Assembly: GCF_002554795.1 (NCBI RefSeq)
Contig: NZ_PDEQ01000001.1
Span: 310,001-374,000 of the forward strand
Direction: 5' to 3'
Source: Longibacter salinarum
GTDB taxonomy: Bacteria; Bacteroidota; Rhodothermia; Rhodothermales; Salinibacteraceae
DNA: 64,000 nt
The translations under genes and the position numbers were made by a program. How positions within the stretch are numbered: the first letter of the stretch is position 1; each line of letters opens with the position of its first letter. Shown here one piece after another: positions 1-64,000 of this stretch. The notes beneath the pieces were generated by a model that ran no database searches, was not told the DNA's origin, and saw only the letters and a list, made by a program, of their open reading frames with translations.

Positions 1-352
1 CGCCATAAAACACAACCATTGCACCGAGCATCATCGGGTACTCCTTCTGCAGAATTTGCGGAGTGACCGCGATGGGAAGGACGAGCGCGCTGGCGCCCAG
101 AATGAGCGCAATATTAGAGATGTTCGACCCAATGATGTTGCCGAGCGCGAGGTCGTGTTCGCCGCCCAAAGCCGCGATGAAATTGACCAGGAACTCGGGC
201 ATCGAGGTGCCGAGTGCGACGATGGTGAGGCCGACAACCACAGGTCGGATACCGTAATCGAGGGCAATACCAGATGCACCTCGAATGAGCCACTCGGCTC
301 CGTAGTACAGAATGATGAGACCGAGGAGGAAGAGTACGGTGTCGAGGATCAT
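1..352 (-). CDS. Ca2+/Na+ antiporter (CaCA family), partial
   Basis: Only the first 117 codons of this minus-strand gene are in the window; the rest lies beyond the left edge. Reading from the ATG at 352, the protein begins MILDTVLFLLGLIILYYGAE and contains a Gly-rich stretch followed by LGTSMPEFLV and GNIIGSNISN. These are the first alpha-repeat signatures of YrbG-type calcium/sodium exchangers, in which this helix-loop-helix forms half of the cation-binding site. Four hydrophobic segments are visible. The family exchanges Ca2+ for Na+ (or H+) across the inner membrane. The second alpha-repeat cannot be checked here. Family assignment is firm; ion specificity is inferred. Confidence 0.88.
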   Translation of the reverse strand, partial: MILDTVLFLLGLIILYYGAEWLIRGASGIALDYGIRPVVVGLTIVALGTSMPEFLVNFIAALGGEHDLALGNIIGSNISNIALILGASALVLPIAVTPQILQKEYPMMLGAMVVFYG

Positions 353-415
353 GAAGCGGGGGACGCAGCGATCGCCGGGCGAGGGAAGGCTTCGATGGTG
401 GGGGCAGGTCAGGCG

Positions 416-1249
416 TTAGTCCGATGTCGCCTGCTCGACTGAGGAGGGATCGTCGCCCTGCAGCAGCTTTGTGCCCCTGAAGAATCCGGGCAGTAGCGTG
501 GCAGGCGCCGATTTCTCTGGTTGTGACGAATGACGATCCATCCAAAGCGCCGCGTCGGGCGTGAGTTCCGCGAGCACCTGCCTGCACGCACCGCAAGGCG
601 TGCCTTCAGCATCGTCGAGACAGGAGAGGAAGATGCGCCGTGCGCTCGGCTCTCCGTATGTCCGCGCGGTTCCCGCTGCATTTCGCTCCGCGCAGAGGAT
701 CCGCGACCAGTCTGGGTGTTCGACATTGGCCCCGGGAAACAGGTTGCCGGCTTCGGTTTCAATGACTGCTCCGACGCGGAAGTCCGACGATGGAACGTAG
801 GCCGCAAGTGCAGCATCTCGCGCGAGTTGAATTCCCTGCCCATGATCGAGGTCGGAGATGGCGCCGTCGGTCCACATCCTCGGATCGAGCACGGATGTGG
901 GTTCGGGACGCTCGGAGACATGTAGCCACGTATCGTTTGCCACAGGCTCGAGGGATAATCCAGGAAGTGAATCCAGATAATGCGCATCGCCGTCGGTTAG
1001 AGGACGGTTCACAGCAACACCGACCAGACGATGCAGATAGCCCGCAGAGACGGCCGTGGTGAACGCGTTCAACAGGGCGGGGAGGGAGAGGGAGAACGAT
1101 GCACTTTCGACCCGCACACCGGGGATCATGATGCCATCGTCGGCCAGGAAGACAGCGCCAACCGGTTCCTCAGAGAAAGGGGCATAAGATCGGCCGGCGA
1201 AGGCTCGAGCCTGCTCACGGAGGGTCGCAACGATGGCGGACGTACTCAC
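416..1249 (-). CDS. cdd: Cytidine deaminase, two-domain, catalytic domain at the C terminus
   Basis: A 277-residue protein of two cytidine-deaminase folds. The C-terminal copy (about 140-230) has the zinc motif CAERN (C176, catalytic E178) and PCGACRQ (C209, C212), so it should deaminate cytidine or deoxycytidine to uridine in pyrimidine salvage. The N-terminal copy (about 10-95) keeps the fold pattern (SYAPFS, VGA, VESASF) but has LPALLNA where the Cys/Glu motif should be, and has no PCxxC. It is therefore probably structural, completing the dimer-of-pseudo-tetramers. In E. coli Cdd, also two-domain and 294 residues, the catalytic copy is N-terminal, so the arrangement here is reversed. The gene lies 63 bp upstream of the exchanger on the same strand. 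Confidence 0.9.
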   Translation of the reverse strand: MSTSAIVATLREQARAFAGRSYAPFSEEPVGAVFLADDGIMIPGVRVESASFSLSLPALLNAFTTAVSAGYLHRLVGVAVNRPLTDGDAHYLDSLPGLSLEPVANDTWLHVSERPEPTSVLDPRMWTDGAISDLDHGQGIQLARDAALAAYVPSSDFRVGAVIETEAGNLFPGANVEHPDWSRILCAERNAAGTARTYGEPSARRIFLSCLDDAEGTPCGACRQVLAELTPDAALWMDRHSSQPEKSAPATLLPGFFRGTKLLQGDDPSSVEQATSD

Positions 1250-1884
1250 AGGGATTAATAGACGACGAGAGAGAAAACGGACATCGTCAATCGGTCGACT
1301 TCGCAGAGGTTCCAGTTAACATCGGCTTGGCGCGTCGTATAATCGCCAGGGCTATGGTTTTAGCTGCTGGTTGCGAAAGGTACGTTTTCCTCAAGTTCAT
1401 CTGCGTGTAAGTGAAGGCACGAACAGGCAGTTGGCGATGAGAACTCTGACAGGAATCGCCGGTGAATCCCCTTGTCGTGGATCCTGAAAAACGAGAGGAA
1501 ATAAGCTGGCGTTCGTGGTCTCTAAAAGCTATGTTGTTTTACTGCTGTCAGCTAGCAGGATATCCTTCTCCACGGGTGCGGGAAGGATATGCATGTTGTT
1601 CAGGCGCAAGCTGGGCAGTAGAAGCTTGACGCAAGCTTTCCAGAGTAGGCGTTGATCTATGTGATAAGAAACCGGATACTACGACAGTTCTGGTCGCAGG
1701 TACTTCGATTAGAAAAGAACGGCAAGCTCTGAGGACGATGCGTTCTCGCGCGCCGGACCACCCAATCGACGGGACGAACGTGCGGAGCGACAGCTTGTCT
1801 AACTCGTTATATTTACGACGTATGTTGCCGATCATGGGAGAGGGACTACCGATCCGTGATTAGCAAAACAGACATCTACACCCT
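1250..1884. other. 635-bp gene-free interval with two hairpins
   Basis: No convincing protein gene is seen between cdd and tRNA-Leu. Two inverted repeats stand out: an 8-bp stem 1560-1567/1583-1590 (ATATCCTT / AAGGATAT) and a 7-bp stem with a 3-nt loop at 1622-1628/1632-1638 (AAGCTTG / CAAGCTT). No motif of tmRNA, RNase P, SRP RNA or a known riboswitch was recognised. The interval also holds the promoter of cdd (minus strand) and presumably that of tRNA-Leu (plus strand). Confidence 0.4.
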
Positions 1885-1970
1885 GGCCCGGTGGCGGAAT
1901 TGGCAGACGCAGCGGACTTAAAATCCGCTGGTACTCACGTACCGTGCGGGTTCGAGCCCCGCCCGGGCCA
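1885..1970 (+). tRNA. tRNA-Leu(UAA)
   Basis: An 86-nt class II tRNA. The acceptor stem GGCCCGG pairs with CCGGGCC at 1963-1969, with discriminator A at 1970. The anticodon loop CTTAAAA gives anticodon UAA within stem GCGGA/TCCGC. A long variable arm follows, then T-stem GCGGG/CCCGC with loop TTCGAGC. CCA is not encoded (CAC follows), so it must be added post-transcriptionally. Confidence 0.97.
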
Positions 1971-1978
1971 CACGAAAG

Positions 1979-2016
1979 ACGCCCCTCATCCACCTTTCCG
2001 GTGGGGAGGGGCGTTG
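1979..2016 (+). terminator. Intrinsic terminator after tRNA-Leu
   Basis: A GC-rich stem starts 10 bp after the tRNA: CGCCCCTC and CCACC pair with GGTGG and GAGGGGCG around a short T-rich loop. The following T-run is weak (TTG), so it may act partly as a 3' processing signal. Confidence 0.6.
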
Positions 2017-2170
2017 CCATGTTCGGGGGGCGGACTCCGTGATTGTTGGCTCCGTGTCAACAATGGCCGTCGCGGGCGGCAGAACGGGAGGATCCTGCAA
2101 CTGCCGGGCACCGCACGGGGACCGCTACGTTTCGAGTGTGCCGTGTTACGATCCGTCAGCCCGACTGCCT

Positions 2171-3433
2171 ATGTCTCCCGCCAAGATCGCGTCCTTTTTC
2201 AAAACCGACCGTCGCGTGCTGGCGCTCGCGATCGCTCGGATGGCGGACGCGCTTGGAAATTCGTTCCTTGTAATCGTTCTGCCGCTCTACGTCGCCAGCG
2301 GCATTGTCGACGGATATACGTTCGGCCTGTCACAGCCGATGATTGCGGGACTCGTCCTGGCTCTTTTTGGGATCGCCAGCTCCATCACGCAGCCACTCGC
2401 CGGGCGACTCTCTGATCTAGCCGGAAAGCGCCGTGCGTTCGTGATTGGTGGCCTGCTCGTCTTCACGGTGTCCAACCTCGGATTCATCTGGGCAGATAAT
2501 TACGTTCTGCTTTTCGCCCTCCGCATTGTGCAGGGCACAGCGGCCGCGTTTACCATCACGGCCAGCATCGCACTGGTAAACGAGGTCAGCCGCATGGATA
2601 GCCGGGGCGGCAATATGGGCATATACAACTCCTTTCGGCTTGTCGGCTTCGGTGCGGGTCCGCTCATCGCCAGCGTGATCATCGAGTCGGGTCCGTTTGT
2701 CGTTCCAGGCATTGGAGCGGAGGTAACCGGTTTCGAGGTGACGTTTTACATTGCGGCGGTAGCGGCTCTCGTGAGCGCCGTGCTGGTCGTGTTCATTGTG
2801 AGAGATCCCGCGGGCATCCAACCATCCGATCGCCGATTCAAGATCGCCATTCTGGACCGTACGGGGACGCGAACGCTCGATCCGATCTTCGCGTTGGGCA
2901 TCGCAACCCTTGTGATGGCGGCGTGCCTCGCGCTCCTATCGACGCTGGAGCCGCAGGTGAACGAGCGTCTGAATCAGTCGCCGATCCTCTTCGCAATTGA
3001 GTTCGTCGCCCTGATTCTGACGCTTGCGGTTTTTCAGCCGTTTGTGGGGCGGCTCACGGACGAGTACGGCCGGAAGGCGTTCGTGGTGTACGGCCTGATC
3101 GCGCTCGTTCCGACGACGCTCGTGCAGGGATTCGTTTTCGAGCCGTGGCAGATGATCATAGCACGTATGCTCCAGGGCGTCGCTGGTGCTTGCGTCTTCG
3201 CACCCGCCCTCGCGCTGGCAGGTGATCTCGCAGACAGCGGTCAGTCAGGGGCACAGCTCTCTGTGCTCACCGTCTCCTTCGGTCTCGGAATCGCAGGCGG
3301 TCAGATTCTCGCGGGTGCCGTCGTCGGACACGGGTTCTACGTGCCGTTTCTTGCTGGTGCGGTTCTGGCGCTCGTCGGCTCGGTTGTCGTCCGCTCGGAA
3401 GTAACAGAGCGTCACATTCGTGCTGCTACGTGA
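2171..3433 (+). CDS. Major facilitator superfamily transporter
   Basis: A 420-residue polytopic protein with about 12 hydrophobic segments in two halves. The loop between segments 2 and 3 carries GRLSDLAGKRR, and the matching loop in the second half reads GRLTDEYGRKA; these are the two copies of the MFS signature GxxxDxxGR. Segment 4 has RIVQG and segment 10 RMLQG, as in drug/metabolite efflux members. The substrate cannot be read from sequence; the resemblance is to 12-TM multidrug or sugar efflux pumps. The ATG at 2171 is preferred: the frame stays open upstream to 2039, but those 44 residues are Arg/Cys-rich, non-hydrophobic and overlap nothing conserved. Confidence 0.9.
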   Translation: MSPAKIASFFKTDRRVLALAIARMADALGNSFLVIVLPLYVASGIVDGYTFGLSQPMIAGLVLALFGIASSITQPLAGRLSDLAGKRRAFVIGGLLVFTVSNLGFIWADNYVLLFALRIVQGTAAAFTITASIALVNEVSRMDSRGGNMGIYNSFRLVGFGAGPLIASVIIESGPFVVPGIGAEVTGFEVTFYIAAVAALVSAVLVVFIVRDPAGIQPSDRRFKIAILDRTGTRTLDPIFALGIATLVMAACLALLSTLEPQVNERLNQSPILFAIEFVALILTLAVFQPFVGRLTDEYGRKAFVVYGLIALVPTTLVQGFVFEPWQMIIARMLQGVAGACVFAPALALAGDLADSGQSGAQLSVLTVSFGLGIAGGQILAGAVVGHGFYVPFLAGAVLALVGSVVVRSEVTERHIRAAT

Positions 3434-3645
3434 CGAGACGGTGCTACGCTTGGGAAACAGAGCGTCGTTGTGAGAAGGACGTGAGTCATCCCGGTTTTAG
3501 CCGCGTTATGGAAACCCTGAGATCCGTGTGCGTTTGGTAAGTGAGACATAGCCGCGGGTCCACACCAGCTGCAGGCAAAATCAGTAGAAACGCGCCGCAG
3601 CGGTTCCCTCGGATAAAACCATTCTACCGCAACGATATCCACGTT

Positions 3646-3906
3646 ATGCGAGGAGTTAGCTTTAAGCCGCAGGACGCCGACGATTTCTCAACAGGTGAGA
3701 TTAAATCATACGGTGGCATTTACGCCGCTACGGCAGAAGATTTTGCCGGTGCGCTCAAGGTGGAGCCGGAGGAGCTGATTGAGACGGTGAAGTCGTCCGA
3801 CATCGAGCCGCTTACGGCTGTGGGGGACGAAGATGACCCGGGGAAATACAGCCTTTCCTTCGAGCGCGATGAGTTCGAACGCCTCCGTGATCTTCTCGTG
3901 GAATAG
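3646..3906 (+). CDS. Small acidic hypothetical protein
   Basis: An 86-residue protein rich in Asp and Glu, starting MRGVSFKPQDADDFSTG and ending LRDLLVE. No signal peptide, membrane segment or cysteine is present. The spacing of hydrophobic residues suggests a small folded alpha/beta protein, and the acidic bias matches a salt-in proteome. The start at 3646 is chosen because the upstream open stretch is basic and unlike the rest. It is followed by a perfect palindromic terminator. I do not recognise the family; function unknown. Confidence 0.6.
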   Translation: MRGVSFKPQDADDFSTGEIKSYGGIYAATAEDFAGALKVEPEELIETVKSSDIEPLTAVGDEDDPGKYSLSFERDEFERLRDLLVE

Positions 3907-4253
3907 CGCGATCCGATGCGCCGCCACGGGTTGATCGTATGACCTCACGGCAACCGGTGTCCGGTGAATTGATGAAGTCAACGCCTGTCTCTGCGCAGAG
4001 ACAGGCGTTTCGCATTGTGCCTTAAACGCACTGTCAAACCGCGAACAATGAGAATGACGTCTGGATCGAAAGGCAAGTGTCTCCGTTACTGACGGCGCAT
4101 CCGATTGCGATGCCTCAATCCGAACCCGCCGGCACAGACGCTTAAAATCTGCGCATTTGGCGCACGCTTTGCGGTGACATGTAACGCCGGCGCGACGTAG
4201 GGCTGACGAGCTGGGGAAGAACGATCAACGATTGCGAATTACGAGATCCGTCG
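3907..4253. other. Intergenic interval, no gene seen
   Basis: 347 bp between the small acidic gene and the flippase-like gene. Apart from the palindromic terminator annotated separately, nothing recognisable is present; it should contain the promoter of the gene starting at 4254. Confidence 0.5.
3980..4009 (+). terminator. Perfect palindromic terminator
   Basis: AACGCCTGTCTCTG and its exact complement CAGAGACAGGCGTT meet at a central GC with no separate loop, followed by TCGCATT. This near-perfect 30-bp palindrome lies 74 bp after the small acidic gene and would terminate transcription in either direction. Confidence 0.75.
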
Positions 4254-5393
4254 ATGACCGACCCGCGTGAGAGCGGAACACAACAAGCTGATTTCGACGC
4301 CTCTGGCGAATCTGTGCGATCGACAGAGACGGATCTGGAGCCGGAGGACGAACCGGCTTCGATTCCCGCCGGCAACCGAACCTCATCTCGACGTTCGCCT
4401 TCGCGCACGCGATCGCTGCGATCCCGTCCATGGCAGTGGGTGCGCCTCCTCCGCCGAAAGCTTCCGATGGACAACCTGGCTCCCATCGCGGGCCTCGTGA
4501 TTTTCGTCGCCGTGGCATGGGTGATGGTGCATGAGTTGCGTGATCTGCCCCTCGGGGAAGTGCGTGCGTATCTGGCGGACTTGCCACTCGTCTATGTCGG
4601 AATTGCCCTCGGTCTCACCGCACTGAATTTCTTTGTGCTTTCGGGGTACGACTGGCTCGCAATGCGGTACGTCGGCGTGGATCTCGAATACCGCCGCGTT
4701 GCCTTCTCTGCCTTTATTGGGTACGCCTTCAGCCAGGCGATTGGCAATCCGTTGATAACGGGCGGGGGCGTCCGGTATCGGCTGTATTCGTCCTGGGGGC
4801 TCTCCGGCCGCGATATCGCGAAGACCGTTCTTTTCGCGGGGATCTCCTTCTGGCTGGGCTGTTTCGCCCTTGGATCCTTTCTATTTCTGGGGCAGCCGGT
4901 TTCCCTCAATGCGCTGGATCTCCCGGTCCAGCCTGCTATCATCGGGTTTGCCTGTTTGCTCCCGACGGCCGGGTATGTTGGCCTTACAAGTCTACGTGAG
5001 CGTCCGCTCGTCATCCGCGGATGGTCGCTCGACATGCCGGACCAGTGGATGGTGCCCGTCCAGGTCGGGCTCGCCGTCGCGGATTTGTTCGTCGCCGCGA
5101 GTGTACTGTACGTTTTGCTGCCCGCAGGAGCGGAAATCTCGTACCTTTATCTCCTGGGCGTCTTCCAGATCGCACTGATCGCCGGGGTCATCAGCCATGT
5201 CCCGGGCGGACTCGGTGTGTTTGATGGGATTCTGATCATGATGCTCGACCCCTTCCTGAGCACGTCCGTCATCGTCGGGGCTGTCCTCGCGTTCCGCGCG
5301 ATCTTCCACATCCTTCCGCTAACGCTTGCGTCGATCTCGTACCTTGTTTTTGAGACCGTTAGCGTGAAGGATCATCTCACGGAAGAGGCATAG
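4254..5393 (+). CDS. Lysylphosphatidylglycerol synthase-type flippase domain protein (YbhN/UPF0104)
   Basis: A 379-residue inner-membrane protein. Residues 1-70 are polar and disordered (Asp/Glu then an Arg/Ser-rich patch), followed by about eight hydrophobic segments. GYAFSQAIGNPLITGGGVRYR (split: GYAFSQAIGNPL, then ITGGGVRYR) and the later HVPGGLGVFDG are the hallmark loops of the MprF N-terminal flippase / YbhN family. The C-terminal aminoacyl-transfer domain of MprF is absent, so the protein probably moves or binds a lipid rather than lysinylating it. It is monocistronic as far as can be seen. Substrate is unknown. Confidence 0.85.
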   Translation: MTDPRESGTQQADFDASGESVRSTETDLEPEDEPASIPAGNRTSSRRSPSRTRSLRSRPWQWVRLLRRKLPMDNLAPIAGLVIFVAVAWVMVHELRDLPLGEVRAYLADLPLVYVGIALGLTALNFFVLSGYDWLAMRYVGVDLEYRRVAFSAFIGYAFSQAIGNPLITGGGVRYRLYSSWGLSGRDIAKTVLFAGISFWLGCFALGSFLFLGQPVSLNALDLPVQPAIIGFACLLPTAGYVGLTSLRERPLVIRGWSLDMPDQWMVPVQVGLAVADLFVAASVLYVLLPAGAEISYLYLLGVFQIALIAGVISHVPGGLGVFDGILIMMLDPFLSTSVIVGAVLAFRAIFHILPLTLASISYLVFETVSVKDHLTEEA

Positions 5394-5826
5394 ACGCGGA
5401 TTACGGGAAGCAGAGAGCGGTCACGACCGATCTCTATATCCGTTATTGCAAAGAAAGCAGGAGGCTTTGACATGATTTGACGCGTACGCTGCGGGGAAGC
5501 CGTGGCGTTCTCCCGAAAAACGTGGGCTGGCTGCCTGATTGCGGCTAATAAGCTGTTTGACAGATCGACTCGCAGTCAGGGTCGACTGCGTCATACGTTT
5601 TCCGAATCATACAGGCGGCAACGCTCAAACCGTGTCTTCGCAGCGGCTCCGCGTCGAGAAGAGAAACGTTTATCTGCTAGAGAGTGGCGGCTCCGCCGAG
5701 TCGAAGCCGTTGGAGACACCGAGATAGTAGAGTCGAAACGGTGTCAGAGGTTGGAAACCGTCTGCCGAATAGGTTTTGCTCGTCCAGATCATCCTTCGTA
5801 ACGACCCGTGATTGGGCGAAGGCCCA
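5394..5826. other. Intergenic interval, no gene seen
   Basis: 433 bp between two convergent membrane-protein genes. A plus-strand open frame at 5502-5801 is Arg/Ser-rich with no recognisable pattern and was not called. No clear terminator hairpin or RNA gene was recognised. Confidence 0.45.
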
Positions 5827-6708
5827 CTACGACTGTCGTGAGATCCAAAACGTGGCGCCGAGAATCATCGCGCCGCCAACGACGGTCCACACGTCGAGCA
5901 CGTCATTCAGGATAAGAACGCCAAGAGCGGCCCCAACGACCGGCTCGATATTCAAAAATACGCCCGAACGTGCGACGCCAATGTGCCGCAGTCCCCAGTT
6001 CCACAGGGCGTAGGTGAGCGCAGTGCACCCGGCGCCGAGCACAATGAGCGAAATCCACGTCAGCGAGGAGAGGTCGAGCGAGGGCAGGCCGGGCCAGGTG
6101 AGCGCGATCGGTAAGAGGAGGAGCGTCCCGCCCGCCATGCACATCGCGGTCGTGAACAACGGCGGATACCGATCCATCAAGTCTTTCGTCACGATCGACC
6201 ACACGGTCAGCGTCATGATGGACGCCAGAACCATCAGGTCGCCGACCGTATCGCCGGGTGCCTCCGGTCGACCCACCATCAGCAGGACGCCGAGGACGGA
6301 AGCACCGACCGCGAGCCATTCGCCCATAGCCAGCCGGTCCGTTCCAACCATCACAGACGCCACAGCCATAATGGGTGGGGCAGCGCCGATAATCAGCGAG
6401 GCGCGAGCAGCGCTTGTGCGATCAAGGCCCTCGAACTGCAATAGAAAGCTGATCGGCACCATCAGGAGAGCGGCGAGAGCGAACCGGGACCAGTCGCTCT
6501 TTTCTATCGTCACATCCGGGAAGCGGTTGCGCGAGAGAGGGAGGAGGATCGCCGTACCGATCACGAAGCGTCCTAAAACCACGTGTGTCGCAGGAAGAGC
6601 ACGAAGAGCAATTTTGCCGAACAAAAACGATACGCCCCAGAGCGCAGCGGCAGCAGCGAGAGCCATCACGGCTCTAGATGTAATACGGTCTTTCGTAGCG
6701 GTGGTCAT
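5827..6708 (-). CDS. EamA/DMT family transporter
   Basis: A 293-residue protein with ten predicted transmembrane helices made of two EamA repeats (about 12-140 and 155-290). Typical features are AALWGVSFLFGKIAL in helix 1, the LQFEGLDRTSAARASLI segment at the end of repeat 1 and the matching W-GLRHIGVARSGVFLNIEPV in repeat 2. Members export amino acids, nucleobases or other small metabolites across the inner membrane. The substrate cannot be assigned. The start at 6708 gives a short n-region before helix 1, as expected. It lies 41 bp downstream of the secreted-protein gene on the same strand, so the two may be co-transcribed. Confidence 0.92.
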   Translation of the reverse strand: MTTATKDRITSRAVMALAAAAALWGVSFLFGKIALRALPATHVVLGRFVIGTAILLPLSRNRFPDVTIEKSDWSRFALAALLMVPISFLLQFEGLDRTSAARASLIIGAAPPIMAVASVMVGTDRLAMGEWLAVGASVLGVLLMVGRPEAPGDTVGDLMVLASIMTLTVWSIVTKDLMDRYPPLFTTAMCMAGGTLLLLPIALTWPGLPSLDLSSLTWISLIVLGAGCTALTYALWNWGLRHIGVARSGVFLNIEPVVGAALGVLILNDVLDVWTVVGGAMILGATFWISRQS

Positions 6709-6749
6709 TCAGCGTCGAATCGAGGAAACGAAGTAATCTGAAGGCAGGA

Positions 6750-7574
6750 TCAGTACACCCAGCGCCCGAGAGGCTTAATTATTTCCCAGCGCAGGCCCGA
6801 GCGACGATACGCCACCCAGATGCCCCCTTTGATTCCCCATCCGAAGGCGAGGATGGCTCGATCGCGTCGCTGATTAATCAGAACGGAGAGATGGGGGGGC
6901 GAGTGCATGCGTCTGGAGGTTCGAACCCAGTCGGTCAGTCCGACAAAGTCGTCGACACAATCGATTCTTCGGTTCAGTTCGGCATCCGTGATCGCGGCCC
7001 CGTTCGGGAGGAAAAAGTCGATCACGTCTTCCCGGTAAGGTTCGTCTGCATACAACAACTGTTCGGACGGAAGGTCGGGACGGGGTCGAAACGGGGCGAT
7101 GGTGTCCGTCCGCACGAGGGGAGGGCGGTCCCAATTCAGGTCCAAGGCGTATTCCCGACGCTCCCACCGAGCGAAGGTGGTGTCTGGTACGATGTCGATG
7201 ACCAGGTGCGGCTGGACGACGGCAAAGGGTTTCTGCCCCGTCCATGTGGAAGTCTGGTGCGGATCGCGGTACGGACGATAAACCTGCTCGACGAGGTCGT
7301 ACACGTCACGGTGCACGGGCGAGAGTCCGCCGCGGTCGATCACGGAGATGGCAGGGTGCCGGGTCTGCCACTGAAGAAAGAATAACTCCCTCATCCCATC
7401 GTCACCATTGCAGGCCTGCATGAGTTCGATGCGTGCTGCGTGGTCAGGGAGCCGCTGCCCGTGTGCGGCAAGGGGGGCGAGGCGGAGCACCGAAACCAGG
7501 AGCATTCCGATCGCGGCCCAGCGAAGGGGGGAAACAGAGGAGAGTCGGTGCACGGGCAGAACGTGGGTGAGCAA
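6750..7574 (-). CDS. Secreted hypothetical protein
   Basis: A 274-residue protein with an N-terminal hydrophobic stretch (about 18-37, WAAIGMLLVSVLRLAPLAA) ending in AHGQ, which looks like a signal peptide. The mature part has two Cys (about positions 55 and 205) that could form a disulfide, several Tyr/Trp-rich segments and no recognised domain. The C-terminal part (AILAFGWGIKGGIWVAYRR) has alternating hydrophobic residues suggestive of beta strands. An alternative shorter start at the Met within the hydrophobic segment is possible. Its neighbour downstream is the EamA carrier. Function unknown. Confidence 0.65.
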   Translation of the reverse strand: MLTHVLPVHRLSSVSPLRWAAIGMLLVSVLRLAPLAAHGQRLPDHAARIELMQACNGDDGMRELFFLQWQTRHPAISVIDRGGLSPVHRDVYDLVEQVYRPYRDPHQTSTWTGQKPFAVVQPHLVIDIVPDTTFARWERREYALDLNWDRPPLVRTDTIAPFRPRPDLPSEQLLYADEPYREDVIDFFLPNGAAITDAELNRRIDCVDDFVGLTDWVRTSRRMHSPPHLSVLINQRRDRAILAFGWGIKGGIWVAYRRSGLRWEIIKPLGRWVY

Positions 7575-8001
7575 AGAGACAGATGCTCATACGAGGTGGG
7601 GAGCCACGAGAGTTTCGTGACTGACACCAACGGTACAGTGTGCATTCACGGATAGGGCGGTGCGCCAACACCCTACATCATCCTTCATTTCGCCCCCTAT
7701 GTTGTGAGGGCGCGTCCGTTTCGCATTGCGGAGCGTTGAACTTCAACCTGGAAGAGGTGAGAACATCGAGGAAGCGTTGCGTTCTCCGGGCGGAGAGCAG
7801 CGAAGAAGGCACCGAGAAAAGCACTTTTTCGCCCGGAGTGTCGAAAATCTATCGAAGGAAGCGCTTTTCGAGTTCAACTCCCTCCAATGCCTTTCGTACG
7901 TTGCGAGGGCAATTGCGAATTCAAGGAGAAGGCTTAGCGCACAGCTCACCCGCACCGGGACTGCGCACTTCACGCGAGGGAGAACCAATTCTACAATAGC
8001 G
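7575..8001. other. Divergent intergenic interval, no gene seen
   Basis: 427 bp between the secreted protein (minus) and the glycogen-binding module (plus). The frame of the latter remains open back to 7726, but the extra residues are Arg/Ser-rich and low in hydrophobic pattern, so they are treated as non-coding. The promoters of both genes should be here. Confidence 0.45.
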
Positions 8002-8301
8002 ATGATCAAAAAAGTCAATAAGCGCGGTAGCAACAAGGTCAAGGTCACGTTCGTGTTGCCCGAAAATCATCCACATGCTGCCGATATGCATGTGGTTGGC
8101 GATTTTAACAACTGGGAGGAAGGAAGAAATAAATTCGTTCGCCGAAGCAATCAAACGTATAGTACGAATGTGATGCTGAAAGAAGGCCAGCGGTATGCGT
8201 TTCGATATTACAGCCCGTCAAATGGCTGGGAGAATGAGCCAAACGCTGATGCCTTTGAGCACAATGAGCATGGAAGCGACAACTGCATCATTGTGACCTG
8301 A
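8002..8301 (+). CDS. Stand-alone glycogen-recognition (CBM48/AMPK-type) domain protein
   Basis: A 99-residue protein consisting almost only of an early-set carbohydrate-binding fold. VKVTFVLP, HVVGDFNNWEE and YAFRYYSPSNGWENEPNAD match the strand order and the WxxD/NxW ligand-binding positions of the isoamylase N-terminal / AMPK-beta glycogen-binding family. No catalytic domain follows. Codon use is more A+T-rich than in its neighbours. It probably binds alpha-glucan, perhaps acting as a glycogen-associated scaffold; the debranching-type glucosidase encoded at 16195 is a possible functional partner (inference). Start ATG is chosen at 8002, immediately before the conserved region. Confidence 0.85.
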   Translation: MIKKVNKRGSNKVKVTFVLPENHPHAADMHVVGDFNNWEEGRNKFVRRSNQTYSTNVMLKEGQRYAFRYYSPSNGWENEPNADAFEHNEHGSDNCIIVT

Positions 8302-8425
8302 AGAGTACATCTCTGAGTAACAAATAAGTGCCTGCCGGGTACGTACGAGACGCAACTTGCACCGACCGGGTAGCCCGAGGCTGCCCGGTCGTTCGCGTGC
8401 CCGACTCGGACGATCATAGCTACAC

Positions 8426-9778
8426 ATGTTTTCTACCCTTCGAGAAGAGTTCTTCGACATCCGTCCGAGCGAGATTCCGAAGGCGGTCGGGCTGTCGGTG
8501 TACTTCTTTCTCGTGATTGCCGTGTTCTGGGTTCTGAAGCCGATGAAGCGTGGGCTGATCATCGGCTATTTTGGCGAGGATCCCATCCAGTTGCTCGGGT
8601 ACGCATTCGACGGAGCCCAGGCGGAGCAGTTGGGCAAAGTGCTGAATATGTTCGTCGCGTTCGGCGTCGTTGTCGCGTTCACCTGGCTCGTGCGTCGCGT
8701 GGCACGGCACTGGGTCATCATCGGCTTTTGCGCTGTGTTCGGTGCGCTCTTTGCCTTTTTCGCATCATTCATCGGAGACATCGACCTCCTTGGCGCGCCG
8801 GGGGTTTGGTCCTTTTACGTTCTGGGTGACATCTGGACGACGGTGATGGTTGCGACGTTCTGGGCGTTCGCCAACGATCTGAACTCGGGAGGAGAGGCTG
8901 AGCGATTGTACGGGGTTGTTGGGCTCGGAGGCGTGATCGGTGGCTTCGTGGGAGCAACCGTGGTCAGTCGGTACGTGCAGGACGTTGGACGCGAGCCCTT
9001 CCTGTGGTCGCTCCTTGTGCCGCTCGCATTGATCGCTGGATTGGTCTGGTATATTCACCATCGGGAGAAGGAACAGGTGGGGTACGACCCTTGCTGCCCC
9101 GATGACGACATCGACGAGGCCAAAACGCCAAACGCAGCTCTAGAGGGGGCAAAACTTGTTCTCAGTTCGCGCTACCTGATCGGCATCGCCGCTCTGCTCG
9201 GCGTGTACGAGATTGTGTCGAATATCGTCGACTTCCAGCTCGGGGTTTACGTCGAGGACAACATAGACAGTAATCTCGCGCGTGACGAGTTCTTTGGCTT
9301 CGTGGGCCAAGTGACCAGTGCCGTTTCAATCGGTGTACAGCTCTTCCTCACGTCATTCGTAATGAAGCGGTTCGGCTTACGGGTCGCCCTTCTGTTTCTC
9401 CCCATTGCCCTGTTTGCCGGCTCGTTCGGCTTTCTGTTCGCGCCATCACTGCTGCTGGTTGGCTTCCTCTCGGCGAGTGACAACGGGCTCAATTATTCGA
9501 TTAATCAGTCTGCAAGAGAAGCGCTTTACACGCCGACGAGCAAAGATGTGAAGTATAAGGCGAAGGCGTTTATCGATATGTTTCTCCAGCGTGCGGCCAA
9601 AGTTTTTGCGGTCGCTCTTAATCTCGGACTCGATATTCTGGTCGCCGGAGGGATTCGCTGGCTGTCCGTCCCGGTGCTCCTTCTCATTGGCGCCTGGACC
9701 TACGTGATTCGCTATCTGGGTCATGAGTTCGAGAACAAAAAAGACGAGACCGACTCGGCGGCTCCGATAGAAGCCTGA
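8426..9778 (+). CDS. Npt1/Npt2-type nucleotide (ATP/ADP) carrier-like protein
   Basis: A 450-residue membrane protein with about 12 hydrophobic segments. KAVGLSVYFFLVIAVFWVLK near the N terminus, LKPMKRG, the GDIWTTVMVATFWAFANDL segment and the SIRxA-like NQSAREALYTPTSKDVKYKAKAFID segment are typical of the TLC ATP/ADP exchanger superfamily. In obligate intracellular bacteria these import host ATP. Homologues in free-living Bacteroidota and Rhodothermota exist, but their substrate is uncharacterised, so energy parasitism should not be inferred. It stands alone between small genes. Family confidence is high; substrate unknown. Confidence 0.85.
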   Translation: MFSTLREEFFDIRPSEIPKAVGLSVYFFLVIAVFWVLKPMKRGLIIGYFGEDPIQLLGYAFDGAQAEQLGKVLNMFVAFGVVVAFTWLVRRVARHWVIIGFCAVFGALFAFFASFIGDIDLLGAPGVWSFYVLGDIWTTVMVATFWAFANDLNSGGEAERLYGVVGLGGVIGGFVGATVVSRYVQDVGREPFLWSLLVPLALIAGLVWYIHHREKEQVGYDPCCPDDDIDEAKTPNAALEGAKLVLSSRYLIGIAALLGVYEIVSNIVDFQLGVYVEDNIDSNLARDEFFGFVGQVTSAVSIGVQLFLTSFVMKRFGLRVALLFLPIALFAGSFGFLFAPSLLLVGFLSASDNGLNYSINQSAREALYTPTSKDVKYKAKAFIDMFLQRAAKVFAVALNLGLDILVAGGIRWLSVPVLLLIGAWTYVIRYLGHEFENKKDETDSAAPIEA

Positions 9779-9888
9779 CCGGTCGGTCCAGCACAACGCT
9801 ATATATGTGTTGACGCGGGGAACTGCTACAGCAAACTGGGGAAGAAGATGGCGCGGGGCGTAAACGGCTGAACGTGTGCAGAAGACGC

Positions 9889-10068
9889 TTAATTCGTGTT
9901 TGTGATTCGGCCGTACTCCATCCATACTTCGATGGCGCGCGTCGAGGAGCCAAAGGGCTGACCTGCGTGTTTGTATTCGCGCTGCGCTCGTTTCCAGACA
10001 GCTAACATCTTCTGGCGGAGCGATTCCGCATTGGGTGCGTGCGGGCGATCTGCGTCAAATATGGGCAT
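9889..10068 (-). CDS. Small hypothetical protein, 59 aa
   Basis: A short minus-strand frame from ATG 10068 to TAA 9889-9891. It starts MPIFDADRPHAPNAESLRQK, continues with a helix-like Lys/Arg/Gln/Trp segment (MLAVWKRAQREYK) and ends in a Trp/Tyr-containing segment (IEVWMEYGRITNTN). The amphipathic pattern and amino-acid composition are those of a real protein rather than a random frame. No known domain is recognised. It is one of three small genes in the 1.1 kb after the nucleotide carrier. Function unknown. Confidence 0.5.
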   Translation of the reverse strand: MPIFDADRPHAPNAESLRQKMLAVWKRAQREYKHAGQPFGSSTRAIEVWMEYGRITNTN

Positions 10069-10141
10069 GGGCGCGGGGCATTCGATCGAGCGGTACGGCG
10101 GGGGCTAAGCGCGGGTCAACGGCGAGCGGATGCTTCGGTCG

Positions 10142-10408
10142 TTAAGTCGCTTGCAGTTCAGTTGCTACAGTTTCTGAACTTTTGTTGGGCTCCCAGGAAT
10201 CACGCGTCACGAAGTCGTCGAGCAGGACACACGTCCCGCGTGGAGAAACAACCAGGTACGTGTCTGATCCCCACGGGAGGGCTGCAGCGACGGCTTCAGC
10301 ATGCTCTTGGGCTTCCGTGCGAAGTTGGTCGATGCCGTCGGGCGTGGGCGAGGCATCCAGGTTTTTGACATTATGCATCTGCAGTCGTGACGCCGAATTG
10401 GCAGTCAT
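10142..10408 (-). CDS. Small hypothetical protein, 88 aa
   Basis: Residues 25-88 show a plausible alpha/beta arrangement: a long helix (LRTEAQEHAEAVAAALP) followed by beta-like segments (DTYLVVSPRG, TCVLLDDFVTRD). The tail is polar. Translation may start at the second Met (residue 11). It is 73 bp upstream of the 59-aa gene on the same strand, so the two may form a transcription unit. No family is recognised. Confidence 0.5.
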   Translation of the reverse strand: MTANSASRLQMHNVKNLDASPTPDGIDQLRTEAQEHAEAVAAALPWGSDTYLVVSPRGTCVLLDDFVTRDSWEPNKSSETVATELQAT

Positions 10409-10686
10409 AATAAAAACAGCTTCTTGACATCGAAGAGGATAGGACCCATGTTGCGATATCCTTCACCTGTACAAGCCGCGCGTGATTCACCAAAAGTAAC
10501 GAGCACGTAGCGTTGAACTGGTTTTTTCCGTGCGTGACAGGCATGTTACTGTACTTAGGTCCGATATACCTGTGGACGTGAACCGGGTCCAACCTTGGTG
10601 CGGCCAGCGCAGCCGCGAATATTGCTAATTGTGCGCTATTGTCGAGATCTGTTTTTCCCCCTTCTTTCCGCTCTGAAAAGATCATC

Positions 10687-10959
10687 ATGGCCGCCTCAAA
10701 CGAGCCAACGCGCGAAATGCTCAGTAGTATTGCTGCCCAGTTGATGATTTTATACGACCAGGCCATGAGCGATCAACGGCCTGATGTTGCTGAAGCATAT
10801 GCACGCGCACTGAATGTCGTTAGAAATGAGACGCCGGGCGTGCGAATCAAATTTGACGGTCCACCGCCGACGCTCCGACAGATTCCCCGCGTCGGCTTTC
10901 CGGATGAACTCGTCTCGCGCCTTGCTCCACCGCACCGACCTGAAAAGTCGTCGTCGTGA
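10687..10959 (+). CDS. Small hypothetical protein, 90 aa
   Basis: Begins MAASNEPTREMLSSIAAQL, predicted helical through about residue 50, then a Pro-rich segment (KFDGPPPTLRQIP) and a short tail. No signal peptide or membrane segment. The ATG at 10687 is chosen over 10639 because the intervening residues are basic and unlike the body. A bidirectional terminator follows. Family not recognised. Confidence 0.55.
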   Translation: MAASNEPTREMLSSIAAQLMILYDQAMSDQRPDVAEAYARALNVVRNETPGVRIKFDGPPPTLRQIPRVGFPDELVSRLAPPHRPEKSSS

Positions 10960-11021
10960 GGCCTAGACCCGCCTCATCCTTTGGCAAGCATCCTTTGGCA
11001 CGTATTTACCTGGTTCATACG

Positions 11022-11056
11022 AAAGCGCCTCCCCGAACGATCGGAGAGGCGCTTTT
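11022..11056. terminator. Bidirectional intrinsic terminator
   Basis: AAAGCGCCTC pairs with GAGGCGCTTTT around a short loop that itself contains CCGA/TCGG. It has A-rich and T-rich flanks on either side and sits between the convergent 90-aa gene and the DegP-type gene, serving both. Confidence 0.85.
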
Positions 11057-11097
11057 CTGATGATCCCTCCTCGGTTAGGGGAGGACGGATGTGCTTC

Positions 11098-12609
11098 CTA
11101 GTTCTCCGGTTTCCGAAGGCTCGTCACGAACGCCATGCCCTCGGGGGTGCGTGCGACGACGCGGAATGCCGTCCCCGCTTCGATCCCAGCATACACCGAT
11201 TGAAAGGTCTCGACATCCGGCGTCGGCTCACCGTTGACGCGAACGATGATGTGCCGCGGACGCAAGCCGGACTCCCGGATCATGCGACTCCGTGTATCCA
11301 CGTCCGTGATCACAATTCCTTCCGCGTTCTCGAGGCCGAGTTGACGGGCGATTTCCGGCGAAACGTTCTGGAAGGAGAGACCGAGCTCTTCCATCATCGA
11401 ATCACTCGACGGGGTTTCGTCCCCCGAAGCAGATTCACCGTCTGAGCTCTCCTGGTCCATCGTGCCGAGTTCGACCGTAATCTCCTCACGACTTCCGTTT
11501 CGATCCACGGTGACCGTAATCTCTTCACCCGGCTCCTTCTGCATGACCGAGTTGCCAAGCTGGAGGTATTCCTGCAGCTCTTGGCCTTCGATCGCAACGA
11601 CAATATCGCCTTGCTGCAGGCCGGCTTCGGCGGCCGGGGAGCCGTCTTCAACCGACGCGATAATGGCGGCGCCACGCGGCAGATCCTCGTTCTGAACGAG
11701 CGTCTCCGGCGCGGGCTGGTACCGAACGCCGAGGTAGGCCCGGCGCACGCTTCCATCCTCGATCAGCTGCTGAGTGACGCGCTCAACTGTGTTCGACGGA
11801 ATGGCGAATCCGATGCCCTGATACCCTCCGGACCGGCTCACAATCGCCGTGTTGATACCGACGAGGCGGCCCTGCATATCAACCAGCGGCCCGCCTGAGT
11901 TACCCGGGTTAATCGCCGCATCCGTCTGGATAAAGTTTGAAACGGAGCTCGCACCCATAGCACGGAGGCGACCAACGGCACTCACGATTCCTGCTGTCAC
12001 GGAGTTTGACAATTGATCCGAGAGCGGAGACCCGAAGGCGAGCACCCACTGTCCGGTCTTGACGGCCTCGGAGTCGCCGAAGCTAATGGACGGAAGGTCC
12101 TCCCCGTCGACCTTGATCACGGCAAGATCGCTTCGGGGATCCGTGCCGATAATTTCGGCATCCATGGATTCACCGTCAAACATAATGACCGAAAGCTCTG
12201 TGGCATCCTCGACGACGTGATTATTTGTGATGATGTAGCCGTCCGAGCGAGCAATCACACCGGAGCCGAGCGCCTGCGACTCAAATTGCTGAGGGCCAGG
12301 CTGTCTGAAAAAATCCTCGAATGGGGTGCCTTCGAACGGAGATCGCCGTTGGCGCTCCTGCGTGCGGCGCGCTTGAATCTGCACGACCGCCGGGTTTACC
12401 GATTCCGATACTTTGACAAAGGTTTCCTGGAAGGCCATCGCCTGCGCGCTCACGTCCGACTCGTCGAGCGCCGTCGTGCCGTCCGCCCATGTCGTGGGCA
12501 AGCCCGAGTTGTCAGATCCGAAAAGGTTTGCGCCGGCTGAGACGAACAGGACGCCAGCCACAAATGCCGCAACGATCGCGGCAGCCGTAATAATCTTTTT
12601 AGCATCCAT
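11098..12609 (-). CDS. degP: DegP/HtrA (Do) family periplasmic serine protease
   Basis: A 503-residue envelope protease. An uncleaved or cleaved hydrophobic N terminus (about 6-27) precedes a trypsin-like domain with the triad H131 (TNNHVVED), D161 (RSDLAVIK) and S238 (GNSGGPL). Two PDZ domains follow (about 290-385 and 410-500); the first has YLGVRYQP. An acidic Ser/Asp/Glu linker (about 385-410) separates them. Such proteins degrade or refold misfolded periplasmic and outer-membrane proteins. All catalytic residues are present, so activity is expected. Expression is often stress-controlled, but no specific operator is visible upstream. Confidence 0.96.
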   Translation of the reverse strand: MDAKKIITAAAIVAAFVAGVLFVSAGANLFGSDNSGLPTTWADGTTALDESDVSAQAMAFQETFVKVSESVNPAVVQIQARRTQERQRRSPFEGTPFEDFFRQPGPQQFESQALGSGVIARSDGYIITNNHVVEDATELSVIMFDGESMDAEIIGTDPRSDLAVIKVDGEDLPSISFGDSEAVKTGQWVLAFGSPLSDQLSNSVTAGIVSAVGRLRAMGASSVSNFIQTDAAINPGNSGGPLVDMQGRLVGINTAIVSRSGGYQGIGFAIPSNTVERVTQQLIEDGSVRRAYLGVRYQPAPETLVQNEDLPRGAAIIASVEDGSPAAEAGLQQGDIVVAIEGQELQEYLQLGNSVMQKEPGEEITVTVDRNGSREEITVELGTMDQESSDGESASGDETPSSDSMMEELGLSFQNVSPEIARQLGLENAEGIVITDVDTRSRMIRESGLRPRHIIVRVNGEPTPDVETFQSVYAGIEAGTAFRVVARTPEGMAFVTSLRKPEN

Positions 12610-13019
12610 TGAATGGAATGATCGTCGTTGGAGAAAGGACGCGTGTACGAGAAAAACCGCAGCACCTCCTGATAAAATCGAAAAACATTCGGGGCGCGGT
12701 CATAGCGTGCGGTGCCGAGTAGATACGGAAGAGTGTTACCATATACTCGCTCGACGATTTGTATAACGCACGCCCCCCTGCGTTTCGCATAGGGGTTTAA
12801 GATTTCATCCCACGTGCAACATGGTCGCGTACGTGATGAAAACGTGACGGCGAATCTCCCATCGTTCAGATGAGGGATCCCTTGAACAGGACGGTGGAGC
12901 GTTAGGACAGACCACCACTCGACTGTGATGATTCCGGCCCGTAAGGAGAATAGAAAAGCACCCACCTCCGAGATGGGAGGCGGGTGCCGGGTACAACTGA
13001 TTTGATGCGGCCACGCGGA
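12610..13019. other. Interval between fumC and degP
   Basis: 410 bp on the transcribed side of fumC and upstream of degP. It contains the fumC terminator (annotated separately) and must hold the degP promoter. No further gene or RNA was recognised. Confidence 0.45.
12953..12988 (-). terminator. Intrinsic terminator of fumC
   Basis: Read on the minus strand, GCACCCGCCTCCC pairs with GGAGGTGGGTGC around a short loop and is followed by TTTTCTATT. It lies 32 bp after the fumC stop codon. Confidence 0.8.
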
Positions 13020-14423
13020 TCATTCGCCGGGAATGCCCGGCTCGGTCATGCTCCGCACGTCGAGGTACTCGTCCAACTCGTCCTCGCTGAGTAGCCCCAT
13101 ATCGAGCACGACCTCGCGAACGCTCTTCCGTTCTTTGGCGGCCGTTTTGGCCACTTCGCTCGCCTTGTCGTATCCGATCGCCGTATTCAGCGCCGTCGCG
13201 ATGGACGGATTCAGTTCGAGTAGCTCCTTGCAGCGTTCCCGATTTGCTTCGATGCCCTCCACGCACTTGGTACGGAAGGCTTCGATACTGCCGGAGAGAA
13301 TCGAGATGCTTTCGAGCATGGCGTGGGCCATGACCGGCATCATCACGTTCAGTTCGAAGTTGCCATGCGTGTTCGAGACCGTCAGCGTCGTGTGGTTGCC
13401 CATAACGCGGGCCGCGACCATCATAACCTGCTCGCTCTGGACCGGGTTGACCTTACCCGGCATGATCGACGATCCCGGCTGAATGGTCGGGAGCGTGATT
13501 TCCGACAGGCCGCTTGTCGGGCCGGAGCTAAGGTGGCGCAGGTCGTTCGCGATCTTGAGCAGGGCGGTGGCCAGCGTGTTGAGGCTGGCGTGTGCGTTGA
13601 CGAATGCATCCTTGGCCGCCTGTGCAGCGAAGTGGTTCGGCGCCTCGTGAAAGTCCAGGCCCGTGCTCTCGGAGATCGCCGCAATCGCCTTCTTGGGAAA
13701 ATCAGGCGGACAGTTCAGGCCCGTCCCGGTCGCGGTGCCTCCAAGTGCGAGTTCGGCCAGCTCCTCGGACGCGCGCTCGATCCGTTCGATGGCCTGCTCG
13801 ATTTGCGCAGCATACCCAGCGAACTCCTGTCCGAGCCGTACGGGCGTCGCATCCATCAGGTGGGTGCGGCCGCTCTTCAGGACGTCATCGAACGCCTTGG
13901 CTTTCTCCTCCAGCGCGCCGTGCAGGTCTTTCAGTGCCGGCAGCAGTTCGTTTTCAATAGCCACCCGCGCGGCGACGTGCATGGACGTCGGGATCGTGTC
14001 GTTCGACGACTGCGACATGTTCACGTGGTCGTTCGGGTGCACGGCCTTGCTGCCGCGATCCGCACCGATAAGCTCAGACGCCCGGTTCCCGATCACCTCG
14101 TTGGCGTTCATGTTCGTGGACGTACCGCTTCCCGTCTGGAAGATGTCGAGCACAAACTGGTCGTCGTGTTTGCCATCGATCACTTCCTGAGCCGCTTCGA
14201 CGATCACCTTCGCTTTGTCGGTGTCGAGCCCCCCGAGCGACTCGTTGGCTTTCGCGGCTGCCTGCTTCACCCGTCCGATCGCCTCAATGAAGCGTCGGGA
14301 GAATCGGAGATCACTGACGGGAAAGTTCTCCTTCGCGCGCTGCGTCTGTGCACCGTACAGCGCTGAAGCCGGGACCCGGACCTCGCCGAGGGAGTCGTTT
14401 TCGATGCGAAAGTCTTCAGCCAT
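13020..14423 (-). CDS. fumC: Class II fumarate hydratase
   Basis: A 467-residue cytosolic enzyme of the fumarase/aspartase superfamily, interconverting fumarate and malate in the TCA cycle. The superfamily signature GSSIMPGKVNP is at about 316-326. The substrate-binding segments SSNDTIPTSMH (about 138-148) and GRTHLMDATP (about 182-191) are those of class II fumarase rather than of aspartase or argininosuccinate lyase. Length equals that of E. coli FumC, the oxygen-stable and iron-independent type. The C-terminal domain (TNLVVAPTV-like region) is complete. No operon partner is evident. Confidence 0.97.
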   Translation of the reverse strand: MAEDFRIENDSLGEVRVPASALYGAQTQRAKENFPVSDLRFSRRFIEAIGRVKQAAAKANESLGGLDTDKAKVIVEAAQEVIDGKHDDQFVLDIFQTGSGTSTNMNANEVIGNRASELIGADRGSKAVHPNDHVNMSQSSNDTIPTSMHVAARVAIENELLPALKDLHGALEEKAKAFDDVLKSGRTHLMDATPVRLGQEFAGYAAQIEQAIERIERASEELAELALGGTATGTGLNCPPDFPKKAIAAISESTGLDFHEAPNHFAAQAAKDAFVNAHASLNTLATALLKIANDLRHLSSGPTSGLSEITLPTIQPGSSIMPGKVNPVQSEQVMMVAARVMGNHTTLTVSNTHGNFELNVMMPVMAHAMLESISILSGSIEAFRTKCVEGIEANRERCKELLELNPSIATALNTAIGYDKASEVAKTAAKERKSVREVVLDMGLLSEDELDEYLDVRSMTEPGIPGE

Positions 14424-14836
14424 GAGTAATTACGGTCCTGGTGAATAGTCGAGCGGTCGTGGTGCCTGCAGTATTCGGACGGCGCCCCAAAACGCGAGCA
14501 TACATTTGCAGGGCCATCCGACCGGTAACCTCGCCAACGGACCGGGCAAGGTCAACGGAATCGAGTGCATCTCAGTCGGTCGCGAGAAGAATCGTCCGCT
14601 TCTTCAGATTTCTTTCGGTTGGTCCGTTCGCGAAGCCGTCGCCGAACGGCATTCATGCGCCAGATTCCCTGTGCGACATGCGGCGTTGCCTCACATCGCT
14701 CGTTCGCAATTACACTACGCGTCCGACCCAAAGTCGATGTAATGTGGGTCGATTCCTGGATGCATGACGCCCACATATCGCCCAATGCGATTCGCGAAAC
14801 CGGTTCTCATATCCATAAATAGCCCTTTCGATTCCA
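14424..14836. other. Divergent intergenic interval, no gene seen
   Basis: 413 bp between fumC (minus) and the RMF-like gene (plus). No plausible coding frame with protein-like composition is present. Promoters of both genes are expected here; none was firmly recognised. Confidence 0.4.
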
Positions 14837-15028
14837 ATGAGCCCACTGGATGTAGGTGACGAGTACGAAGAACAGTCGCCCGCCTATGAGGAAGGCTGGG
14901 CCGCGTATCACAACGAGCTCGATCGCTCCGAAAATCCGCATGATGCAGAATCGGATCCCGCTGAATTCGAGGAGTGGGATCAGGGCTGGTTCGATGCGCT
15001 CAATGAGGCAGAAGAAATCGAGCAGTAG
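14837..15028 (+). CDS. RMF/CrpP-like small acidic protein
   Basis: A 63-residue protein with the residue pattern of the ribosome modulation factor / CrpP fold: AYEEGWAA (A-x3-G-aromatic-x-A), ENP in the turn, and EWDQGWFDAL (W-x2-G-W-x2-A) in the second helix. E. coli RMF has AHQRGYQAG, CP and QWLGGWREAM in the same order and spacing. RMF dimerises and inactivates 70S ribosomes in stationary phase, but it is basic, whereas this protein is strongly acidic (about 19 Asp/Glu against a few Lys/Arg). A nucleic-acid-binding role is therefore doubtful or would need high intracellular salt. Located 113 bp before the GT4 gene on the same strand. Confidence 0.65.
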   Translation: MSPLDVGDEYEEQSPAYEEGWAAYHNELDRSENPHDAESDPAEFEEWDQGWFDALNEAEEIEQ

Positions 15029-15141
15029 CAGAGATGATTTCGCAGCTGCTTGTGCGTCTGTAGCGTGATTTCGCGCGGAACGGACGGTCCGGCCAGGAGA
15101 GAGGCGGTTTTGAATCACACATTACCTGCTACGTATCGATC

Positions 15142-16185
15142 ATGCACATCGCCCAGGTATCTCCTCTGTACGAGAGCGTTCCTCCAAAGCAATACGGTGG
15201 AACAGAGAGAGTCATCGCTTACCTTACCGAAGAACTGATCCGACAGGGACACAGGGTCACTCTCTTTGCGAGCGGAGATTCCGAGACGGAGGCGGACCTC
15301 GTGTCGATGTGCCCGCACTCGCTTCGGCTTGACGATAAGGCCGTGGATCACCTGGCTCCCCATGTGCTCATGCTGGAGGAGGTTTACCGTCGCGCTGACG
15401 CGTTCGATATCATTCATTTCCATGTCGATTACCTGCATTACCCCGTCTCACGGCGCGAGACGACACCGCACCTGACCACGCTGCACGGCCGGTTGGATTT
15501 GCCCGAACTAGGGCCACTTTACCGGGAGTTCTCCGACATGCCTGTGGTATCGATCTCCGACGCGCAGAGAAGCCCGATTTCGACCGCAAACTGGCAGGCG
15601 ACGGTGTATCATGGTCTCCCGCCAGACCTTTTCACGTACCGAGAGCAGTCGGAAGGCTACCTTGCATTCCTCGGTCGGATCTCACCGGAGAAGCGAGTCG
15701 ATACGGCGATAGAGATTGCGTCACGCGCACATGCGCCGCTGAAAATCGCCGCGAAGGTAGATCCAGCCGACGAAGCTTATTTCGCGAACGAGATCGAGCC
15801 TCTACTGGACAATGCGAATGTCGACTTCGTCGGCGAGATCGATGACATCGAGAAAGGCGATTTGCTCGGACATGCAGCGGCCCTTCTCTTCCCGATCGAT
15901 TGGCCGGAGCCCTTCGGACTGGTCATGATTGAGGCGCTCGCCTGTGGCACGCCCGTGATTGCGTATCGACGGGGCTCCGTGCCCGAGGTGCTAGCCGATG
16001 AACGGGTTGGCTTCGTCGTGTCCGACCTGGACGAGGCGGTCGAAGCCGTGCAGCGCATCGACGAGATTGATCGCCATGTATGTCGGCAGTACTTCGAAGA
16101 GCGATTCCAGGTCGATCGCATGGCTCGCGATTATCTGCGTGTTTACGAGCAACTGATCCCGTCACCGGCACAGACTCTTTCCTGA
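15142..16185 (+). CDS. GT4 family glycosyltransferase
   Basis: A 347-residue GT-B-fold enzyme. The N-terminal domain has PPKQYGGTERV (nucleotide-sugar GT4 loop) and HFHVDYLHYP. The C-terminal domain has LGRISPEKRVDTAIEIA and the EPFGLVMIEALACGTPVIA box with the retaining-GT4 E-x7-E motif. It is a cytoplasmic retaining glycosyltransferase; donor and acceptor are unknown. The gene is only 9 bp before the debranching-type glucosidase gene, so the two are almost certainly co-transcribed. This pair occurs in other bacteria and may act on a glucan or glycoside (inference). Confidence 0.9.
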   Translation: MHIAQVSPLYESVPPKQYGGTERVIAYLTEELIRQGHRVTLFASGDSETEADLVSMCPHSLRLDDKAVDHLAPHVLMLEEVYRRADAFDIIHFHVDYLHYPVSRRETTPHLTTLHGRLDLPELGPLYREFSDMPVVSISDAQRSPISTANWQATVYHGLPPDLFTYREQSEGYLAFLGRISPEKRVDTAIEIASRAHAPLKIAAKVDPADEAYFANEIEPLLDNANVDFVGEIDDIEKGDLLGHAAALLFPIDWPEPFGLVMIEALACGTPVIAYRRGSVPEVLADERVGFVVSDLDEAVEAVQRIDEIDRHVCRQYFEERFQVDRMARDYLRVYEQLIPSPAQTLS

Positions 16186-16194
16186 TGTCCTCCC

Positions 16195-18390
16195 ATGGTC
16201 GACGTACCGCCCACCGTCCCAGGACAGCATTACATTCGAACAACCGAAGCGCGATCGGACGAACGGACGCGTGTGCTCAAGCATGGCGATACGTTCGCCG
16301 TGTTCAACCACCTCGGCGATATCGAGGGGCATGATCGTAGTGAATTCGGCCTTTTTCACCGGGACACGCGCTTCCTCTCGTGGATGACGATGCGATTGGT
16401 TGACGATGAGTCGCTGCTCTTGCTGAAGTCCGCGATTCGAAAGGATAATGCGCTGTTGACCGTCGACCTGATGAATCCCGACATCATTCGTGGAGGCGAT
16501 GTCATCATTCCCCATGGAACGATACATGTCTATCGTTCGCAGGTGCTGTGGGGGACAACCTGCTACAGCCGGGTTCGGATCCACAATTACGGGGATTCGA
16601 CCGTCCACATTCCGATACAGTTGGCGTTTAGCGCAGACTTTGCCGACATTTTTGAGGTTCGAGGTCTCGCTCGAAAACAACGCGGACGGCTCCTAGAACC
16701 GTCGGTTAAACAGAGCGCGATTGGCTTTGCATACGAGGGGATGGACAACCGGCGCCGATTTACGTATGTCCACTTTTCGCCAACACCTACCTCGTTGACG
16801 GATACAGTGGCGCTTTACGAATCCGATCTCGACCCGCAGTCGGCGATCGAGTTCGGGTGGACGGTCACGTGCGAAGTGAAAGATCCCGACACATCATCGG
16901 GCAACGGCGGACCGGTAGCAGTTCTAGGGTATGACACGGCTGCAACCCGGGCGACATCAGCCCTTCGAGCGACGCGTCAGGCCGAGCCGAAGGTCGTTAC
17001 GTCAAATGAGCAGTTCGACGTGTGGGTGAATCGGTCGCTCGCGGATCTGCACATGCTCCAGACAGAGACGCCTCACGGGACATATCCCTATGCCGGCGTC
17101 CCGTGGTTCAGTACGCCCTTCGGTCGAGATGGTATCCTGACGGCGTATCAGTGCCTGTGGTTTAGTCCAGACGTGGCGCGTGGCGTGTTGAGCTACCTTG
17201 CGGCGATGCAGGCGAAGGAATTGGATGACGCGCGAGACGCGGAGCCCGGAAAAATACTGCACGAGACCCGTGCCGGGGAGATGGCTTCACTCGGTGAGGT
17301 TCCGTTTGAACGGTATTATGGCTCCGTGGACGTGACGCCGTTATTTGTTATGCTTGCTGGGGCATACTATCAGCGCACGGGCGATCGCTCCTTCGTAAAG
17401 CGACTCTGGCCGCACATCGAGCTTGCACTGCACTGGATCGACGAATACGGGGATATCGACGGCGACGGGTTTGTCGAATATGAACGCCGCTCCGAGGAGG
17501 GGTTGGTTCAGCAAGGATGGAAGGATTCGAATGACTCCGTCTTTCACGAGGATGGTCGTGCGGCGGTCGGACCGATTGCACTCTGCGAGGTTCAGGGATA
17601 CGTGTATGCAGCAAAAATGGCGGCCTCACGGCTCGCATCTGCGCTGGGGCACACCGATCAGGTTCGGATTCTGAAGGACGAAGCGGCGCGCCTTGCCGAT
17701 GCGTTTGAGGATGCATTCTGGTGCGAAGACCTGTCGACCTATGCCTTGGCGCTCGATGGCGACAACCGTCCATGCAAAGTACGCACGTCGAACGCCGCCC
17801 ATTGCCTGTTTTCGGGAATATCAGAGAAGCGCCATGCCCATCGGGTCGCAGAGACGCTGTTGAGCGAGCCGGGCTACACAGGGTGGGGGCTCCGCACCGT
17901 CGCCTCCACGGAGGCACGCTACAACCCGATGTCGTATCACAATGGATCCATATGGCCGCACGACAACGCCATCGCGGCGGCCGGACTTGGTCGGTACGGG
18001 CATCGCAAAGGCGCGGCACAAATAATGACGGGCCTGTTCGATGCATCTCAGTATTTCGACCTGCACCGGCTGCCAGAGCTCTTCTGTGGGTTCACGCGCC
18101 GTCCGGACGAGGGGCCGACGCTATACCCGCAAGCGTGTTTACCGCAGGCGTGGGCAGCCGCGACACCGTTGCTATGTCTGCAGGCCTGCCTGGGGTTGGA
18201 AGTAAACGGAGTCAGGGATGAGGTTCGGTTTCACGATCCCTACCTACCTGCGTATATCGACCAGATTCAGATCAACGATCTGAACGTCCGAAATGGACAA
18301 CTGGATTTGCTCGTCACACGGTACGAGCGCGATGTGGGTGTCCGCATTACGCGGCGAGAGGGGACCACGAAGGTCGTCGTTCTGAAGTGA
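16195..18390 (+). CDS. Amylo-alpha-1,6-glucosidase / glycogen-debranching-type glycosidase
   Basis: A 731-residue protein. The N-terminal beta-rich domain (about 25-270; KHGDTFAVFNHLGDI, FHRDTRFLS) is the GDE_N_bac type. The C-terminal alpha/alpha barrel (about 290-700) has GVPWFSTPFGRDGI, the Asp in QQGWKDSNDSVFHEDG and YNPMSYHNGSIWPHDNA, matching GH63/GH133-like bacterial amylo-alpha-1,6-glucosidases. It probably hydrolyses alpha-1,6 or related glucosidic bonds in the cytosol. There is no signal peptide. It is translated just after the GT4 gene. Substrate (glycogen, a compatible solute or a glycoside) is not proven. Confidence 0.88.
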   Translation: MVDVPPTVPGQHYIRTTEARSDERTRVLKHGDTFAVFNHLGDIEGHDRSEFGLFHRDTRFLSWMTMRLVDDESLLLLKSAIRKDNALLTVDLMNPDIIRGGDVIIPHGTIHVYRSQVLWGTTCYSRVRIHNYGDSTVHIPIQLAFSADFADIFEVRGLARKQRGRLLEPSVKQSAIGFAYEGMDNRRRFTYVHFSPTPTSLTDTVALYESDLDPQSAIEFGWTVTCEVKDPDTSSGNGGPVAVLGYDTAATRATSALRATRQAEPKVVTSNEQFDVWVNRSLADLHMLQTETPHGTYPYAGVPWFSTPFGRDGILTAYQCLWFSPDVARGVLSYLAAMQAKELDDARDAEPGKILHETRAGEMASLGEVPFERYYGSVDVTPLFVMLAGAYYQRTGDRSFVKRLWPHIELALHWIDEYGDIDGDGFVEYERRSEEGLVQQGWKDSNDSVFHEDGRAAVGPIALCEVQGYVYAAKMAASRLASALGHTDQVRILKDEAARLADAFEDAFWCEDLSTYALALDGDNRPCKVRTSNAAHCLFSGISEKRHAHRVAETLLSEPGYTGWGLRTVASTEARYNPMSYHNGSIWPHDNAIAAAGLGRYGHRKGAAQIMTGLFDASQYFDLHRLPELFCGFTRRPDEGPTLYPQACLPQAWAAATPLLCLQACLGLEVNGVRDEVRFHDPYLPAYIDQIQINDLNVRNGQLDLLVTRYERDVGVRITRREGTTKVVVLK

Positions 18391-18692
18391 GGACATGTTC
18401 AGACGACGTCGGCTCGTCGACGCAGATCGTCTCGGCGGGATACGCGGCATTGTGTGGCGACTGTGTGGATGATGATAACCATGTTGTTCTTGGGCCGGAG
18501 AGTGGTTGGGCGTGGCAGAATGGTGAAGACAGCTCGAACGAGGAACCGGAGTTCTGCAGCACGTCATCAGAGACGGTTGACGTGCCCACCGGATAGGCGC
18601 CGCTGGTGACGCGGGCTGCGTGCCGGATGCCCCCGATGATGGTTCGGGTTTGAGCGACCGATCGCGTTGAAAACCGGATATGACTCGTTGAC
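18391..18692. other. Intergenic interval, no gene seen
   Basis: 302 bp between the glucosidase and the DUF2179 protein. A short plus-strand frame at 18387-18596 is Ser/Asp/Glu/Cys-rich and without pattern; it was not called. No hairpin terminator was recognised. Confidence 0.4.
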
Positions 18693-19250
18693 ATGGATGC
18701 CTGGTTCGCGTTTCCGTACGGGCCTTTTTTGATCTTCATGATGCGGGTTGTTGATGTCTCGATGGGTACGCTCCGCCTGATGCTGACCGTCCGTGGTTGG
18801 CGGACGATCGCAGCTGGCATCGGCTTCGTGGAAGTGACGATCTGGATTCTGGCGGTCGGTAACGCCATGCAACACCTTACCTCTCCGTATCACCTGGTCG
18901 GGTATGCCGGCGGGTTCGCGGTGGGCACGTTCCTGGGCGTGTCCCTCGAGCGAGCTCTCGCGCTAGGACAGGTGATGGTTCGCTCGATTCTGCCAGACGG
19001 GGATGGTACACAAGTGGCCGATGACCTTCGCACGGCCGGCTATGCGGTGACCGAGATCGATGGTCGAGGTCGAGATGGTCCGGTTGACATCATCAATGTC
19101 GTGGTAGCGCGACGCAATGCCCGTCACGTGGCCGAAAAAATTGAACGCACCGCACCTCGGTCGTTTATGACGATTGAGGAGGTGCGCACGGCACGGTACA
19201 TGTTGCTACATCACCGATCGGAGGTCGACCGTCTGCATATGAGAAAGTGA
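18693..19250 (+). CDS. DUF2179 (UPF0316/YebE-type) membrane protein
   Basis: A 185-residue protein with three hydrophobic segments at about 7-25, 37-57 and 66-88, preceded by RVVDVSMGTLRLM, the conserved first-helix loop of the DUF5698/UPF0316 family. A cytoplasmic DUF2179 domain follows (about 100-180; ILPDGDGTQVADDLRTAGY, IEEVRTARYM). DUF2179 is a small ligand-binding-like module found in YitT-type proteins. The function of the family is unknown. The gene starts a loose plus-strand run with the PEBP-like and polX genes. Confidence 0.88.
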   Translation: MDAWFAFPYGPFLIFMMRVVDVSMGTLRLMLTVRGWRTIAAGIGFVEVTIWILAVGNAMQHLTSPYHLVGYAGGFAVGTFLGVSLERALALGQVMVRSILPDGDGTQVADDLRTAGYAVTEIDGRGRDGPVDIINVVVARRNARHVAEKIERTAPRSFMTIEEVRTARYMLLHHRSEVDRLHMRK

Positions 19251-19349
19251 TTCAAAGGTCAGAAGGACCAGGATGAAGGCGCTGCTCGACGCTGCTAACG
19301 ATGCGGATCGAGCACCATTGCTTCTGTTGAACCCATTCGACCCAATCCA

Positions 19350-19829
19350 ATGCCTGCACCGTTCAAGTTTACGACGACACCATTCGCGGATGGTGACTCT
19401 ATGCATCGCGACTTTACGTGCGAAGGGAGCAACGTGTCACCTGCGCTGGAATGGAACGGCGTGCCAGATGGCACGAAGAGCCAGACGTTGATTCTGGAAG
19501 ACCCGGACGCTCCTCGGCGAACGTTCACGCACTGGGTCCTCTTCAATGTGCCTGGGGACACGACTCGTTTGCCACGAGGACTTGACGTCAAAACCGCCTT
19601 CCCGAAAAGCGACCCGGCGCCCCGAGAGGGACGAAATGACTTCGGAAATGTTGGGTATGGTGGACCGTGTCCTCCGCCCGGTGACGGGCCGCATCGCTAT
19701 ATTTTCCGGCTCTTCGCGGTTGATACGACGCTCGAACTCGACGAAGGGGTATCGAATGATGCTGTCATGCAGGCGATGGATGGTCACATCCTCGCGGAAG
19801 CAGAGCGCACGGGCACGTACGAGCGCTGA
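19350..19829 (+). CDS. YbhB/YbcL family Raf-kinase-inhibitor-like protein
   Basis: A 159-residue PEBP-fold protein. DFTCEGSNVSPALEW, DPDAP (ligand-pocket Asp/Pro), FTHWVLFNVP and the GPCPPPGDGPHRYIFRLFA segment are the signature motifs in order. No signal peptide is present, so it is probably cytoplasmic. Bacterial members have no agreed biochemical role; a phospholipid-like ligand pocket is conserved. It begins 99 bp after the DUF2179 gene and ends 53 bp before polX. Confidence 0.93.
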   Translation: MPAPFKFTTTPFADGDSMHRDFTCEGSNVSPALEWNGVPDGTKSQTLILEDPDAPRRTFTHWVLFNVPGDTTRLPRGLDVKTAFPKSDPAPREGRNDFGNVGYGGPCPPPGDGPHRYIFRLFAVDTTLELDEGVSNDAVMQAMDGHILAEAERTGTYER

Positions 19830-19882
19830 GGGGCATTCGTCGGCATTCTCGTATCTCTTTTCATGCATCGACGTCGCTCTTC

Positions 19883-21613
19883 ATGCCAATCCACAACGCA
19901 GACGTCGCAACGGTTTTCGAAGAAGTCGCCGACCTGCTCGATCTACAAGGCGCCAATCCCTTTCGCATCCGCGCCTACCGGAACGCTGCACGAACTCTTT
20001 CCCAGCTTTCTGAGCCGGTCGCAGAGATGATCCGTGACGGACGAGACCTGAGCGAACTCCCGGATATTGGCGATGACCTGGCGGAAAAAATCGAAGTGAT
20101 CGTCCAAACCGGTACCCTGCCGCTTTTAGAGGAGCTCGAGAAGGAGGTTGATCCTGCTATGACCGAGCTGATGGACGTTCCCGGACTCGGCCCTTCGCGG
20201 GTGCGAACGCTTCACGATGAGCTCGGAATTTCGAGTCGTGCCGAATTGACGAAGGCGGCCGAGGAGGGGAAGGTTCGGACCATTAAAGGGTTCGGGGAAA
20301 AGTCCGAACAGAACATCCTGAAAGGGCTGAAGGATATCGGAGAGGAGAAGCGCTGGCTTCTCTCGAGGGCCGACCCGGTTGTGCACTCGCTAAAGGCGTA
20401 TCTCGAAGATCATGAGGCCGTCGAGAAGGTCGACGTGGCTGGAAGCTACCGGCGCCGAAAGGAAACGGTTGGCGACCTCGACCTTCTCGTGCTGAGCGAT
20501 GATGGGGTAGCCGTCTCGAATCACTTTGTCGAGTACGAAGACGTCGTAGATGTGGCCTCGAAAGGGGATACACGATCGACGGTTCGGCTTCGATCGGACA
20601 TACAGGTAGATCTACGTGTGGTGCCACCGGACAGCTACGGCGCTGCGCTCCTCTACTTCACCGGCTCGAAAGCACATAACGTTGCGCTTCGTAATCGTGC
20701 CGTCAACAAAGGCATGAAAATCAATGAGTACGGCGTATTTCGGGTCAATGGGGAAGAGGAGCGGATTGGTGGCGAGACGGAGGAGGGTATCTACGGGTTG
20801 TTCGATCTGCCGTACATCGTACCGGAGCTACGAGAGAACCGCGGTGAACTGGAAGCGGCTCAAGGCGGCCACCTACCTAATCTCATCACGTTGGATGATC
20901 TACGGGGAAACCTGCACGCGCACACGACAGACAGCGACGGTCAGGACTCCATACAGGCAATGGCGGAGGCCGCGAAGGAGCGAGGATTGGAGTACCTCGC
21001 CATTACCGACCACTCGCCCGCGGTGGCAGTAGCTCAGGGCCTCGACTCAGACGAGCTCCGGCGGCAGATGGACGCCATCGATGAGTTGAACGAAATGATG
21101 GTGGGCGTTCGGGTTCTGAAGAGCATCGAGGTCGATATCATGAAAGACGGATCCCTCGATCTTCCGGACGACGTGCTCGATGAGCTGGATTTGTGCGTGT
21201 GCTCGGTCCACACGAGTCTCGGTCTTAGCGAAAAGGAACAAACCGAGCGCATCCTACGGGCTATGGACAACCCAAACTTCCATATTCTAGCGCACCCGAC
21301 GGGGCGCCGGCTCAACCAGCGCGGACCGATCGATGTTGATCTGGATCGCATCATGGAGGCGGCCGTCGAGCGAGGCTGCTTTTTGGAGCTCAACGCTCAG
21401 CCACAGCGCCTCGATCTGAACGATGTCTACTGTAAACGCGCGAAAGAACTCGGCCTCAAGATTTCAATTGGCGCTGACGCGCACGCTCGAGACGAGCTGG
21501 ATTTTCTGAAATATGGAATCGATCAGGCACGACGGGGCTGGTTGGAGCCGGGCGATGTGCTCAACACGATGTCGTGGAATGAAATTAAACCGTTGATCGA
21601 CGCCCGGCGCTGA
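19883..21613 (+). CDS. polX: DNA polymerase/3'-5' exonuclease PolX
   Basis: A 576-residue bacterial family X polymerase. Residues about 1-90 form the 8-kDa-like helix-hairpin-helix region (LPDIGDDLAEKI), about 95-140 a second HhH (VPGLGPSRVRTL), and about 180-310 the palm with GSYRRRKETVGDLDLL, which contains the catalytic Asp pair. The PHP domain (about 335-576) has HAHTTDSDG, ITDHSP and a later HPTGR and DAHA, the metal ligands of the 3'-5' exonuclease/AP-endonuclease site. It works in base-excision repair gap filling. All key residues are present. Length is typical of the family (570-580). Confidence 0.97.
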   Translation: MPIHNADVATVFEEVADLLDLQGANPFRIRAYRNAARTLSQLSEPVAEMIRDGRDLSELPDIGDDLAEKIEVIVQTGTLPLLEELEKEVDPAMTELMDVPGLGPSRVRTLHDELGISSRAELTKAAEEGKVRTIKGFGEKSEQNILKGLKDIGEEKRWLLSRADPVVHSLKAYLEDHEAVEKVDVAGSYRRRKETVGDLDLLVLSDDGVAVSNHFVEYEDVVDVASKGDTRSTVRLRSDIQVDLRVVPPDSYGAALLYFTGSKAHNVALRNRAVNKGMKINEYGVFRVNGEEERIGGETEEGIYGLFDLPYIVPELRENRGELEAAQGGHLPNLITLDDLRGNLHAHTTDSDGQDSIQAMAEAAKERGLEYLAITDHSPAVAVAQGLDSDELRRQMDAIDELNEMMVGVRVLKSIEVDIMKDGSLDLPDDVLDELDLCVCSVHTSLGLSEKEQTERILRAMDNPNFHILAHPTGRRLNQRGPIDVDLDRIMEAAVERGCFLELNAQPQRLDLNDVYCKRAKELGLKISIGADAHARDELDFLKYGIDQARRGWLEPGDVLNTMSWNEIKPLIDARR

Positions 21614-21927
21614 TTCGTCGGGTTTGATCGAGCAGACAGACAACTGAATGTACTACGCGTCGCCTCGCTCGCGTCTTCCACTTCGATCCGTTGAAGGTCC
21701 AGAGTGGCAGACGCAGGGATGTCATGCGCTGGCGTATCCACACGGTATGCTGTGACGTCCCGAGACGCCTACCTCGAACAACGGGGCTCTTCGAGGCCAA
21801 ACGTTTCTGCGTACGTTTCGCGCTCAATCGCGTGAATCATGTCCGCGGTTTTGCGGTACGTCCATGCCGGTAGGGGTAACAACGGACCCCGCCTCTGGCC
21901 TCACTGAATGTCATCCCTCTGCCCTCC
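21614..21927. other. Intergenic interval, no gene seen
   Basis: 314 bp between polX and panC. No plausible coding frame, hairpin terminator or riboswitch was recognised; the panC promoter should be here. Confidence 0.4.
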
Positions 21928-22848
21928 ATGGACATCCTCCGTTCGGTCGCCCACATGCAATCCCATGCCGATGCCGTTCACACGGCCGGTGAGACCGTAG
22001 CGCTCGTGCCGACGATGGGAGCCCTCCACGGCGGGCACCTATCGCTCGTAGATCGAGCGTTGGAAGAGGCAGACCACGTGGTTACGTCGATCTTCGTGAA
22101 CCCAACACAATTCGGTCCGGACGAGGACTTTGAAGAGTATCCGCGTGACCTGGACGGTGATGCTAAAAAGCTCAAGGACCGAGGCGTCGACGTTGTGTTC
22201 GCGCCGTCCGCCGACGAAATGTATCCGCACCACGACAACTCCGTCCGCACGGCCCCGCTCGCGTGGGTAGATGTCGACGAATACAACGACTCTCTCTGCG
22301 GGAAATACAGGGACGGTCATTTTCGCGGTGTGACGACGATCGTGACCAAGCTTTTTCACGCGTGCAAACCGGATGTCGCCGTGTTTGGGCAAAAGGACGC
22401 ACAGCAACTCGCCATCCTGAGGCGCATGGTCGACGAGTTGCTGTTCGACGTGGAGATCGTTGCCGCACCGATCGTTCGAGAGGCGGATGGGCTTGCGATG
22501 AGTTCGCGGAATGCGTACCTAAGCGACGAGCACCGAGAGCAGGCCACGGTCCTGTTCGAAGCGGTACAGCAAGCAGAATCGGCCATTCAGGCCGGGGAAC
22601 AGGATGCTACCCGCATTGTTCGAGCGATGCAAAACGCTCTGGATAACGCGCCGGATGCGCGTGTTCAGTACGCTGAGGTTGTCGACAGCCGAACACTCGT
22701 GTCTATCGATCGCCTTGAACCCGGCCAGGATGTACTCGCCGCCGTAGCTGTCTTCTTTGGCGACACCCGCCTCATTGACAACGCTCTCGTGTGCGCTCCA
22801 GATGCGTCGGCTCCCAGATCAACGGAAGCCACTGCCACGTCTGCCTGA
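21928..22848 (+). CDS. panC: Pantothenate synthetase
   Basis: A 306-residue cytosolic enzyme condensing pantoate and beta-alanine with ATP to pantothenate. [15 protein letters not shown] carries the HIGH-like ATP site, [16 protein letters not shown] the pantoate site, [16 protein letters not shown] the ATP/beta-alanine region, and MSSRNAYLS the KMSKS-like loop. The length is slightly over the usual 280 because of an Ala/Ser/Thr-rich tail after about 285. It is followed 49 bp later by panD, giving a two-gene operon in which the second gene product supplies the beta-alanine. Confidence 0.97.
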
Positions 22849-22897
22849 TGCAGGTCAACCCCCGCACCCCCTAAAGAATCAATTCTCGCCGCCGTCC

Positions 22898-23320
22898 ATG
22901 ACGATCACCATGTTCAAGGCGAAGCTGCATCGGCTTCGCGTGACCGAAGCAGACCTGTACTACGAAGGCTCCATCACGATCGATGAAGAGCTCCTCGAGG
23001 AAGCCGGCATTCTGCCGTACGAGAAAGTACAGGTCGTGAACGTCAATAACGGTGCGCGCCTCGAAACGTACACGATCCCGGGAGAGCCCGGCGAGCGGAC
23101 CGTTTGCCTCAATGGCCCAGCGGCCCGGCTTGCTGCCAAAGGCGATCAGGTGATTGTCATCTCATACGCGGAGATGACGCCTGAAGAAGCCCAGTCATTC
23201 GAGCCGCGCGTGTGCCTCGTTGATGAGAACAATGATGTTAAGGAGTCGATGACGCTGGAGCCGGGGCGGAAGAGCCCCGATCTACCCGACGATGTTTCGG
23301 AAGACGTCCTCATCGCGTAA
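22898..23320 (+). CDS. panD: Aspartate 1-decarboxylase proenzyme
   Basis: A 140-residue pyruvoyl-dependent enzyme making beta-alanine from aspartate. The proenzyme self-cleaves between G24 and S25 in YYEGSITID, turning S25 into the pyruvoyl group. [12 protein letters not shown] (with the substrate-binding Arg) and the [19 protein letters not shown] region are conserved. The acidic C-terminal tail of about 20 residues is longer than in E. coli. ATG 22898 is used; a start four codons later (22910) is also possible. A strong terminator follows, ending the panCD operon. Confidence 0.96.
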
Positions 23321-23384
23321 GCTCTGCTGACAGAACCCGTCCGGCTTTCGCACGCAGGGTTTCTGATACATTTAGCCGACCGTT

Positions 23385-23417
23385 GCCCCGCTGGAATCCA
23401 TCCGGCGGGGCTTTTTT
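23385..23417 (+). terminator. Intrinsic terminator of panCD
   Basis: GCCCCGCTGGA pairs with TCCGGCGGGGC around a short loop, followed directly by a run of six T. It is 64 bp after the panD stop. Confidence 0.92.
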
Positions 23418-23506
23418 GTACGTGGACACTTCAATGAATCCACAATCCCGAACCGGGCAATGCACGCATGGATGTCCGCACGTTCGAAACCCACCGTTGG
23501 CACCGC

Positions 23507-23842
23507 CTAATACCAGATGAAGGAGTCGCTCACCTCCATGAGCTTCCGGTCGAGTAAGCGGCGGGCACAGGGGGGATGAAGCACCGCAGCGATGCTGATC
23601 AAAATAATCCCGATCGCGATCACGATGAGCGTTTGCAACCACAATGCCTCTGGCAGAAACGGTAGGATAAGATGCGCGTCGATGCCTCGGATGAGCGGGA
23701 TGCCGGTAACCAGAGATTTGAAGTGATTACCGAGCAAAAAGAGGCCGGCTACGAAGATCGGATATGCCACTCCCCATCCTAAGGCCGCTCCGAAGTCAAG
23801 CAGAAAGGCGGAGATGGTCTCCGTTTGCGGTTCATCAGCCAT
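23507..23842 (-). CDS. Small membrane protein at the end of the rimB-rimK group
   Basis: A 111-residue protein with three hydrophobic stretches at about 14-36, 52-68 and 68-88, and a polar tail with HPPCARRLLDRKL. The ATG at 23842 leaves a short polar n-region; the upstream 14 codons look non-coding. It begins 45 bp after the AstE-like gene on the same strand and is probably co-transcribed with it. No family is recognised. A role as a membrane anchor or channel-like partner for the RCK_C-containing RimK is pure speculation. Confidence 0.65.
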   Translation of the reverse strand: MADEPQTETISAFLLDFGAALGWGVAYPIFVAGLFLLGNHFKSLVTGIPLIRGIDAHLILPFLPEALWLQTLIVIAIGIILISIAAVLHPPCARRLLDRKLMEVSDSFIWY

Positions 23843-23887
23843 AGTAGAATAAGAGTGGAGTTGAGTCCTGCGAATGCGTGCCAAAAC

Positions 23888-24973
23888 CTACGTATCCTCC
23901 TCAACTCGGATATTTGCAGCAAGTTCAGTCCGGATCTGTTCCTGAAGTTCGCCGTGGCGCGCACGTCGACGTTCAATCAGATCAGCCGTGATTCCCGGTG
24001 GGAGCTTCGCGATGTGGCAGATCGGCGTGCCCGGATGAGCTGCGGGGAGCGTACTCATGCCGATTACGATGCCATCTGTCGGGGAGAGCACGTCGCCTTC
24101 CTCCTCGACCTCATCACCGAGTAGCGTCGTGGATGTCGCGAGAGCCTGGCCTTCCCGTACGACATCTCCCGGTCGAATGTGGAAAGAGAGAAAGCCGCCC
24201 GCATCCGCCCGTACCCACGTGGTGTCATCACTCGTCACCGGGATCGGGGGACGCCGTGGAGCTGATGGCCGCTTTGCTGGCGTGTCGAGCATGTCGAAAT
24301 GTTCAAGTACGCGCAGCACCCCACGACTGGCAAGCGTCGTAATGGCTGGCTCGACCTTCCATACTTCTCCGGCCTCGAGGGAAATGGTGGGGCATCCCAC
24401 ATTGCAGGCCTCACGACGAAAGGACCCATCCGGTCCCTGCTTGTCAAGAATGACCTCGGTGCCGAACGCTTCGGCGAGCTCGCGAACGCCGTCGACGGAC
24501 AGATCGCCGCGTACGGTCGGATAGTTGGTGCGGCGCACCGCGGCCGTGTGCAGGTCAATGCCTGCGTCGCTACGGTGGACAATCTCGCTGAAAATCGTGT
24601 GCGCGAGACGACTAGCGAGGCTACCCGATCGGCGTCCGGGGAAGCAGCGATTCAGGTCACGGCGGTCCGGCATGTACCGGGAATGCCGGTCGAATGCCAG
24701 CGGGTTGACGACTGGGACGAAAATAACGGCGCCGCGCGAGAGGTCGAGATCGGGATCTCGAATCAACTGTCGAATGGCGCCGGTCCCGTTGACCTCATCG
24801 CCGTGAACGGCTGCTGTGACGAAGATGACGGGGCCGTCTTCGTCGCCACGCCGAACATGAACGGGAATGCGAACCGTGATGCCGCTGTAGGTCTCACCGA
24901 CGTCCAGAAACACGTTCCGGCTCGTTCCGGCCTCTACGTGAACGTCGCCCCATTTCTCGATTGAAGTTGTCAC
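23888..24973 (-). CDS. Succinylglutamate desuccinylase/aspartoacylase-family metallohydrolase
   Basis: A 361-residue M14-like zinc enzyme. The zinc ligands are H57 and E60 (AVHGDEVNG) and H142 (GIDLHTA); the catalytic base is E200 in ISLEAGE. The C-terminal part (about 245-330) forms a beta-rich lipoyl-like domain (DAGGFLSFHIRPGDVV). The family removes acyl groups from amino acids or cuts amide bonds of acidic amino acids. It lies 71 bp after rimK in the same direction, and this pairing recurs in other genomes to my knowledge. A role in processing RimK products is plausible but unproven. Confidence 0.9.
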   Translation of the reverse strand: MTTSIEKWGDVHVEAGTSRNVFLDVGETYSGITVRIPVHVRRGDEDGPVIFVTAAVHGDEVNGTGAIRQLIRDPDLDLSRGAVIFVPVVNPLAFDRHSRYMPDRRDLNRCFPGRRSGSLASRLAHTIFSEIVHRSDAGIDLHTAAVRRTNYPTVRGDLSVDGVRELAEAFGTEVILDKQGPDGSFRREACNVGCPTISLEAGEVWKVEPAITTLASRGVLRVLEHFDMLDTPAKRPSAPRRPPIPVTSDDTTWVRADAGGFLSFHIRPGDVVREGQALATSTTLLGDEVEEEGDVLSPTDGIVIGMSTLPAAHPGTPICHIAKLPPGITADLIERRRARHGELQEQIRTELAANIRVEEDT

Positions 24974-25044
24974 GGTACGCTCCGCAGGTGAAGGGTAGGT
25001 GCGTAAAACAAACGTGGATCAAGCATGCCGCTACGGGTTGTGCG

Positions 25045-26283
25045 TCATTCCTCTTCTTTGGGGCGCCACGTGGCCTGTGGGTCCATGTCGTCAGCAACAC
25101 CCGAGTCCGTCCCGAGGTGTGAAATGTCGGGGATGCGACCACGGCGGGTCTTCGGAGGAACCATCGTTCGCATGGATTCAAGCTTTCCGTAGCAGAGCAG
25201 GCGATCGTGCGGCTGCAGGACGCGGCTCGCCCTCGGGTTCGGGACGCCCTTTGCTCCACGATACAACATGAGAACGTTGATGTCCCGCTCGCGGAGCCCT
25301 GAGTTGGCGATCGTCCGACCGACATATTCCGATCCCGGTGGCACATGAATCTCGGTTACGCCGTACCCTGTGCTGACGGTCAGACGCTGGCGTAAATCGA
25401 TTTCGGGAAAGTCGACCTGGGTGCGCATGTAGTCGATGATCGAGCCGGCCACGTCGAGGTTGGTGCATGTCTCGATGCCCTCCAGACCGGGGGATGAGTT
25501 GACCTCCATGATCTGCGGGCCGTCGTTTGCTTCTAACATGTCAACGCCTGCAACCCGCAGACCCATGATCTGGGCAGCACGAACAGCTGTTTCGCGATAA
25601 TGGTCGTCCAGCTCGACCGCCTCCGTCTGGCCACCGCGATGGACGTTGCTCCGGTACTCGTCGCCCTGAGCCACCCGGCGCATGGCCGCCACGACGGTAT
25701 CGCCCACGACCAGGGCGCGAATGTCACGACCCTTGCTCTCCGACACGAACTTCTGAACGAGGACATTCTGTTTCGCGCTCTGCAGCGTCTCGATAATAGC
25801 CTGCGCGACCTTGACGGAGTCGGCCAGGATGACGCCGATGCCCTGCGTACCCTCGATAAGCTTAATGATGACCGGCGCACCGCCCACGCGCTCGATTGCA
25901 GGAATAACATCATTTCGATCTCGCACGAACGCGGTTTCCGGAATGCCAATCTGATGTCGGCTCAGGATCTGGAGGGAGCGGAGCTTGTCGCGCGAGTTGG
26001 AGATGCCGGCCGCCGTATTAGCGCAGTATACGCCCATCTGCTCGAATTGCCGAACCACTGCTGTCCCAAAGTAAGAGATCGATGCACCGATACGAGGAAG
26101 GACCGCGTCGTACTCGCTGAGCTTCTTCGATCGGAAAAACAGTTCAGGCGTGCCCTTCTCCAGGTCGATTGAAAATTTGAGTGTGTCCAGCACCTTGACT
26201 TCGCAGCTACGTTGCTCGGCGGCTTCTCTCAGGCGACGGGTGCTGTAACACTTGGGACTGCGCGACAGGATCGCAAGCTTCAT
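25045..26283 (-). CDS. rimK: RimK-type ATP-grasp ligase fused to an RCK_C domain
   Basis: A 412-residue protein. Residues 1-290 match RimK: an N-terminal pre-ATP-grasp domain (MKLAILSRSP), an ATP-grasp core with PVIIKLIEGTQGIGV (about 137-151), VQKFVSESKGRDIRALVVG (about 176-194) and the metal-binding MEVNSSPGLEGIE (259-271). RimK adds glutamates to the C terminus of ribosomal protein S6 or makes poly-glutamate. E. coli RimK ends near residue 300. Here about 110 residues follow, and 305-372 (GYGVTEIHVPPGSEYVGR, then VLQPHDRLLCYGK) match the TrkA-C/RCK_C ligand-binding domain of potassium channels and carriers. The tail after 380 is charged. This suggests control by a small ligand (inference). 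Confidence 0.93.
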   Translation of the reverse strand: MKLAILSRSPKCYSTRRLREAAEQRSCEVKVLDTLKFSIDLEKGTPELFFRSKKLSEYDAVLPRIGASISYFGTAVVRQFEQMGVYCANTAAGISNSRDKLRSLQILSRHQIGIPETAFVRDRNDVIPAIERVGGAPVIIKLIEGTQGIGVILADSVKVAQAIIETLQSAKQNVLVQKFVSESKGRDIRALVVGDTVVAAMRRVAQGDEYRSNVHRGGQTEAVELDDHYRETAVRAAQIMGLRVAGVDMLEANDGPQIMEVNSSPGLEGIETCTNLDVAGSIIDYMRTQVDFPEIDLRQRLTVSTGYGVTEIHVPPGSEYVGRTIANSGLRERDINVLMLYRGAKGVPNPRASRVLQPHDRLLCYGKLESMRTMVPPKTRRGRIPDISHLGTDSGVADDMDPQATWRPKEEE

Positions 26284-26412
26284 GCAGGATTGGGGGGTAC
26301 GGATTGTCGATTGCGGATTGTAAATCTTTCCTTCGCCCGTGTCATGATTTTAGACGTCAACCGTACGCTGCGCACGTTCGTGCGTTGGTATGAAAGTACA
26401 TATAAACGGTAG

Positions 26413-26500
26413 CACGTCAACACGTCAACACATTGACACCTTCACACGTCGACACTTCGACACCTTCATACCTCGACACCTTCACACCTTTACACTTTCG
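26413..26500. repeat. Array of eleven degenerate 8-bp tandem repeats
   Basis: Eleven consecutive 8-bp units begin at 26413. Units 1-3 are CACGTCAA, CACGTCAA, CACATTGA; units 4-7 CACCTTCA, CACGTCGA, CACTTCGA, CACCTTCA; units 8-11 TACCTCGA, CACCTTCA, CACCTTTA, CACTTTCG. The consensus is CACcTtcA. The array fills the rimB-rimK interval near the rimB end and covers the last four codons and stop codon (26490-26492) of rimB. The strand composition is strongly skewed (almost no G on the plus strand outside the GT/CG steps), so the rimB-rimK transcript would be purine-rich here. It is not a CRISPR: there are no spacers and the unit is too short. Confidence 0.9.
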
Positions 26501-26942
26501 GTTTGCCGCCTGCGTACGAGGCGCCTGGATCGACGAGCATGCGGCGGCGGATGGCCTGCCGGCCGAGGAGCATGCGAAAGCCCATTTTATCGCGCCGGGC
26601 GAGGGTTAGTTCAATATCCCAGGTGTGCCCGAGCACGCGGACAGGAGTGAGAATGACGACGCGTTCTTGCTTCTGACCGCTGGAGCTGCGCACGCTACGG
26701 ACGTCGTGCACGCTCGCTTCTGCAATGACCGAGCGCTCCTTGCTCCGTTGCACGGGGTGAATTTCGAAGCGAACACGTTCGATCCCATTTTCCTGAAAGC
26801 GCTCAATGTTGAACGCATGGAGCGCGGACGATCGCGCACCTGTATCCACTTTTGCCTTGATCCAGGAGATATTTAGATCTGGAAGTGCCAGCCACTCGCG
26901 CCAGCCGATGATTGGCAGATTCGGGTTGGGCTTCTTCGGCAT
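26490..26942 (-). CDS. rimB: RimB-like retropepsin-fold protease (annotated as 'ATP-dependent zinc protease')
   Basis: A 150-residue single-domain protein. ISWIKAKVDTGARSSALHA places the aspartic-protease motif D33-T34-G35-A36 after a beta strand, as in RimB and clan-AA retropepsins. PIIGWREWLALPDLN near the N terminus, the RLVRV-like strand ERVRFEIHP and LLGRQAIRRRMLVDP near the end complete the family signature. The widely used name zinc protease rests on old annotation; no zinc motif is visible. In Pseudomonas RimB trims glutamates from RimK-modified S6. Here it lies immediately upstream of rimK. ATG 26942 is preferred since upstream residues are not conserved-looking. Confidence 0.85.
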   Translation of the reverse strand: MPKKPNPNLPIIGWREWLALPDLNISWIKAKVDTGARSSALHAFNIERFQENGIERVRFEIHPVQRSKERSVIAEASVHDVRSVRSSSGQKQERVVILTPVRVLGHTWDIELTLARRDKMGFRMLLGRQAIRRRMLVDPGASYAGGKPKV

Positions 26943-27192
26943 GTAATCGAGCTTCGAGCGGGGGGCGGTAGACTCAATAACGTAATGGACGCCAGCGGGA
27001 CGAATCAAGAAAAACGGATAGGTTGTCTACGTTTTCCGATTTTCCGCAGGTGAACGCTGAATCGATTCTTGATATAGCGTGTGTTGCGTTCTTCAAACAC
27101 GAAATTCGTCTTTGTGGATGGCCTTCGGAACCGCTTTCATCTAGGTTATCGTCCCAACCCGCACTTCGTCCTTTCACCATACCCAGTTTCTT

Positions 27193-28047
27193 ATGTCGAT
27201 TGATCGAATCGCCGTCGTTGGTGGCGGCACGATGGGAAATGGCATTGCCCATGTCTTCGCTCTCAGCGGCCGTCACGTCACCATCGTGGACCTCAACGAG
27301 GACGTTCTCGACGATAGCGTCTCGACCATCGAGTCCAACCTGAATCGCCAGCTCAAGAAGGAGCGGATCACGGAGGACGAAAAGCAGGCGACGCTGGACC
27401 GAATCGACACGTCGACGGCGATTGCAGAGGGCGTGAGCGATGTCGACCTCGTCGTAGAGGCAGTGAGCGAGACGATGGAGGTGAAAGCGTCGGTCTTTCA
27501 GCAACTAGACGAGCACGCGCCAGATCACGCCATTCTCGCGTCGAACACGTCGTCGATCTCCATCACGGCCCTCGCGGCGGAGACGGACCGCCCGGAGCAG
27601 GTCATCGGGATGCACTTCTTCAACCCGGTGCCGGTAATGAAACTCGTCGAGATCGTGCGCGGGCTCGTAACGAGCGATGAGATCTACGACACGATCGAGG
27701 CGCTGGCCGAAGATCTTGGCAAGACGCCGGTAGAGGTCGAGGACTTCCCGGGCTTCGTCTCGAATCGGATCCTGATGCCGATGATCAACGAGGCGGTCTT
27801 CTGCGTGATGGAGGGGGTCGCTTCGGTCGAAGACATCGACACGGTGATGAAGCTGGGAATGAACCACCCGATGGGCCCGCTGACGCTGGCCGACTTTATC
27901 GGCCTGGACGTCTGCCTCAACATCATGGAGGTGCTGCACGGCGAGCTTGGCGACGACAAATACCGCCCGTGCCCGCTGTTGCGCCGCATGGTGACGGCTG
28001 GTAAGCTTGGCCGGAAGACCGGCGCCGGCTTTTACGACTACGAATAA
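27193..28047 (+). CDS. hbd: 3-hydroxyacyl-CoA (3-hydroxybutyryl-CoA) dehydrogenase
   Basis: A 284-residue NAD-dependent enzyme of short-chain fatty acid and butyrate-type metabolism, oxidising 3-hydroxyacyl-CoA to 3-ketoacyl-CoA. The Rossmann fingerprint [14 protein letters not shown] is at about 9-22 and the acidic pair VDLNEDV follows. The catalytic dyad region [14 protein letters not shown] contains the active-site His, and E in the ENFxGF-like [15 protein letters not shown] segment supports the family. Length equals the stand-alone clostridial and mycobacterial Hbd (about 280-290). It is monocistronic, divergent from rimB, and closed by a strong terminator. Confidence 0.95.
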
Positions 28048-28111
28048 TGACACATCGAAATGCTGAGTGCGAAGGGCGAAGTGGATCTCGTCTCTCCGGC
28101 TGCAGAACGCG

Positions 28112-28143
28112 AAACGCCCCGGCCATGGTGGTCCGGGGCGTTT
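28112..28143. terminator. Bidirectional intrinsic terminator
   Basis: AAACGCCCCGG pairs with CCGGGGCGTTT, with A/T tracts on both arms. It lies between the convergent hbd and phoH genes. Confidence 0.92.
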
Positions 28144-28193
28144 GCTTTGGTACATGCGGCGACGGTTTAGCGACCCAGGTGACCCGCGGCTGC

Positions 28194-29144
28194 CTATGCA
28201 TCGTGTTGTTCGTAGGCGGCGATGATCTCGCGGACGAGTCGGTGGCGCACAACGTCCTCACGCTCCAGGTAGATGAAGTCAATGCCGCGGATGCCCTTCA
28301 GGATGTTCTGCACCTGAATGAGGCCGCTGCTCGATCGACTACGAAGGTCCGTCTGCGTAATGTCTCCGGTGATGATCGCTCGGGAGTTGGGACCAAGACG
28401 CGTCAGAAACATCTTCATCTGACTCGTCGTGGCGTTCTGCGCCTCATCGAGGATCACAAAGGCCGATTTCAGCGTGCGTCCACGCATGTACGCTAGCGGG
28501 ACGATCTCGACACGCTGATGCTCGATGAACTCTGCCAGCTTATCGCGAGGCATCATATCACCGAGTGCGTCGTAGAGAGGGCGGAGATATGGATCCACCT
28601 TCTCGTGGAAGTCGCCCGGCAGGAAGCCAAGTTGTTCACCGGCTTCGACCGCGGGTCGGGAGAGCACGATGCGCTTCACCTCGTGCTCGCGCATGGCGGC
28701 GACGGCGAGAGCGACGGCAACGTACGTTTTGCCCGTCCCGGCCGGGCCGATGGCAAAGACGACATCGTTCTTCCGCGATGACTTCACAAGCCGTGACTGG
28801 TTCGGCGTGCGGGGCTTAACGGGATCACCATCGGGCGTGTAGAGGATGACGTCGTCCGTGGCGATGTCCGCCCGCGAACCGTCGTCCGTCGCGTAGAGGG
28901 TGAGAACGGTGGAGACATCGTCTTCGGTGAGGTCTCCGTTTCGGTCGATCAGGACGACCAGTTCGTCGAAGATCTGCTCCACTTCCTCAACGGCGTCTTC
29001 TTCGCCACGCACGAGAATATCCGTGCCGCGCGCCGTGATCTGCGTGTCGGGGTATGCACTTTCGACCTTCCGCAGGTACACGTCGTTAAATCCGAACAGG
29101 AGGAGCGGGTCGATGCCTTCGATACTCAGGCGTTTTTCGGGCAA
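28194..29144 (-). CDS. phoH: PhoH family NTPase (YbeZ-like)
   Basis: A 316-residue protein. An N-terminal KH-like region (about 1-100; AYPDTQITARGTDILVRG) precedes the PhoH P-loop ATPase: FAIGPAGTGKTYVAVALA (Walker A), VLSRPAVEAGEQLGFLPGD, and FVILDEAQNATTSQMKMFLTRLG (Walker B and sensor region). Homologues work with YbeY in 16S rRNA maturation and ribosome quality control, though ybeY is not in this window. Helicase or RNA-dependent ATPase activity has been reported for family members. It is monocistronic here. Confidence 0.95.
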   Translation of the reverse strand: MPEKRLSIEGIDPLLLFGFNDVYLRKVESAYPDTQITARGTDILVRGEEDAVEEVEQIFDELVVLIDRNGDLTEDDVSTVLTLYATDDGSRADIATDDVILYTPDGDPVKPRTPNQSRLVKSSRKNDVVFAIGPAGTGKTYVAVALAVAAMREHEVKRIVLSRPAVEAGEQLGFLPGDFHEKVDPYLRPLYDALGDMMPRDKLAEFIEHQRVEIVPLAYMRGRTLKSAFVILDEAQNATTSQMKMFLTRLGPNSRAIITGDITQTDLRSRSSSGLIQVQNILKGIRGIDFIYLEREDVVRHRLVREIIAAYEQHDA

Positions 29145-29375
29145 CGCGATGTGGGGTGTTTGAAAAAGAAATGCGACCGGGACTGTGTCCGTCTGCAGGT
29201 GTAAAGGTGACGTCTCCGCACCACTGTTTTCGTCGGTGCACGGACGCGAACCGGCGTCTCATGGCCGGTAGGCTAATCAACATTGTCTGTACGGAAAACT
29301 TGGCGTTGCGTTCGATTGCTCGATGAACGTTTCGGCTCCGGCTTTCCGCGCTCAAAGTAAACAAACTGTCGTGGT

Positions 29376-30239
29376 ATGTCGCGAAAACTAGTCGTTGAAT
29401 TTACGAAAATGGAAGGCGCAGGGAACGACTTTATCGTTCTTGATAATCGTTTCCTGCATTTTACTGCGGACGAGCTCTCCGACATCGCGGACCGTTTTTG
29501 CCCTCGACGCTTCGGGATTGGTGCCGACGGGCTCCTCGCGTTCGAGGACGACGATGACGCTGACTTTCGGATGCGGTACATAAATGCGGATGGATCTCCG
29601 GCGACGATGTGCGGCAACGGCGCACGCTGCATCGCCCGTCTCGCGGTCGCCGCTGGCATCGATGGTCCGGACGTGACGTTTGCGACCGATGCAGGCATGT
29701 ACCGTGCCCACGTTCCGGTGGACGCGACGAAACCGGTGCGATTGTTTGTGCCCGAGCCGCGGGAGTGGCAGGAACACGTTTCGCTCGATCAGTCGCTACC
29801 GGACGGAATCGACACTGTTCACTATATCTGGACCGGGACGGAGCATCTCGTCGTACCGGTGCGTGATGCTGGAGCCGCTCCGCTCGCAGTCTGGGGACCA
29901 CGATTGCGGAAGGACCCGGCACTGCAGCCGGAAGGCGCGAATGTCAATGTCGTCGCGGAAGGAAAGGACGTACACTCGATTACGGTGCGCACCTTCGAGA
30001 AAGGTGTCGAGGCGGAGACGCTCGCCTGCGGCACCGGTGTGATCGCGTCAGCGATTGCCACATCGCGGCTTCGGGGCGAGGACGACCTCGCGACGCACCC
30101 GGTGACGGTTCACGCAGAGGGAGGAACGTTGCGGGTCGGACGCGCCGATACGTTTGATCGGGCTGGCCACCTATATCTGGAGGGTCCGGCGCGGTCCGTT
30201 TTCCGTGGCACGTTCGAGTGGGGAGGGGAGGAGCGGTAG
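29376..30239 (+). CDS. dapF: Diaminopimelate epimerase
   Basis: A 287-residue cofactor-independent epimerase converting LL- to meso-diaminopimelate for lysine and peptidoglycan. The active-site cysteines are C79 in MCGNGARC and the later one in ETLACGTGVIA (about residue 219). N-terminal KMEGAGNDFIVLDN and the GIGADGLL motif are conserved. It is complete and single; other lysine-pathway genes are absent except for a DapA-superfamily member at 57117. The start ATG at 29376 is supported by the match of the N-terminal strand to the family. Confidence 0.97.
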   Translation: MSRKLVVEFTKMEGAGNDFIVLDNRFLHFTADELSDIADRFCPRRFGIGADGLLAFEDDDDADFRMRYINADGSPATMCGNGARCIARLAVAAGIDGPDVTFATDAGMYRAHVPVDATKPVRLFVPEPREWQEHVSLDQSLPDGIDTVHYIWTGTEHLVVPVRDAGAAPLAVWGPRLRKDPALQPEGANVNVVAEGKDVHSITVRTFEKGVEAETLACGTGVIASAIATSRLRGEDDLATHPVTVHAEGGTLRVGRADTFDRAGHLYLEGPARSVFRGTFEWGGEER

Positions 30240-30301
30240 AGCCAGAACACCTCCTTCACTCGCTCCGCGGTGGATCTACGTGATCTCCTGAATTCATAAA
30301 G

Positions 30302-30340
30302 AGCGGGCTGCCTTCTCGTGATAGAAGGCAGCCCGCTTTC
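30302..30340. terminator. Strong bidirectional intrinsic terminator
   Basis: A perfect 15-bp stem (30302-30316 with 30323-30337; AGCGGGCTGCCTTCT and its complement) with a 6-nt loop. It lies between the convergent dapF and ppiD-like genes. Confidence 0.92.
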
Positions 30341-30387
30341 GCTTTTCTAACAACCGAGACGACGCTGTGAAGCGTCGCACTCATCGC

Positions 30388-32478
30388 TTAATTGAGAAGC
30401 TTGGATCGGTTGTCGGTGATCTCTGCATTCTCACGCAGGCCCGAGATGTACTGCTGGGCAATCTGGCGCTGCTCCTGGGCGAGAAGCTGTTGGCGGATCT
30501 GCTCCCGCTTCTCTTCCGTGAGTTCGGCTGGTTCCGTTCGATTCGTCACGTTGACCACGTACGCGGCGTTTTCTCCTTCCATGACGCCCGACGTGGCGCC
30601 GACATCGAGGCCGAAGGCCACACCGATGATCGAACGATCGTTGCCGAGACCGGCGACGCGCCGTGTGCCGAAGTTCAGTCCCGTCTTCGTCCGTACTCGC
30701 GTGCCGAGAGCACTGGCGAGTGCGTCGAGGTTCGCCCCGTTCATAGCGCTGCGCATCTGGCCGAGAACGATGTCCTTCTTCTTCTGCGTCAGAACGCGCG
30801 GGCGGATTTCATTCTTAACGTCCTCGAACGGGCGGTACCCTTCCTCAGTGATACCGGTCACCTTCGCGAGGATGAACTTGTCGTCCAGCTCGTACACGTT
30901 GCTGATCTGGCCTTCATCCGCTTCGGAGAGGAACCGCATGAGCGAAGCGCTTCTGCCGACACCCGGGATATTGCGGGCGTCCTCTTCGACCTGAACCGTC
31001 CGGACGTCGTATCCGGCATTCTGGGCTTCTTCTTCGAAGTCACCGCCGTCTTCAGAGAAGTACGCGATGTCCTCAAGCTTCGCCTGAAAGTCGTTGAGCG
31101 TCGCGGGGCTCGGGTCGAGGCTGTAGGCCATGTCGGCGTACTGAACGGCCTCCGACGTCTTCTGCTGGACCTTGATCAGGTGGAAACCGAACCGGGTGCG
31201 GACCGGGCCGACAACCTCGCCGGCCTCAGCACCAAAGGCCGCGTTAGCGAACGGCTCGACCATGCGATCCCGCGTGAACCATCCGAGATCACCCCCTCGG
31301 GAGGCAGATCCATCGGCCGAGTGGCGTTTGGCGAGGTCGGCGAACGAGGCGCCCTGATTTAGGCTATCCTGAAGCGCTTCGATACGCGAGCGAATTTCCG
31401 CAACGGTTTCGTCGCCGGCGGATTCACCAACGCGTAGAAGAATGTGACTGGCGTGGACGTACGTCTGGTCCGCTGGGCGCGTGTCCTTAATCTTGAGAAG
31501 GTGACCCGCGTTGTTGGCGAAGATCGGCCCTACGACCGTTCCGGGCTCCAGATTTTCGTAAATGGCAGATGCAACACCGCTCGGCATTTGATCCGGCGTA
31601 CGGTACTCTTTCGAGTAGTCCTGTGCCGAGGCGTTGATCTGCAGGAACGTCGAGTCGTCATCCGCAGCAGCGAACTCCTCCTTCAGGCGACGAAGGTCGT
31701 CACGGACGAGCTGGGTGTCCTGCTCCGTCGCGAGCTTCTCCTGCTGCACGTATTGAATCGTATAGGTGCGCTCGCGCGAGAAGTCCTCCTTATTCTCGTC
31801 GTAATAGGCCTCAAGATCAGCGTCGCTCACGTTCACGCTGTCGTTTGGCACCGAAGCGTACCGCTGTAGCACGTAGCGGATGTCTGCGTTCGTGTTCTGA
31901 CGCTCATAGTAGTTCTTGACATCGGCGTCGGACACGTGAACCGTCGCCTGCACGATGTTGCTCATCTTCTGCTGACGACGCTGCTCGCGCATGTAGTTCT
32001 CAATCTGAGCCCATGTGGCTTTCGCCTCCGGATTCTGCGCGAAGTTGTTCAGCAACTGGTAATTGATTTCGCCCGTGGAGTCCGCGAACTGCTGGCGGAT
32101 GATCGGATGTGGGTTTTCCCCATAGACCATGTCCAACAGCTCCGCGTTCGTCACCGTGATGCCGAGGCGCTCCATTTCCTGTTCGAGGAGCCTGCTCGTC
32201 ACCAACTGGTCGTACGCCTGTTCTTCGAGCTGGTCGCGCTGAGCCTGTGTCAGCTCACCGTCCGACTGCTCCCGGGCGCGTTCACGCAGCTGTTCGAGTG
32301 TTTGCTGATACTCCTGATAGGGAATAGCTTCACCGTTGACGACAGCAATGTCGCGCGGCTGTGCCCCGATCGCATCGAAGGCCTGCGAGTCCTGCAGAAC
32401 CCAGATGACGCCGAAAGAGAATACGAGAATCCACAATACGACTCCGGTGTTTTGCCGGAGATTATTCATCACACCCAT
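30388..32478 (-). CDS. ppiD: SurA_N/PpiD-type peptidyl-prolyl isomerase
   Basis: A 696-residue membrane-anchored periplasmic foldase. A single N-terminal membrane anchor (about 12-30; GVVLWILVFSFGVIWVL) is followed by a SurA_N-like helical region (about 40-200, Gln/Glu-rich; DIAVVNGEAIPYQEY), a first parvulin domain (about 330-430; YVHASHILLRVGES, SRGGDLGWFTRDRMVEPF and ARFGFHLIKVQ-type end) and a second, degenerate one (about 470-600). It assists outer-membrane and periplasmic protein folding. ATG 32478 is preferred over 32571 as the 31 extra residues are not membrane-anchor-like; 32469 is also possible. Length is close to known PpiD (about 620). Confidence 0.9.
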   Translation of the reverse strand: MGVMNNLRQNTGVVLWILVFSFGVIWVLQDSQAFDAIGAQPRDIAVVNGEAIPYQEYQQTLEQLRERAREQSDGELTQAQRDQLEEQAYDQLVTSRLLEQEMERLGITVTNAELLDMVYGENPHPIIRQQFADSTGEINYQLLNNFAQNPEAKATWAQIENYMREQRRQQKMSNIVQATVHVSDADVKNYYERQNTNADIRYVLQRYASVPNDSVNVSDADLEAYYDENKEDFSRERTYTIQYVQQEKLATEQDTQLVRDDLRRLKEEFAAADDDSTFLQINASAQDYSKEYRTPDQMPSGVASAIYENLEPGTVVGPIFANNAGHLLKIKDTRPADQTYVHASHILLRVGESAGDETVAEIRSRIEALQDSLNQGASFADLAKRHSADGSASRGGDLGWFTRDRMVEPFANAAFGAEAGEVVGPVRTRFGFHLIKVQQKTSEAVQYADMAYSLDPSPATLNDFQAKLEDIAYFSEDGGDFEEEAQNAGYDVRTVQVEEDARNIPGVGRSASLMRFLSEADEGQISNVYELDDKFILAKVTGITEEGYRPFEDVKNEIRPRVLTQKKKDIVLGQMRSAMNGANLDALASALGTRVRTKTGLNFGTRRVAGLGNDRSIIGVAFGLDVGATSGVMEGENAAYVVNVTNRTEPAELTEEKREQIRQQLLAQEQRQIAQQYISGLRENAEITDNRSKLLN

Positions 32479-32881
32479 GATAAGGCAGAAATGGTCTTCT
32501 TGGGGGACGGGCCGAGTGCGGCTGGAGGGGACGAAACCGTAAAATTTCACGCCGCATCGAACCCGTACCATGCTCTCAACGAATTGTTCTTCCTGATCGG
32601 CCGCCTAGCAGGTATTCGCGGTCAATCCATCGAAGAAGGGTTTAGCTGATGCACCGGATGACGACGTCTACGGATTTGCTGGCAAGAATCCGGAGCAACC
32701 CGGCCAGACCGATGGCGGTTGTTCTGTATTCGACTTGATACCTCTTGGCCTTTTAGACGCTGAAAACATTCAGCTTCGATACCTCAACATGCGAGGAGGG
32801 GACCGAGCGTGTTGTTCGGGCGTAACGCGTATTGCTTTCATAGCCGCGTACACTCAAGTATTTTCTCCCCGGCAAACCGCG
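32479..32881. other. Divergent intergenic interval, no gene seen
   Basis: 403 bp between ppiD (minus) and mtfA (plus). The mtfA frame is open from 32735, but its first 49 residues are unlike a protein domain. No RNA gene was recognised. Confidence 0.4.
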
Positions 32882-33787
32882 ATGCAAATCTTAGGTCCGA
32901 GCACATTGATCTGGGGAGTTCTGATGGCCGGTGTGGCCGGAGGGACGCTGGCGGTCATAGGTGCCCAGGCGACGCCGTACGGACCGTGGCCCGGTATCGT
33001 AATTGGAGGTCTGGTGCTTCTTCTGGCATTACGGCGACCGATTCGGCGATGGCGGGTCAGTAAGAAATCGGTGCCGCACGACACGCAGCAGTGGTTGGCT
33101 ACACACATCCCGCTCTACCAAAAGCTCGATGCGGAAGGTCGAGCGCGATTCGAGCGTGACGTTCAGTTCGTCCTCGACGAATACTCGTTCGAAGGCGTAC
33201 AGTCTGTCGATGTGTCGACCGAACTTCGCCTCGGTGTTGCGGCCGGGGTCGCCTGCCTGCTCCACGGTCGGCCCGAGTGGGAGTTGCCGGGCACGACGAG
33301 CTTCCTGTTCTACCCCGACCGATTTGACGACGACTACTACGGCGGCGACTACGCCAGCTACGACGGCATGGCGCACGAGCAGGGCCCTACGATTCTGACA
33401 GCGTCATCTGTCGAACTAAGCTGGGACTCGCCCGATGACGGCGACAATGTGGTACTTCACGAGCTCGCCCATCATTTTGATTTCGACAACATCAACGCGG
33501 ACGGCGTGCCGTCGCTCGTTGCTCCGGAGTCGGCGGAGGCGTGGCAGTCGCTGGTCAAACAGGAGATGCGGAAGGTTCGGCACGGTACGTCGATCTTACG
33601 ACCGTACGCAGCGGAGGCGCCGTCCGAGTTCTTCGCTGTCGCGACGGAGGTCTTTTTCGAGCAGCCGCACCGCATGCACGACCATCACACCGATCTTTTC
33701 GAGGCACTCTGCGCATTTTATCAAATCGATCCGCGAACGGGCCGTGCGCCGACCTCGAGCAACGAGGATGTCGTCGTTTCGGGATAA
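32882..33787 (+). CDS. mtfA: MtfA-like M90 zinc peptidase
   Basis: A 301-residue protein. Two hydrophobic segments (about 6-25 and 30-45) precede a metallopeptidase domain with VVLHELAHHFD at about residue 198, the HExxH zinc-binding motif. A distal Glu in APSEFFAVATEVFFEQP supplies the third ligand region. The length of the catalytic part equals E. coli MtfA (265 residues), which binds Mlc and controls the glucose PTS. The membrane-anchored N-terminal extension is not in the E. coli protein. Whether an Mlc-like target exists here is unknown, so the regulatory role is not inferred. Confidence 0.92.
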   Translation: MQILGPSTLIWGVLMAGVAGGTLAVIGAQATPYGPWPGIVIGGLVLLLALRRPIRRWRVSKKSVPHDTQQWLATHIPLYQKLDAEGRARFERDVQFVLDEYSFEGVQSVDVSTELRLGVAAGVACLLHGRPEWELPGTTSFLFYPDRFDDDYYGGDYASYDGMAHEQGPTILTASSVELSWDSPDDGDNVVLHELAHHFDFDNINADGVPSLVAPESAEAWQSLVKQEMRKVRHGTSILRPYAAEAPSEFFAVATEVFFEQPHRMHDHHTDLFEALCAFYQIDPRTGRAPTSSNEDVVVSG

Positions 33788-33801
33788 GAAATGCAGGCGT
33801 G

Positions 33802-35073
33802 TCAGGTGACCGGACCGCCCGTGGATAAAATCGGTGCGTCGAGGTGTTCGCCATTGGAGATCGCGTCGCCGATGATATCGAACGCACGGTCAACCTCGGC
33901 TTTCGTATTCCAGACAAACGGCGCCATCCGCAGGTACGCATCTTTTCGGCTGTCTGTGTAGACGCCCTTCGTCTTGAGGTATTCGCATAATGCATGTGCG
34001 TTCTCAACCTCGATCAAGATCATGGCGCTTCGTTGCTGCTCAGCGCGTGGAGAGCGGAGGGAAAGGCCGAGTCGTTCGGCATGCTCAATTGCGCGACTCG
34101 ACAGCGCGAGCGAATGCTCCCGTACGTTTTCCAGGCCCGCGTCGAGCAGGATGTCGACACCTTCGACCGCGTGGTACATGGAGGCGACGGAAGTCGTGCC
34201 ACCGAGGAAGCGGCGGCGCACGTCGTCGTTTGGTCGCGGCTGTGTGTTGAATCCGAACGGATCCGCATCGCCAAACCAGCCCGTAAGACGCGGTGTGATG
34301 TCGAGGCCGTCTCGGAGATAGACAAAAGCGTTCCCTGCCGAACCGCTCGCTTCCTTGAGCAACCCGCCCGTGAAGACGTCCATATCGAGGTCAGTGAGGC
34401 TCAGCGGCATGGTCGACGCACTGTGGTAGCCGTCGAGCAGAAAGAGTCCCTCGTGTCGATGGGTCGCACGGACGAGTGCACGGACATCGTCGTCCGGAAG
34501 AAGGGCACCTGTCGTGAACCCGACGTGGCTGATGGCCGTCATGGCCGTATCGGGTCCGATCGCATCAAGTATAGCATCTACATCGGGGCGGCCGTCCGGT
34601 TGACTCGGGACGATCCGGGGTTGTACATCGATGAGGTCCGACCACTGCTGCACGCTGTGGAGCACAGAAGGGAATTCGCCATCCGTGACGACAATCTCGG
34701 TGCCGCGGGCAGCCACCTCCGGTGCACTGAGGAGACACTGCACTGTCCAGTGAACATGTGGTTGGAGAATACAGGTGCCGGGATCGACGCCGAGGAGGGG
34801 AGCGACGAACTCATCCGCCAGATAGGTTGGGAGGCTCCACCATCCGACGCGGTCGTCGGAGTCAGGGCGCCAGTGATTGGGGACCTCGTTCCAGGCGTCC
34901 ACCCCGAAGCGGCGCCAGTCTTCTGTAAAGGCCTCCATCATCGCCGGTACGGTTTCCGGTTGCAGGCCGTGGGTGAACGCGCGAAACTCAACGACCTCAT
35001 CGACGCCATTGGCCGGATCCGGGTGGCGGTACTTCGATCGGAACGACGGGGGAAGGAGGCTCATGCTGATCAA
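33802..35073 (-). CDS. Kynureninase-like PLP-dependent class V aminotransferase-fold enzyme
   Basis: A 423-residue protein. RFGVDAWNEVPNHW is very close to kynureninase RFGV-x-x-W segments, and LDGYHSASTMPLSL and FTGGLLKEASGSAGNAFVYL carry the PLP-binding Asp region and the Schiff-base Lys (in LLKE). The context GxK region is not the usual kynureninase GYKYLN sequence, so the substrate may differ from kynurenine. No other kynurenine-pathway gene is in the window. Both Met1 and Met4 are possible starts. It lies 128 bp after rpmA in the same direction, with a terminator between, so it is separately transcribed. Confidence 0.85.
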   Translation of the reverse strand: MISMSLLPPSFRSKYRHPDPANGVDEVVEFRAFTHGLQPETVPAMMEAFTEDWRRFGVDAWNEVPNHWRPDSDDRVGWWSLPTYLADEFVAPLLGVDPGTCILQPHVHWTVQCLLSAPEVAARGTEIVVTDGEFPSVLHSVQQWSDLIDVQPRIVPSQPDGRPDVDAILDAIGPDTAMTAISHVGFTTGALLPDDDVRALVRATHRHEGLFLLDGYHSASTMPLSLTDLDMDVFTGGLLKEASGSAGNAFVYLRDGLDITPRLTGWFGDADPFGFNTQPRPNDDVRRRFLGGTTSVASMYHAVEGVDILLDAGLENVREHSLALSSRAIEHAERLGLSLRSPRAEQQRSAMILIEVENAHALCEYLKTKGVYTDSRKDAYLRMAPFVWNTKAEVDRAFDIIGDAISNGEHLDAPILSTGGPVT

Positions 35074-35140
35074 TCGAAAGGAGCGAAAGAGGTGGCCTTT
35101 GGGCCGGCCGGGGTTGTGCGAGACTCACGCGCGGTGCAAA

Positions 35141-35177
35141 CAAAAAACGTCCCTGCCGCGAGAGCGACAAGGACGTT
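35141..35177 (-). terminator. Intrinsic terminator of rplU-rpmA
   Basis: Read on the minus strand, AACGTCC and TCGC pair with GCGG and GGACGTT around a TCTC-type loop, followed by TTTTTTG. It ends the ribosomal operon 25 bp after the rpmA stop codon. Confidence 0.82.
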
Positions 35178-35201
35178 CTGTATCCTGGAAGGACGCGCAG
35201 T

Positions 35202-35462
35202 TTACGCTTCTTCCGGCAGGATGTGCACGTAGCGACGGTTGCCACGGCTGCGGGAGAACTTCACCGTGCCCGTCTGCTTGGCGAACAGCGTGTCGTCGCC
35301 GCCTTTGCCAACGTTCTGGCCTGGGTGGAATTTCGTGCCGCGCTGACGGACGATGATGCTGCCCGCGGTGACGAATTCGCCGCCGTACGCTTTCACGCCG
35401 AGATATTTCGGATTGGAGTCGCGACCGTTTTTGGTCGACCCCATACCTTTCTTGTGTGCCAT
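35202..35462 (-). CDS. rpmA: 50S ribosomal protein L27
   Basis: An 86-residue protein starting [20 protein letters not shown], with [18 protein letters not shown] and [16 protein letters not shown] in the body and a Glu/Ala tail. These are the L27 hallmarks; the protein contacts the peptidyl-transferase centre. It is complete and has no cleavable N-terminal extension. It follows rplU by 148 bp in the same operon, a larger gap than usual. Confidence 0.98.
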
Positions 35463-35610
35463 AACGAACCTGCAGTCTCAGTTGGTGATGTTACGAGGGG
35501 GATGTGCCGATGCCACGCGTCGCGGCGAACAGCACAAAATCAATTCAGCCGGGAGGGGCCGTGTGCTTCAGCGGGATCTGCTCCGTCGGAGATCGAAGCA
35601 GACACGGTGC

Positions 35611-35928
35611 TTAGTTGGTCAGCGCGTCAATGCGGATCTGCGTGTACTGCTGACGGTGCCCGCGTTTTACACGATAGCGCTTGCGGCGTTTCTTTTTAAA
35701 GACGATGACCTTATCGCCTTTGACCTGGTCAACGACTGTGGCGTGCACGGCCGCACCGTCGATCGTCGGCGTACCGAGCGTCACGTCGCCGGCGCCGTCG
35801 GATACGAGAAGCACGCGATCGAAAACGACCTCGTCTCCTTTGTTCAGTTCGCTATGAAACGGGACGTAAGCCGTCTCGTTTTCACGAACCTTGAATTGCT
35901 TATCTTTGATGTCAACAATAGCGTACAT
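35611..35928 (-). CDS. rplU: 50S ribosomal protein L21
   Basis: A 105-residue protein beginning [18 protein letters not shown], with [21 protein letters not shown] as the conserved basic rRNA-binding segment (split here as [16 protein letters not shown] and RGHRQ) and [11 protein letters not shown] at the end. Length equals E. coli L21 (103). It heads the rplU-rpmA unit. Confidence 0.98.
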
Positions 35929-36059
35929 GGGCGGCTCTGCTTTGGAGCGCCGGGCTGGATACCGACGCGAGAGTGAGGAAAAGTGTCCGTTCGAGTCCTA
36001 GAACACGCAGGTACGCGCCGCAGGTTTCTGCTACCGTTTTTCTACCACATCCGTTTCCT

Positions 36060-36725
36060 ATGAAGATCACTCTACCCGGTTCGAAAGAGACGCTGAACGT
36101 CGGAAAGATTCTCTGTATCGGCCGCAATTATGCGAAACATGCGGCTGAGATGAAGAGCGATGTGCCGGATCAGCCAATGGTGTTTTTGAAGCCGTCCACA
36201 GCGATTATCCGTTCCGGAGGCGTTGTTGTTCTACCACAGCAGTCGCAGGACGTTCACCATGAGGTCGAGCTGGTGGCCGTGATCGGGGAGGGCGGGCGTA
36301 ATATCCCGAGGGACGAGGCCCTCCACCACGTGGCCGCGTACGCCGTTGGACTCGACATGACTGCGCGCGACATTCAGAGCGTGGCAAAGGCTAACCGGCA
36401 TCCGTGGTCTGTCGCCAAGGGCTTCGACACATTCGCGCCGCTCGGACCGCTGACGCCGGCGGATCAGATTGGAGACCCGCAGGATCTATCGATTTCGGTA
36501 GAGGTAAGCGGCGAGACGAGACAGTCCGGCGAAACCAAGGACATGATCTTTCCCGTTGCTGAGTTGATCCATTACACATCGACCATCTTCACTCTGGAGC
36601 CGGGGGACTTGATTTACACCGGGACACCGGATGGCGTCGGTCCTGTGGAGGACGGAGACGTCATCGAGGCTCGGCTCACCGGTTGTTCTCCGCTTCTCGT
36701 TCGCGTGGCACGCCAGGCCGACTAA
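36060..36725 (+). CDS. Fumarylacetoacetate hydrolase-family protein (YcgM-like)
   Basis: A 221-residue protein. ILCIGRNYAKHAAEM and PMVFLKPSTAI are the start of the FAH fold, HHEVELVAVIGEGGR provides the metal-binding Glu motif, and DLIYTGTPDGVGP is the C-terminal signature. Such single-domain proteins are acylpyruvate hydrolases or oxaloacetate tautomerases/decarboxylases. The exact substrate is not determinable. The ATG at 36060 fits the start of the family. It is followed by a strong terminator, so it stands alone. Confidence 0.92.
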   Translation: MKITLPGSKETLNVGKILCIGRNYAKHAAEMKSDVPDQPMVFLKPSTAIIRSGGVVVLPQQSQDVHHEVELVAVIGEGGRNIPRDEALHHVAAYAVGLDMTARDIQSVAKANRHPWSVAKGFDTFAPLGPLTPADQIGDPQDLSISVEVSGETRQSGETKDMIFPVAELIHYTSTIFTLEPGDLIYTGTPDGVGPVEDGDVIEARLTGCSPLLVRVARQAD

Positions 36726-36764
36726 TCCGGGTCAACACGGCCGCAGTCTGATGCATCCATACCG

Positions 36765-36817
36765 TCCCTTCCCGACCGTTGGCGTTCACCCACTCAACGG
36801 CAGGGGAGGGATTTTTT
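36765..36817 (+). terminator. Strong intrinsic terminator of the FAH-family gene
   Basis: CCCTTCCC and CCGTTG pair with CAACGG and GGGGAGGG (two stacked stems), followed by six T at 36812-36817. This is one of the clearest terminators in the window. Confidence 0.9.
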
Positions 36818-36946
36818 ATATCCGACTCAGCCGTGCAAAGAGCGCAGCGGTCGGAAAATCGGCTCCGTTTCAATCTGTGGTCGAGTGTAAGACCGTCGTA
36901 ATCCTACCGTCTTGGTTAGAAACGTCTGAGGTCGGAAGAGGTCACT

Positions 36947-37393
36947 GTGTTGCATCCGTTGGAGAATGATGGGGGCACGACGACGATCTACGAATATAAA
37001 AAGTCGCATGCGCCGCTTAATGACACATCCGGTTCGCCCGATGGAGGCGCGGACGCCTCTGCGGCGGTGCTGCGTGATCGCGGGGATGGGGAATACCACA
37101 TTGTTTCTGTATATGACGGTCGCACCACCTACGATCTTAAGATTCGTCATGGACGGACGCTCCGGGCGGTCTTGCAGGAGCACAATCTGTCACCGCACGG
37201 GGGCCGACAAAACACGTTAACTGGAAGGGGAGCGGTCCAATATTCTGCCTGTGCCGTGGATATCGACCGTGGCGAACAAAACCCGGATCAGTGGCTCGAT
37301 GCGTTTCTCGCCTCCCGTAACGTGGGCCGTCTCTCGTGCGAGATCGAGGTGAAGGACGACATGTCGCCCGCGTCCAAAGCATTCTCTCTGTGA
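36947..37393 (+). CDS. Ferredoxin-fold protein with incomplete [2Fe-2S] cysteine set
   Basis: A 148-residue acidic protein. From about 50 to 145 it follows a [2Fe-2S] ferredoxin: TYDLKIRHGRTLRAVLQEHN, SPHGGRQNTLTGRG, ACAVDIDRGE and RLSCEIEVKDDM. C102 and C131, spaced by 28 residues, match the third and fourth ligands of plant-type ferredoxins (29-residue spacing). The expected first two ligands would be at about 94 and 99, but those are Arg94 and Tyr99. It therefore probably does not hold a normal cluster. Residues 1-45 are low-complexity. It lies 38 bp before the PNPOx-like gene and may be co-transcribed. Function unknown. Confidence 0.68.
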   Translation: MLHPLENDGGTTTIYEYKKSHAPLNDTSGSPDGGADASAAVLRDRGDGEYHIVSVYDGRTTYDLKIRHGRTLRAVLQEHNLSPHGGRQNTLTGRGAVQYSACAVDIDRGEQNPDQWLDAFLASRNVGRLSCEIEVKDDMSPASKAFSL

Positions 37394-37431
37394 TATCACG
37401 TCATTTGATTACGTTCTCACAACCTGAAGAT

Positions 37432-38037
37432 ATGAATCCGTGGACCGATCTTGACGAGGTCTGTGATCTCGTCTGGAGCGAGATCGAAGCAGGAGCATCC
37501 GATCCATCTCACATTTTTCGGACACCGACATTCGCTACGACCGGAGGCAAACAGCCGCAGGTTCGGACCGTCGTGTTGCGGGCGGCCGATCGCCAGGAGC
37601 GCCACTTGATCTTTCACACGGATCGTCGAACGGGGAAAACCGACGACATCCGGAGCGGCGGTCGGATCGCCTGGCATGTTTGGGATCCTGAGCGCTCGAT
37701 TCAAATCCGCCTCCAAGGGGACGCGTCGATCCATACGTCCGACGACGTAGCTGACGGTATGTGGGCGAGTGAGCCTGCCGCCAATCTAGCTCATTATTTG
37801 AAGTCGGAGGCACCGGGGACGGGCGTTTCTGCACCGAACGATGGATTACCAGGTCATCTATCCTCGCACGAATGGTCTGAAGATGACGTCGCCGCCGGAC
37901 GGTCAAACTTCGCTGTGGTGCGCACCGTAATCGACCAGATCGATGCACTTCACCTTCTACGGGGAAACCACCAGCGAGCCGTCTTTGCGTGGAACGCCGG
38001 TGAGAAGAGATTTGATGGAACGTGGATCATCCCGTGA
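37432..38037 (+). CDS. Pyridoxamine 5'-phosphate oxidase-family flavoprotein
   Basis: A 201-residue protein of split-barrel flavin-binding fold. QPQVRTVVLRAADRQERHLIFHTD is the typical FMN-binding N-terminal half, and RIAWHVWDPERSIQIRLQG, FAVVRTVIDQIDALHL and RAVFAWNAGEKRFDGTWIIP match the PNPOx-related general family. It lacks the C-terminal dimerisation segment of true PdxH, so vitamin B6 synthesis is not assumed. ATG 37432 is chosen since the upstream 32 residues belong to the overlapping previous gene region. It lies 38 bp after the ferredoxin-fold gene. Confidence 0.88.
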   Translation: MNPWTDLDEVCDLVWSEIEAGASDPSHIFRTPTFATTGGKQPQVRTVVLRAADRQERHLIFHTDRRTGKTDDIRSGGRIAWHVWDPERSIQIRLQGDASIHTSDDVADGMWASEPAANLAHYLKSEAPGTGVSAPNDGLPGHLSSHEWSEDDVAAGRSNFAVVRTVIDQIDALHLLRGNHQRAVFAWNAGEKRFDGTWIIP

Positions 38038-38250
38038 GTGAGCTCTTCACGCACGTCTCGACGCGCACGCGTGTCTGGTGCCTGGAGGTCCGTCCTACGA
38101 GGCAACCGACGATGGGAAAGAAAGAATAGACGCTCGCTCGTCGTGTCTGCGACTGACGGGGAATGCAGACGCGCCGCACGGGAGAGGGAATCATTCGTCG
38201 ATCCGTGCGTACAGAAAAAGAATTTCGGACTCCCAAATCGTTAATCCGAT

Positions 38251-38691
38251 ATGCTCCTCTCGAAGGCATGTGAATATGGTCTCCGTTCCACGCTTTATCT
38301 GGCTTCTCTCGACGAAGACGGGTACGTCTCCATCGGCACGATCAGCGACAAGCTCGACATCTCGTTTGCGTTCCTGACGAAGATCTTCCAGCAACTCAAC
38401 GAAGCGGGTCTTCTGAAGTCACATCGTGGGCCGAGCGGGGGCGTGGCGTTTACGAAGCCGACCGACGAGATCTCGTTGTATGAGATTGTCGTGGCGATTG
38501 ACGGTGAGGATCTCTTCGAGGAGTGCGTACTGGGTCTTCCCGGCTGTGGTCATGAGAAACCGTGTCCGATTCATGACCGGTGGGCAACGGAGCGATCGCG
38601 GTTGGAACGTTTGTTCAAGCGCAACACATTGGATGACATGGCCTCTCAAATAAAAAACTTCGACGTTCGGCTGGTCCCAACCGTCACCTGA
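38251..38691 (+). CDS. Rrf2 family regulator with three cluster-type cysteines (copy 1)
   Basis: A 146-residue DNA-binding protein. The N-terminal winged helix (MLLSKACEYGLRSTLYLA; ISDKLDISFAFLTKIFQQLN recognition helix; GLLKSHRGPSGGVAF wing) is followed by a dimerisation helix. C92, C99 and C105 in EECVLGLPGCGHEKPCPIHD correspond to the Fe-S ligands of IscR (92, 98, 104) and NsrR (91, 96, 102). Such regulators sense nitric oxide, iron-sulfur status or redox. It sits next to the copper nitrite-reductase genes, transcribed toward them, and is highly similar to the copy at 42834. The target and ligand are inferred. Confidence 0.92.
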   Translation: MLLSKACEYGLRSTLYLASLDEDGYVSIGTISDKLDISFAFLTKIFQQLNEAGLLKSHRGPSGGVAFTKPTDEISLYEIVVAIDGEDLFEECVLGLPGCGHEKPCPIHDRWATERSRLERLFKRNTLDDMASQIKNFDVRLVPTVT

Positions 38692-38736
38692 CCACGTAGT
38701 TTTTTTGCGAGGGCACAAAGCTGAACGAAAAAGAAG

Positions 38737-38768
38737 AAAGGCCGGGACCTTTGCTGGACCCGGCCTTT
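38737..38768. terminator. Bidirectional terminator between rrf2 copy 1 and the azurin-like gene
   Basis: AAAGGCCGGG pairs with CCCGGCCTTT. On the minus strand it is followed by CTTCTTTTTC, so it mainly serves the azurin-like gene at the end of the nir run; on the plus strand it would also stop the Rrf2 transcript. Confidence 0.82.
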
Positions 38769-38916
38769 CGCCTGGAATAGCGCTCGAGGGCTCGGAATGT
38801 TGGATCCGGATTGCTGGATCATCGAACCCGTTCTAGCAAGGCTGCAGCACGGATCTGCGGCCTCGCCACGAACGGGCAACCGGAGCATCGGGCGCGGTGC
38901 TACGCCCCAGCAGCGG

Positions 38917-39390
38917 TTACTGAATCGTCAGCGTGCCGCGCATCATGGAGTAGTGTCCCGGGAATGTGCAGACGTATGAATACTTGCCCGGCTCGGACGG
39001 AGCCGTGAAGGTGACTTCTACTGTTTCACCTGGCTTCGCAAGAGCGGTGGCTCCGATGATGGCATCGTCTTCTGGAACGTATTCGTTATCGCTTGCGGTC
39101 AGGGCGGCCTGGCCGACTCGATTGATGGTCGCGTCATCGTTGTCATTCAGGATCACGACGTTGTGCACCATTGCCGGGCTGGTCGCCGTGTTCTTGAACA
39201 CAAGCGTGATTTCCTGACCGGCTTTGGCCGTGAACTCGTCTTGTGCGAAGAGCATCTGGTTGCCGTCCGGCTCAATGACGACGCGGATCGGCTCCGGGTC
39301 GGTATCATACGCGAGCGTGGTCTGGGCGCCGAGTGCTGTGAGGCCGGCGAGAAGAAAGAGAACGAAAAGAGAGCGGAGAATGGTACGCAT
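38917..39390 (-). CDS. Azurin-like type 1 copper protein
   Basis: A 157-residue periplasmic cupredoxin. Residues 1-27 are a signal peptide (LFVLFLLAGLTALGAQTTLA). The type 1 copper ligands are H76 (MVHNVVI), C141, H146 and M150 in CTFPGHYSMM, which matches azurin CTFPGH-x3-M. It is likely an electron donor to the nitrite reductase encoded three genes upstream. It is the last gene of the nirK-nirV-sco-azurin run, 71 bp after sco, with a small hairpin in the gap. Direct interaction is inferred from synteny only. Confidence 0.9.
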   Translation of the reverse strand: MRTILRSLFVLFLLAGLTALGAQTTLAYDTDPEPIRVVIEPDGNQMLFAQDEFTAKAGQEITLVFKNTATSPAMVHNVVILNDNDDATINRVGQAALTASDNEYVPEDDAIIGATALAKPGETVEVTFTAPSEPGKYSYVCTFPGHYSMMRGTLTIQ

Positions 39391-39427
39391 GGTTCTGTGT
39401 CGATTTCGGTTTGGGAAATTCGGGGGA

Positions 39428-39443
39428 GCGCACGTTTGTGCGC
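39428..39443. other. Short stem-loop between sco and the azurin-like gene
   Basis: GCGCAC-GTTT-GTGCGC, a perfect 6-bp stem with a 4-nt loop, and no T-run after it on the minus strand. It could be an attenuator or an RNA stability element separating expression of the last gene. Significance is uncertain. Confidence 0.4.
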
Positions 39444-39461
39444 CGGTGTCTTGATGTTTTG

Positions 39462-40091
39462 CTATTGGGGGGCGGCGTTCAGGAGTTGGCGCAGAGCGTC
39501 CGACGAAGCCTGAATCCCTCTGTTAATGGCCGGTTGTTGATGAACGATGACGCCGTCAGCGTCTACGACCGTAATGATGGAGGAATGGGAGAACATGCCG
39601 CTGGCTTCTTGCTGGTAGCGCACGCCGAGAACAGCGGAGAGCTCGCGTACGTCCGTGTCCGTGCTGCGGAGGAGCGTCCAATCCGCGAGGTCCAGATCGT
39701 GCGTCGTTGCGAATTCGCGCAGTCGTTTGGGGGTATCACGCTCGGGGTCCATTGTCACCAGGATGCGGCCCACTTGAGCGCGCTCCGGATCGGACAGCGT
39801 TCCGAGGACCCGCTTCATGTTCTGCACGATCATCGGGCAAGCATAGCCGCAGTGGGTATACACGATGGCGATGAGCTGCGGACGCCCGCGGAAATTTTTG
39901 AGCTGAACGGTCGCTTCATCCTGGGTCGTCCAGGTGGACGTCAGCTGGTAGATCGACGTCTCCGGGAGCCCGGTGGAATCAGGATGCGTGGTTGCCGTCG
40001 CGGGAAAGGTGGTGCCCACGAGAATCAGCAGTATCAGCGGGACAGCGAGTAATTGTTTCATCGGATTTCGTGTCGTCTGGTCGACAGTCAT
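39462..40091 (-). CDS. SCO family copper chaperone/thiol-redox protein
   Basis: A 209-residue thioredoxin-fold protein. A signal peptide or membrane anchor lies at about 12-33. The copper/thiol motif is C81-GYA-C85 (YTHCGYACP), and the distal His is in MFSHSSIITVV, giving the three ligands of SCO/SenC/PrrC. They deliver copper to CuA or other cuproenzymes. The start codon overlaps the nirV stop by 4 bp (ATGA at 40088-40091), which favours this start and implies translational coupling; Met12 (40061) is the alternative. Here it may metallate NirK or the azurin-like protein. Confidence 0.9.
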   Translation of the reverse strand: MTVDQTTRNPMKQLLAVPLILLILVGTTFPATATTHPDSTGLPETSIYQLTSTWTTQDEATVQLKNFRGRPQLIAIVYTHCGYACPMIVQNMKRVLGTLSDPERAQVGRILVTMDPERDTPKRLREFATTHDLDLADWTLLRSTDTDVRELSAVLGVRYQQEASGMFSHSSIITVVDADGVIVHQQPAINRGIQASSDALRQLLNAAPQ

Positions 40092-40897
40092 TGGGCCACG
40101 GAGCGGACCGTATCTGGTGCATCAGCGGCCAATCGAAAGCTCAAGCGGGCCATGGTGTCGGTTGCCTTCAGGCTGGTGCGCACAGAGAAGCGGAGGAAGG
40201 CGGCGTAATCCTCAAGTTCGGTGGCGTCAAGCGCACCGCTGCCGCAAAATCGCTCCTTGTCAAAGGCCGTGTTGTAGCGCGAGTCCCCATTGATGACCTG
40301 CGTATTGAAGTCCTCGACCCACTCCCACCCGAGATCGTGCATTCCGTGGACGCCCAAGACGTTGGCCGTGGCCCTGTCTACGTCGCGAAGCGACTGATTG
40401 CTCGTGGCATGGGCCAGCACTCGGGCTTTGAAGCCGGGGTCGGAGTAGCCATTGCGGTGGGTCTCACTCGCTCGTGCGGCGTACTCCCATTCGGTCGTCG
40501 TCGGCAGGCGTTGCCCCTGCCAGCGTGCGTACGCCATTGCGGCAAACCAGGACACGTACACGACGGGATGTTCGGGAGGAGCTTCGGGGCCGAGCATTAC
40601 ATCGCCGGCCCAGTGGCGCAGGTAGCCTTCATCCGCGAAAAGCGCCTTCACACGGGAGCGTTGCCACTCAGGGTTCGCTTTCACGAAGGCCAGGTATTCC
40701 GCATTGGTCACGGGATAGCGAGCCAGCCAAAATGCGTCGACCTGAACCGAGTCGAATTCTGAGGGCGTCTTGTAGAGCGGCGTGTGATAGCCGTCATCAA
40801 TCCGCACCATGCCGTCATCGGCTGACGTAGCCTGCCCCATCGCCGGAAGGGCGGTCAGCAGGAAGCCAATGGTGAGGAAGATCTGGACGGGGTACAT
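40088..40897 (-). CDS. nirV: NirV-like formylglycine-generating-enzyme-fold protein
   Basis: A 269-residue SUMF1/FGE-fold protein with a signal peptide (about 1-23; QIFLTIGFLLTALPAMGQA). The fold is recognised by FWLARYPVTNAEYLAFV, HPVVYVSWFAAMAYARWQGQRLPTTTEWEYAA (in pieces: HPVVYVSWFAAMAYA, then RLPTTTEWEYAA) and GMHDLGWEWVEDF. The catalytic Cys pair of true formylglycine enzymes is not evident. NirV is known next to nirK in Rhodobacter and other denitrifiers, with unknown function. It lies 77 bp after nirK. The ATG at 40897 gives a proper signal peptide. Confidence 0.85.
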   Translation of the reverse strand: MYPVQIFLTIGFLLTALPAMGQATSADDGMVRIDDGYHTPLYKTPSEFDSVQVDAFWLARYPVTNAEYLAFVKANPEWQRSRVKALFADEGYLRHWAGDVMLGPEAPPEHPVVYVSWFAAMAYARWQGQRLPTTTEWEYAARASETHRNGYSDPGFKARVLAHATSNQSLRDVDRATANVLGVHGMHDLGWEWVEDFNTQVINGDSRYNTAFDKERFCGSGALDATELEDYAAFLRFSVRTSLKATDTMARLSFRLAADAPDTVRSVAQ

Positions 40898-40974
40898 TGG
40901 ATCGCAGAGTAAAGGGAGGAGGGGGATCCGCCGGGCCCGCCGATCGCAGCGGGCGAGCCCTTTGGAAGCCATGG

Positions 40975-42099
40975 TTAACGCTTCTTTCGGCCTGACTCCG
41001 TTGAGGAATCGGTTGCCTTAGCGTCGGAGGTCGTCGGCTTCACATCATTGACCTCCGTCTGGCCCGAGAAAATGTTCGGGTCTTTTTCGCCCTCTACCTT
41101 CAGAATGCCGATCGCGCCTTTGTTGAAGGCTCGGAAGATCGCGTGGTCGACGAGCGTGTACGTACCTGGAACGTCAACCTTGAAGTCGACCACAGCCGCT
41201 CCGCCCGGAGGGACGGTTGTTGTCTGCACGTTATTCTGGGTGACGCGCGTGCCAGCTTCGCCGTAGACGTTGTCGAACATTTCGCCGATCACGTGGAAGG
41301 AGGAGGCCAGGTTGGGACCGCCGTTGCCCACGAAAAGGCGGACTCTCTCTCCCGGGGAGGCTTCGATAGCGCCTGTGCCCGTCATTTTGCCCTTCCCGCC
41401 GTTGAACACCACATACTCGGGATTCTCATCAATCGCTTTCTGCAGGTCGAACTGCTGCAGGCCCTTTTCTCCGTGCTTGCCGACGGTGTAAAATTCACTT
41501 TGCATCACGTAGTACTCGCGATCGACTTCCGGTAGGCCTTCTTTTGGCTCAACCAGGATCAGTCCGTACATGCCGTTCGCGATGTGCATGCCTACGGGCG
41601 TGGTAGCGCAGTGGTAGACGTACAGGCCCGGTTTGAGGGCACGGAACTCCATGACCGCCTCTTTACCTGGAGGAACGAGCGTGGCGTGGGCGCCTCCACC
41701 CGTACCGGTCACAGCGTGAAGGTCGATGTTGTGCGGCATCCGGCTATCCGGCATGTTGCGCATGTGAAACTCAACCATGTCGCCCTCACGGACGCGAATG
41801 AACTTGCCTGGCACCTCGCCGCCGAACGTCCAGACGTTATATTCAACACCGGGAGCGATCTCGTCCACTGTCTCGATGACGTCAAGATTGACGATCATTC
41901 GGGTGGCGTAATCCCGGGTGATAGGGGCGGGTACCTCGGGTGCATCCGTCAGGACGGCTACCTCTTCACCCTCAATCGGCGGGAGGTAGACGTCGTTTGG
42001 GTTCGTCTGTGCGGAGCTGGAAAGCGGAAACGTGCCCAGCAGCAGGAGTGCAAACAGAGTGGAAAGGAGAGACGTGGGGGGGAGGCAGGCACGTTGCAT
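40975..42099 (-). CDS. nirK: Copper-containing nitrite reductase (NO-forming)
   Basis: A 374-residue periplasmic enzyme, signal peptide about 1-30. It has two cupredoxin domains. The type 1 copper site is H123, C164, H172 and M177 ([16 protein letters not shown]). The type 2 site is H128, H163 and H319 (LVDHAIF), with the catalytic Asp126 (NIDLHAV) and His269 (SSFHVIG). All ligands for one-electron reduction of nitrite to nitric oxide are intact. The C-terminal tail is Ser/Lys-rich. No nosZ or norB gene is in the window, so only this step of denitrification is supported. Confidence 0.97.
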
Positions 42100-42108
42100 G
42101 GAGGTTAC

Positions 42109-42122
42109 CTCTTAAGTAAGAG
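42109..42122. promoter_or_regulatory. Perfect inverted repeat just upstream of nirK
   Basis: CTCTTA-AG-TAAGAG, a 14-bp palindrome 10 bp upstream of the nirK start codon, partly overlapping a 15-bp direct repeat. It is too close to the start to be a classical promoter but could be an operator or mRNA hairpin. A dimeric regulator such as Rrf2 could bind it; this is inference. Confidence 0.45.
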
Positions 42123-42185
42123 TACGGTGTCTGAGATGATGCCAGGAGGGAAAGCGAACATTCTCGGTATTAAGAGTACTTTGTC
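42117..42185. promoter_or_regulatory. Pair of 15-bp direct repeats in the nirK leader
   Basis: TAAGAGTACGGTGTC at 42117-42131 and TAAGAGTACTTTGTC at 42171-42185 agree at 13 of 15 positions and are 54 bp apart (start to start), about five helical turns. They lie within 90 bp upstream of nirK and are candidate operator half-sites. Confidence 0.5.
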
Positions 42186-42752
42186 CGAAAACCTCAGTCT
42201 CTATATCCGCGGTTAGTAAGGAAGTTGCAAGTCTATAGCGGACAAACAGGTCTTCTTTATGCTATCTTCGCTATCCCTTCTTTTTCTGTACATCAAGGAC
42301 GCGGGCATTCATCCATCGTCGTCTCGCGGACATCGGTTTTACAAGCAGAAGATCGCGTACATGAGATGTCGATGGTTTGCGACGAGGACGATGTCCCCCT
42401 TGAGAAACACCCGTAGCCGGAGATTCGAGTCGAGTCAATCAGCTTCATTTGGTCCCCAGCGATCATTTTAGATTCGCCCGACGGTCGGAAAAGGGAAGGA
42501 GGAGCGAGATCCATTGTGTATCTGACGCATGCGGAACGGGAGGCCCTCGCTCTCCGGGGGAGAAATGAATTGTGGTCGTCTGTCTACCGCCGTGAAGGTA
42601 GGAGAATCCCATCTGCGTGGACTCGTGACAGCGTCGAAGGCGCGAGCATCTACAGGATTGACAGTCAACGGTAGCATCTCCTGAAAGCGTACGTGCTCGG
42701 GAACGTGTCAATGCACCGCCGCTGCGCAGACGGTGAAGCAGAGCGGGAACTA
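42186..42752. other. Intergenic region between nirK and rrf2 copy 2, no gene seen
   Basis: About 570 bp with locally high A+T. Short frames (for example 42259-42471 plus and 42468-42677 minus) lack protein-like pattern. No known riboswitch or small RNA was recognised. It must contain the distal nirK promoter. Confidence 0.4.
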
Positions 42753-42770
42753 TTATCCATATGAGGATAA
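42753..42770. promoter_or_regulatory. Inverted repeat upstream of rrf2 copy 2
   Basis: TTATCC-ATATGA-GGATAA, perfect 6-bp arms with a 6-bp spacer, 64-81 bp upstream of the ATG at 42834. Position and symmetry fit an autoregulatory operator for the Rrf2 dimer, but the sequence does not match the enterobacterial NsrR or IscR consensus. Confidence 0.4.
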
Positions 42771-42833
42771 AATACTACGAAATCATGTAATGTCTGTACG
42801 CCCGGCCGATCGTTTCTCCAATTCTCTGATGCT

Positions 42834-43298
42834 ATGCTACTCTCGAAAGGATGCGAATATGGACTTGCCGGGGCGATGTATCTGGCGTCGATCCCACAGA
42901 AGGGATATGTTCCTATCCGGGCGATCAGTGAGCATCTGGATATCTCCTACCCGTTTTTGACGAAAGTACTCCAGCAGCTCAATGAGGCTGGATTGCTTAC
43001 GTCTATGCGGGGACCCAATGGAGGAGTAGCTCTTAGCCAAGCGCCAGAGCGATTGACTCTGAAGGAAATCGTAATCGCTATCGACGGCCCGGAGCTCTTC
43101 ACCGAGTGCGTGCTCGGGTTGCCTGGTTGTGGGCACGAAAAGCCGTGTCCGCTGCACGACCAGTGGGGAGAGGTGAGAGACCACCTGGATGGATTGTTCG
43201 GTGGGCTTTCGCTCGCCGAAGCGGTTGGGCGAGAGGCGGATATTATGGAAGGGCTGGATTTCCCATGCCGAGGCCGGAGAGCGTCACCGGGACGGTGA
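42834..43298 (+). CDS. Rrf2 family regulator with three cluster-type cysteines (copy 2)
   Basis: A 154-residue paralogue of the protein at 38251. It has the same N-terminal winged helix (MLLSKGCEYGLAGAMYLA, ISEHLDISYPFLTKVLQQLN, GLLTSMRGPNGGVAL) and the identical cysteine segment ECVLGLPGCGHEKPCP with C92, C99 and C105. It differs mainly in the C-terminal 45 residues, which are more Gly/Arg-rich. It is transcribed divergently from nirK and is therefore the best candidate for its regulator; a second copy flanks the other end of the module. Sensing NO through an Fe-S cluster is inferred from the family. Confidence 0.92.
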   Translation: MLLSKGCEYGLAGAMYLASIPQKGYVPIRAISEHLDISYPFLTKVLQQLNEAGLLTSMRGPNGGVALSQAPERLTLKEIVIAIDGPELFTECVLGLPGCGHEKPCPLHDQWGEVRDHLDGLFGGLSLAEAVGREADIMEGLDFPCRGRRASPGR

Positions 43299-43362
43299 AT
43301 AGGAAAAGACTCTGGCCGCAGCAAGCCGGGCGAACTGCGGCACGGAGGCGTCGCAGCAGCTG

Positions 43363-44382
43363 TCAAGCAAACTCCGCTTTCAACGCATCCATCGTCGCAT
43401 TGACGTCGGCGTCCGAGATGTCTCGATGGAGCGTGATGCGGACGGTCTGCGGGCCAAACGGAGTGACGTGGACGTCATGACGTGCAAGCTTCTCGATGAC
43501 CGACTCGGCCGTCCCGTCGTGAACGTCGAAGATGATGATGTTCGTCTGCACGCGTTCGAGGTCGAGGTCAAACGCGTCTAAGTCTGAAACGGTATCGGCG
43601 ATGCGACGCGCGTTCGCGTGATCTCGAGCAAGCCGTTCGCGGTATCCATCTAGTCCCACCAGAGCGGCAGCCGCCAGGACGCCCGACTGACGCATGCCCC
43701 CACCGAGTTGCTTGCGCACGGTACGGGCGGCGTTGATCAAGTCCTGAGAACCGGCTATGATCGATCCGACGGGCGCGCCGATGCCCTTCGAGAAGGCAGC
43801 CCAGGCGATGTCAAATGGCTTCACGAGGGAGTGCACCGGGACGTCCAGCGCAACTGAGGCATTCCAGAGACGTGCACCGTCGAGGTGAAATCGAAGCCGA
43901 TGAGCACGAACGACGGCTGCGATATCATGAATGCGGTTGAGGTCGTAGACCACGCCGCCGGCCTTGTTCGCCGTGTTCTCGATACTGACGACGCGAGATC
44001 GAGCGTACACCGGCATGTCCGGTCGGATGGCCGCTTCGACATCATCCGTTGAAAGGCGACCGTCGGACGTATCGATTGGGTTCAGCTGTACGCCGGAGAT
44101 CATGCCACTCGCGCCTGACTCGTAGTTGAACACGTGGCTTGACCGGTCGAGAATGACCTCGTCGCCCGGGTCCGTAAGGACGTGGAGACAAATTTGGTTC
44201 GCCATCGTGCCACTCGGCACGAACAGGGTTGCATCGACGCCGAAGAGTTCTGCGCAACGGTCCTGCAGCCGATTGATCGTTGGGTCCTCGCCATACACGT
44301 CATCGCCCACCTCAGCATTCGCCATGGCCTCGCGCATGGCCGGGGTGGGACGGGTCACGGTGTCACTGCGCAGATCGATCAT
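43363..44382 (-). CDS. ltaE: Low-specificity L-threonine aldolase
   Basis: A 339-residue PLP enzyme cleaving L-threonine or L-allo-threonine to glycine and acetaldehyde. [20 protein letters not shown] and [15 protein letters not shown] at the start, [11 protein letters not shown] in the middle and [13 protein letters not shown] with the Schiff-base Lys (AFSKG) are typical. The length equals E. coli LtaE (333). It lies convergent with rrf2 copy 2 and upstream of no obvious partner; the mtgA gene is 65 bp away on the same strand. Confidence 0.95.
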
Positions 44383-44447
44383 TGAAGGGGATGAAATGGT
44401 CGTGGGCGGGGGAGGGCTGATGGCGCGGTCGAACGTGGAACGAAGCG

Positions 44448-45410
44448 CTAGAAGTACGCTTCGAAGCGCTCAACCTGTCGCATACGTCCGAGAATTGTAC
44501 GAGCGTAACTGTCCATTCGGCGGGGTCTACGGACAAGTGGGTTTGGAATGCATGCTGCGAGGGCTGCCGCGTGCCACCGGCTCATCGTATCGGCAGAATG
44601 CCCATAATGGTACCGAGATGCAGCTTCGGCCCCGAAGACGCCGGGGCCCCACTCGATCACGTTCAGGTACAATTCGAGGATGCGTTCCTTCGGGAGAAGC
44701 AGTTCGGTGAGGTACGTCAGAGGCACCTCCAAGCCTTTCCGGATCAGCGAACTGTGCGTCGTCTGAAACAGATTCTTTGCGAGTTGCTGTGTGATCGTTG
44801 ATCCACCCCGGTACATTCGCCCGCGTTCGCGGTTATCCTCGATCGCCTCTCCGATGGCTTTCCAATCGATCCCTGTATGCTGAAAGAACCGAGTGTCCTC
44901 AGCAGAGACGACGGCGAGCTCCAGGTCATCATCGATCTCACGAAGCGACACCGGTTCATAGGAGCGCTCGTAGTCTGCTTCTGTCCACCAGGCCGCCACC
45001 GACCGTTGTATCTGTACACCTGTTATCGGTGGGTCGACCCATCGATAGGCGATGAGCAGGAGCGTGCACAGAGCGTAGTAACTGCCGAGTACGAGGAGGA
45101 TGCTTCGCATGGCGGTGCGAAGCCAGGAGCGCATCACTTCAGGCGTCAGGGTAAAAACCTCAAAGGTATCGGCGTCTTCGTCCTTTGCGTGAGGCGTTTC
45201 GGCGCTCGTAGAATCCTGTGAGTGTGTCGATGCTTCACTGGGAAGACCGGAGCGACTGCTCGAGCTGTCGTCGGCTTCCGTATCGGGTGCTCCAGGCGAG
45301 TCGTCGTTGGCCGTCTGGGTCGCTTTCGGGTCATCAGACACAGAATGCCCCGCACCCATCCCGTCTTCGGGCGAGTGCGAGGCATCGAATGGAGGCTGCG
45401 AGTCCGTCAC
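44448..45410 (-). CDS. mtgA: Monofunctional biosynthetic peptidoglycan transglycosylase
   Basis: A 320-residue protein. Residues 1-85 are acidic and Ser-rich (probably cytoplasmic and disordered), followed by a membrane anchor (about 93-112; [20 protein letters not shown]). The GT51 domain (about 140-310) contains [20 protein letters not shown] (catalytic Glu in AEDTRF), [15 protein letters not shown] and the second Glu in [16 protein letters not shown]. It polymerises lipid II. The disordered N-terminal extension is unusual for MtgA (E. coli 242 residues), perhaps an adaptation to high salt. Confidence 0.94.
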
Positions 45411-45522
45411 CGAGGTGTGCAGTTGTATTGAAACTGTTAACGTCGATGGGACGGAGCCGGAGCGGCAAAGGGTCCGGCGTGCCGACGCAATCGGCGTCCG
45501 TCTGCAACCCTACGGACAGAAA

Positions 45523-46002
45523 TTAGCGGCTGATGTCCTTGATTTTGAGCTTCACGCTTCCGGCGGGGACATCGATCTCGATGGTGTCCCCCTCTTCCTT
45601 GCCGAGGAGCCCGCTTCCAATCGGGCTATCCACAGAGATCTTGTTTTCCGAAATGTCTGCCTCTTGCTCCGACACGAGCGTATATGTTTGCTCGGCGCCA
45701 GAGTCTACATTCTCTACGGTCACCTTCGAGAGGATGTATGCTTTGCTCGTATCAACCGTTTTCTCATCGACGAGTCGAGCGCGGGCGATGGTATCTTCGA
45801 GCTTGGAGATTCGGGCTTCGAGCTTGCCCTGTTCCTCCTTCGCGGCATCATATTCCGCGTTTTCCGAGATATCGCCCTTGGCCCGTGCCTCGGCGATGGC
45901 GTCTGCAATACGCGCACGTTCTTTGGTCTTCAAAAACCGAAGTTCTTCTTTCAGATCTTGCAGACCCTCCTCGGTTAGGTAGACGGGTTTATCTTTAGTC
46001 AT
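45523..46002 (-). CDS. greA: Transcription elongation factor GreA
   Basis: A 159-residue protein. The N-terminal coiled coil (about 1-75) contains RIADAIAEARAKGDISENAEYD, with the acidic tip residues that stimulate transcript cleavage by RNA polymerase (as ARAKGDISENAEYD). The C-terminal FKBP-like domain holds SPIGSGLLGKEEGDTIEI. Start ATG 46002 gives the expected N terminus (MTKDKPVYLTEEGLQ); the 20 residues upstream are not conserved. It is 112 bp upstream of mtgA. Confidence 0.96.
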   Translation of the reverse strand: MTKDKPVYLTEEGLQDLKEELRFLKTKERARIADAIAEARAKGDISENAEYDAAKEEQGKLEARISKLEDTIARARLVDEKTVDTSKAYILSKVTVENVDSGAEQTYTLVSEQEADISENKISVDSPIGSGLLGKEEGDTIEIDVPAGSVKLKIKDISR

Positions 46003-46252
46003 AGTCGCACGTGAATACGTGAATACAGCGAAAGAAGGGGCATCCGAATCGGTCTCCGCCATGTAAAAAAGAACGCCACAGCCATTCCGGCAGCGGCGGT
46101 AGCGGGGGTGTTATTTCCGACTCGGACCGTAGTATTCGGCAGCCAGGGGAAAATTGTTCCTGTCCATGGGGGGCTACGCTCCGGTATTTTTACGGATTGG
46201 AACGTAATATCGGAGCGAAGCAATGCCTGCGTGGATACCGCATACAGTTTCG

Positions 46253-46834
46253 TTACCAGCCGCTCCGCCTGCTATCGTCCGTGGATGAAACGGATCGCGT
46301 TTCTGGATTAGGTTGGACACGGGGATTTTCTGGCAGGACGCGTCGAGCTTGCCACCACGTGCGCTGCCAGTAGTCCGTGTGGAGGGATGAGACGGTGACT
46401 CCGGTGCTTGACGAGGCGTGTACGAACTCGCCATTCGACAGGTAGATGCCCACATGCCTTTGTTTGCGCCCCGGTCGAAAGAAGACCAGATCGCCCGGCT
46501 GGAGGTTTGATCGCCGGATCTCTGTCCCCACTCGGGACTGACGGCGTGTCTCGCGTGGAAGGTCGAGTCCGAGAACGTCCGCGTAGAGCACCTGCGTCAG
46601 TGCGGAGCAATCGATTCCGCGGCGGTCCGTTCCCCCGAGGCGATGTGGAACGCCTTCCCACCGGCGTGCTTCGGATCGAAGCTCCGGCTCAAGCGTCCCG
46701 TTCTGGACGGACGCATTGGATCGAGTGTAGGATGGTTCCTCTGATGTTCTCGCTGACTGCGTCGAGGAGCAGGCCGTCAAGGCCAGGAGCGAGAGCGCCA
46801 GAAGGGGGATAAGACGGGCACCGGGAGGTGGCAT
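46253..46834 (-). CDS. NlpC/P60 family lipoprotein endopeptidase
   Basis: A 193-residue lipoprotein. The lipobox is LLALTAC with the acylated Cys at residue 22. The NlpC domain (about 65-165) has GGTDRRGIDCSALTQVLY with the catalytic Cys, HVGIYLSNG with the catalytic His, and the following FVHASSSTGV. It should cut gamma-D-glutamyl-diaminopimelate or related bonds in peptidoglycan. ATG 46834 is chosen as it gives a proper lipoprotein signal; the longer frame upstream is non-coding. The tail after about 165 is Ser/Arg-rich. Confidence 0.93.
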   Translation of the reverse strand: MPPPGARLIPLLALSLLALTACSSTQSARTSEEPSYTRSNASVQNGTLEPELRSEARRWEGVPHRLGGTDRRGIDCSALTQVLYADVLGLDLPRETRRQSRVGTEIRRSNLQPGDLVFFRPGRKQRHVGIYLSNGEFVHASSSTGVTVSSLHTDYWQRTWWQARRVLPENPRVQPNPETRSVSSTDDSRRSGW

Positions 46835-47161
46835 CACGGCACGAGTCGGATGCGAGAGGATGGGAAAGGTATGCCGCGGGACGCGATCAGAAAGCAACAC
46901 GTTTGAAGAAGTAAAACCACACGATCGGCGCGGCGGATGCATAACATAGAGGAGGAACAGAAGGAAAACCAGAGGATCGACGTGCGACAGGGAGACCGTT
47001 CGAATCCACACGCTTGAGGAATGCGAGAAGTGGCCGCCAGGACGTCGCCGACGAGCTGGCGTTTGGATCATCGCATACCCTGGTACGGTACATCCCTACG
47101 GCCACGCACGGCCAACATCCCCGATTACTGTATCTTCCCAATCCCGACCGGACCCACCCCT
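46835..47161. other. Divergent intergenic interval, no gene seen
   Basis: 327 bp between the NlpC lipoprotein (minus) and the bacilliredoxin (plus). No RNA gene or strong hairpin was recognised; it should contain both promoters. Confidence 0.4.
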
Positions 47162-47677
47162 ATGCCGTATCCTGAGCAGATGGTACAGCCGATGCGCGAG
47201 GAACTGACGCGCCTCGGCGTCAAAGAACTGAAAACCGCCGAGGAGGTTGACCAGGCGTTCGACGAAACGAAGGACGGCACGATGGTGCTCGTCATCAACT
47301 CTGTGTGCGGATGTGCTGCCGGGAACGCGCGGCCGGCCGTCGCCATGGTCAAGCAAGGCGACACGCATCCGGATGCCTACACCACGGTCTTCGCCGGACA
47401 GGATCTGGAAGCCACGGACCGCGCCCGTGAGCACCTCGCCGGCATCCCGCCGTCGTCTCCATTCATCGCGCTCTTCCGCAACGGCGATCCGGTCTACGTC
47501 ATTCAGCGGAAGCACATCGAAGGTCGTACGGCAAACGCGATTGCGTCGGATCTCCGCAACGCGATCGACACATACTGCACGGACGGCGACATTCCTGCGG
47601 ACGCTCCGTCGCAGCCGAACGAGTCCGGGCGTGCCCAGAGCGATAACGTTCCGTCTTCGTTCCGCTCGATTATGTAG
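47162..47677 (+). CDS. BrxA/BrxB family bacilliredoxin
   Basis: A 171-residue thioredoxin-fold protein of the YphP/YqiW family. MVLVINSVCGCAAGNARPA carries the CGC redox motif, and AIPPSSPFIALFRNG-like GIPPSSPFIALFRNGDP is conserved. In Bacillus the family removes bacillithiol from oxidised proteins. Rhodothermota are known or predicted to make bacillithiol-like thiols, but the biosynthetic genes (bshA-C) are not in this window. The C-terminal extension after about 145 is low complexity. The start at 47162 fits the family N terminus. Confidence 0.92.
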   Translation: MPYPEQMVQPMREELTRLGVKELKTAEEVDQAFDETKDGTMVLVINSVCGCAAGNARPAVAMVKQGDTHPDAYTTVFAGQDLEATDRAREHLAGIPPSSPFIALFRNGDPVYVIQRKHIEGRTANAIASDLRNAIDTYCTDGDIPADAPSQPNESGRAQSDNVPSSFRSIM

Positions 47678-47730
47678 CACGTGCCTGCTGGATGGCACGA
47701 CTGCGCGTTTCCAGCGATTTGAGATTGAGG

Positions 47731-47763
47731 AAAGCGCCCGACCGGTCCGAGGTTGGGCGCTTT
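47731..47763. terminator. Bidirectional intrinsic terminator
   Basis: AAAGCGCCCGACC pairs with GGTTGGGCGCTTT and is followed by T-rich sequence on the plus strand and CCTCAATCTC on the other. It separates the convergent bacilliredoxin and S66 peptidase genes. Confidence 0.85.
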
Positions 47764-47807
47764 TCTTTGTTTGCGGGAGGCTTGCGCGTATCTCGTTGCT
47801 CCAAGCG

Positions 47808-48809
47808 TCAGGCGACAGAAGCATCAGACCGTTGCATATCCACATGGAGAGACGCGGTGCTCCTCTCGACGCGTAGCTCGGCAGGGGCGCCGAATGGGAG
47901 CGTGAGCCGGGGCAAAATGTGACCGTACGCGAGCCCGCGGACAACTGGATAGGGGCGATTGGAAAATCGATCCTGTAGGACCTCGTCCATCGTAAGGGTG
48001 GGCGGCGTTGCGTCTCCGGGACGAAACGATCCGAGGATTACGCCGGCGAGCTCGTCAAGACATCCGGCGAGGTGCAGATGCGTCAGCATTCTGTCCACAC
48101 GGTATGGGGCTTCGCCCACGTCTTCGAGAACCAGAATGGCGCCCGCCAGGTCGGGTAGAAAGTCGGTACCGATGAGGTTGACGAAGACCGACAGGTTGCC
48201 GCCAAGGAGGGGACCGCGAGCGACGCCTCGACCCGACAGAACGGGCAGATCTGCCGCAAGCGGAAGCTGTCCTTCTTTAGAACTGGCAATACGGTGGAAG
48301 GCTGCGGCTGCATCCAGATCGCCCGTGTCCGCATTTTGCCACGCATCCGGCGACGCCGACGCTGAGCCATTGGTGATGCTATCCGTGGACATCTTCGCCC
48401 ATTCCGTCACGACCGGGCCGGAGAGCGAAGCCCATCCGCGACGTGCGTACAGAGCCATTTGCAGAGCCGTCAGGTCACTGTATCCGATTACCCACTTTGG
48501 GGGAAAGCTTTCAGCCTCCGTCCATAGGTCGTCAAGGATGCGCAGGCACCCATAGCCGCCTCGCGTAGCAATGAGAGCTTTTGCATCCGGATCTGCAAGA
48601 GCCGACTGCAAATCAGCCAGCCTGCGCGCGTCCGGCGCAGAGAGGTAGCCGTGCGGGGACGTGGCCTCTTCCGGCTCGTAGAGGACATCGATCTCATAGA
48701 TGCGCCGCAAGACCTCAATCCCCCGTCGGTAGCGCTCCACATCGCGCGGCGCGCTCGCAGGGGCAATAACAACGATGCGATCTCCGGGGCGAAGGGGCGG
48801 GGGGAGCAT
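47808..48809 (-). CDS. S66 family LD-carboxypeptidase
   Basis: A 333-residue cytosolic serine peptidase cutting the L,D bond of murein tetrapeptides in cell-wall recycling. LRPGDRIVVIAPASAP opens the protein, ATRGGYGCLRIL and VIGYSDLTALQ (nucleophile Ser in YSD) form the active-site region, and LEDVGEAPYRVDRML supplies the catalytic Glu. PLLGGNLSV fits the family. The His of the triad is in the C-terminal third (AYGHILPRLTLPFG). ATG 48809 is chosen over the longer frame. Confidence 0.93.
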   Translation of the reverse strand: MLPPPLRPGDRIVVIAPASAPRDVERYRRGIEVLRRIYEIDVLYEPEEATSPHGYLSAPDARRLADLQSALADPDAKALIATRGGYGCLRILDDLWTEAESFPPKWVIGYSDLTALQMALYARRGWASLSGPVVTEWAKMSTDSITNGSASASPDAWQNADTGDLDAAAAFHRIASSKEGQLPLAADLPVLSGRGVARGPLLGGNLSVFVNLIGTDFLPDLAGAILVLEDVGEAPYRVDRMLTHLHLAGCLDELAGVILGSFRPGDATPPTLTMDEVLQDRFSNRPYPVVRGLAYGHILPRLTLPFGAPAELRVERSTASLHVDMQRSDASVA

Positions 48810-48917
48810 GTGTGGCAGCGCGTGGAAAGGATGAATCAGGGTGCTCGAAAATCCGTCAATATGGCCTGATGCCGAGATCATACGACCGTCATGGAGGACG
48901 AACAGCGGCACCCACGA

Positions 48918-50039
48918 CTACAGCCAGCTTTTTCTTCGAAAGTAGTACACGAGAACGAGGGCAATGGCAGCCATGGACGCCATCGTAATGGGGTAGCCGT
49001 ATGGCGCCGAAAGTTCAGGCATATTCTCGAAGTTCATCCCGTAAATGCCAGCCACAAAGGTGAGCGGGATAAAGATCGTACCGATGATGGTGAGGACCTT
49101 CATCACCTCGTTCATGCGGTTCGAGAGAGACGTCATGTACAGGTCCATGAGGCCGCCCGCGAGATCTCGAAGCGACTCGACCATATCGAGGACCTGGACG
49201 GCGTGCTCGTATGCATCTCGAACGTACGGTCGAAGCACGTCATCTGGCCACAAAGGATGCTGCGTTCGCTCGAGATGCGAGAGCACCTCGCGCATCGGCC
49301 ATGCGTGTCTGCGCACGTGAGCCAGGTCGCGCCGCATTTCGTTCAGCGCGGACTGGGTGTGGTCGTTTGGGTCTTCAAGAACGGCGTCTTCGAGTAACTC
49401 CGCACGTTCGGCCATCGTCTCCAGCACGACGAAGTAGTAATCAACGAGGACGTCCAGGATCGCATAGGCGAGGTAGGCTGGACCGGATGAGCGAATGCGA
49501 CCTCGTCCACGTGCGATCCGCTCGCGCAGCGGGTCCAGTATGTCTCCCGGCACCTCCTGGAACGACACGACTCCTTCCGGTCGCACGATCAGGCTAATCT
49601 GCTCTGCGATCAGATGCGGCCGTTCCGCGTCGTCGGTGTACCGAAGCATTTTCGCTGCGATGTAAATCGCCTCCGGTGACTCGTCAACTTTCGGGCGTTG
49701 ACCTGTGTTGGCGATGTCCTCCTGCAGCAGGGGGGAGAGTCCCAGCTGATTTCCAATCGTCTGAACTTTGTCCGGCTCGTGTACGCCCGATACATCCAGC
49801 CACGTTACTGTCGATTCGTCACTCTCTAAAAACCGCTGCACGGCGACTTCGACGTCATCCTCATCGGAGACCTCGTGGAGGTCCGGTGCGTAGTTCGTAA
49901 GCCGGCAGGTTATCGGCGTTGACCGTTCCTCTCCGACGAACACGACGGATCCTGGGGCCAGACCTACCTTGTGTCGTCGCTTCTTGATCGGAAACAGGAG
50001 GCGATCGGCGGCGCGTCGTGTTCGAGAGGCCATAGGCAT
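48918..50039 (-). CDS. corA: CorA-type magnesium/cobalt transporter
   Basis: A 373-residue protein. A cytoplasmic alpha/beta domain (about 1-260) precedes two C-terminal membrane helices; the loop after the first is YGMNFENMPE with the GMN signature that forms the pore selectivity filter. It forms a pentameric Mg2+ channel. It follows lapA by 49 bp in the same direction and appears to be at the end of the carotenoid run, though a regulatory link is not evident. Confidence 0.96.
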   Translation of the reverse strand: MPMASRTRRAADRLLFPIKKRRHKVGLAPGSVVFVGEERSTPITCRLTNYAPDLHEVSDEDDVEVAVQRFLESDESTVTWLDVSGVHEPDKVQTIGNQLGLSPLLQEDIANTGQRPKVDESPEAIYIAAKMLRYTDDAERPHLIAEQISLIVRPEGVVSFQEVPGDILDPLRERIARGRGRIRSSGPAYLAYAILDVLVDYYFVVLETMAERAELLEDAVLEDPNDHTQSALNEMRRDLAHVRRHAWPMREVLSHLERTQHPLWPDDVLRPYVRDAYEHAVQVLDMVESLRDLAGGLMDLYMTSLSNRMNEVMKVLTIIGTIFIPLTFVAGIYGMNFENMPELSAPYGYPITMASMAAIALVLVYYFRRKSWL

Positions 50040-50088
50040 CAGCAGGGAAAGAAAGGACAGAGGGGGCCAGAGTATCGGGGTTTAGGCG

Positions 50089-50442
50089 CTAGGATGACGA
50101 CGAGCTTGACGATGGGCTCGACGACGTGTCCTTCGTGTCCTTCTGCTTTTTCTTCTTCCGGGAGAACGTTTCGGCGGATGGTGATTCGAATGCGGAAGGG
50201 CCCGGTGTTGGGGTTGTTGATCCTTTGAGGTTCTTGATCTTCCGCCGATCGCGAATTCGTCCGGGCAGGGTGCTGAGTAGACCCGTGAGCACGCCCGTAG
50301 CGAACGTCACGATCAGCACGAGCGCTTTGGAGCCCTGCGTCTGGACGAACAAGAAATCGACGGCCATCGGATCGTCATTTTGCAGCGCAAATACGACCGT
50401 AAGAACAGCGAGAATGAGCGCAAAGACGAGTGCGAAACGCAT
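50089..50442 (-). CDS. lapA: LapA (DUF1049) family membrane protein
   Basis: A 117-residue protein with two membrane segments at about 2-20 and 43-62, separated by VFALQNDDPMAVDFLF, the conserved LapA loop. The C-terminal tail (about 80-117) is Lys-rich then Ser-rich. E. coli LapA and LapB take part in lipopolysaccharide and membrane homeostasis; lapB is not next to it here. It lies 57 bp after the GT2 gene. Confidence 0.85.
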   Translation of the reverse strand: MRFALVFALILAVLTVVFALQNDDPMAVDFLFVQTQGSKALVLIVTFATGVLTGLLSTLPGRIRDRRKIKNLKGSTTPTPGPSAFESPSAETFSRKKKKQKDTKDTSSSPSSSSSSS

Positions 50443-50499
50443 GGTACTGGAAAAGGCTGTCTATCGGGACGGAGCGAGCGGGGACGCGGTACATCGAAA

Positions 50500-51621
50500 T
50501 CAAGAATTGGACGCCGTGGATCGGTCAACGGCAACGGCACCGACGCTGCGACCTTTCCACGAGACGCGACCGGTCCAGTGGGAGATGGCAGAGTCGAGTT
50601 GCAGAGCGCTACCGAGAAGATAGGAGACGGGAGCGAGGAGCGCGAATAGGGGCGAAAATCGAGTCAGGCGGTCCGTCGTTCCTTTGAGCAGGAGCACACT
50701 CGCCAGAAATCCTGGATGCACGAATGGGGAGGCAACGAAGGTAAGGAAAAAGAACAAGTAGAGCCCGACGAATGATGCAGGGGAACCGCCGAGAATCAGA
50801 TACGCATTTTTCCGAAATCCGCGCCAGGCATCTCCGAAGGTACTGTACATGTAGACGGTGATCTCATCGCGGACATCCAGCAGTGCCGGCGTAAACCCTT
50901 CCCGTTTGAAGTAGCGGCCGATCTCTACATCCTCGAGGACCTTGTTTTTGACCTCTACATGCGGCTCGTATGCGTGATACCGATCCGCATCGATCATCCA
51001 GCATTGGCCATTCAAGGCACCGAGCGAATCGATGCGTAGTGGGCGAACCAGCGGCCAGGGAAGTCCGGTGAGGATGGCGTTCGGCACGAGACTCACAAGA
51101 ATCTGAGCGGCTCCCCGTAAACGCGGCAATCCGGTCGCAACGGTATCGTCCGGCAGGGCAGACTCGCGTTCCACGATGCGTCGGAGGGCGCCCGAATCGG
51201 CGAGCTCCGTGTCGGCATCGAGAAAGAGGTAGCGATCCCCCTCGGCGTGGGAGGCGGCAACGTAGCAGGCGTGCGGTTTGCCTAACCAGCCCGGCGGGGG
51301 ACCCTCGCCGCGCACCGGTCGAAGACGATTATCGTTCGCGGCGGACAATACGTTCCACGTCGCGTCCGTCGAGCCATCATCGACAACAATGACTTCGAAG
51401 TGCTCGTAGTCCTGTTCGAGGAGCGAGGGGAGGAGGCGCCGGAGGTTCTCTTCCTCGTTCCGCGCCGGAATCAGGATGGAGACAAACGGCTCGATATCAG
51501 GCTGCTTGCGCGTCCGCTTCCGTCGCAGATAAATGATGTTGGCGAGAAGGGTGACCCAGATAAGAACGTGAACGCCGGCAAGATATGGGGCGATGAAGTC
51601 GGCGTAAGGGAGGGTCGGCAT
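50500..51621 (-). CDS. GT2 family glycosyltransferase, carotenoid type (CruG/CrtQ-like)
   Basis: A 373-residue membrane-associated GT2 enzyme. An N-terminal helix (about 10-32) precedes the catalytic domain with SILIPARNEEENLRRLLPSL, VVDDGSTDAT, a DxD-type FLDADTE and EDVEIGRYFKREG. Two to four C-terminal membrane helices follow (about 285-350). The W(L)GKPHAC region and the total architecture match carotenoid glycosyltransferases such as CruG and CrtQ. In this gene run it would transfer a sugar to a hydroxylated carotenoid. Substrate is inferred from context. Confidence 0.85.
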   Translation of the reverse strand: MPTLPYADFIAPYLAGVHVLIWVTLLANIIYLRRKRTRKQPDIEPFVSILIPARNEEENLRRLLPSLLEQDYEHFEVIVVDDGSTDATWNVLSAANDNRLRPVRGEGPPPGWLGKPHACYVAASHAEGDRYLFLDADTELADSGALRRIVERESALPDDTVATGLPRLRGAAQILVSLVPNAILTGLPWPLVRPLRIDSLGALNGQCWMIDADRYHAYEPHVEVKNKVLEDVEIGRYFKREGFTPALLDVRDEITVYMYSTFGDAWRGFRKNAYLILGGSPASFVGLYLFFFLTFVASPFVHPGFLASVLLLKGTTDRLTRFSPLFALLAPVSYLLGSALQLDSAISHWTGRVSWKGRSVGAVAVDRSTASNS

Positions 51622-51672
51622 TAGAGAGGGAGTGGGGGCTGGGGCAAACGGCGGAGGCGGAACGAGATATGT

Positions 51673-52296
51673 TTATACGCTGGGAGGATCCGCCAGGAAC
51701 TGGTCGTAGAGCGGAGGTGGGTTTTCGGCGAGGAGTTCGGTGCGCAGTTCGTCGGCTTCACGTGTCTGACCGTTTTCTTTCATGGCAAGCCAGAGCCAGC
51801 TTCTCGCTTCGATTCGAGAGATGCCGCAATCCGGGTGATGGTCTAGCGACTCGATAAGTGCGCGAAACACATCTACGGCAGCGGCGACGTCTTTGCCGGC
51901 AATTTCGGGGCGAAACATGAGGGACTGGCCTTTGACGAGGAGAACGAACGGTTCATCCGGATCGCGCTCTTCTGCCTCTTCCAGCCGACTCATCGAACGC
52001 CGGCCGTAGCGCATGGCCATGAAAAAGTTCGTTTCGCCTGCTCGGTACGCCCACAGACCGGAGAGAAGCGCAAGCTCTCGCGCGGAGGCGTCCGGCCCCA
52101 GTTCCTCCGGAATGTCATCAATCACATCTGTGTCCTCGGTGAGGGGATAGAGGCGATAGCGCGCCATCAGCGACTCGGCTCGCGTGTCCGACTCGGCAAG
52201 CATGTGCCGAAGCGCATCGGCATTCTGCTGTGCGTAGTGGGCCTGCGTGGAATCGGCGAACGTGAGGGACAAGGTCAGCAAAAGGGTTGCGATCAT
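51673..52296 (-). CDS. Secreted helical (TPR-like) hypothetical protein in the carotenoid run
   Basis: A 207-residue protein with a short signal peptide (about 1-14; IATLLLTLSLTFADS) and a helical body (about 20-180) containing repeats of ALLSGLWAYRAGE and AAAVDVFRALIESL type, reminiscent of tetratricopeptide helices. Its start codon overlaps the acyltransferase stop by 4 bp (ATGA at 52293-52296), so the two are translationally coupled. No catalytic motif is visible. It may be a periplasmic partner of pigment assembly; this is only inference from location. Confidence 0.72.
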   Translation of the reverse strand: MIATLLLTLSLTFADSTQAHYAQQNADALRHMLAESDTRAESLMARYRLYPLTEDTDVIDDIPEELGPDASARELALLSGLWAYRAGETNFFMAMRYGRRSMSRLEEAEERDPDEPFVLLVKGQSLMFRPEIAGKDVAAAVDVFRALIESLDHHPDCGISRIEARSWLWLAMKENGQTREADELRTELLAENPPPLYDQFLADPPSV

Positions 52297-53009
52297 AGGG
52301 GCTTGAGGTAGCGCGCAAAGAGGGACGCAAAGCGTGAGAAGTCCCACACGTCGGTCGGGCTCGGCCGTCCGTTCAACAGGACGTGGTGTGGTGCTTCGGG
52401 CAACGTTTCACGAAGCGTATGCCAGAGTCGCGTTAAACGATCCCGTTCGTTTCCATCCGGTGCAGAATGAGGAGTGCCAGGAAGGAGGCAAGCCGTTGGA
52501 TGTTTATCGCCCCAGAACGTAACGTCGATGGCGATCGGCCACCAGGTCGCTTCTGGATAGAATCGTGCGAGGCGTTGCGCGGCCCCTTCAGGAAACGGAT
52601 GAATGCCCTCCGCCGGGGTGTGCAATTCGCCTTCCGGAAAGTACACCATCACGGTTCGTGGCGCCTCTCGAAATCTGCGGGCGGTCCTCCGAATGGTTGC
52701 GGCGCGGCGTCGCGAGTCGTCCGTTGGAAATGGCTGTGCCCCTACGGCAGCGAAAAAAGGGTAGCGATCCCATTCTTCCATCCAGATGGTCCCGGGGCGA
52801 CCGAGAGCGTGTCGAAGGAGATACCACAGCAGATGCCCGTCGTAGAAGTGATGATGGTTTGCATACAAAATCACGGGTGATGTGTCCGGGAGCCCCTCGG
52901 TTGCTTTCGGAGGCGTCTCATCCATCCATGCGATACGTCGAAACGTCGACCGCAACTCGTATCGCATCAACGCCCGAACGGCGACCGTACCGAATCTCTT
53001 CAACAACAA
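52293..53009 (-). CDS. PlsC-like acyltransferase in the carotenoid run
   Basis: A 238-residue protein of the lysophosphatidic-acid acyltransferase superfamily. The catalytic HxxxxD motif is in LYANHHHFYDGH (H-H-F-Y-D region), FFAAVGAQPF and YFPEGELH (FPEG substrate site) follow at the expected distances. Such enzymes move a fatty acyl group from acyl-CoA or acyl-ACP to a hydroxyl. Located between crtB and the GT2 gene, it is a good candidate for acylating the sugar of a carotenoid glycoside; general phospholipid synthesis is the alternative. Confidence 0.85.
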   Translation of the reverse strand: MLLKRFGTVAVRALMRYELRSTFRRIAWMDETPPKATEGLPDTSPVILYANHHHFYDGHLLWYLLRHALGRPGTIWMEEWDRYPFFAAVGAQPFPTDDSRRRAATIRRTARRFREAPRTVMVYFPEGELHTPAEGIHPFPEGAAQRLARFYPEATWWPIAIDVTFWGDKHPTACLLPGTPHSAPDGNERDRLTRLWHTLRETLPEAPHHVLLNGRPSPTDVWDFSRFASLFARYLKPL

Positions 53010-53063
53010 ACCGGGAGGTTGGGAAGGGCAGAAAGAATCACGACGAGGTTCAGTCGTGTCCGC

Positions 53064-53993
53064 TCAGGCGGCCACGTGTGGAGCTCGTGTTTTGAGCCGG
53101 TTTTTCCGTGCCTCGTAATTGTCGATCGCAACAAGAAAGAGCTTTCGCCCGAGGGAGGCGTACGCTCGGTGGTTCAGATTGTCGTAGCCGTTCGCGCGGA
53201 CCTCATTCATAATCTCGCGATACATGCGCGCGGCTCCACGGATTCCAGTCCGGCACTTCCACGGCAGCGCGTCGATCCCGGAAAACCCCTCAAGGTACCG
53301 CCACTCCGCTTCCTCCATGATCGGTTCCAGTAGCTCGGAGTAGTTCGGAGGGACGGTGCCAGATTCTAGATCGTCTGGGTTCACGCCGTGGTCTTGCATC
53401 CACGTTGACGGCAGGTAGATCCGGTCCAGCCGGCGGGCGTCCTCGCCGACATCACGAAGAATATTCGTGATTTGCATTGCGATGCCGAGCTTCCGCGCCG
53501 GCTCCTCGAGTTCATCACGGTGGCGGTCATCGTCGACGAGGAACGGGAGCATCATTGCCCCAACGCTCCCACCAACCAGGTTAGAGTAGTAGATCAGATC
53601 ATCGAGCGTGTCCACCGTTTCGCCCTCCAGGTCCCACCGAGCCCCGGCAATGAGTTCGTACAGTGGCTCTCGGTCGAGTTGGTACGTCTGATGGACCTCA
53701 TGCAGTCGCCTCCAGAGGATGTTCTCCACAGGCGGGTTGCCGAGTAGCGTTTTGTCGAGGGCAGCGTTTAGTTCATCTAGTTCTCGGAGTGTTTGAGCAG
53801 CTCCGACCTCTAGCACCCGATCATCCGCGAGCGTATCGACCCGGCGGCAGAACAGATACAGAGTCGCGATGGGCATCTGCACCGAGCGCGGGAGGAAGCG
53901 CGTGGCCAGAGAGAACGTACGGGAATGGTGGCGAAACGACGTCCAGATCCACTGATCTTCGTCGGCGCGCGTATCTAGAGTTGCCGTAGACAT
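53064..53993 (-). CDS. crtB: Phytoene/squalene synthase (CrtB-type)
   Basis: A 309-residue all-helical prenyl synthase condensing two geranylgeranyl diphosphates to phytoene. The first Asp-rich motif is RRVDTLADD (about 52-60), the second NILRDVGEDARRLDRIYLP (about 180-198) and FRHHSRTFSLATRFLP is the conserved N-terminal region. All Asp ligands needed for Mg2+ and diphosphate are present. It could in principle be a squalene synthase, but the neighbours point to carotenoids. It lies 53 bp after cruF. Confidence 0.93.
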   Translation of the reverse strand: MSTATLDTRADEDQWIWTSFRHHSRTFSLATRFLPRSVQMPIATLYLFCRRVDTLADDRVLEVGAAQTLRELDELNAALDKTLLGNPPVENILWRRLHEVHQTYQLDREPLYELIAGARWDLEGETVDTLDDLIYYSNLVGGSVGAMMLPFLVDDDRHRDELEEPARKLGIAMQITNILRDVGEDARRLDRIYLPSTWMQDHGVNPDDLESGTVPPNYSELLEPIMEEAEWRYLEGFSGIDALPWKCRTGIRGAARMYREIMNEVRANGYDNLNHRAYASLGRKLFLVAIDNYEARKNRLKTRAPHVAA

Positions 53994-54046
53994 ATTCAGG
54001 CAGAAGGCTAGAGCATACAGTCGGACACGAACGGGTCACATACCAC

Positions 54047-54919
54047 TCAGGCCTGCTGTGGCTGAGGCGTTTGAATCGTAGGCCGCCGCTTTCCGTGGAG
54101 ATAGAGTACGATGAATGGAACGGCGGTGGCTAGCGTACCGACGAGAACGGCGAGGTACAGGCCTTCCAGTAAACAAATGCCGAGAGGAAACGCGCAGTTG
54201 ACGATGTAAAGCCATGGAGCCCACTCGTTTGTTTCTTTGAGTCCGCCTCCGATGTACTCGTAACCAAAGATAATCACGAGCGAGACGACGAACCATCCAA
54301 TCCAGTTCGACAACGGCATTCCGTAGTAAAATCCGTCGACGGCGTACGACCAGAACGGAACCTGCCCTTGGGTCATTGCAGGATCGAGCGACACGTCCCA
54401 CAGCACCATATATACGGTTCCAACCAGCACCCCGGCCCAGCGCGAACTCACAACGCGTCGAGCAAGGTCAAAGGACACGACGGCCATCGCGAACCAGGAG
54501 GGCGGGATAAAATACGGCACGTGGTCGAACATTTTGGCTCCCAACCACTGCGTGTACTCGTAGCCTCCGAACGGAAGTGCGATGTCGTTCCAGGTCGCGA
54601 AACCCGTCGTTCCGATCAATTCGCTGCTTCCGCCGATCAGACAGCCCCATGCGATAAAGAACGTCATTCGCTTCCACCCCAGAGACGGTCCATACATCAG
54701 TACAGGCAGGATTGCCAGCATCGCCATGTACGTCCAGGTTGGCGTTTTGACCAGCTTATCGTAGATGGGACCGAAAACGCCCCAGGCCGACGGGAAGAGT
54801 TTCAGAAGGAGCATTCCCAGCAAGCTGAACACAACCGAGCCTACCAGTAACCAAAACCCAAATCGAAACAACTGGTCGATGGAGTCGCGGAAGCCCTGCG
54901 AGGCAGTATCCGTGGGCAT
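54047..54919 (-). CDS. cruF: CruF-like carotenoid 1',2'-hydratase (DUF422)
   Basis: A 290-residue membrane protein with about eight helices. The family signature is in GGSSELIGTTGFATWNDIA, VPYFIPPSWFAMAVVSFDLARRV (split: VPYFIPPSWFAM and AVVSFDLARR), LWDVSLDPAM and FYYGMPLSNWIGW. CruF adds water across the psi-end double bond of gamma-carotene or similar, giving the hydroxyl later glycosylated. It is the first gene of the carotenoid run and lies immediately before crtB. No crtI or crtY is in the window, so earlier and later steps must be elsewhere. Confidence 0.9.
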   Translation of the reverse strand: MPTDTASQGFRDSIDQLFRFGFWLLVGSVVFSLLGMLLLKLFPSAWGVFGPIYDKLVKTPTWTYMAMLAILPVLMYGPSLGWKRMTFFIAWGCLIGGSSELIGTTGFATWNDIALPFGGYEYTQWLGAKMFDHVPYFIPPSWFAMAVVSFDLARRVVSSRWAGVLVGTVYMVLWDVSLDPAMTQGQVPFWSYAVDGFYYGMPLSNWIGWFVVSLVIIFGYEYIGGGLKETNEWAPWLYIVNCAFPLGICLLEGLYLAVLVGTLATAVPFIVLYLHGKRRPTIQTPQPQQA

Positions 54920-55178
54920 ACAGAATTGAAGGGTCGAGTGGGTGAAAAGTGAGGCGGCCGAATTGGGATGATGCGGAGGTGAGAGGATCGGCTGCCTTTC
55001 ACAAGCAGCGTCCGATCGTGGGTTGAAAATCTACCGGACAGTTTGCTCCGAGTGAATGAACGTTTGTGGAAGGAGGTCCGGGAGGAGACGACTTACTTGC
55101 ATCTGTTTTCGAGACGAGGGTTGTTAGGAGTAACCGAGTTCAGCTGTCCGTCCCAATCTGGCGTCCCTGCCTTACCCG

Positions 55179-55871
55179 ATGATAGCCATCCGCCCGCCGG
55201 AGTATTTCCCGCGCTCCGCGTACATTTCGCTGATGCAACATGCAGATCACTTCGTGCTCGCGGACACGTTTCAATATAGTCGGCAATCGTTCCAGAACCG
55301 TAGCAAGCTCCGCAATCCAAACGGCTGGCAGTGGATTACTGTGCCGCTGCAGGGATACGCGTACGGCGAACCGATTCATCGGGTAAAGATCGATCACGAT
55401 AATCGGTGGAAGGAGCGTCATTGGCGCTCTTTCATGTACAACTATCGTTCAACGATGTACTTCGAGTATTACGAGGATCGGTTTCGGCCGATGTTTGATG
55501 AGGAAGAATGGCCAACGCTTGCAGATCTGACGTGTCGCTCGGTCGAAGTGGAAGCGAAACTGATGCAAATCGACACGCCGATCATTCGGGCTTCTGAACT
55601 GAACGGTGCTCCGGCCTCGGTCGATGACATCCTCGCCACCATGGATGCAGAGGGCGAATCGCTTCTTTGCCTGCCCGATACCGCTGCCGTCAACGCAAAG
55701 ACCGGACGCGACGTACACGTACTACAGTTTGACCTGGAACCATACCGCCAGAACTTCGAGGGCTTTGAGGCCGAGATGTCTGCGATGGATTTCGCCTTTA
55801 ACTACGGCCCGGATGCCGCTGTCCGAATCGCCGATGCGGGGACCATTCAACCGTATGCGGACACTGCGTAG
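55179..55871 (+). CDS. WbqC family protein
   Basis: A 230-residue protein. PPEYFPRSAYISLMQHADHFVLADTFQYSRQSFQNRSK (in pieces: PPEYFPRSAYISLM, then DTFQYSRQSFQNR) matches the WbqC N terminus, and WITVPL and HRVKIDHDNRWKERHWRSF follow. WbqC-like proteins occur in sugar, lipopolysaccharide or exopolysaccharide gene clusters, and their reaction is not settled. It is divergent from cruF and precedes dcd. The start ATG at 55179 fits. Confidence 0.88.
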   Translation: MIAIRPPEYFPRSAYISLMQHADHFVLADTFQYSRQSFQNRSKLRNPNGWQWITVPLQGYAYGEPIHRVKIDHDNRWKERHWRSFMYNYRSTMYFEYYEDRFRPMFDEEEWPTLADLTCRSVEVEAKLMQIDTPIIRASELNGAPASVDDILATMDAEGESLLCLPDTAAVNAKTGRDVHVLQFDLEPYRQNFEGFEAEMSAMDFAFNYGPDAAVRIADAGTIQPYADTA

Positions 55872-56006
55872 GTTCGCGGGGCGCGAGCTCCAACGACCGG
55901 CATCGCGCCCTCCGGCGTATCGCACCGAGCCGAAGCGGTTGCCCGTACCACGACGGACTTTCTTCGGTCCTACCTACCGCCTTTTTGTTTCGACGAAACG
56001 CCTTAC

Positions 56007-56612
56007 ATGATTCTACCGGATCACCACATTCGCCAGCTCGCTACCGACGCTTCCATGATCGACCCATTTGTAGATGGGCAGGTCCGCGAAGATGTCATCA
56101 GCTACGGCTTGAGCTCGTTCGGGTACGATATGCGGATCGCGACCGAATTTCGAGTGTTCACGCCGAACATCCACAACAGTGTCGTCGACCCGAAGCGCAT
56201 CGATGAGCGGGCGATGGTGGAATACGAAACGGACGACCACATTCTCATCCCTCCGAACTCGTACGTGCTCGGTCGCTCCGTCGAGTATTTCCGCATGCCA
56301 CCGGATGTGCTGGCGATCGTGCTCGGTAAGTCTACCTATGCGAGAAGCGGGATCATCGTTAACGTGACACCGCTCGAGCCGGGCTGGGAGGGACACGTGA
56401 CGATCGAGATCAGCAACGCCACGCCGCTCCCGGCCAAGGTGTACGCGAACGAAGGGATTGCACAGGTGCTGTTCCTGCACGGGGAGACGCCGGAAGTCTC
56501 GTACGCCGATAAAAAAGGCAAGTACCAGCACCAGCGGGGAATCACGTTGCCGCGAATGGATAACGTGCAGAAACCCCATGCAAGGGGAGGGGACACCCAG
56601 TCGACCGGATGA
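56007..56612 (+). CDS. dcd: dCTP deaminase
   Basis: A 201-residue trimeric enzyme of the dUTPase superfamily making dUTP from dCTP for thymidylate synthesis. The key motifs are [24 protein letters not shown] and [15 protein letters not shown] with the catalytic Glu. The residue pattern does not include the bifunctional dUTPase active-site features of the archaeal type clearly, so monofunctional Dcd is the safer call. It lies 135 bp after the WbqC-like gene. Confidence 0.95.
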
Positions 56613-56638
56613 CTCGGACCTGTTTGTTTACCCCTTTC

Positions 56639-56659
56639 GAGGGAGCCGTCAACTCCCTC
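56639..56659 (+). terminator. Weak hairpin after dcd
   Basis: GAGGGAG-N7-CTCCCTC, a 7-bp stem 27 bp after the dcd stop, followed by only two T. It may reduce read-through into the next gene. Confidence 0.4.
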
Positions 56660-56712
56660 TTGCGTAGCAGTCACGTCGACGCGGCCTAATTTTTTCTGAC
56701 AACGTTAGTAGC

Positions 56713-57009
56713 ATGCCTCCTGAAGCCCCATCTCCCAAACAATCGACATCATCGTCGGGATGGTCTACGCGGCGTATCGTCGTCGCGCTCTTCTTCGTCG
56801 GACTGATCGTCGTCGTGACGTATAACGCGATCACCCAGTTTGCGGATCAACCCTACATGGAGGTGCCGCATGGGGATCACGTTCACTACGTGCCGAAGGA
56901 TCGAGACGAGGACGTACCCATGAGCGACTTTCCGTCACAGAAGCCGGCTCCCAACGAACGTATTCTACCGGACGGTCGTGTTGTTCAGACCGGACCTCCA
57001 CAGGAATAA
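56713..57009 (+). CDS. Single-membrane-helix hypothetical protein
   Basis: A 98-residue protein with a Ser/Pro-rich N terminus, one hydrophobic helix (about 22-42; IVVALFFVGLIVVVTYNAI) and a polar His-rich, acidic tail (GDHVHYVPKDRDEDVPM) outside or inside. The orientation is uncertain. It is 100 bp after dcd. No family is recognised. Confidence 0.65.
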   Translation: MPPEAPSPKQSTSSSGWSTRRIVVALFFVGLIVVVTYNAITQFADQPYMEVPHGDHVHYVPKDRDEDVPMSDFPSQKPAPNERILPDGRVVQTGPPQE

Positions 57010-57035
57010 CCGTTGAGGTGTGTCGCACGACCTGA

Positions 57036-57069
57036 ACAAGAACATCGAGGCTGCCTAAGATCTTCTTGT
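57036..57069. terminator. Bidirectional hairpin between convergent genes
   Basis: ACAAGAACATC pairs with GATCTTCTTGT (one mismatch) across a 12-nt loop. It lies between the single-helix protein and the convergent DapA-superfamily gene, without a strong T-run. Confidence 0.55.
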
Positions 57070-57116
57070 CAGCGTTGCGGCGAGACGCGGCAGCTCGCAT
57101 TCTCTCATCAGCTTGA

Positions 57117-58040
57117 TCAGGCGCTCGACGTGGGAGCCTCGAGGTCAGCGAGCTGGGTGAGCACCCCATCCAGTTCGGCGCGAAGATCATCGGTTGGAGG
57201 TATGATCGGAGGGCGTGTTCGAGTCCATGAGGTCTCTCCCGTTTGCATCGCAAGAAGGCACTTCAGCGCGGTAATGACCGGATATTGTGCGATGTCCATT
57301 CGAAGGTTCGAGAGGCGGTCCTGGTCGAGCTTGACGTCCTGACCGGCAACCGCGCCCGCATAGACCTTCCGTGCAAGTGGTGCGGTGACATTCACTGTAG
57401 CAGAAATGCACCCGGCACCACCTTCCGCTACGATCGGGGCGAGGAAGCGCTCTGTACCAGAGAAGATACGAAGATTCGGGAAAGAGTGGCAGAGTGCCTG
57501 CATGTGGTCCCACTCTCGACTGGAGTCCTTGACGCCAGCCACCTGCTCGCCGTGCGCGTCGATAAGGCGTTGAATGACGGGAAAAGAGATCTTGACGCCC
57601 GTCATGTCGGGAAAATGGTAGAAATAGAGCCGGAGCCGGTCGTCGTCCACGTCCCGGATAAGTGCATCGTACGCGGCAAACACACCGTCATCGGACACCA
57701 CCGGGAAGTGAAACGGCGGCACAACGAGAACGCCCGCGACATTGTGGTCGGTCGCGTGAGCCGTTAGCTCCGCCGCATCCGGAAGCGGACATGCGCCTGT
57801 TCCGACGAGGAGGGACGCCGGATCTACACCCTGGCTTATGACGGCGTCGAGCGTTCGCTTGCGTTCCTCAACCGTAAAGGAGAGCCCTTCGCCGGTTGTG
57901 CCAAACAGGAGAACGAAGTCGCAGCCGTGGGTCTGTAGCCGCCGGACGTGCTCCGCGAGCAAGGTGGCATCAGGCCCTTTATCAGCGTTGATCGGAGTGC
58001 AGGCAGCTGCGATGACGCCGTGTGGTTGGGAGTCGGACAT
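57117..58040 (-). CDS. Dihydrodipicolinate synthase/N-acetylneuraminate lyase superfamily protein
   Basis: A 307-residue Schiff-base aldolase. FVLLFGTTGEGLSFTVEE (GTTGE substrate-binding loop), the Tyr in YFYHFPDMTG and the Schiff-base Lys in AGVKDSSREW are present. Whether this is lysine-pathway DapA is uncertain: the catalytic Tyr/Lys context allows other alpha-keto-acid aldolases, and dapF is far away. ATG 58040 is preferred since the upstream 19 codons are not conserved-looking. It is divergent from the secreted alpha/beta hydrolase. Confidence 0.88.
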   Translation of the reverse strand: MSDSQPHGVIAAACTPINADKGPDATLLAEHVRRLQTHGCDFVLLFGTTGEGLSFTVEERKRTLDAVISQGVDPASLLVGTGACPLPDAAELTAHATDHNVAGVLVVPPFHFPVVSDDGVFAAYDALIRDVDDDRLRLYFYHFPDMTGVKISFPVIQRLIDAHGEQVAGVKDSSREWDHMQALCHSFPNLRIFSGTERFLAPIVAEGGAGCISATVNVTAPLARKVYAGAVAGQDVKLDQDRLSNLRMDIAQYPVITALKCLLAMQTGETSWTRTRPPIIPPTDDLRAELDGVLTQLADLEAPTSSA

Positions 58041-58306
58041 AATCTGTTGTGACGACGGGAGGAGATACGACTCGATCATCGATCGCGCGCTGATCAAAAC
58101 ATACGACGGAGAGCAACAACTTTTCAGGAACGATCTGAGTCGACGTTTTGCCGGAGCGTAACTCGATCTTTTGACCTTCGATTGTGCAGAACGTGGACAC
58201 TTTCAGGAACCATCGTCTATATTAGTTGAGGCCCAGGCGATGTAATACGGTGCCTCCGCTGGGTGCCTCGATGTCTTTTTCTCCCATGTCCAATTTTTCC
58301 GAACGT

Positions 58307-60355
58307 ATGGCTCGTCGATCGATCGGTTTTCTGGTGCTGTTTCTTGTTTTTATTGTGGCCGGTACCAGACCCGCGGAGGCTCGAGTCGTTCGCGTAGAGG
58401 TGGAGGAACGCACGGTGGTCAACGATGGCGAGTCGACCGGGCCGCATGGTCGATACGAGGTGCTTCGAGGGAAAATCTACTTCGCTTTCGATCCAGCGCA
58501 CCCTCGCAACCAGGCGATCACCGATCTGGATCTTGCGCCGCGCAATGCAAAGGGTGAGGTGGAGGCATGGACGCGCTTCGTCTTGATGCAGCCGACCGTG
58601 GTGGAAATGCGCCGTGGGATCGGGCTTGTCGAGGTGGTCAATCGTGGGCGTCCGGCCGCGCTCCGATACTTTAATGACGCCAGCGCGCCGTTCGATTCCC
58701 TCGCCACCGACCCCGACGCACTCGGGGATCTGCTGCTCCTTCGTCAGGGGCTCACGATGATGTGGCTCGGCTGGCAGTGGGACGTTCCGCACGAGGAGGG
58801 ACGATTCCGTCTGCATGTGCCGCGAGCATCGGAGCCCGACGGATCGCTGCTGACGGGACTCGTTCGCAGCGACTGGGTTGTCGAAGATACGGCATTTACG
58901 CTTCCGCTGTCGCACCGCGACCATGTTGCATACCCACCGATCCGCTTCGATCATCCGGATCACCTACTCACTGTGCGAACGGGTCGAAATGCGCCCCGCG
59001 AGGTCGTTCCGCGCTCTGACTGGAGTTTCGGGGTTGCAGAGGTGGATTCGGTGGGGACATCGCTCCAGCCGGATAGCACGCATATTGCGTCGGAAAAGGG
59101 GTTTCGCCCGGGTCGCATCTATGAACTTGTCTATCGCTCGTCGAAACCCGCTGTTGTCGGGCTGGGACTGGCGGCCATCCGTGACGCGGTGGCTTATCTC
59201 AAGTACGACACGCGCTCCGTCGCGCCGGTCGACCGCGTATTCGGGCTCGGGATCTCGCAGACGGGCCGCTTCCTCCGACAGTTTATCTACGACGGGTTTA
59301 ACACCACCGAAGACGGCCGAATGGCGTTCGACGGTATGATGGTTCTGACCGCGGGCGCGGGGCGGGGCAGCTTCAATCATCGCTTTGCCCAGCCCTCGCG
59401 CGACGGGCACCGGTACTCGGCGTTCGCTTATCCGACGGACATCTTCCCGTTTTCGACGGCGACGCAGTTTGATTCTCTCGCCACTCAAAGCAACGGATTG
59501 GCGGCCCATCTCGAATCGGCTTCCCACATGCCGCGCACGATGTTCATCAATTCCGGATACGAGTATTATGGCCGGGCCGCGTCGCTCATCCACACGACGC
59601 CCGACGGTACGGCGGATGTTGCGCCTCTACCAAGCGAGCGCATTTATCACATCGCATCGGCGCAGCACGTCCCCGGGTCGCTCCCGGAGGCCGCCGCTCC
59701 AGACAGCGTCACGTTCGTCGAGGCTCACCCCGTCGATACCCGAACCGTTTATCGCGCGCTTCTGGTTGCGATGACCAACTGGCTCGATCACGGGACGCCT
59801 CCGCCCCCAAGTCAGTATCCAACGGTTTTGAACGATGATCTCGTCCCAATTGAAAATCTGTCGTTTCCGTCGATCGAAGGTGTCGATACGCCGACAGACG
59901 TGCATACGGCGCACCGAATGGACTACGGACCAAAATGGGAACGCAACCGCGTCATCACGCAACAGCCCCCGCGTATGGGAACGGCGTTCGGGACGCGCAT
60001 CCCTCAGGTCGACAGCATCGGGAATGAACAGGGAGGCATTCGCAGCGTGTTCGTGCAAGCGCCTCTCGCGACAATCACACCGTGGCGTCTACGTACCGCC
60101 GCCGCAAACAATACCGGCGAGCTGGCAGACTTCTTCGGCGGAATGATTCCCCTGCCGAGGACCCCGGTGGAGAGGGAGCGCGCGTCGGACCCTCGACCTG
60201 CCATTTCCACTCTCTACCCGGCTCGAGATGCCTACCGCGCTCGGGTTCGTGAAGCGGCCGACCGGCTGATCGAGGGTGGGTTTCTCCTCACGGAAGACCG
60301 CGAGGATGAGATGGAGCGAGCTATGGCACTCTGGGACTGGATTATGGCGCCGTGA
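58307..60355 (+). CDS. Large secreted alpha/beta-hydrolase-domain protein
   Basis: A 682-residue protein starting with a signal peptide (MARRSIGFLVLFLVFIVAG...RPAEA). The central region has GLGISQTGRFLRQFIYDG, a Gly-x-Ser-x-x-Gly nucleophile elbow, and a downstream acid/His region (NPE-like segments; AHPVDTRTVYRALLVAMTNWL). The architecture matches the uncharacterised alpha/beta hydrolase domain family (PF20091-like). It is probably an extracytoplasmic esterase or peptidase of unknown substrate. Start 58307 gives a compact signal peptide; ATGs at 58271 and 58286 are alternatives. The gene is followed 43 bp later by sixA. Confidence 0.8.
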   Translation: MARRSIGFLVLFLVFIVAGTRPAEARVVRVEVEERTVVNDGESTGPHGRYEVLRGKIYFAFDPAHPRNQAITDLDLAPRNAKGEVEAWTRFVLMQPTVVEMRRGIGLVEVVNRGRPAALRYFNDASAPFDSLATDPDALGDLLLLRQGLTMMWLGWQWDVPHEEGRFRLHVPRASEPDGSLLTGLVRSDWVVEDTAFTLPLSHRDHVAYPPIRFDHPDHLLTVRTGRNAPREVVPRSDWSFGVAEVDSVGTSLQPDSTHIASEKGFRPGRIYELVYRSSKPAVVGLGLAAIRDAVAYLKYDTRSVAPVDRVFGLGISQTGRFLRQFIYDGFNTTEDGRMAFDGMMVLTAGAGRGSFNHRFAQPSRDGHRYSAFAYPTDIFPFSTATQFDSLATQSNGLAAHLESASHMPRTMFINSGYEYYGRAASLIHTTPDGTADVAPLPSERIYHIASAQHVPGSLPEAAAPDSVTFVEAHPVDTRTVYRALLVAMTNWLDHGTPPPPSQYPTVLNDDLVPIENLSFPSIEGVDTPTDVHTAHRMDYGPKWERNRVITQQPPRMGTAFGTRIPQVDSIGNEQGGIRSVFVQAPLATITPWRLRTAAANNTGELADFFGGMIPLPRTPVERERASDPRPAISTLYPARDAYRARVREAADRLIEGGFLLTEDREDEMERAMALWDWIMAP

Positions 60356-60398
60356 CCCGGCCGTGCACCAATATCATTTTACCGGATATCACACATCG

Positions 60399-60902
60399 AT
60401 GCGCGTTCTTTTCTTACAGCGACATGCCCAGGCCGAAAGCGGGGCTGCCTACACGACCGATCATGAGCGCGAACTTACGGATGGGGGGCGTCGCGATGCA
60501 GAGGCGATGGGGCGGCACATGGCAGGCATCGGGCAATTTCCAGCACATATCGTCTCCTCGTCCGCAGTGCGAACCCGGGAAACGTGCGAATGGATGTCGC
60601 GTGGGGCGAACCTTAACGACATCGAAGTGGCGGCGACGGAGCGGTTGTACCAGGCAACGCCGGATGCCGTGATGGATGAAATCCGTAGCCTGAACGGAGG
60701 CTACGGGAACGTCCTGATGGTCGGCCACCAGCCCGCATGGGGAGCGGTGATACAGCGTTTAACGGGTGCGCAGGTCGACATGCGGACCGGCGCCGTCGCA
60801 TGTATTCAGCTATCGGTTCGGACGTGGTCAAAGGTGAAATCGAGGAGCGGACGCCTGGTCTGGTTCATGCCTCCCATGGCCGTGCGTGGGAACGGCCTCT
60901 AG
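60399..60902 (+). CDS. sixA: SixA-like phosphohistidine phosphatase
   Basis: A 167-residue histidine-phosphatase-superfamily protein. The RHG-type motif is LQRHAQAES with the nucleophile His; SSSAVRTRETCEWM is the second conserved block and VGHQPAWG contains the second catalytic His. SixA dephosphorylates HPt domains or the nitrogen PTS protein NPr in E. coli; the target here is not known. ATG 60399 gives the canonical N terminus MRVLFLQRHA. The C-terminal 30 residues differ from E. coli SixA. Confidence 0.93.
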   Translation: MRVLFLQRHAQAESGAAYTTDHERELTDGGRRDAEAMGRHMAGIGQFPAHIVSSSAVRTRETCEWMSRGANLNDIEVAATERLYQATPDAVMDEIRSLNGGYGNVLMVGHQPAWGAVIQRLTGAQVDMRTGAVACIQLSVRTWSKVKSRSGRLVWFMPPMAVRGNGL

Positions 60903-60957
60903 TTTCGCTGCGAGGCTGTCGGTCTTGACGCCGGTCGCACGTATCGAGGTCGTGAAT

Positions 60958-61791
60958 TTAACCGAGGGCCACGTCGAGAAGCATCATGACCGCGAAGCCG
61001 CCCATCGCTCCCATCGTAGCCAGGTCGGTGTTCCCGTGACGCTGCGATTCGGGGATGAGCTCCTCCACGACCACAAAAATCATCGCCCCCGCTGCGAACG
61101 ACAGAGCGTACGGAAGGAGGGGGCGAACGGAGACAACAGCAAATGCGCCGAGCACGGCCGAAACGGGTTCGACGAACCCAGACATTTGTCCGTACCAGAA
61201 GCTTTTTAGAGGCGTAACGCCTTCGCCGCGGAGCGGCATCGACACCGCAATCCCCTCCGGGAAGTTTTGCAGGCCGATCCCGATCGCCAGCGCGACAGCG
61301 GCCGCAAGAGTTGCCCCGGTAGCCACATCCATTTGAAGTGCTGCAGCGCCGAATGTCACGCCCACAGCCAGACCTTCAGGAATGTTGTGGAGCGTGATGG
61401 CGAGAACCAGAAGCGTCGCCCGTCGCCAAGACGTCTGCATGCCTTCCGCTTCGTGCATTTCAGCGCCGACGTGGAGGTGAGGTAGAATCGCGTCCGCGAG
61501 GCGCAGAAACACGCCGCCAAGGAGGAATCCGACGGTGGCGGGTAGCCACGTCGGTATGCCCTGGGCCTCCGCCATATCGATCGATGGGGCAAGAAGCGAC
61601 CAGAAACTCGCCGCAATCATGACGCCAGCGGCAAACCCCATCATCGCATCTAGGAACCGGCGATTGACCGACTCAGTGAAAAACACGACTGATGCGCCGA
61701 GGGCGGTCACGGTCCAGGTAAACAGCCCGGCGAGAAGGGCCTGAAGCATCGGAGATTGGACAGCGAACCAGGCGGAGGCGCCTTCGATCAT
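60958..61791 (-). CDS. ZIP family divalent metal transporter
   Basis: A 277-residue protein with eight hydrophobic segments. [13 protein letters not shown] (segment 4) and [11 protein letters not shown] (segment 5) contain the metal-binding HxxxE and GxxxE-type motifs of the GufA/ZupT-like ZIP subfamily. The histidine/acidic loop ([14 protein letters not shown]) between segments 3 and 4 is a metal-sensing loop. It likely imports zinc or iron. The gene is convergent with sixA and no regulator is evident. Confidence 0.94.
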
Positions 61792-62119
61792 GGGTTGAGG
61801 GATTGTTTGACAGACGGATTCCAGAAATCACTCTACGACACAACCAGTACAATATCAGGTGGTCTCATCGCACGAGTGGTCGTCAAACTGCTGCAGACGA
61901 TCGGCAGACAGATGGTGCGGAAATATAACTGACGTCTCGATACGCCATCCGCGCGTCGGCACTTTGCCGGTGAGAACAAAACAAAGCGCGCCCCACGACT
62001 CCTAAGATTGGAATCTGGGAACGCGCTGGGTCTGTCACCCTCTCGTTGGTCGGCAGAGCCGAAGAGAGACGAACATGAGGAGGTAGGTGGCGTCGATGAG
62101 CCGTGTCGAAAACCGCGGC
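61792..62119. other. Interval between the ZIP and aldo/keto reductase genes
   Basis: 328 bp holding the aldo/keto reductase terminator (annotated separately) and the ZIP promoter on the minus strand. No further gene was recognised. Confidence 0.4.
61978..62027 (-). terminator. Probable terminator of the aldo/keto reductase gene
   Basis: On the minus strand AGCGCG-(tt)-CCCA pairs with TGGG-(g)-CGCGCT across a long loop, followed by TTGTTTTG. It lies 93 bp downstream of the stop codon. Confidence 0.55.
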
Positions 62120-63109
62120 TTAGTTGTCGCGCCAGTCGCGCTTCTCAGCCGGGCGGTTGTCGAGAATGGCTTCGATCGAGTCGATATGCGTGTCGGTGAG
62201 CCGGTCTGCCACCTCGATTGCCTGCATATTTTCCTCCACCTGCTCGGGACGGGACGCGCCGGTGATGACCGTGCTGACGTCGTCATTTGTGAGGCACCAG
62301 GCCAGAGCAAGCTGGGCCATCGATGCATCGACCTGATCGGCGATGTCGCTGAGCTTTCGAACCTTCTCGATGCGCTCCTCGATGAGTACCTGATCTTTCA
62401 GCCACTCGTAGCCCGCCGTGGCGAGGCGGCTGTCTTCGGGGATGCCGTCGTTATACTTCCCGGTCAGAAGTCCACTCGCGAGCGGGCTCCAGATTGTCGT
62501 TCCAAGCCCAACATCGTGGTACAGCGGCGCATATTCTGATTCGACCCGATCCCGGTGAAACATGTTGTACTGCGGCTGCTCCATCGTCGGCGGCACGAGG
62601 TTGTACTGCCGGGCGATGCCGTGCGCATGCCGGATCTGCTCCGCGCTCCATTCGCTCGTTCCCCAGTACATCGCGTACCCCTGCTCGACGAGGTAACTCA
62701 TCGCGCGGACCGTTTCCTCCACAGGCGTGTGAAGGTCCGGGCGGTGGCAGAACACGAGGTCGACGTAATCCATCTGGAGGCGGTCGAGGGCCGCGTACGT
62801 TCCCTCAAGAACGTGCTTGCGGGACAGGCCGCGATCGTTCGGTCCGTCTCCGCCCCAGAAGATCTTTGTGGAGACAACCAGGTCCGAGCGCTTCCAACCT
62901 TTCGAGTGGAAGATCTCGCCCATCATCAATTCTGACTTCCCATTCGCGTATGCTTCAGCGTTGTCGAAAAAGTTGACGCCATGTTCGTACGCGACCTGCA
63001 TGCATTCCGCGGCACGATCCACGTCGATCTGGTCGCCGAACGTGACCCACGAGCCGAAGGAAAGAGCGGAAACCTGGAGCCCGGAGCGTCCGAGTCTGCG
63101 ATATTGCAT
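62120..63109 (-). CDS. Aldo/keto reductase (YghZ/Kv-beta-like)
   Basis: A 329-residue NADPH-dependent oxidoreductase with an (alpha/beta)8 barrel. [21 protein letters not shown] is the N-terminal motif of the Kv-beta family, [14 protein letters not shown] has the catalytic Asp/Tyr, VVSTKIFWG the Lys, and [12 protein letters not shown] the His-containing region. The C-terminal cofactor segment ([15 protein letters not shown]) is also typical. YghZ reduces methylglyoxal and related aldehydes. ATG 63109 fits the family start. The preceding open frame belongs to the tRNA region and is not coding. Confidence 0.95.
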
Positions 63110-63246
63110 AGAGTCAAGAGCTAAGAGGAGAGAAGGGCGAGCGGTCGAGAAGGTATGGGACCCGGCGCGAAGGCGAAAGTATCCGGTGTGACGCAGGCGT
63201 GATTCGTTCACGCGACGAGCCGCAGGGTCAAATGTCGTACGGATAA

Positions 63247-63280
63247 TAAAAAAGCCGCACTCCCCGGAGGGGATGCGGCG
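63247..63280 (-). terminator. Terminator of the tRNA-Asp genes
   Basis: On the minus strand GCCGCATCCCC pairs with GGGGAGTGCGGC (one bulge) around a short loop, followed by TTTTTTATT. It lies 40 bp after the first tRNA-Asp and ends the tRNA transcript before the reductase gene. Confidence 0.88.
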
Positions 63281-63320
63281 ACAGCGCGCATACAAGCGCG
63301 GAAGATCTGGAATGGAAAAG

Positions 63321-63394
63321 CGGTCCGGACGGGACTCGAACCCGCGACCTCTGCCGTGACAGGGCAGCATTCTAACCAACTGAACTACCGGACC
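63321..63394 (-). tRNA. tRNA-Asp(GUC), copy nearest the reductase
   Basis: 74 nt. The acceptor stem GGTCCGG pairs with CCGGACC, discriminator G. The anticodon stem CTGCC/GGCAG holds loop CTGTCAC giving anticodon GUC. The T-arm GCGGG-TTCGAGT-CCCGT is normal. CCA is not encoded. Confidence 0.97.
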
Positions 63395-63456
63395 GTAAGG
63401 ACCGCGCCGTATGACTCTGCGCGCGGTACAGCATTAAATCGAAAGAGCGTTGCTGG

Positions 63457-63530
63457 CGGTCCGGACGGGACTCGAACCCGCGACCTCTGCCGTGACAGGG
63501 CAGCATTCTAACCAACTGAACTACCGGACC
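63457..63530 (-). tRNA. tRNA-Asp(GUC), second copy
   Basis: Sequence identical over the full 74 nt to the copy at 63321-63394, same strand, 62 bp away. It is probably co-transcribed with it (and possibly with tRNA-Met upstream) and represents a recent tandem duplication or gene-conversion pair. Confidence 0.97.
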
Positions 63531-63683
63531 GTAAAGTACGCTGCCACGAGCCATAGACTCGTTCGTGACAAGCGTTGCAAAGGGTACAACGGAGAGGCGG
63601 TTTGCGTCAAGACCCATTCTGTGAAGGGTCGTCGATTTGTCCGCCGCTCAAGGCCAAGATGACCTCGCCATCGAATGCCAATC

Positions 63684-63722
63684 AAAATCACCCGCTCTCG
63701 ATGGGGAGGCGGGTGAAAAAAT
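63684..63722 (-). terminator. Terminator after initiator tRNA-Met
   Basis: On the minus strand TCACCCGC and a short extension pair with the complementary GCGGGTGA, followed by TTTTGATT. This suggests the tRNA-Met is transcribed separately from the downstream tRNA-Asp pair. Confidence 0.75.
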
Positions 63723-63771
63723 ACGCTCTTTCAAAAACGATAAGAGCTGTTCTCGCACAACTCGTGCGAAG

Positions 63772-63844
63772 TAGCGGGGGCAGGATTCGAACCTGCGACC
63801 TTCGGGTTATGAGCCCGATGAGCTACCAGCTGCTCTACCCCGCG
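63772..63844 (-). tRNA. Initiator tRNA-Met(CAU)
   Basis: 73 nt with anticodon loop CTCATAA (CAU). Initiator features are the three G:C pairs at the base of the anticodon stem (GGG/CCC), the A11:U24 pair in the D-stem and an unpaired position 1-72 (C1 opposite U72, discriminator A73). The T-arm is GCAGG-TTCGAAT-CCTGC. CCA is not encoded. The exact nature of the 1-72 mismatch (C:U rather than the usual C:A) is noted as unusual. Confidence 0.92.
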
Positions 63845-63979
63845 ATGTAGGGTCTTTCTCTGTTCTGGTCGACGACCATCCCGGACGGGAGGAGGCGGTC
63901 ATGACGCGCCTGGATCAGAACGACGAGTGGAGAGATCTCCACTGCTAATCATATGTCAATGCGCCGGTGAAGACGCGAC

Positions 63980-64000
63980 ATGCATATCGCACAACTTGTG
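63980..64000 (+). CDS. Possible start of a glycosyltransferase gene, partial
   Basis: The last 21 bp read ATG CAT ATC GCA CAA CTT GTG, giving MHIAQLV. This resembles the start of the GT4 protein at 15142 (MHIAQVSP). Only seven codons are in the window, so both the gene and the family are tentative. Confidence 0.35.

Follow-up and report, generated by a model that had tools for sequence, protein, structure and literature searches.

The eleven-unit octamer array at positions 26413-26500 of the window, by which we mean the whole 64,000-nucleotide stretch of Longibacter salinarum DNA analysed here, probably belongs to a family of degenerate tandem octamers that is specific to the genus and located in intergenic DNA. 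The explanation that we favour as likely is that these are slippage-prone, dispersed spacer repeats particular to the genus, whose orientation at gene edges is held by selection. The array would then form the end of a rimB-like gene and one flank of the spacer that separates this gene from a rimK-like gene, quite possibly without a dedicated role in the control of RimB or RimK. Our confidence is reasonable rather than high, and it applies to the explanation as a whole, the role of the array at rimB included.

The first-pass annotation had described an in-phase array of eleven 8-bp units at this place, and the array is real. Identity at a lag of 8 is found at 53 of 72 positions, as compared with a maximum lag match of 41 among 100 dinucleotide shuffles (whole window, lags 4-30). 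TRF detects the array at periods 8 and 24, and the octamer HMM scores it at 104.6 bits on the plus strand (11 units YACNTYNA). From 26413 onwards, units 1 to 6 read CACGTCAA CACGTCAA CACATTGA CACCTTCA CACGTCGA CACTTCGA and units 7 to 11 read CACCTTCA TACCTCGA CACCTTCA CACCTTTA CACTTTCG; the final base of unit 11 is off the consensus. Within the unit, positions 1, 2, 3, 5 and 8 hardly vary (2 deviations in 55), whereas positions 4, 6 and 7 are variable (18 in 33). None of 20000 random placements gave deviations as uneven. Since the window array was chosen without a search pattern, this contrast is free of the corresponding bias. The same unit positions are also conserved in further arrays of the two species compared, L. 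salinarum and the same-genus genome G001, where loci outside the window were selected by a pattern fixing several of these positions, so that their unit statistics are biased towards it. An intrinsic terminator was considered for the window array and rejected: its sense strand forms no stable hairpin, being no better than shuffles (z -0.30; antisense z -1.74).

The gene at 26490-27008 (minus strand) encodes a RimB-like retropepsin. Downstream of it, a RimK-like ATP-grasp ligase is encoded at 25045-26283, also on the minus strand. Both names rest on matches at or below NCBI equivalog cut-offs. The RimB-like gene matches NF052261 with an E-value of 4.3e-35, below the curated cut-off, and its name has 120.7 bits against an equivalog cut-off of 200. 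The RimK-like gene matches PRK10446 with 330.9 bits for a cut-off of 331, and the RimK family model TIGR00768 passes (261 bits, cut-off 143). The C-rich strand of the array is the plus strand. Its G-rich strand, (TGRANGTR)n, is the sense strand of both genes, and it heads away from the rimB stop codon.

The array had been said to run across the end of rimB. The stop codon TAA (26490-26492) is indeed inside unit 10, but only unit 11 holds rimB codons, the last ones of the gene; units 1 to 9 and most of unit 10 lie 3' of the stop. Gain or loss of units, which had been expected both to shift the rimB frame and to alter the rimB-rimK spacing, does alter the spacing, but leaves the frame unaffected for units 1 to 9 and most of unit 10. 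Because 10 of the 11 units are wholly or mostly beyond the reading frame, the proposal of a phase-variation tract in rimB is not supported, and a phase switch of rimB by the array is unlikely. Unit number and spacer length do vary. At the G001 orthologue an array is located at the same rimB edge, with 8 HMM-counted units versus 10 in the window array and a rimB-rimK spacer of about 300 bp versus 206 bp here. The RimB stop codon of G001 is also inside its array, and the rimK end of G001 bears an additional inverted array. Separately, a scan of genome contigs for RimB gave 52 relatives.

The octamer YACNTYCA is present at no fewer than 66 sites in this 4.4-Mb genome (G000), a lower bound from a list compiled by a search with spacer DNA and by pattern searches. 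Because these sites lie next to other genes, the suggested control specific to RimB and RimK is not supported. Queried with the rimB-rimK spacer DNA, the own genome returned 14 matches; patterns spanning some two and a half units produced 77 and 178. With a strict pattern, 107 matches were found in the own genome. Among 394 genomes of the phylum, 10 have any match and 384 have none, the highest count outside the own genome being 6. A related CAC pattern has 95 matches in G001, which is 83% complete in 390 contigs and is the only same-genus genome searched; elsewhere it has 5 matches in G007, 5 in G006, 1 in G002 and 0 in G017. Applied to loci picked by patterns, the octamer HMM identified 87 arrays in the own genome, spread over 63 loci, and 51 in G001, spread over 38. 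A mononucleotide shuffle gave 0 arrays. The reversed-sequence control gave 79 and is uninformative, as the unit almost forms a mirror repeat; the reversed-pattern control of the genome pattern searches is equally weak for the octamer. Among open-licence papers, we found none on this octamer.

The octamer sites are unevenly distributed over the own genome: 2 are on contig C1 (878 kb, P 6e-5) and 1 is on C6 (388 kb), while C4 (434 kb) has 13 and C7 (228 kb) has 7. As a separate observation, the genome carries two full-length DnaA genes (G000:C7:49855-51387 and G000:C1:57610-59280). In a set of 21 genomes, two or more DnaA over the cut-off were also found in G001, G002, G006, G008, G012, G022 and G026.

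The arrays avoid genes and are oriented with respect to them. None of the 138 arrays of the two species is inside a called gene. At edge contacts, defined as arrays within 20 bp of a gene, the G-rich strand is directed outwards from the gene in 77 of 81 cases, namely 60 of 64 at stops (60:4) and all 17 at starts (17:0). These numbers depend on genes called with a simple codon-usage scorer, so that starts are approximate; the scorer missed rimB in locus L009, where the right gap is wrong and the contact is excluded from the 81. For arrays with a gene on both flanks, and with the C-rich strand taken as the reading direction, a coding sequence is nearer on the right than on the left in 66 of 73 cases (own genome) and 32 of 35 cases (G001); 14 and 16 arrays, respectively, with no gene on one side were set aside. 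Array-free DNA after stops has C in excess over G (skew -0.081 for 158 genes and -0.132 for 58 genes). This skew is opposite to that of the arrays, and the polarity is therefore not a matter of background composition. G-tracts are scarce: four or more G3 tracts are present in 6 of the 138 arrays and none in 73. Inverted pairs of arrays within one spacer are found in loci such as L046, L059, L083, L108 and L112, without being general.

The polarity extends to units of another length. In the octamer loci, a scan of periods 5 to 12 found only periods 7 and 8 in intergenic DNA, and three heptamers, GTTCARN, GATTGNG and GCGAARY, follow the octamer polarity at 53 of their 55 edge contacts when both species are counted; the heptamer HMMs are noisier for G001 than for the own genome. 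Two such arrays lie within the window. Five GATTGNG units (26287-26325, plus strand, 39.9 bits) lie 3 bp from the rimK start, and four GCGAARY units (28055-28083, plus strand, 35.8 bits) lie 7 bp past the stop of the 3-hydroxybutyryl-CoA dehydrogenase-like gene (27193-28047); in both, the G-rich strand leads away from the gene. The heptamer GTTCANNGTTCANNGTTCA has 332 matches in G000, 115 in G001, 2 in G029 and 0 in the remaining 28 of 31 genomes, with 0 to 1 for the reversed-pattern control. The GTTCA heptamer is thus confined to the genus among the 31 genomes, save for the 2 matches in G029. Among the matches listed, it is nearly absent from contig C1. Two further octamer families, O2 and O3, were discarded after their seeded HMMs drifted onto the main octamer. 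Provision of stop codons by the G-rich strand suits the octamer, whose arrays wholly contain the stop codon in 22 of the 60 stop contacts, but it fails for the shared polarity, since the GTTCAGG heptamer has no stop in its G-rich strand. No tested property accounts for the polarity at both starts and stops.

Comparison of the two species separates what is kept from what changes. Seventeen homologous edges, of 48 queried, were found in the fetched G001 loci. With orientation tested on both strands, 16 bear an array in the same orientation, none in the opposite one, and one has no array; as the G001 loci were fetched for holding arrays, the comparison is uninformative on array loss. Sixteen arrays have an orthologous G001 partner, sought on one strand; in none of these 16 pairs do the partners have equal numbers of units. 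Leave-pair-out unit profiles assign the right species to 28 of the 32 arrays. Site and orientation are therefore kept between the two species, and unit number and unit consensus are species-specific.

The left flanks of the arrays share repeats in 470 pairs and the right flanks in 38, which raised the idea that the array might be the tail end of a larger mobile element. This was rejected, as on inspection the flanks combine heptamers, hairpins resembling terminators and short stretches resembling the ends of elements, without forming a single body. An 18-bp palindrome, GTCGCACGGCCGTGCGAC, is found in 8 of the 63 own-genome loci (L049, L075, L079 and L095 among them) and in 0 of the 38 G001 loci; it looks like a common terminator or a small mobile hairpin. 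Two of the short sequences resembling element ends, CCGCCAAACAGGTT in 9 and ACTGTCCGGTAGCTA in 4 of the 63 own-genome loci, recur in none of the 38 G001 loci; they are located in the spacers of loci such as L067, L094, L107, L078 and L079.

Within arrays, similarity between neighbouring units exceeds that expected from shuffled order, with z values of 6.9 and 5.6 at lag 2 and of 3.5 and 3.6 at lag 1 in the two species. At positions 2544-2663 of locus L100, a single octamer array includes 15 identical copies of AACGTCCA (minus strand), which points to recent expansion. The similarity at the two lags and the L100 run fit slippage in 8- and 16-bp steps. In the explanation that we favour, units would multiply by replication slippage and their variants may spread between loci, thereby turning species-typical. 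Selection would purge arrays from coding and promoter DNA, and at gene edges it would permit a single orientation only. Slippage at one locus alone cannot yield a species-wide consensus; for that, either variants must spread from locus to locus or a constraint must be shared. Against this explanation, neutral decay fails to account for five near-fixed and three variable positions in the unit.

This last point bears on a reading of the arrays as candidate protein-binding sites, in DNA or in the G-rich 3' or C-rich 5' untranslated RNA, in which the specificity of the protein sets the core of the unit and its species dialect. A near-fixed core with variable free positions is seen in the unbiased window array as well as in both species, conserved sites carry a species-typical consensus, and a start-proximal regulatory role of this type is proposed for the TAACTGA repeats in the available part of PMC4679880. 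However, the sites occur both before and after genes, and relative to transcription both strands are used (60 stop and 17 start contacts), so that no single RNA role fits, and several different unit families share the polarity rule. We consider binding by a protein unlikely, though worth keeping in mind. A role as putative Rho-loading (rut-like) sites, ending transcription that enters a gene from outside, agrees with the composition of the strand read on entering the gene, which is C-rich and G-poor with regular YC steps. Yet at the 17 start contacts the array directly precedes the start codon, where it would terminate the gene's own transcript, and the fixed A and T positions are not needed by Rho. 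To our knowledge, moreover, cyanobacteria have no Rho. The same polarity is described for a member of that group, Nostoc, in the accessible text of PMC4692102. Such a function is accordingly very unlikely.

Still less probable is the writing of arrays at broken DNA ends by a template-using, telomerase-like enzyme, which would extend the G-rich 3' strand away from the surviving gene. It would explain why the G-rich strand leads outward at both kinds of gene edge, start and stop, and the inverted pairs in single spacers, L046 for example, are consistent with it. The several unrelated units would however require several templates, and no PF00078 reverse transcriptase was found in G000 or G001; it is present in 4 of 31 genomes searched, none of them of this genus. 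Least credible is phase variation, with the array as a tract that would switch rimB or determine the RimB/RimK ratio. Tandem units whose number differs between species are what such a tract would offer, but the units are degenerate, most of them follow the stop codon and the family is widely dispersed. Beyond the favoured explanation, the reading that we hold to be the most open to further thought, while still doubting it, is a general, unrecognised process or selective rule that sets G-rich-outward tandem repeats of 7-8 bp at the edges of coding sequences in unrelated bacteria. It would act at starts and stops alike and independently of G-quadruplexes, and would include a species dialect of units and a dedicated recognition or writing factor.

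Among known systems, the STRR heptamers of filamentous cyanobacteria are degenerate short tandem repeats dispersed between genes. The octamers resemble them in both respects; the STRR unit is a heptamer and the phylum is another one. Simple sequence repeats of contingency loci are near-perfect and are located in promoters or reading frames of switchable genes. Their unit number changes, as in the octamers, but a change of gene frame with unit number is not expected here, only unit 11 being coding. A single array of the octamer family is poor ground for inferring a regulatory role. TAACTGA heptamers occur in Beggiatoaceae, some cyanobacteria and Bacteroidetes, where they are abundant between genes and near start codons, according to the available portion of PMC4679880. 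There the unit is a different one, of fixed sequence, and in the principal genome of that study it lies mostly close to starts, whereas the octamer family is degenerate and found mainly at stop edges.

The closest parallel is with the GGGNATC G-quadruplex heptamers of Xanthomonas and Nostoc reported by Rehm et al. 2015 (PMC4692102). As far as the accessible text of that paper goes, these are intergenic, dispersed tandem repeats found near ORFs: those upstream lie on the non-coding strand, and those located at the stop or overlapping it lie on the coding strand. Sites are common to sibling species, unit number varies and no function was found. The octamers likewise lie outside coding sequences, are G-outward at starts and stops, as are the heptamers of this genus, and share sites between sibling species with varying unit number. 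Unlike the GGGNATC repeats, they have an 8-bp unit that seldom provides the G-tracts for a quadruplex, belong to another phylum and stand side by side with several other unit families. In the portion of the paper available, Rehm et al. settled neither the function nor the orientation of the G-rich heptamers and stressed their G-quadruplex potential (PMC4692102). As the octamers follow the same orientation rule with almost no G-tracts, the rule is suggested to have another cause. Two congeneric genomes with shared sites and differing unit dialects make this question of polarity testable.

What the first reader, a model, noticed from the sequence alone, without database searches (positions are those of the whole stretch)
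50500..54919. Candidate gene set for an acylated carotenoid glycoside
cruF, crtB, a PlsC-like acyltransferase, a secreted helical protein and a carotenoid-type GT2 are contiguous and closely spaced (51-54 bp gaps, one 4-bp overlap). The enzymatic logic is phytoene formation, hydration of the end group, glycosylation and acylation, which is what an acyl-glycoside C40 pigment such as salinixanthin would need. The acyltransferase is the least characterised step, and this location makes a specific prediction for it.
Basis: partly seen in the sequence, partly recalled or inferred. Interest (0 to 1): 0.66.

Follow-up and report, generated by a model that had tools for sequence, protein, structure and literature searches.

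The report
Operon for an acylated carotenoid glycoside
Five neighbouring genes in a salt-lake-type bacterium probably make the sugar-and-fat-tailed red pigment salinixanthin or a close relative, as earlier authors had largely proposed; the overlooked part is a secreted helical protein that travels with these pigment genes through much of the phylum and may handle the pigment outside the inner membrane.

Summary
In detail: cruF, crtB, a PlsC-fold acyltransferase (AT), a small secreted helical protein (HEL) and a GT2 lie head to tail (gaps 53, 54, 51 bp; one 4-bp overlap). All five are present in 23 of 30 AT loci from related genomes, and in Salinibacter altiplanensis, Salinivenus, Longimonas and Roseithermus. 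The genome also holds crtI, crtO, a lycopene cyclase and a rhodopsin 76% identical to xanthorhodopsin, the salinixanthin-binding protein. The pigment reading is very likely right, but not new: papers of 2009 and 2018 already assigned CruF, CruC and CruD roles in Salinibacter or Rhodothermus. The AT is probably not the housekeeping PlsC: it lacks FPEGTRS (the genome's PlsC candidate has it), is never found without CruF in 60 genomes, and its family pairs with GT2 and either CruF or CrtC-like hydratases. New, as far as I could search: HEL is a divergent secreted TPR-like protein; a probable remote homologue (HEL') follows CrtB in other clusters or is fused to CruF-CrtB; and the hydratase reported missing in Rhodothermus marinus is the N-terminal half of its 'CrtB'. 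HEL's function is open; pigment carrier or assembly partner is my best guess.

The parts
54047..54919 (-). cruF, carotenoid 1',2'-hydratase
   Evidence: NCBIfam TIGR03460 (CruF) 244 bits against a cut-off of 154.7, PF04240 E 4.4e-35
53064..53993 (-). crtB, phytoene synthase
   Evidence: PF00494 E 4e-69; both Asp-rich motifs present (DTLADD, DVGED); related domain is fused to CruF in R. marinus
52293..53009 (-). acyltransferase (CruD-like), proposed to acylate the carotenoid glycoside
   Evidence: PF01553 E 1.6e-7; NHX4D motif kept, block III FPEGELH rather than FPEGTRS; model matches GPAT, PatA and LpxM
51673..52296 (-). HEL, secreted all-helical TPR-like protein of unknown function
   Evidence: no Pfam or NCBIfam match; hydrophobic N-terminus in nearly all orthologues; model pLDDT 94.5, TPR-like neighbours; profile match to secreted TPR proteins E 4.8e-22
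50500..51621 (-). GT2 glycosyltransferase, proposed carotenoid 1'-O-glycosyltransferase (CruC role)
   Evidence: PF00535 E 2.3e-22; nearest NCBIfam models HpnB and CruG, both below cut-off

Best explanation
The five genes form a tailoring operon for an acylated C40 carotenoid glycoside, most likely salinixanthin or a close relative. CrtB makes phytoene. CrtI, CrtO and a lycopene cyclase encoded elsewhere in the genome make a monocyclic keto-carotene. CruF hydrates C-1' of the open end, the GT2 puts a hexose on that hydroxyl, and the AT adds a fatty acyl chain to the sugar. HEL is exported and acts on the periplasmic side; I think it most likely binds or hands on the finished pigment, or holds the membrane enzymes together. 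Shown by sequence: gene identities at family level, order, conservation, co-distribution, and the presence of other pathway genes and of a xanthorhodopsin orthologue. Inferred: the substrate of each enzyme, the product, and everything about HEL's function.
For: Five genes together in 23 of 30 loci and in named Salinibacter, Salinivenus, Longimonas and Roseithermus records. The same genome encodes a CrtI-family desaturase, CrtO-like ketolase, lycopene cyclase and a rhodopsin 76% identical to S. ruber xanthorhodopsin over 271 residues. In 60 relatives AT never occurs without CruF, and its one occurrence without GT2 (G041) is a contig that ends inside HEL. The genome has three further PF01553 proteins, one with canonical FPEGTRS. 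The AT family sits with GT2 and a CrtC-like hydratase in other members of the class (L198, L200, L201, L202, L204) and with GT2 and CruF in other families of the phylum (L208, L209, L212, L213, L215). R. marinus, which makes salinixanthin (PMC5822342), has CruF-CrtB, HEL', AT and CrtI side by side.
Against: No pigment data exist for this organism here. The GT2 and CrtB fall below every curated equivalog cut-off. No 2'-hydroxylase was looked for and no separate 3',4'-desaturase was assigned. The Rhodothermus AT belongs to a different branch from the window AT. GT2 occurs without any AT found in G027, G037, G052 and G055, so the acyl step is not universal.
Confidence: 0.87

Rival explanations
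1. The AT is an ordinary lysophosphatidic acid acyltransferase (PlsC) that happens to lie in the operon; the pigment is a plain glycoside.
For: It belongs to PF01553 and its nearest NCBIfam model is the PlsC subfamily, though far below the cut-off (20 against 103 bits). Its family profile reaches a solved PlsC at E 3e-5.
Against: The genome has a separate PlsC candidate with the FPEGTRS motif (98 bits to the PlsC model) and two more PF01553 proteins. The operon AT has FPEGELH and orthologues even lose the Glu (YFPSG, YFPGG). Its distribution follows CruF and GT2. The tree separates the crt-linked ATs from the three paralogues, though that split has weak support and long branches.
Confidence: 0.06
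2. HEL (within the operon reading) is a periplasmic carrier or chaperone for the finished carotenoid glycoside ester, moving it towards the outer membrane or presenting it to binding proteins.
For: HEL or its probable remote homologue HEL' is found in 48 of 51 genomes with the GT2 and in 1 of 9 without (that one is a truncated contig), never both in one genome. HEL' follows CrtB in clusters of other families of the phylum and is fused after CrtB behind a hydrophobic segment. Among the closest folds are a bacterial sterol transporter (Z 14.6, rmsd 3.5 over 183), the haem binder HusA (Z 14.2, rmsd 2.8 over 161) and Tat-T (Z 12.7, rmsd 3.4 over 184).
Against: Unrelated TPR proteins such as APC subunits score the same, so the fold says little about the ligand. 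HEL' occurs in R. marinus, for which PMC5822342 reports no rhodopsin, so loading xanthorhodopsin cannot be its general role. G030 and G054 have the enzymes without a clear HEL.
Confidence: 0.35
3. HEL (within the operon reading) is a scaffold or stability factor that holds CruF, CrtB, AT and GT2 together at the membrane and has no small ligand of its own.
For: Natural fusion CruF-CrtB-HEL'; TPR folds usually bind proteins (established knowledge).
Against: An N-terminal signal-type segment puts HEL on the side opposite to where CrtB, AT and GT2 are expected to work (topology inferred), so it could touch only membrane or periplasmic segments of them.
Confidence: 0.3
4. The cluster makes an acylated C50 or other non-salinixanthin pigment, since CruF matches the archaeal bisanhydrobacterioruberin hydratase model best.
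For: TIGR03460 244 bits, above cut-off.
Against: No elongase is in the operon; the xanthorhodopsin orthologue, CrtO and lycopene cyclase point to a monocyclic C40 keto-carotenoid; R. marinus CruF also matches TIGR03460 best, though below its cut-off, and that species makes salinixanthin (PMC5822342).
Confidence: 0.05

Closest known systems
Salinixanthin pathway of Salinibacter ruber and Rhodothermus marinus
   Same: Same enzymes and, in Salinibacter relatives, same gene order. Roles for cruF, cruC and cruD were already proposed for S. ruber in PMC2615216 (2009), and for CruC and CruD in R. marinus in PMC5822342 (2018).
   Different: In R. marinus CruF and CrtB are one 586-residue protein, the AT is from a distant branch, CrtI is beside it and the GT2 is far away. 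PMC5822342 reported no CruF in R. marinus.
CruC and CruD of green sulfur bacteria (chlorobactene glucosyl- and lauroyltransferase)
   Same: Chlorobiaceae genomes (recognised by the FMO protein) hold a member of the same AT family with the NHxxWWDG motif, which may be CruD.
   Different: There the gene is not near crt genes. That it is CruD itself could not be checked: the CruD sequence and its paper were not available.
Thermomicrobium roseum carotenoid cluster (trd_1158-1167)
   Same: PMC2615216 reports CruF fused to an acyltransferase, next to CruC, CrtB, CrtI and hypothetical proteins.
   Different: The fusion partners differ: CruF with AT there, CruF with CrtB and HEL' in relatives here. 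Its sequence was not examined here.
Secreted TPR proteins of Bacteroidota; HusA; bacterial sterol transporter 7t1s
   Same: HEL shares their fold and, for the Bacteroidota proteins, a clear profile match (E 4.8e-22; Z 14.2-14.6).
   Different: HEL has no recognisable TPR motif by Pfam and is tied to carotenoid genes.

Membership tests
CruF carotenoid hydratase | score above the curated cut-off of TIGR03460 | tested here: met
   244.3 bits against 154.7
Phytoene synthase CrtB | SQS_PSY domain with both Asp-rich motifs | tested here: met
   PF00494 E 4e-69; motifs in the translation
Phytoene synthase CrtB | score above an NCBIfam CrtB equivalog cut-off | tested here: not met
   best CrtB model 177 bits against 500. 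The role rests on linkage and on the fusion to CruF in relatives, so 'works as CrtB' is an inference.
CruD-type carotenoid glycoside acyltransferase | PF01553 fold with HX4D motif, in one family with ATs of other carotenoid clusters and of green sulfur bacteria | tested here: met
   identity of the Chlorobiaceae member with CruD not shown
CruD-type carotenoid glycoside acyltransferase | transfers an acyl chain to a carotenoid glycoside | not testable with these tools
   needs an assay or a knock-out
PlsC lysophosphatidic acid acyltransferase | block III FPEGTRS and score above the PlsC cut-off | tested here: not met
   FPEGELH; 20.1 bits against 102.95
CruC or CruG carotenoid glycosyltransferase | score above a curated model of a carotenoid glycosyltransferase | tested here: not met
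   CruG 73.9 bits against 600, HpnB 96 against 379; role assigned from linkage only
TPR protein superfamily (HEL) | recognisable TPR repeat in Pfam | tested here: not met
   no Pfam family at E up to 1
TPR protein superfamily (HEL) | homology to proteins with TPR repeats, and TPR-like fold | tested here: met
   profile-profile E 4.8e-22 to secreted proteins that do have Pfam TPR hits; all-helical model with TPR neighbours

The most novel reading that the evidence does not exclude
HEL and HEL' are one family of exported TPR-like proteins that bind carotenoid glycoside esters and move them from the site of synthesis to their place in the envelope: a dedicated bacterial carotenoid carrier, partly fused to the biosynthetic enzymes.
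Probability: 0.28. Interest if true: 0.75.

Novelty: new member of a known kind. Interest (0 to 1): 0.5.

Why it matters
Salinixanthin is the light-harvesting antenna of xanthorhodopsin, yet in the papers I could read no gene for its glycosylation or acylation has been tested by knock-out. The cluster gives one small set of candidates for all three tailoring steps. It explains the hydratase reported missing in Rhodothermus marinus, a species with working genetics, and it points to an uncharacterised exported protein that accompanies these pigment genes over wide evolutionary distance. How large hydrophobic pigments travel in the bacterial envelope is poorly known, and this makes one possible route testable.

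Tried and rejected
The papers on CruC/CruD and on the S. ruber genome are not in the library, and a search for the CruD and CruC locus tags gave no useful paper, so the link to experimentally tested CruD stays indirect. A first profile comparison of HEL with HEL' was not convincing (E 0.046); with a broader HEL' set it reached E 2.2e-4 at 45% probability, against E 0.34 for an AT control, so I treat them as probable remote homologues, not as proven. Broad-profile AT hits in Chlorobiaceae and in L210 and L214 are not next to carotenoid genes, so family membership alone does not prove a carotenoid substrate. The secreted 184-189 residue protein in the HEL position of L213 and L215 is not HEL; it looks SRPBCC/START-like to my eye, but Pfam, NCBIfam and PDB searches gave nothing useful. 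Promoter and terminator scans of the operon were at the level of shuffled sequence.

Full report
OBSERVATION. Pfam names four of them (Caroten_synth, SQS_PSY, Acyltransferase, Glycos_transf_2) and has nothing for the small protein between AT and GT2, called HEL here. CruF passes the curated cut-off of its NCBIfam model; CrtB and the GT2 do not pass any equivalog cut-off and are named from domain plus context.

CONSERVATION. Searching 60 related genomes with the AT gave 45 with a match. In 23 of 30 loci read, all five genes lie within the 3.7-kb stretch taken around the AT; one more (L010) has cruF at the very edge of the stretch read, and several others end at contig borders. A named scan with HEL found the cluster in Salinibacter altiplanensis, Salinivenus iranica and lutea, Longimonas halophila, Roseithermus sacchariphilus and several metagenome assemblies. 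The genome with a 3,551,823-bp contig in the same genus as S. altiplanensis is, by the size I remember, S. ruber itself, and it has all five genes in order. The window's nearest relative is the assembly GSL.Bin3: G001, same genus, on a contig of the same length, 40,174 bp.

REST OF THE PATHWAY. The same genome has a CrtI-family desaturase (631 bits to TIGR02734), a CrtO-like ketolase, a lycopene cyclase and a rhodopsin; the last three are neighbours about 110 kb from the operon. The rhodopsin is 76% identical over 271 residues to the solved xanthorhodopsin 3ddl. Xanthorhodopsin of S. ruber carries salinixanthin (stated in PMC5822342), so an acylated carotenoid glycoside in this organism is likely. 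No pigment was measured here.

THE ACYLTRANSFERASE. It keeps the HX4D motif but has FPEGELH in block III, and orthologues vary even the Glu; the genome's PlsC candidate has FPEGTRS. Three other PF01553 proteins are available for other lipid acylations. The AlphaFold model (pLDDT 87.5) matches GPAT, the mannoside acyltransferase PatA and LpxM; this shows the fold, not the substrate. Across 60 genomes AT (counting the three divergent ones found beside CruF-CrtB fusions) is never found without CruF; its one case without GT2 is a contig that ends inside HEL. G030, counted as lacking AT in that table, was later found to have a divergent one next to its CruF-CrtB fusion, which strengthens the pattern. 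These counts are not independent events, because related genomes share ancestry. A broader profile finds the family beside GT2 and a CrtC-like hydratase in five loci of the same class (the CrtC label is a weak NCBIfam match, E 2e-9 to 3e-11 for the three tested, below the cut-off), and beside GT2 and CruF in other families of the phylum. Two unrelated hydratase types going with the same AT-GT2 pair is the best comparative support that both act on the hydrated end of the carotenoid. Chlorobiaceae also carry a member, which may be CruD.

FUSIONS. In the genome with a 3,261,604-bp contig, which with a 125-kb plasmid adds up to the 3,386,737 bp published for R. marinus DSM 4252 (PMC3035238), CruF and CrtB are one protein of 586 residues. 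It is followed by a 186-residue exported protein, the AT and CrtI, matching the four-gene operon of PMC5822342, which names crtB, crtI and cruD but reports no CruF. The strain with partial deletion of crtB and crtI lacks carotenoids in that paper. In four other genomes the fusion is longer (810-853 residues): CruF, CrtB, a hydrophobic segment and a domain homologous to the 186-residue protein, called HEL'. One genome has a CrtE-like domain fused to CrtB.

HEL. Almost all orthologues have a hydrophobic N-terminal segment of signal-peptide type. The model is all helical with mean pLDDT 94.5. Its nearest folds are TPR proteins; at the top, and tied, are the PTPIP51 TPR domain, a bacterial sterol transporter, an APC subunit and HusA. 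HEL is a divergent member of a large group of secreted TPR proteins of Bacteroidota (E 4.8e-22). HEL' is probably a remote relative (E 2.2e-4). HEL and HEL' exclude each other and together are present in 48 of 51 genomes with GT2. HEL' also stands directly after CrtB in three clusters from other families of the phylum, in the order crtI, crtB, HEL', lycopene cyclase, crtI-family gene, AT, GT2, cruF. The association is thus old. What HEL does is not known; binding the pigment and holding the enzymes together are both open.

NOVELTY. The pathway assignment was made in print before: PMC2615216 states that S. ruber has cruF and cruD as separate enzymes and apparent orthologues of the other psi-end enzymes; PMC5822342 proposes CruC and CruD for R. 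marinus. I found no description of HEL, HEL' or the CruF-CrtB fusion in the open-access library, but subscription papers were not searchable.

Noticed in passing
L079:8597-10357 (-), also L078, L080, L216: CruF and CrtB fused in one protein in Rhodothermus-like genomes; explains the hydratase reported missing in R. marinus.
   Followed up: partly
L081, L082, L083, L084: Three-part fusion CruF-CrtB-hydrophobic segment-HEL' of 810-853 residues.
   Followed up: partly
L213:5570-6139 (-) and L215:9432-9986 (+): A different exported protein of 184-189 residues, SRPBCC/START-like to the eye, occupies the place between GT2 and cruF.
   Followed up: partly
L085:10622-12505 (+): Polyprenyl synthetase (CrtE-like) fused to CrtB, after a stand-alone cruF overlapping by 4 bp.
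   Followed up: no
L080:8742-9632, L082:10990-11952, L216:4669-5631: MerR-type (CarH-like to the eye) regulator just upstream of the CruF-CrtB fusion; none lies next to the window operon, where a WbqC-like gene diverges at 55179-55871.
   Followed up: no
G000:C1 about 474-479 kb (L101:7249-11524): CrtO-like ketolase, lycopene cyclase and a xanthorhodopsin orthologue lie together in the window's own genome.
   Followed up: partly
L198, L200, L201, L202, L204: AT paired with GT2 and a CrtC-like hydratase instead of CruF in other members of the class.
   Followed up: partly
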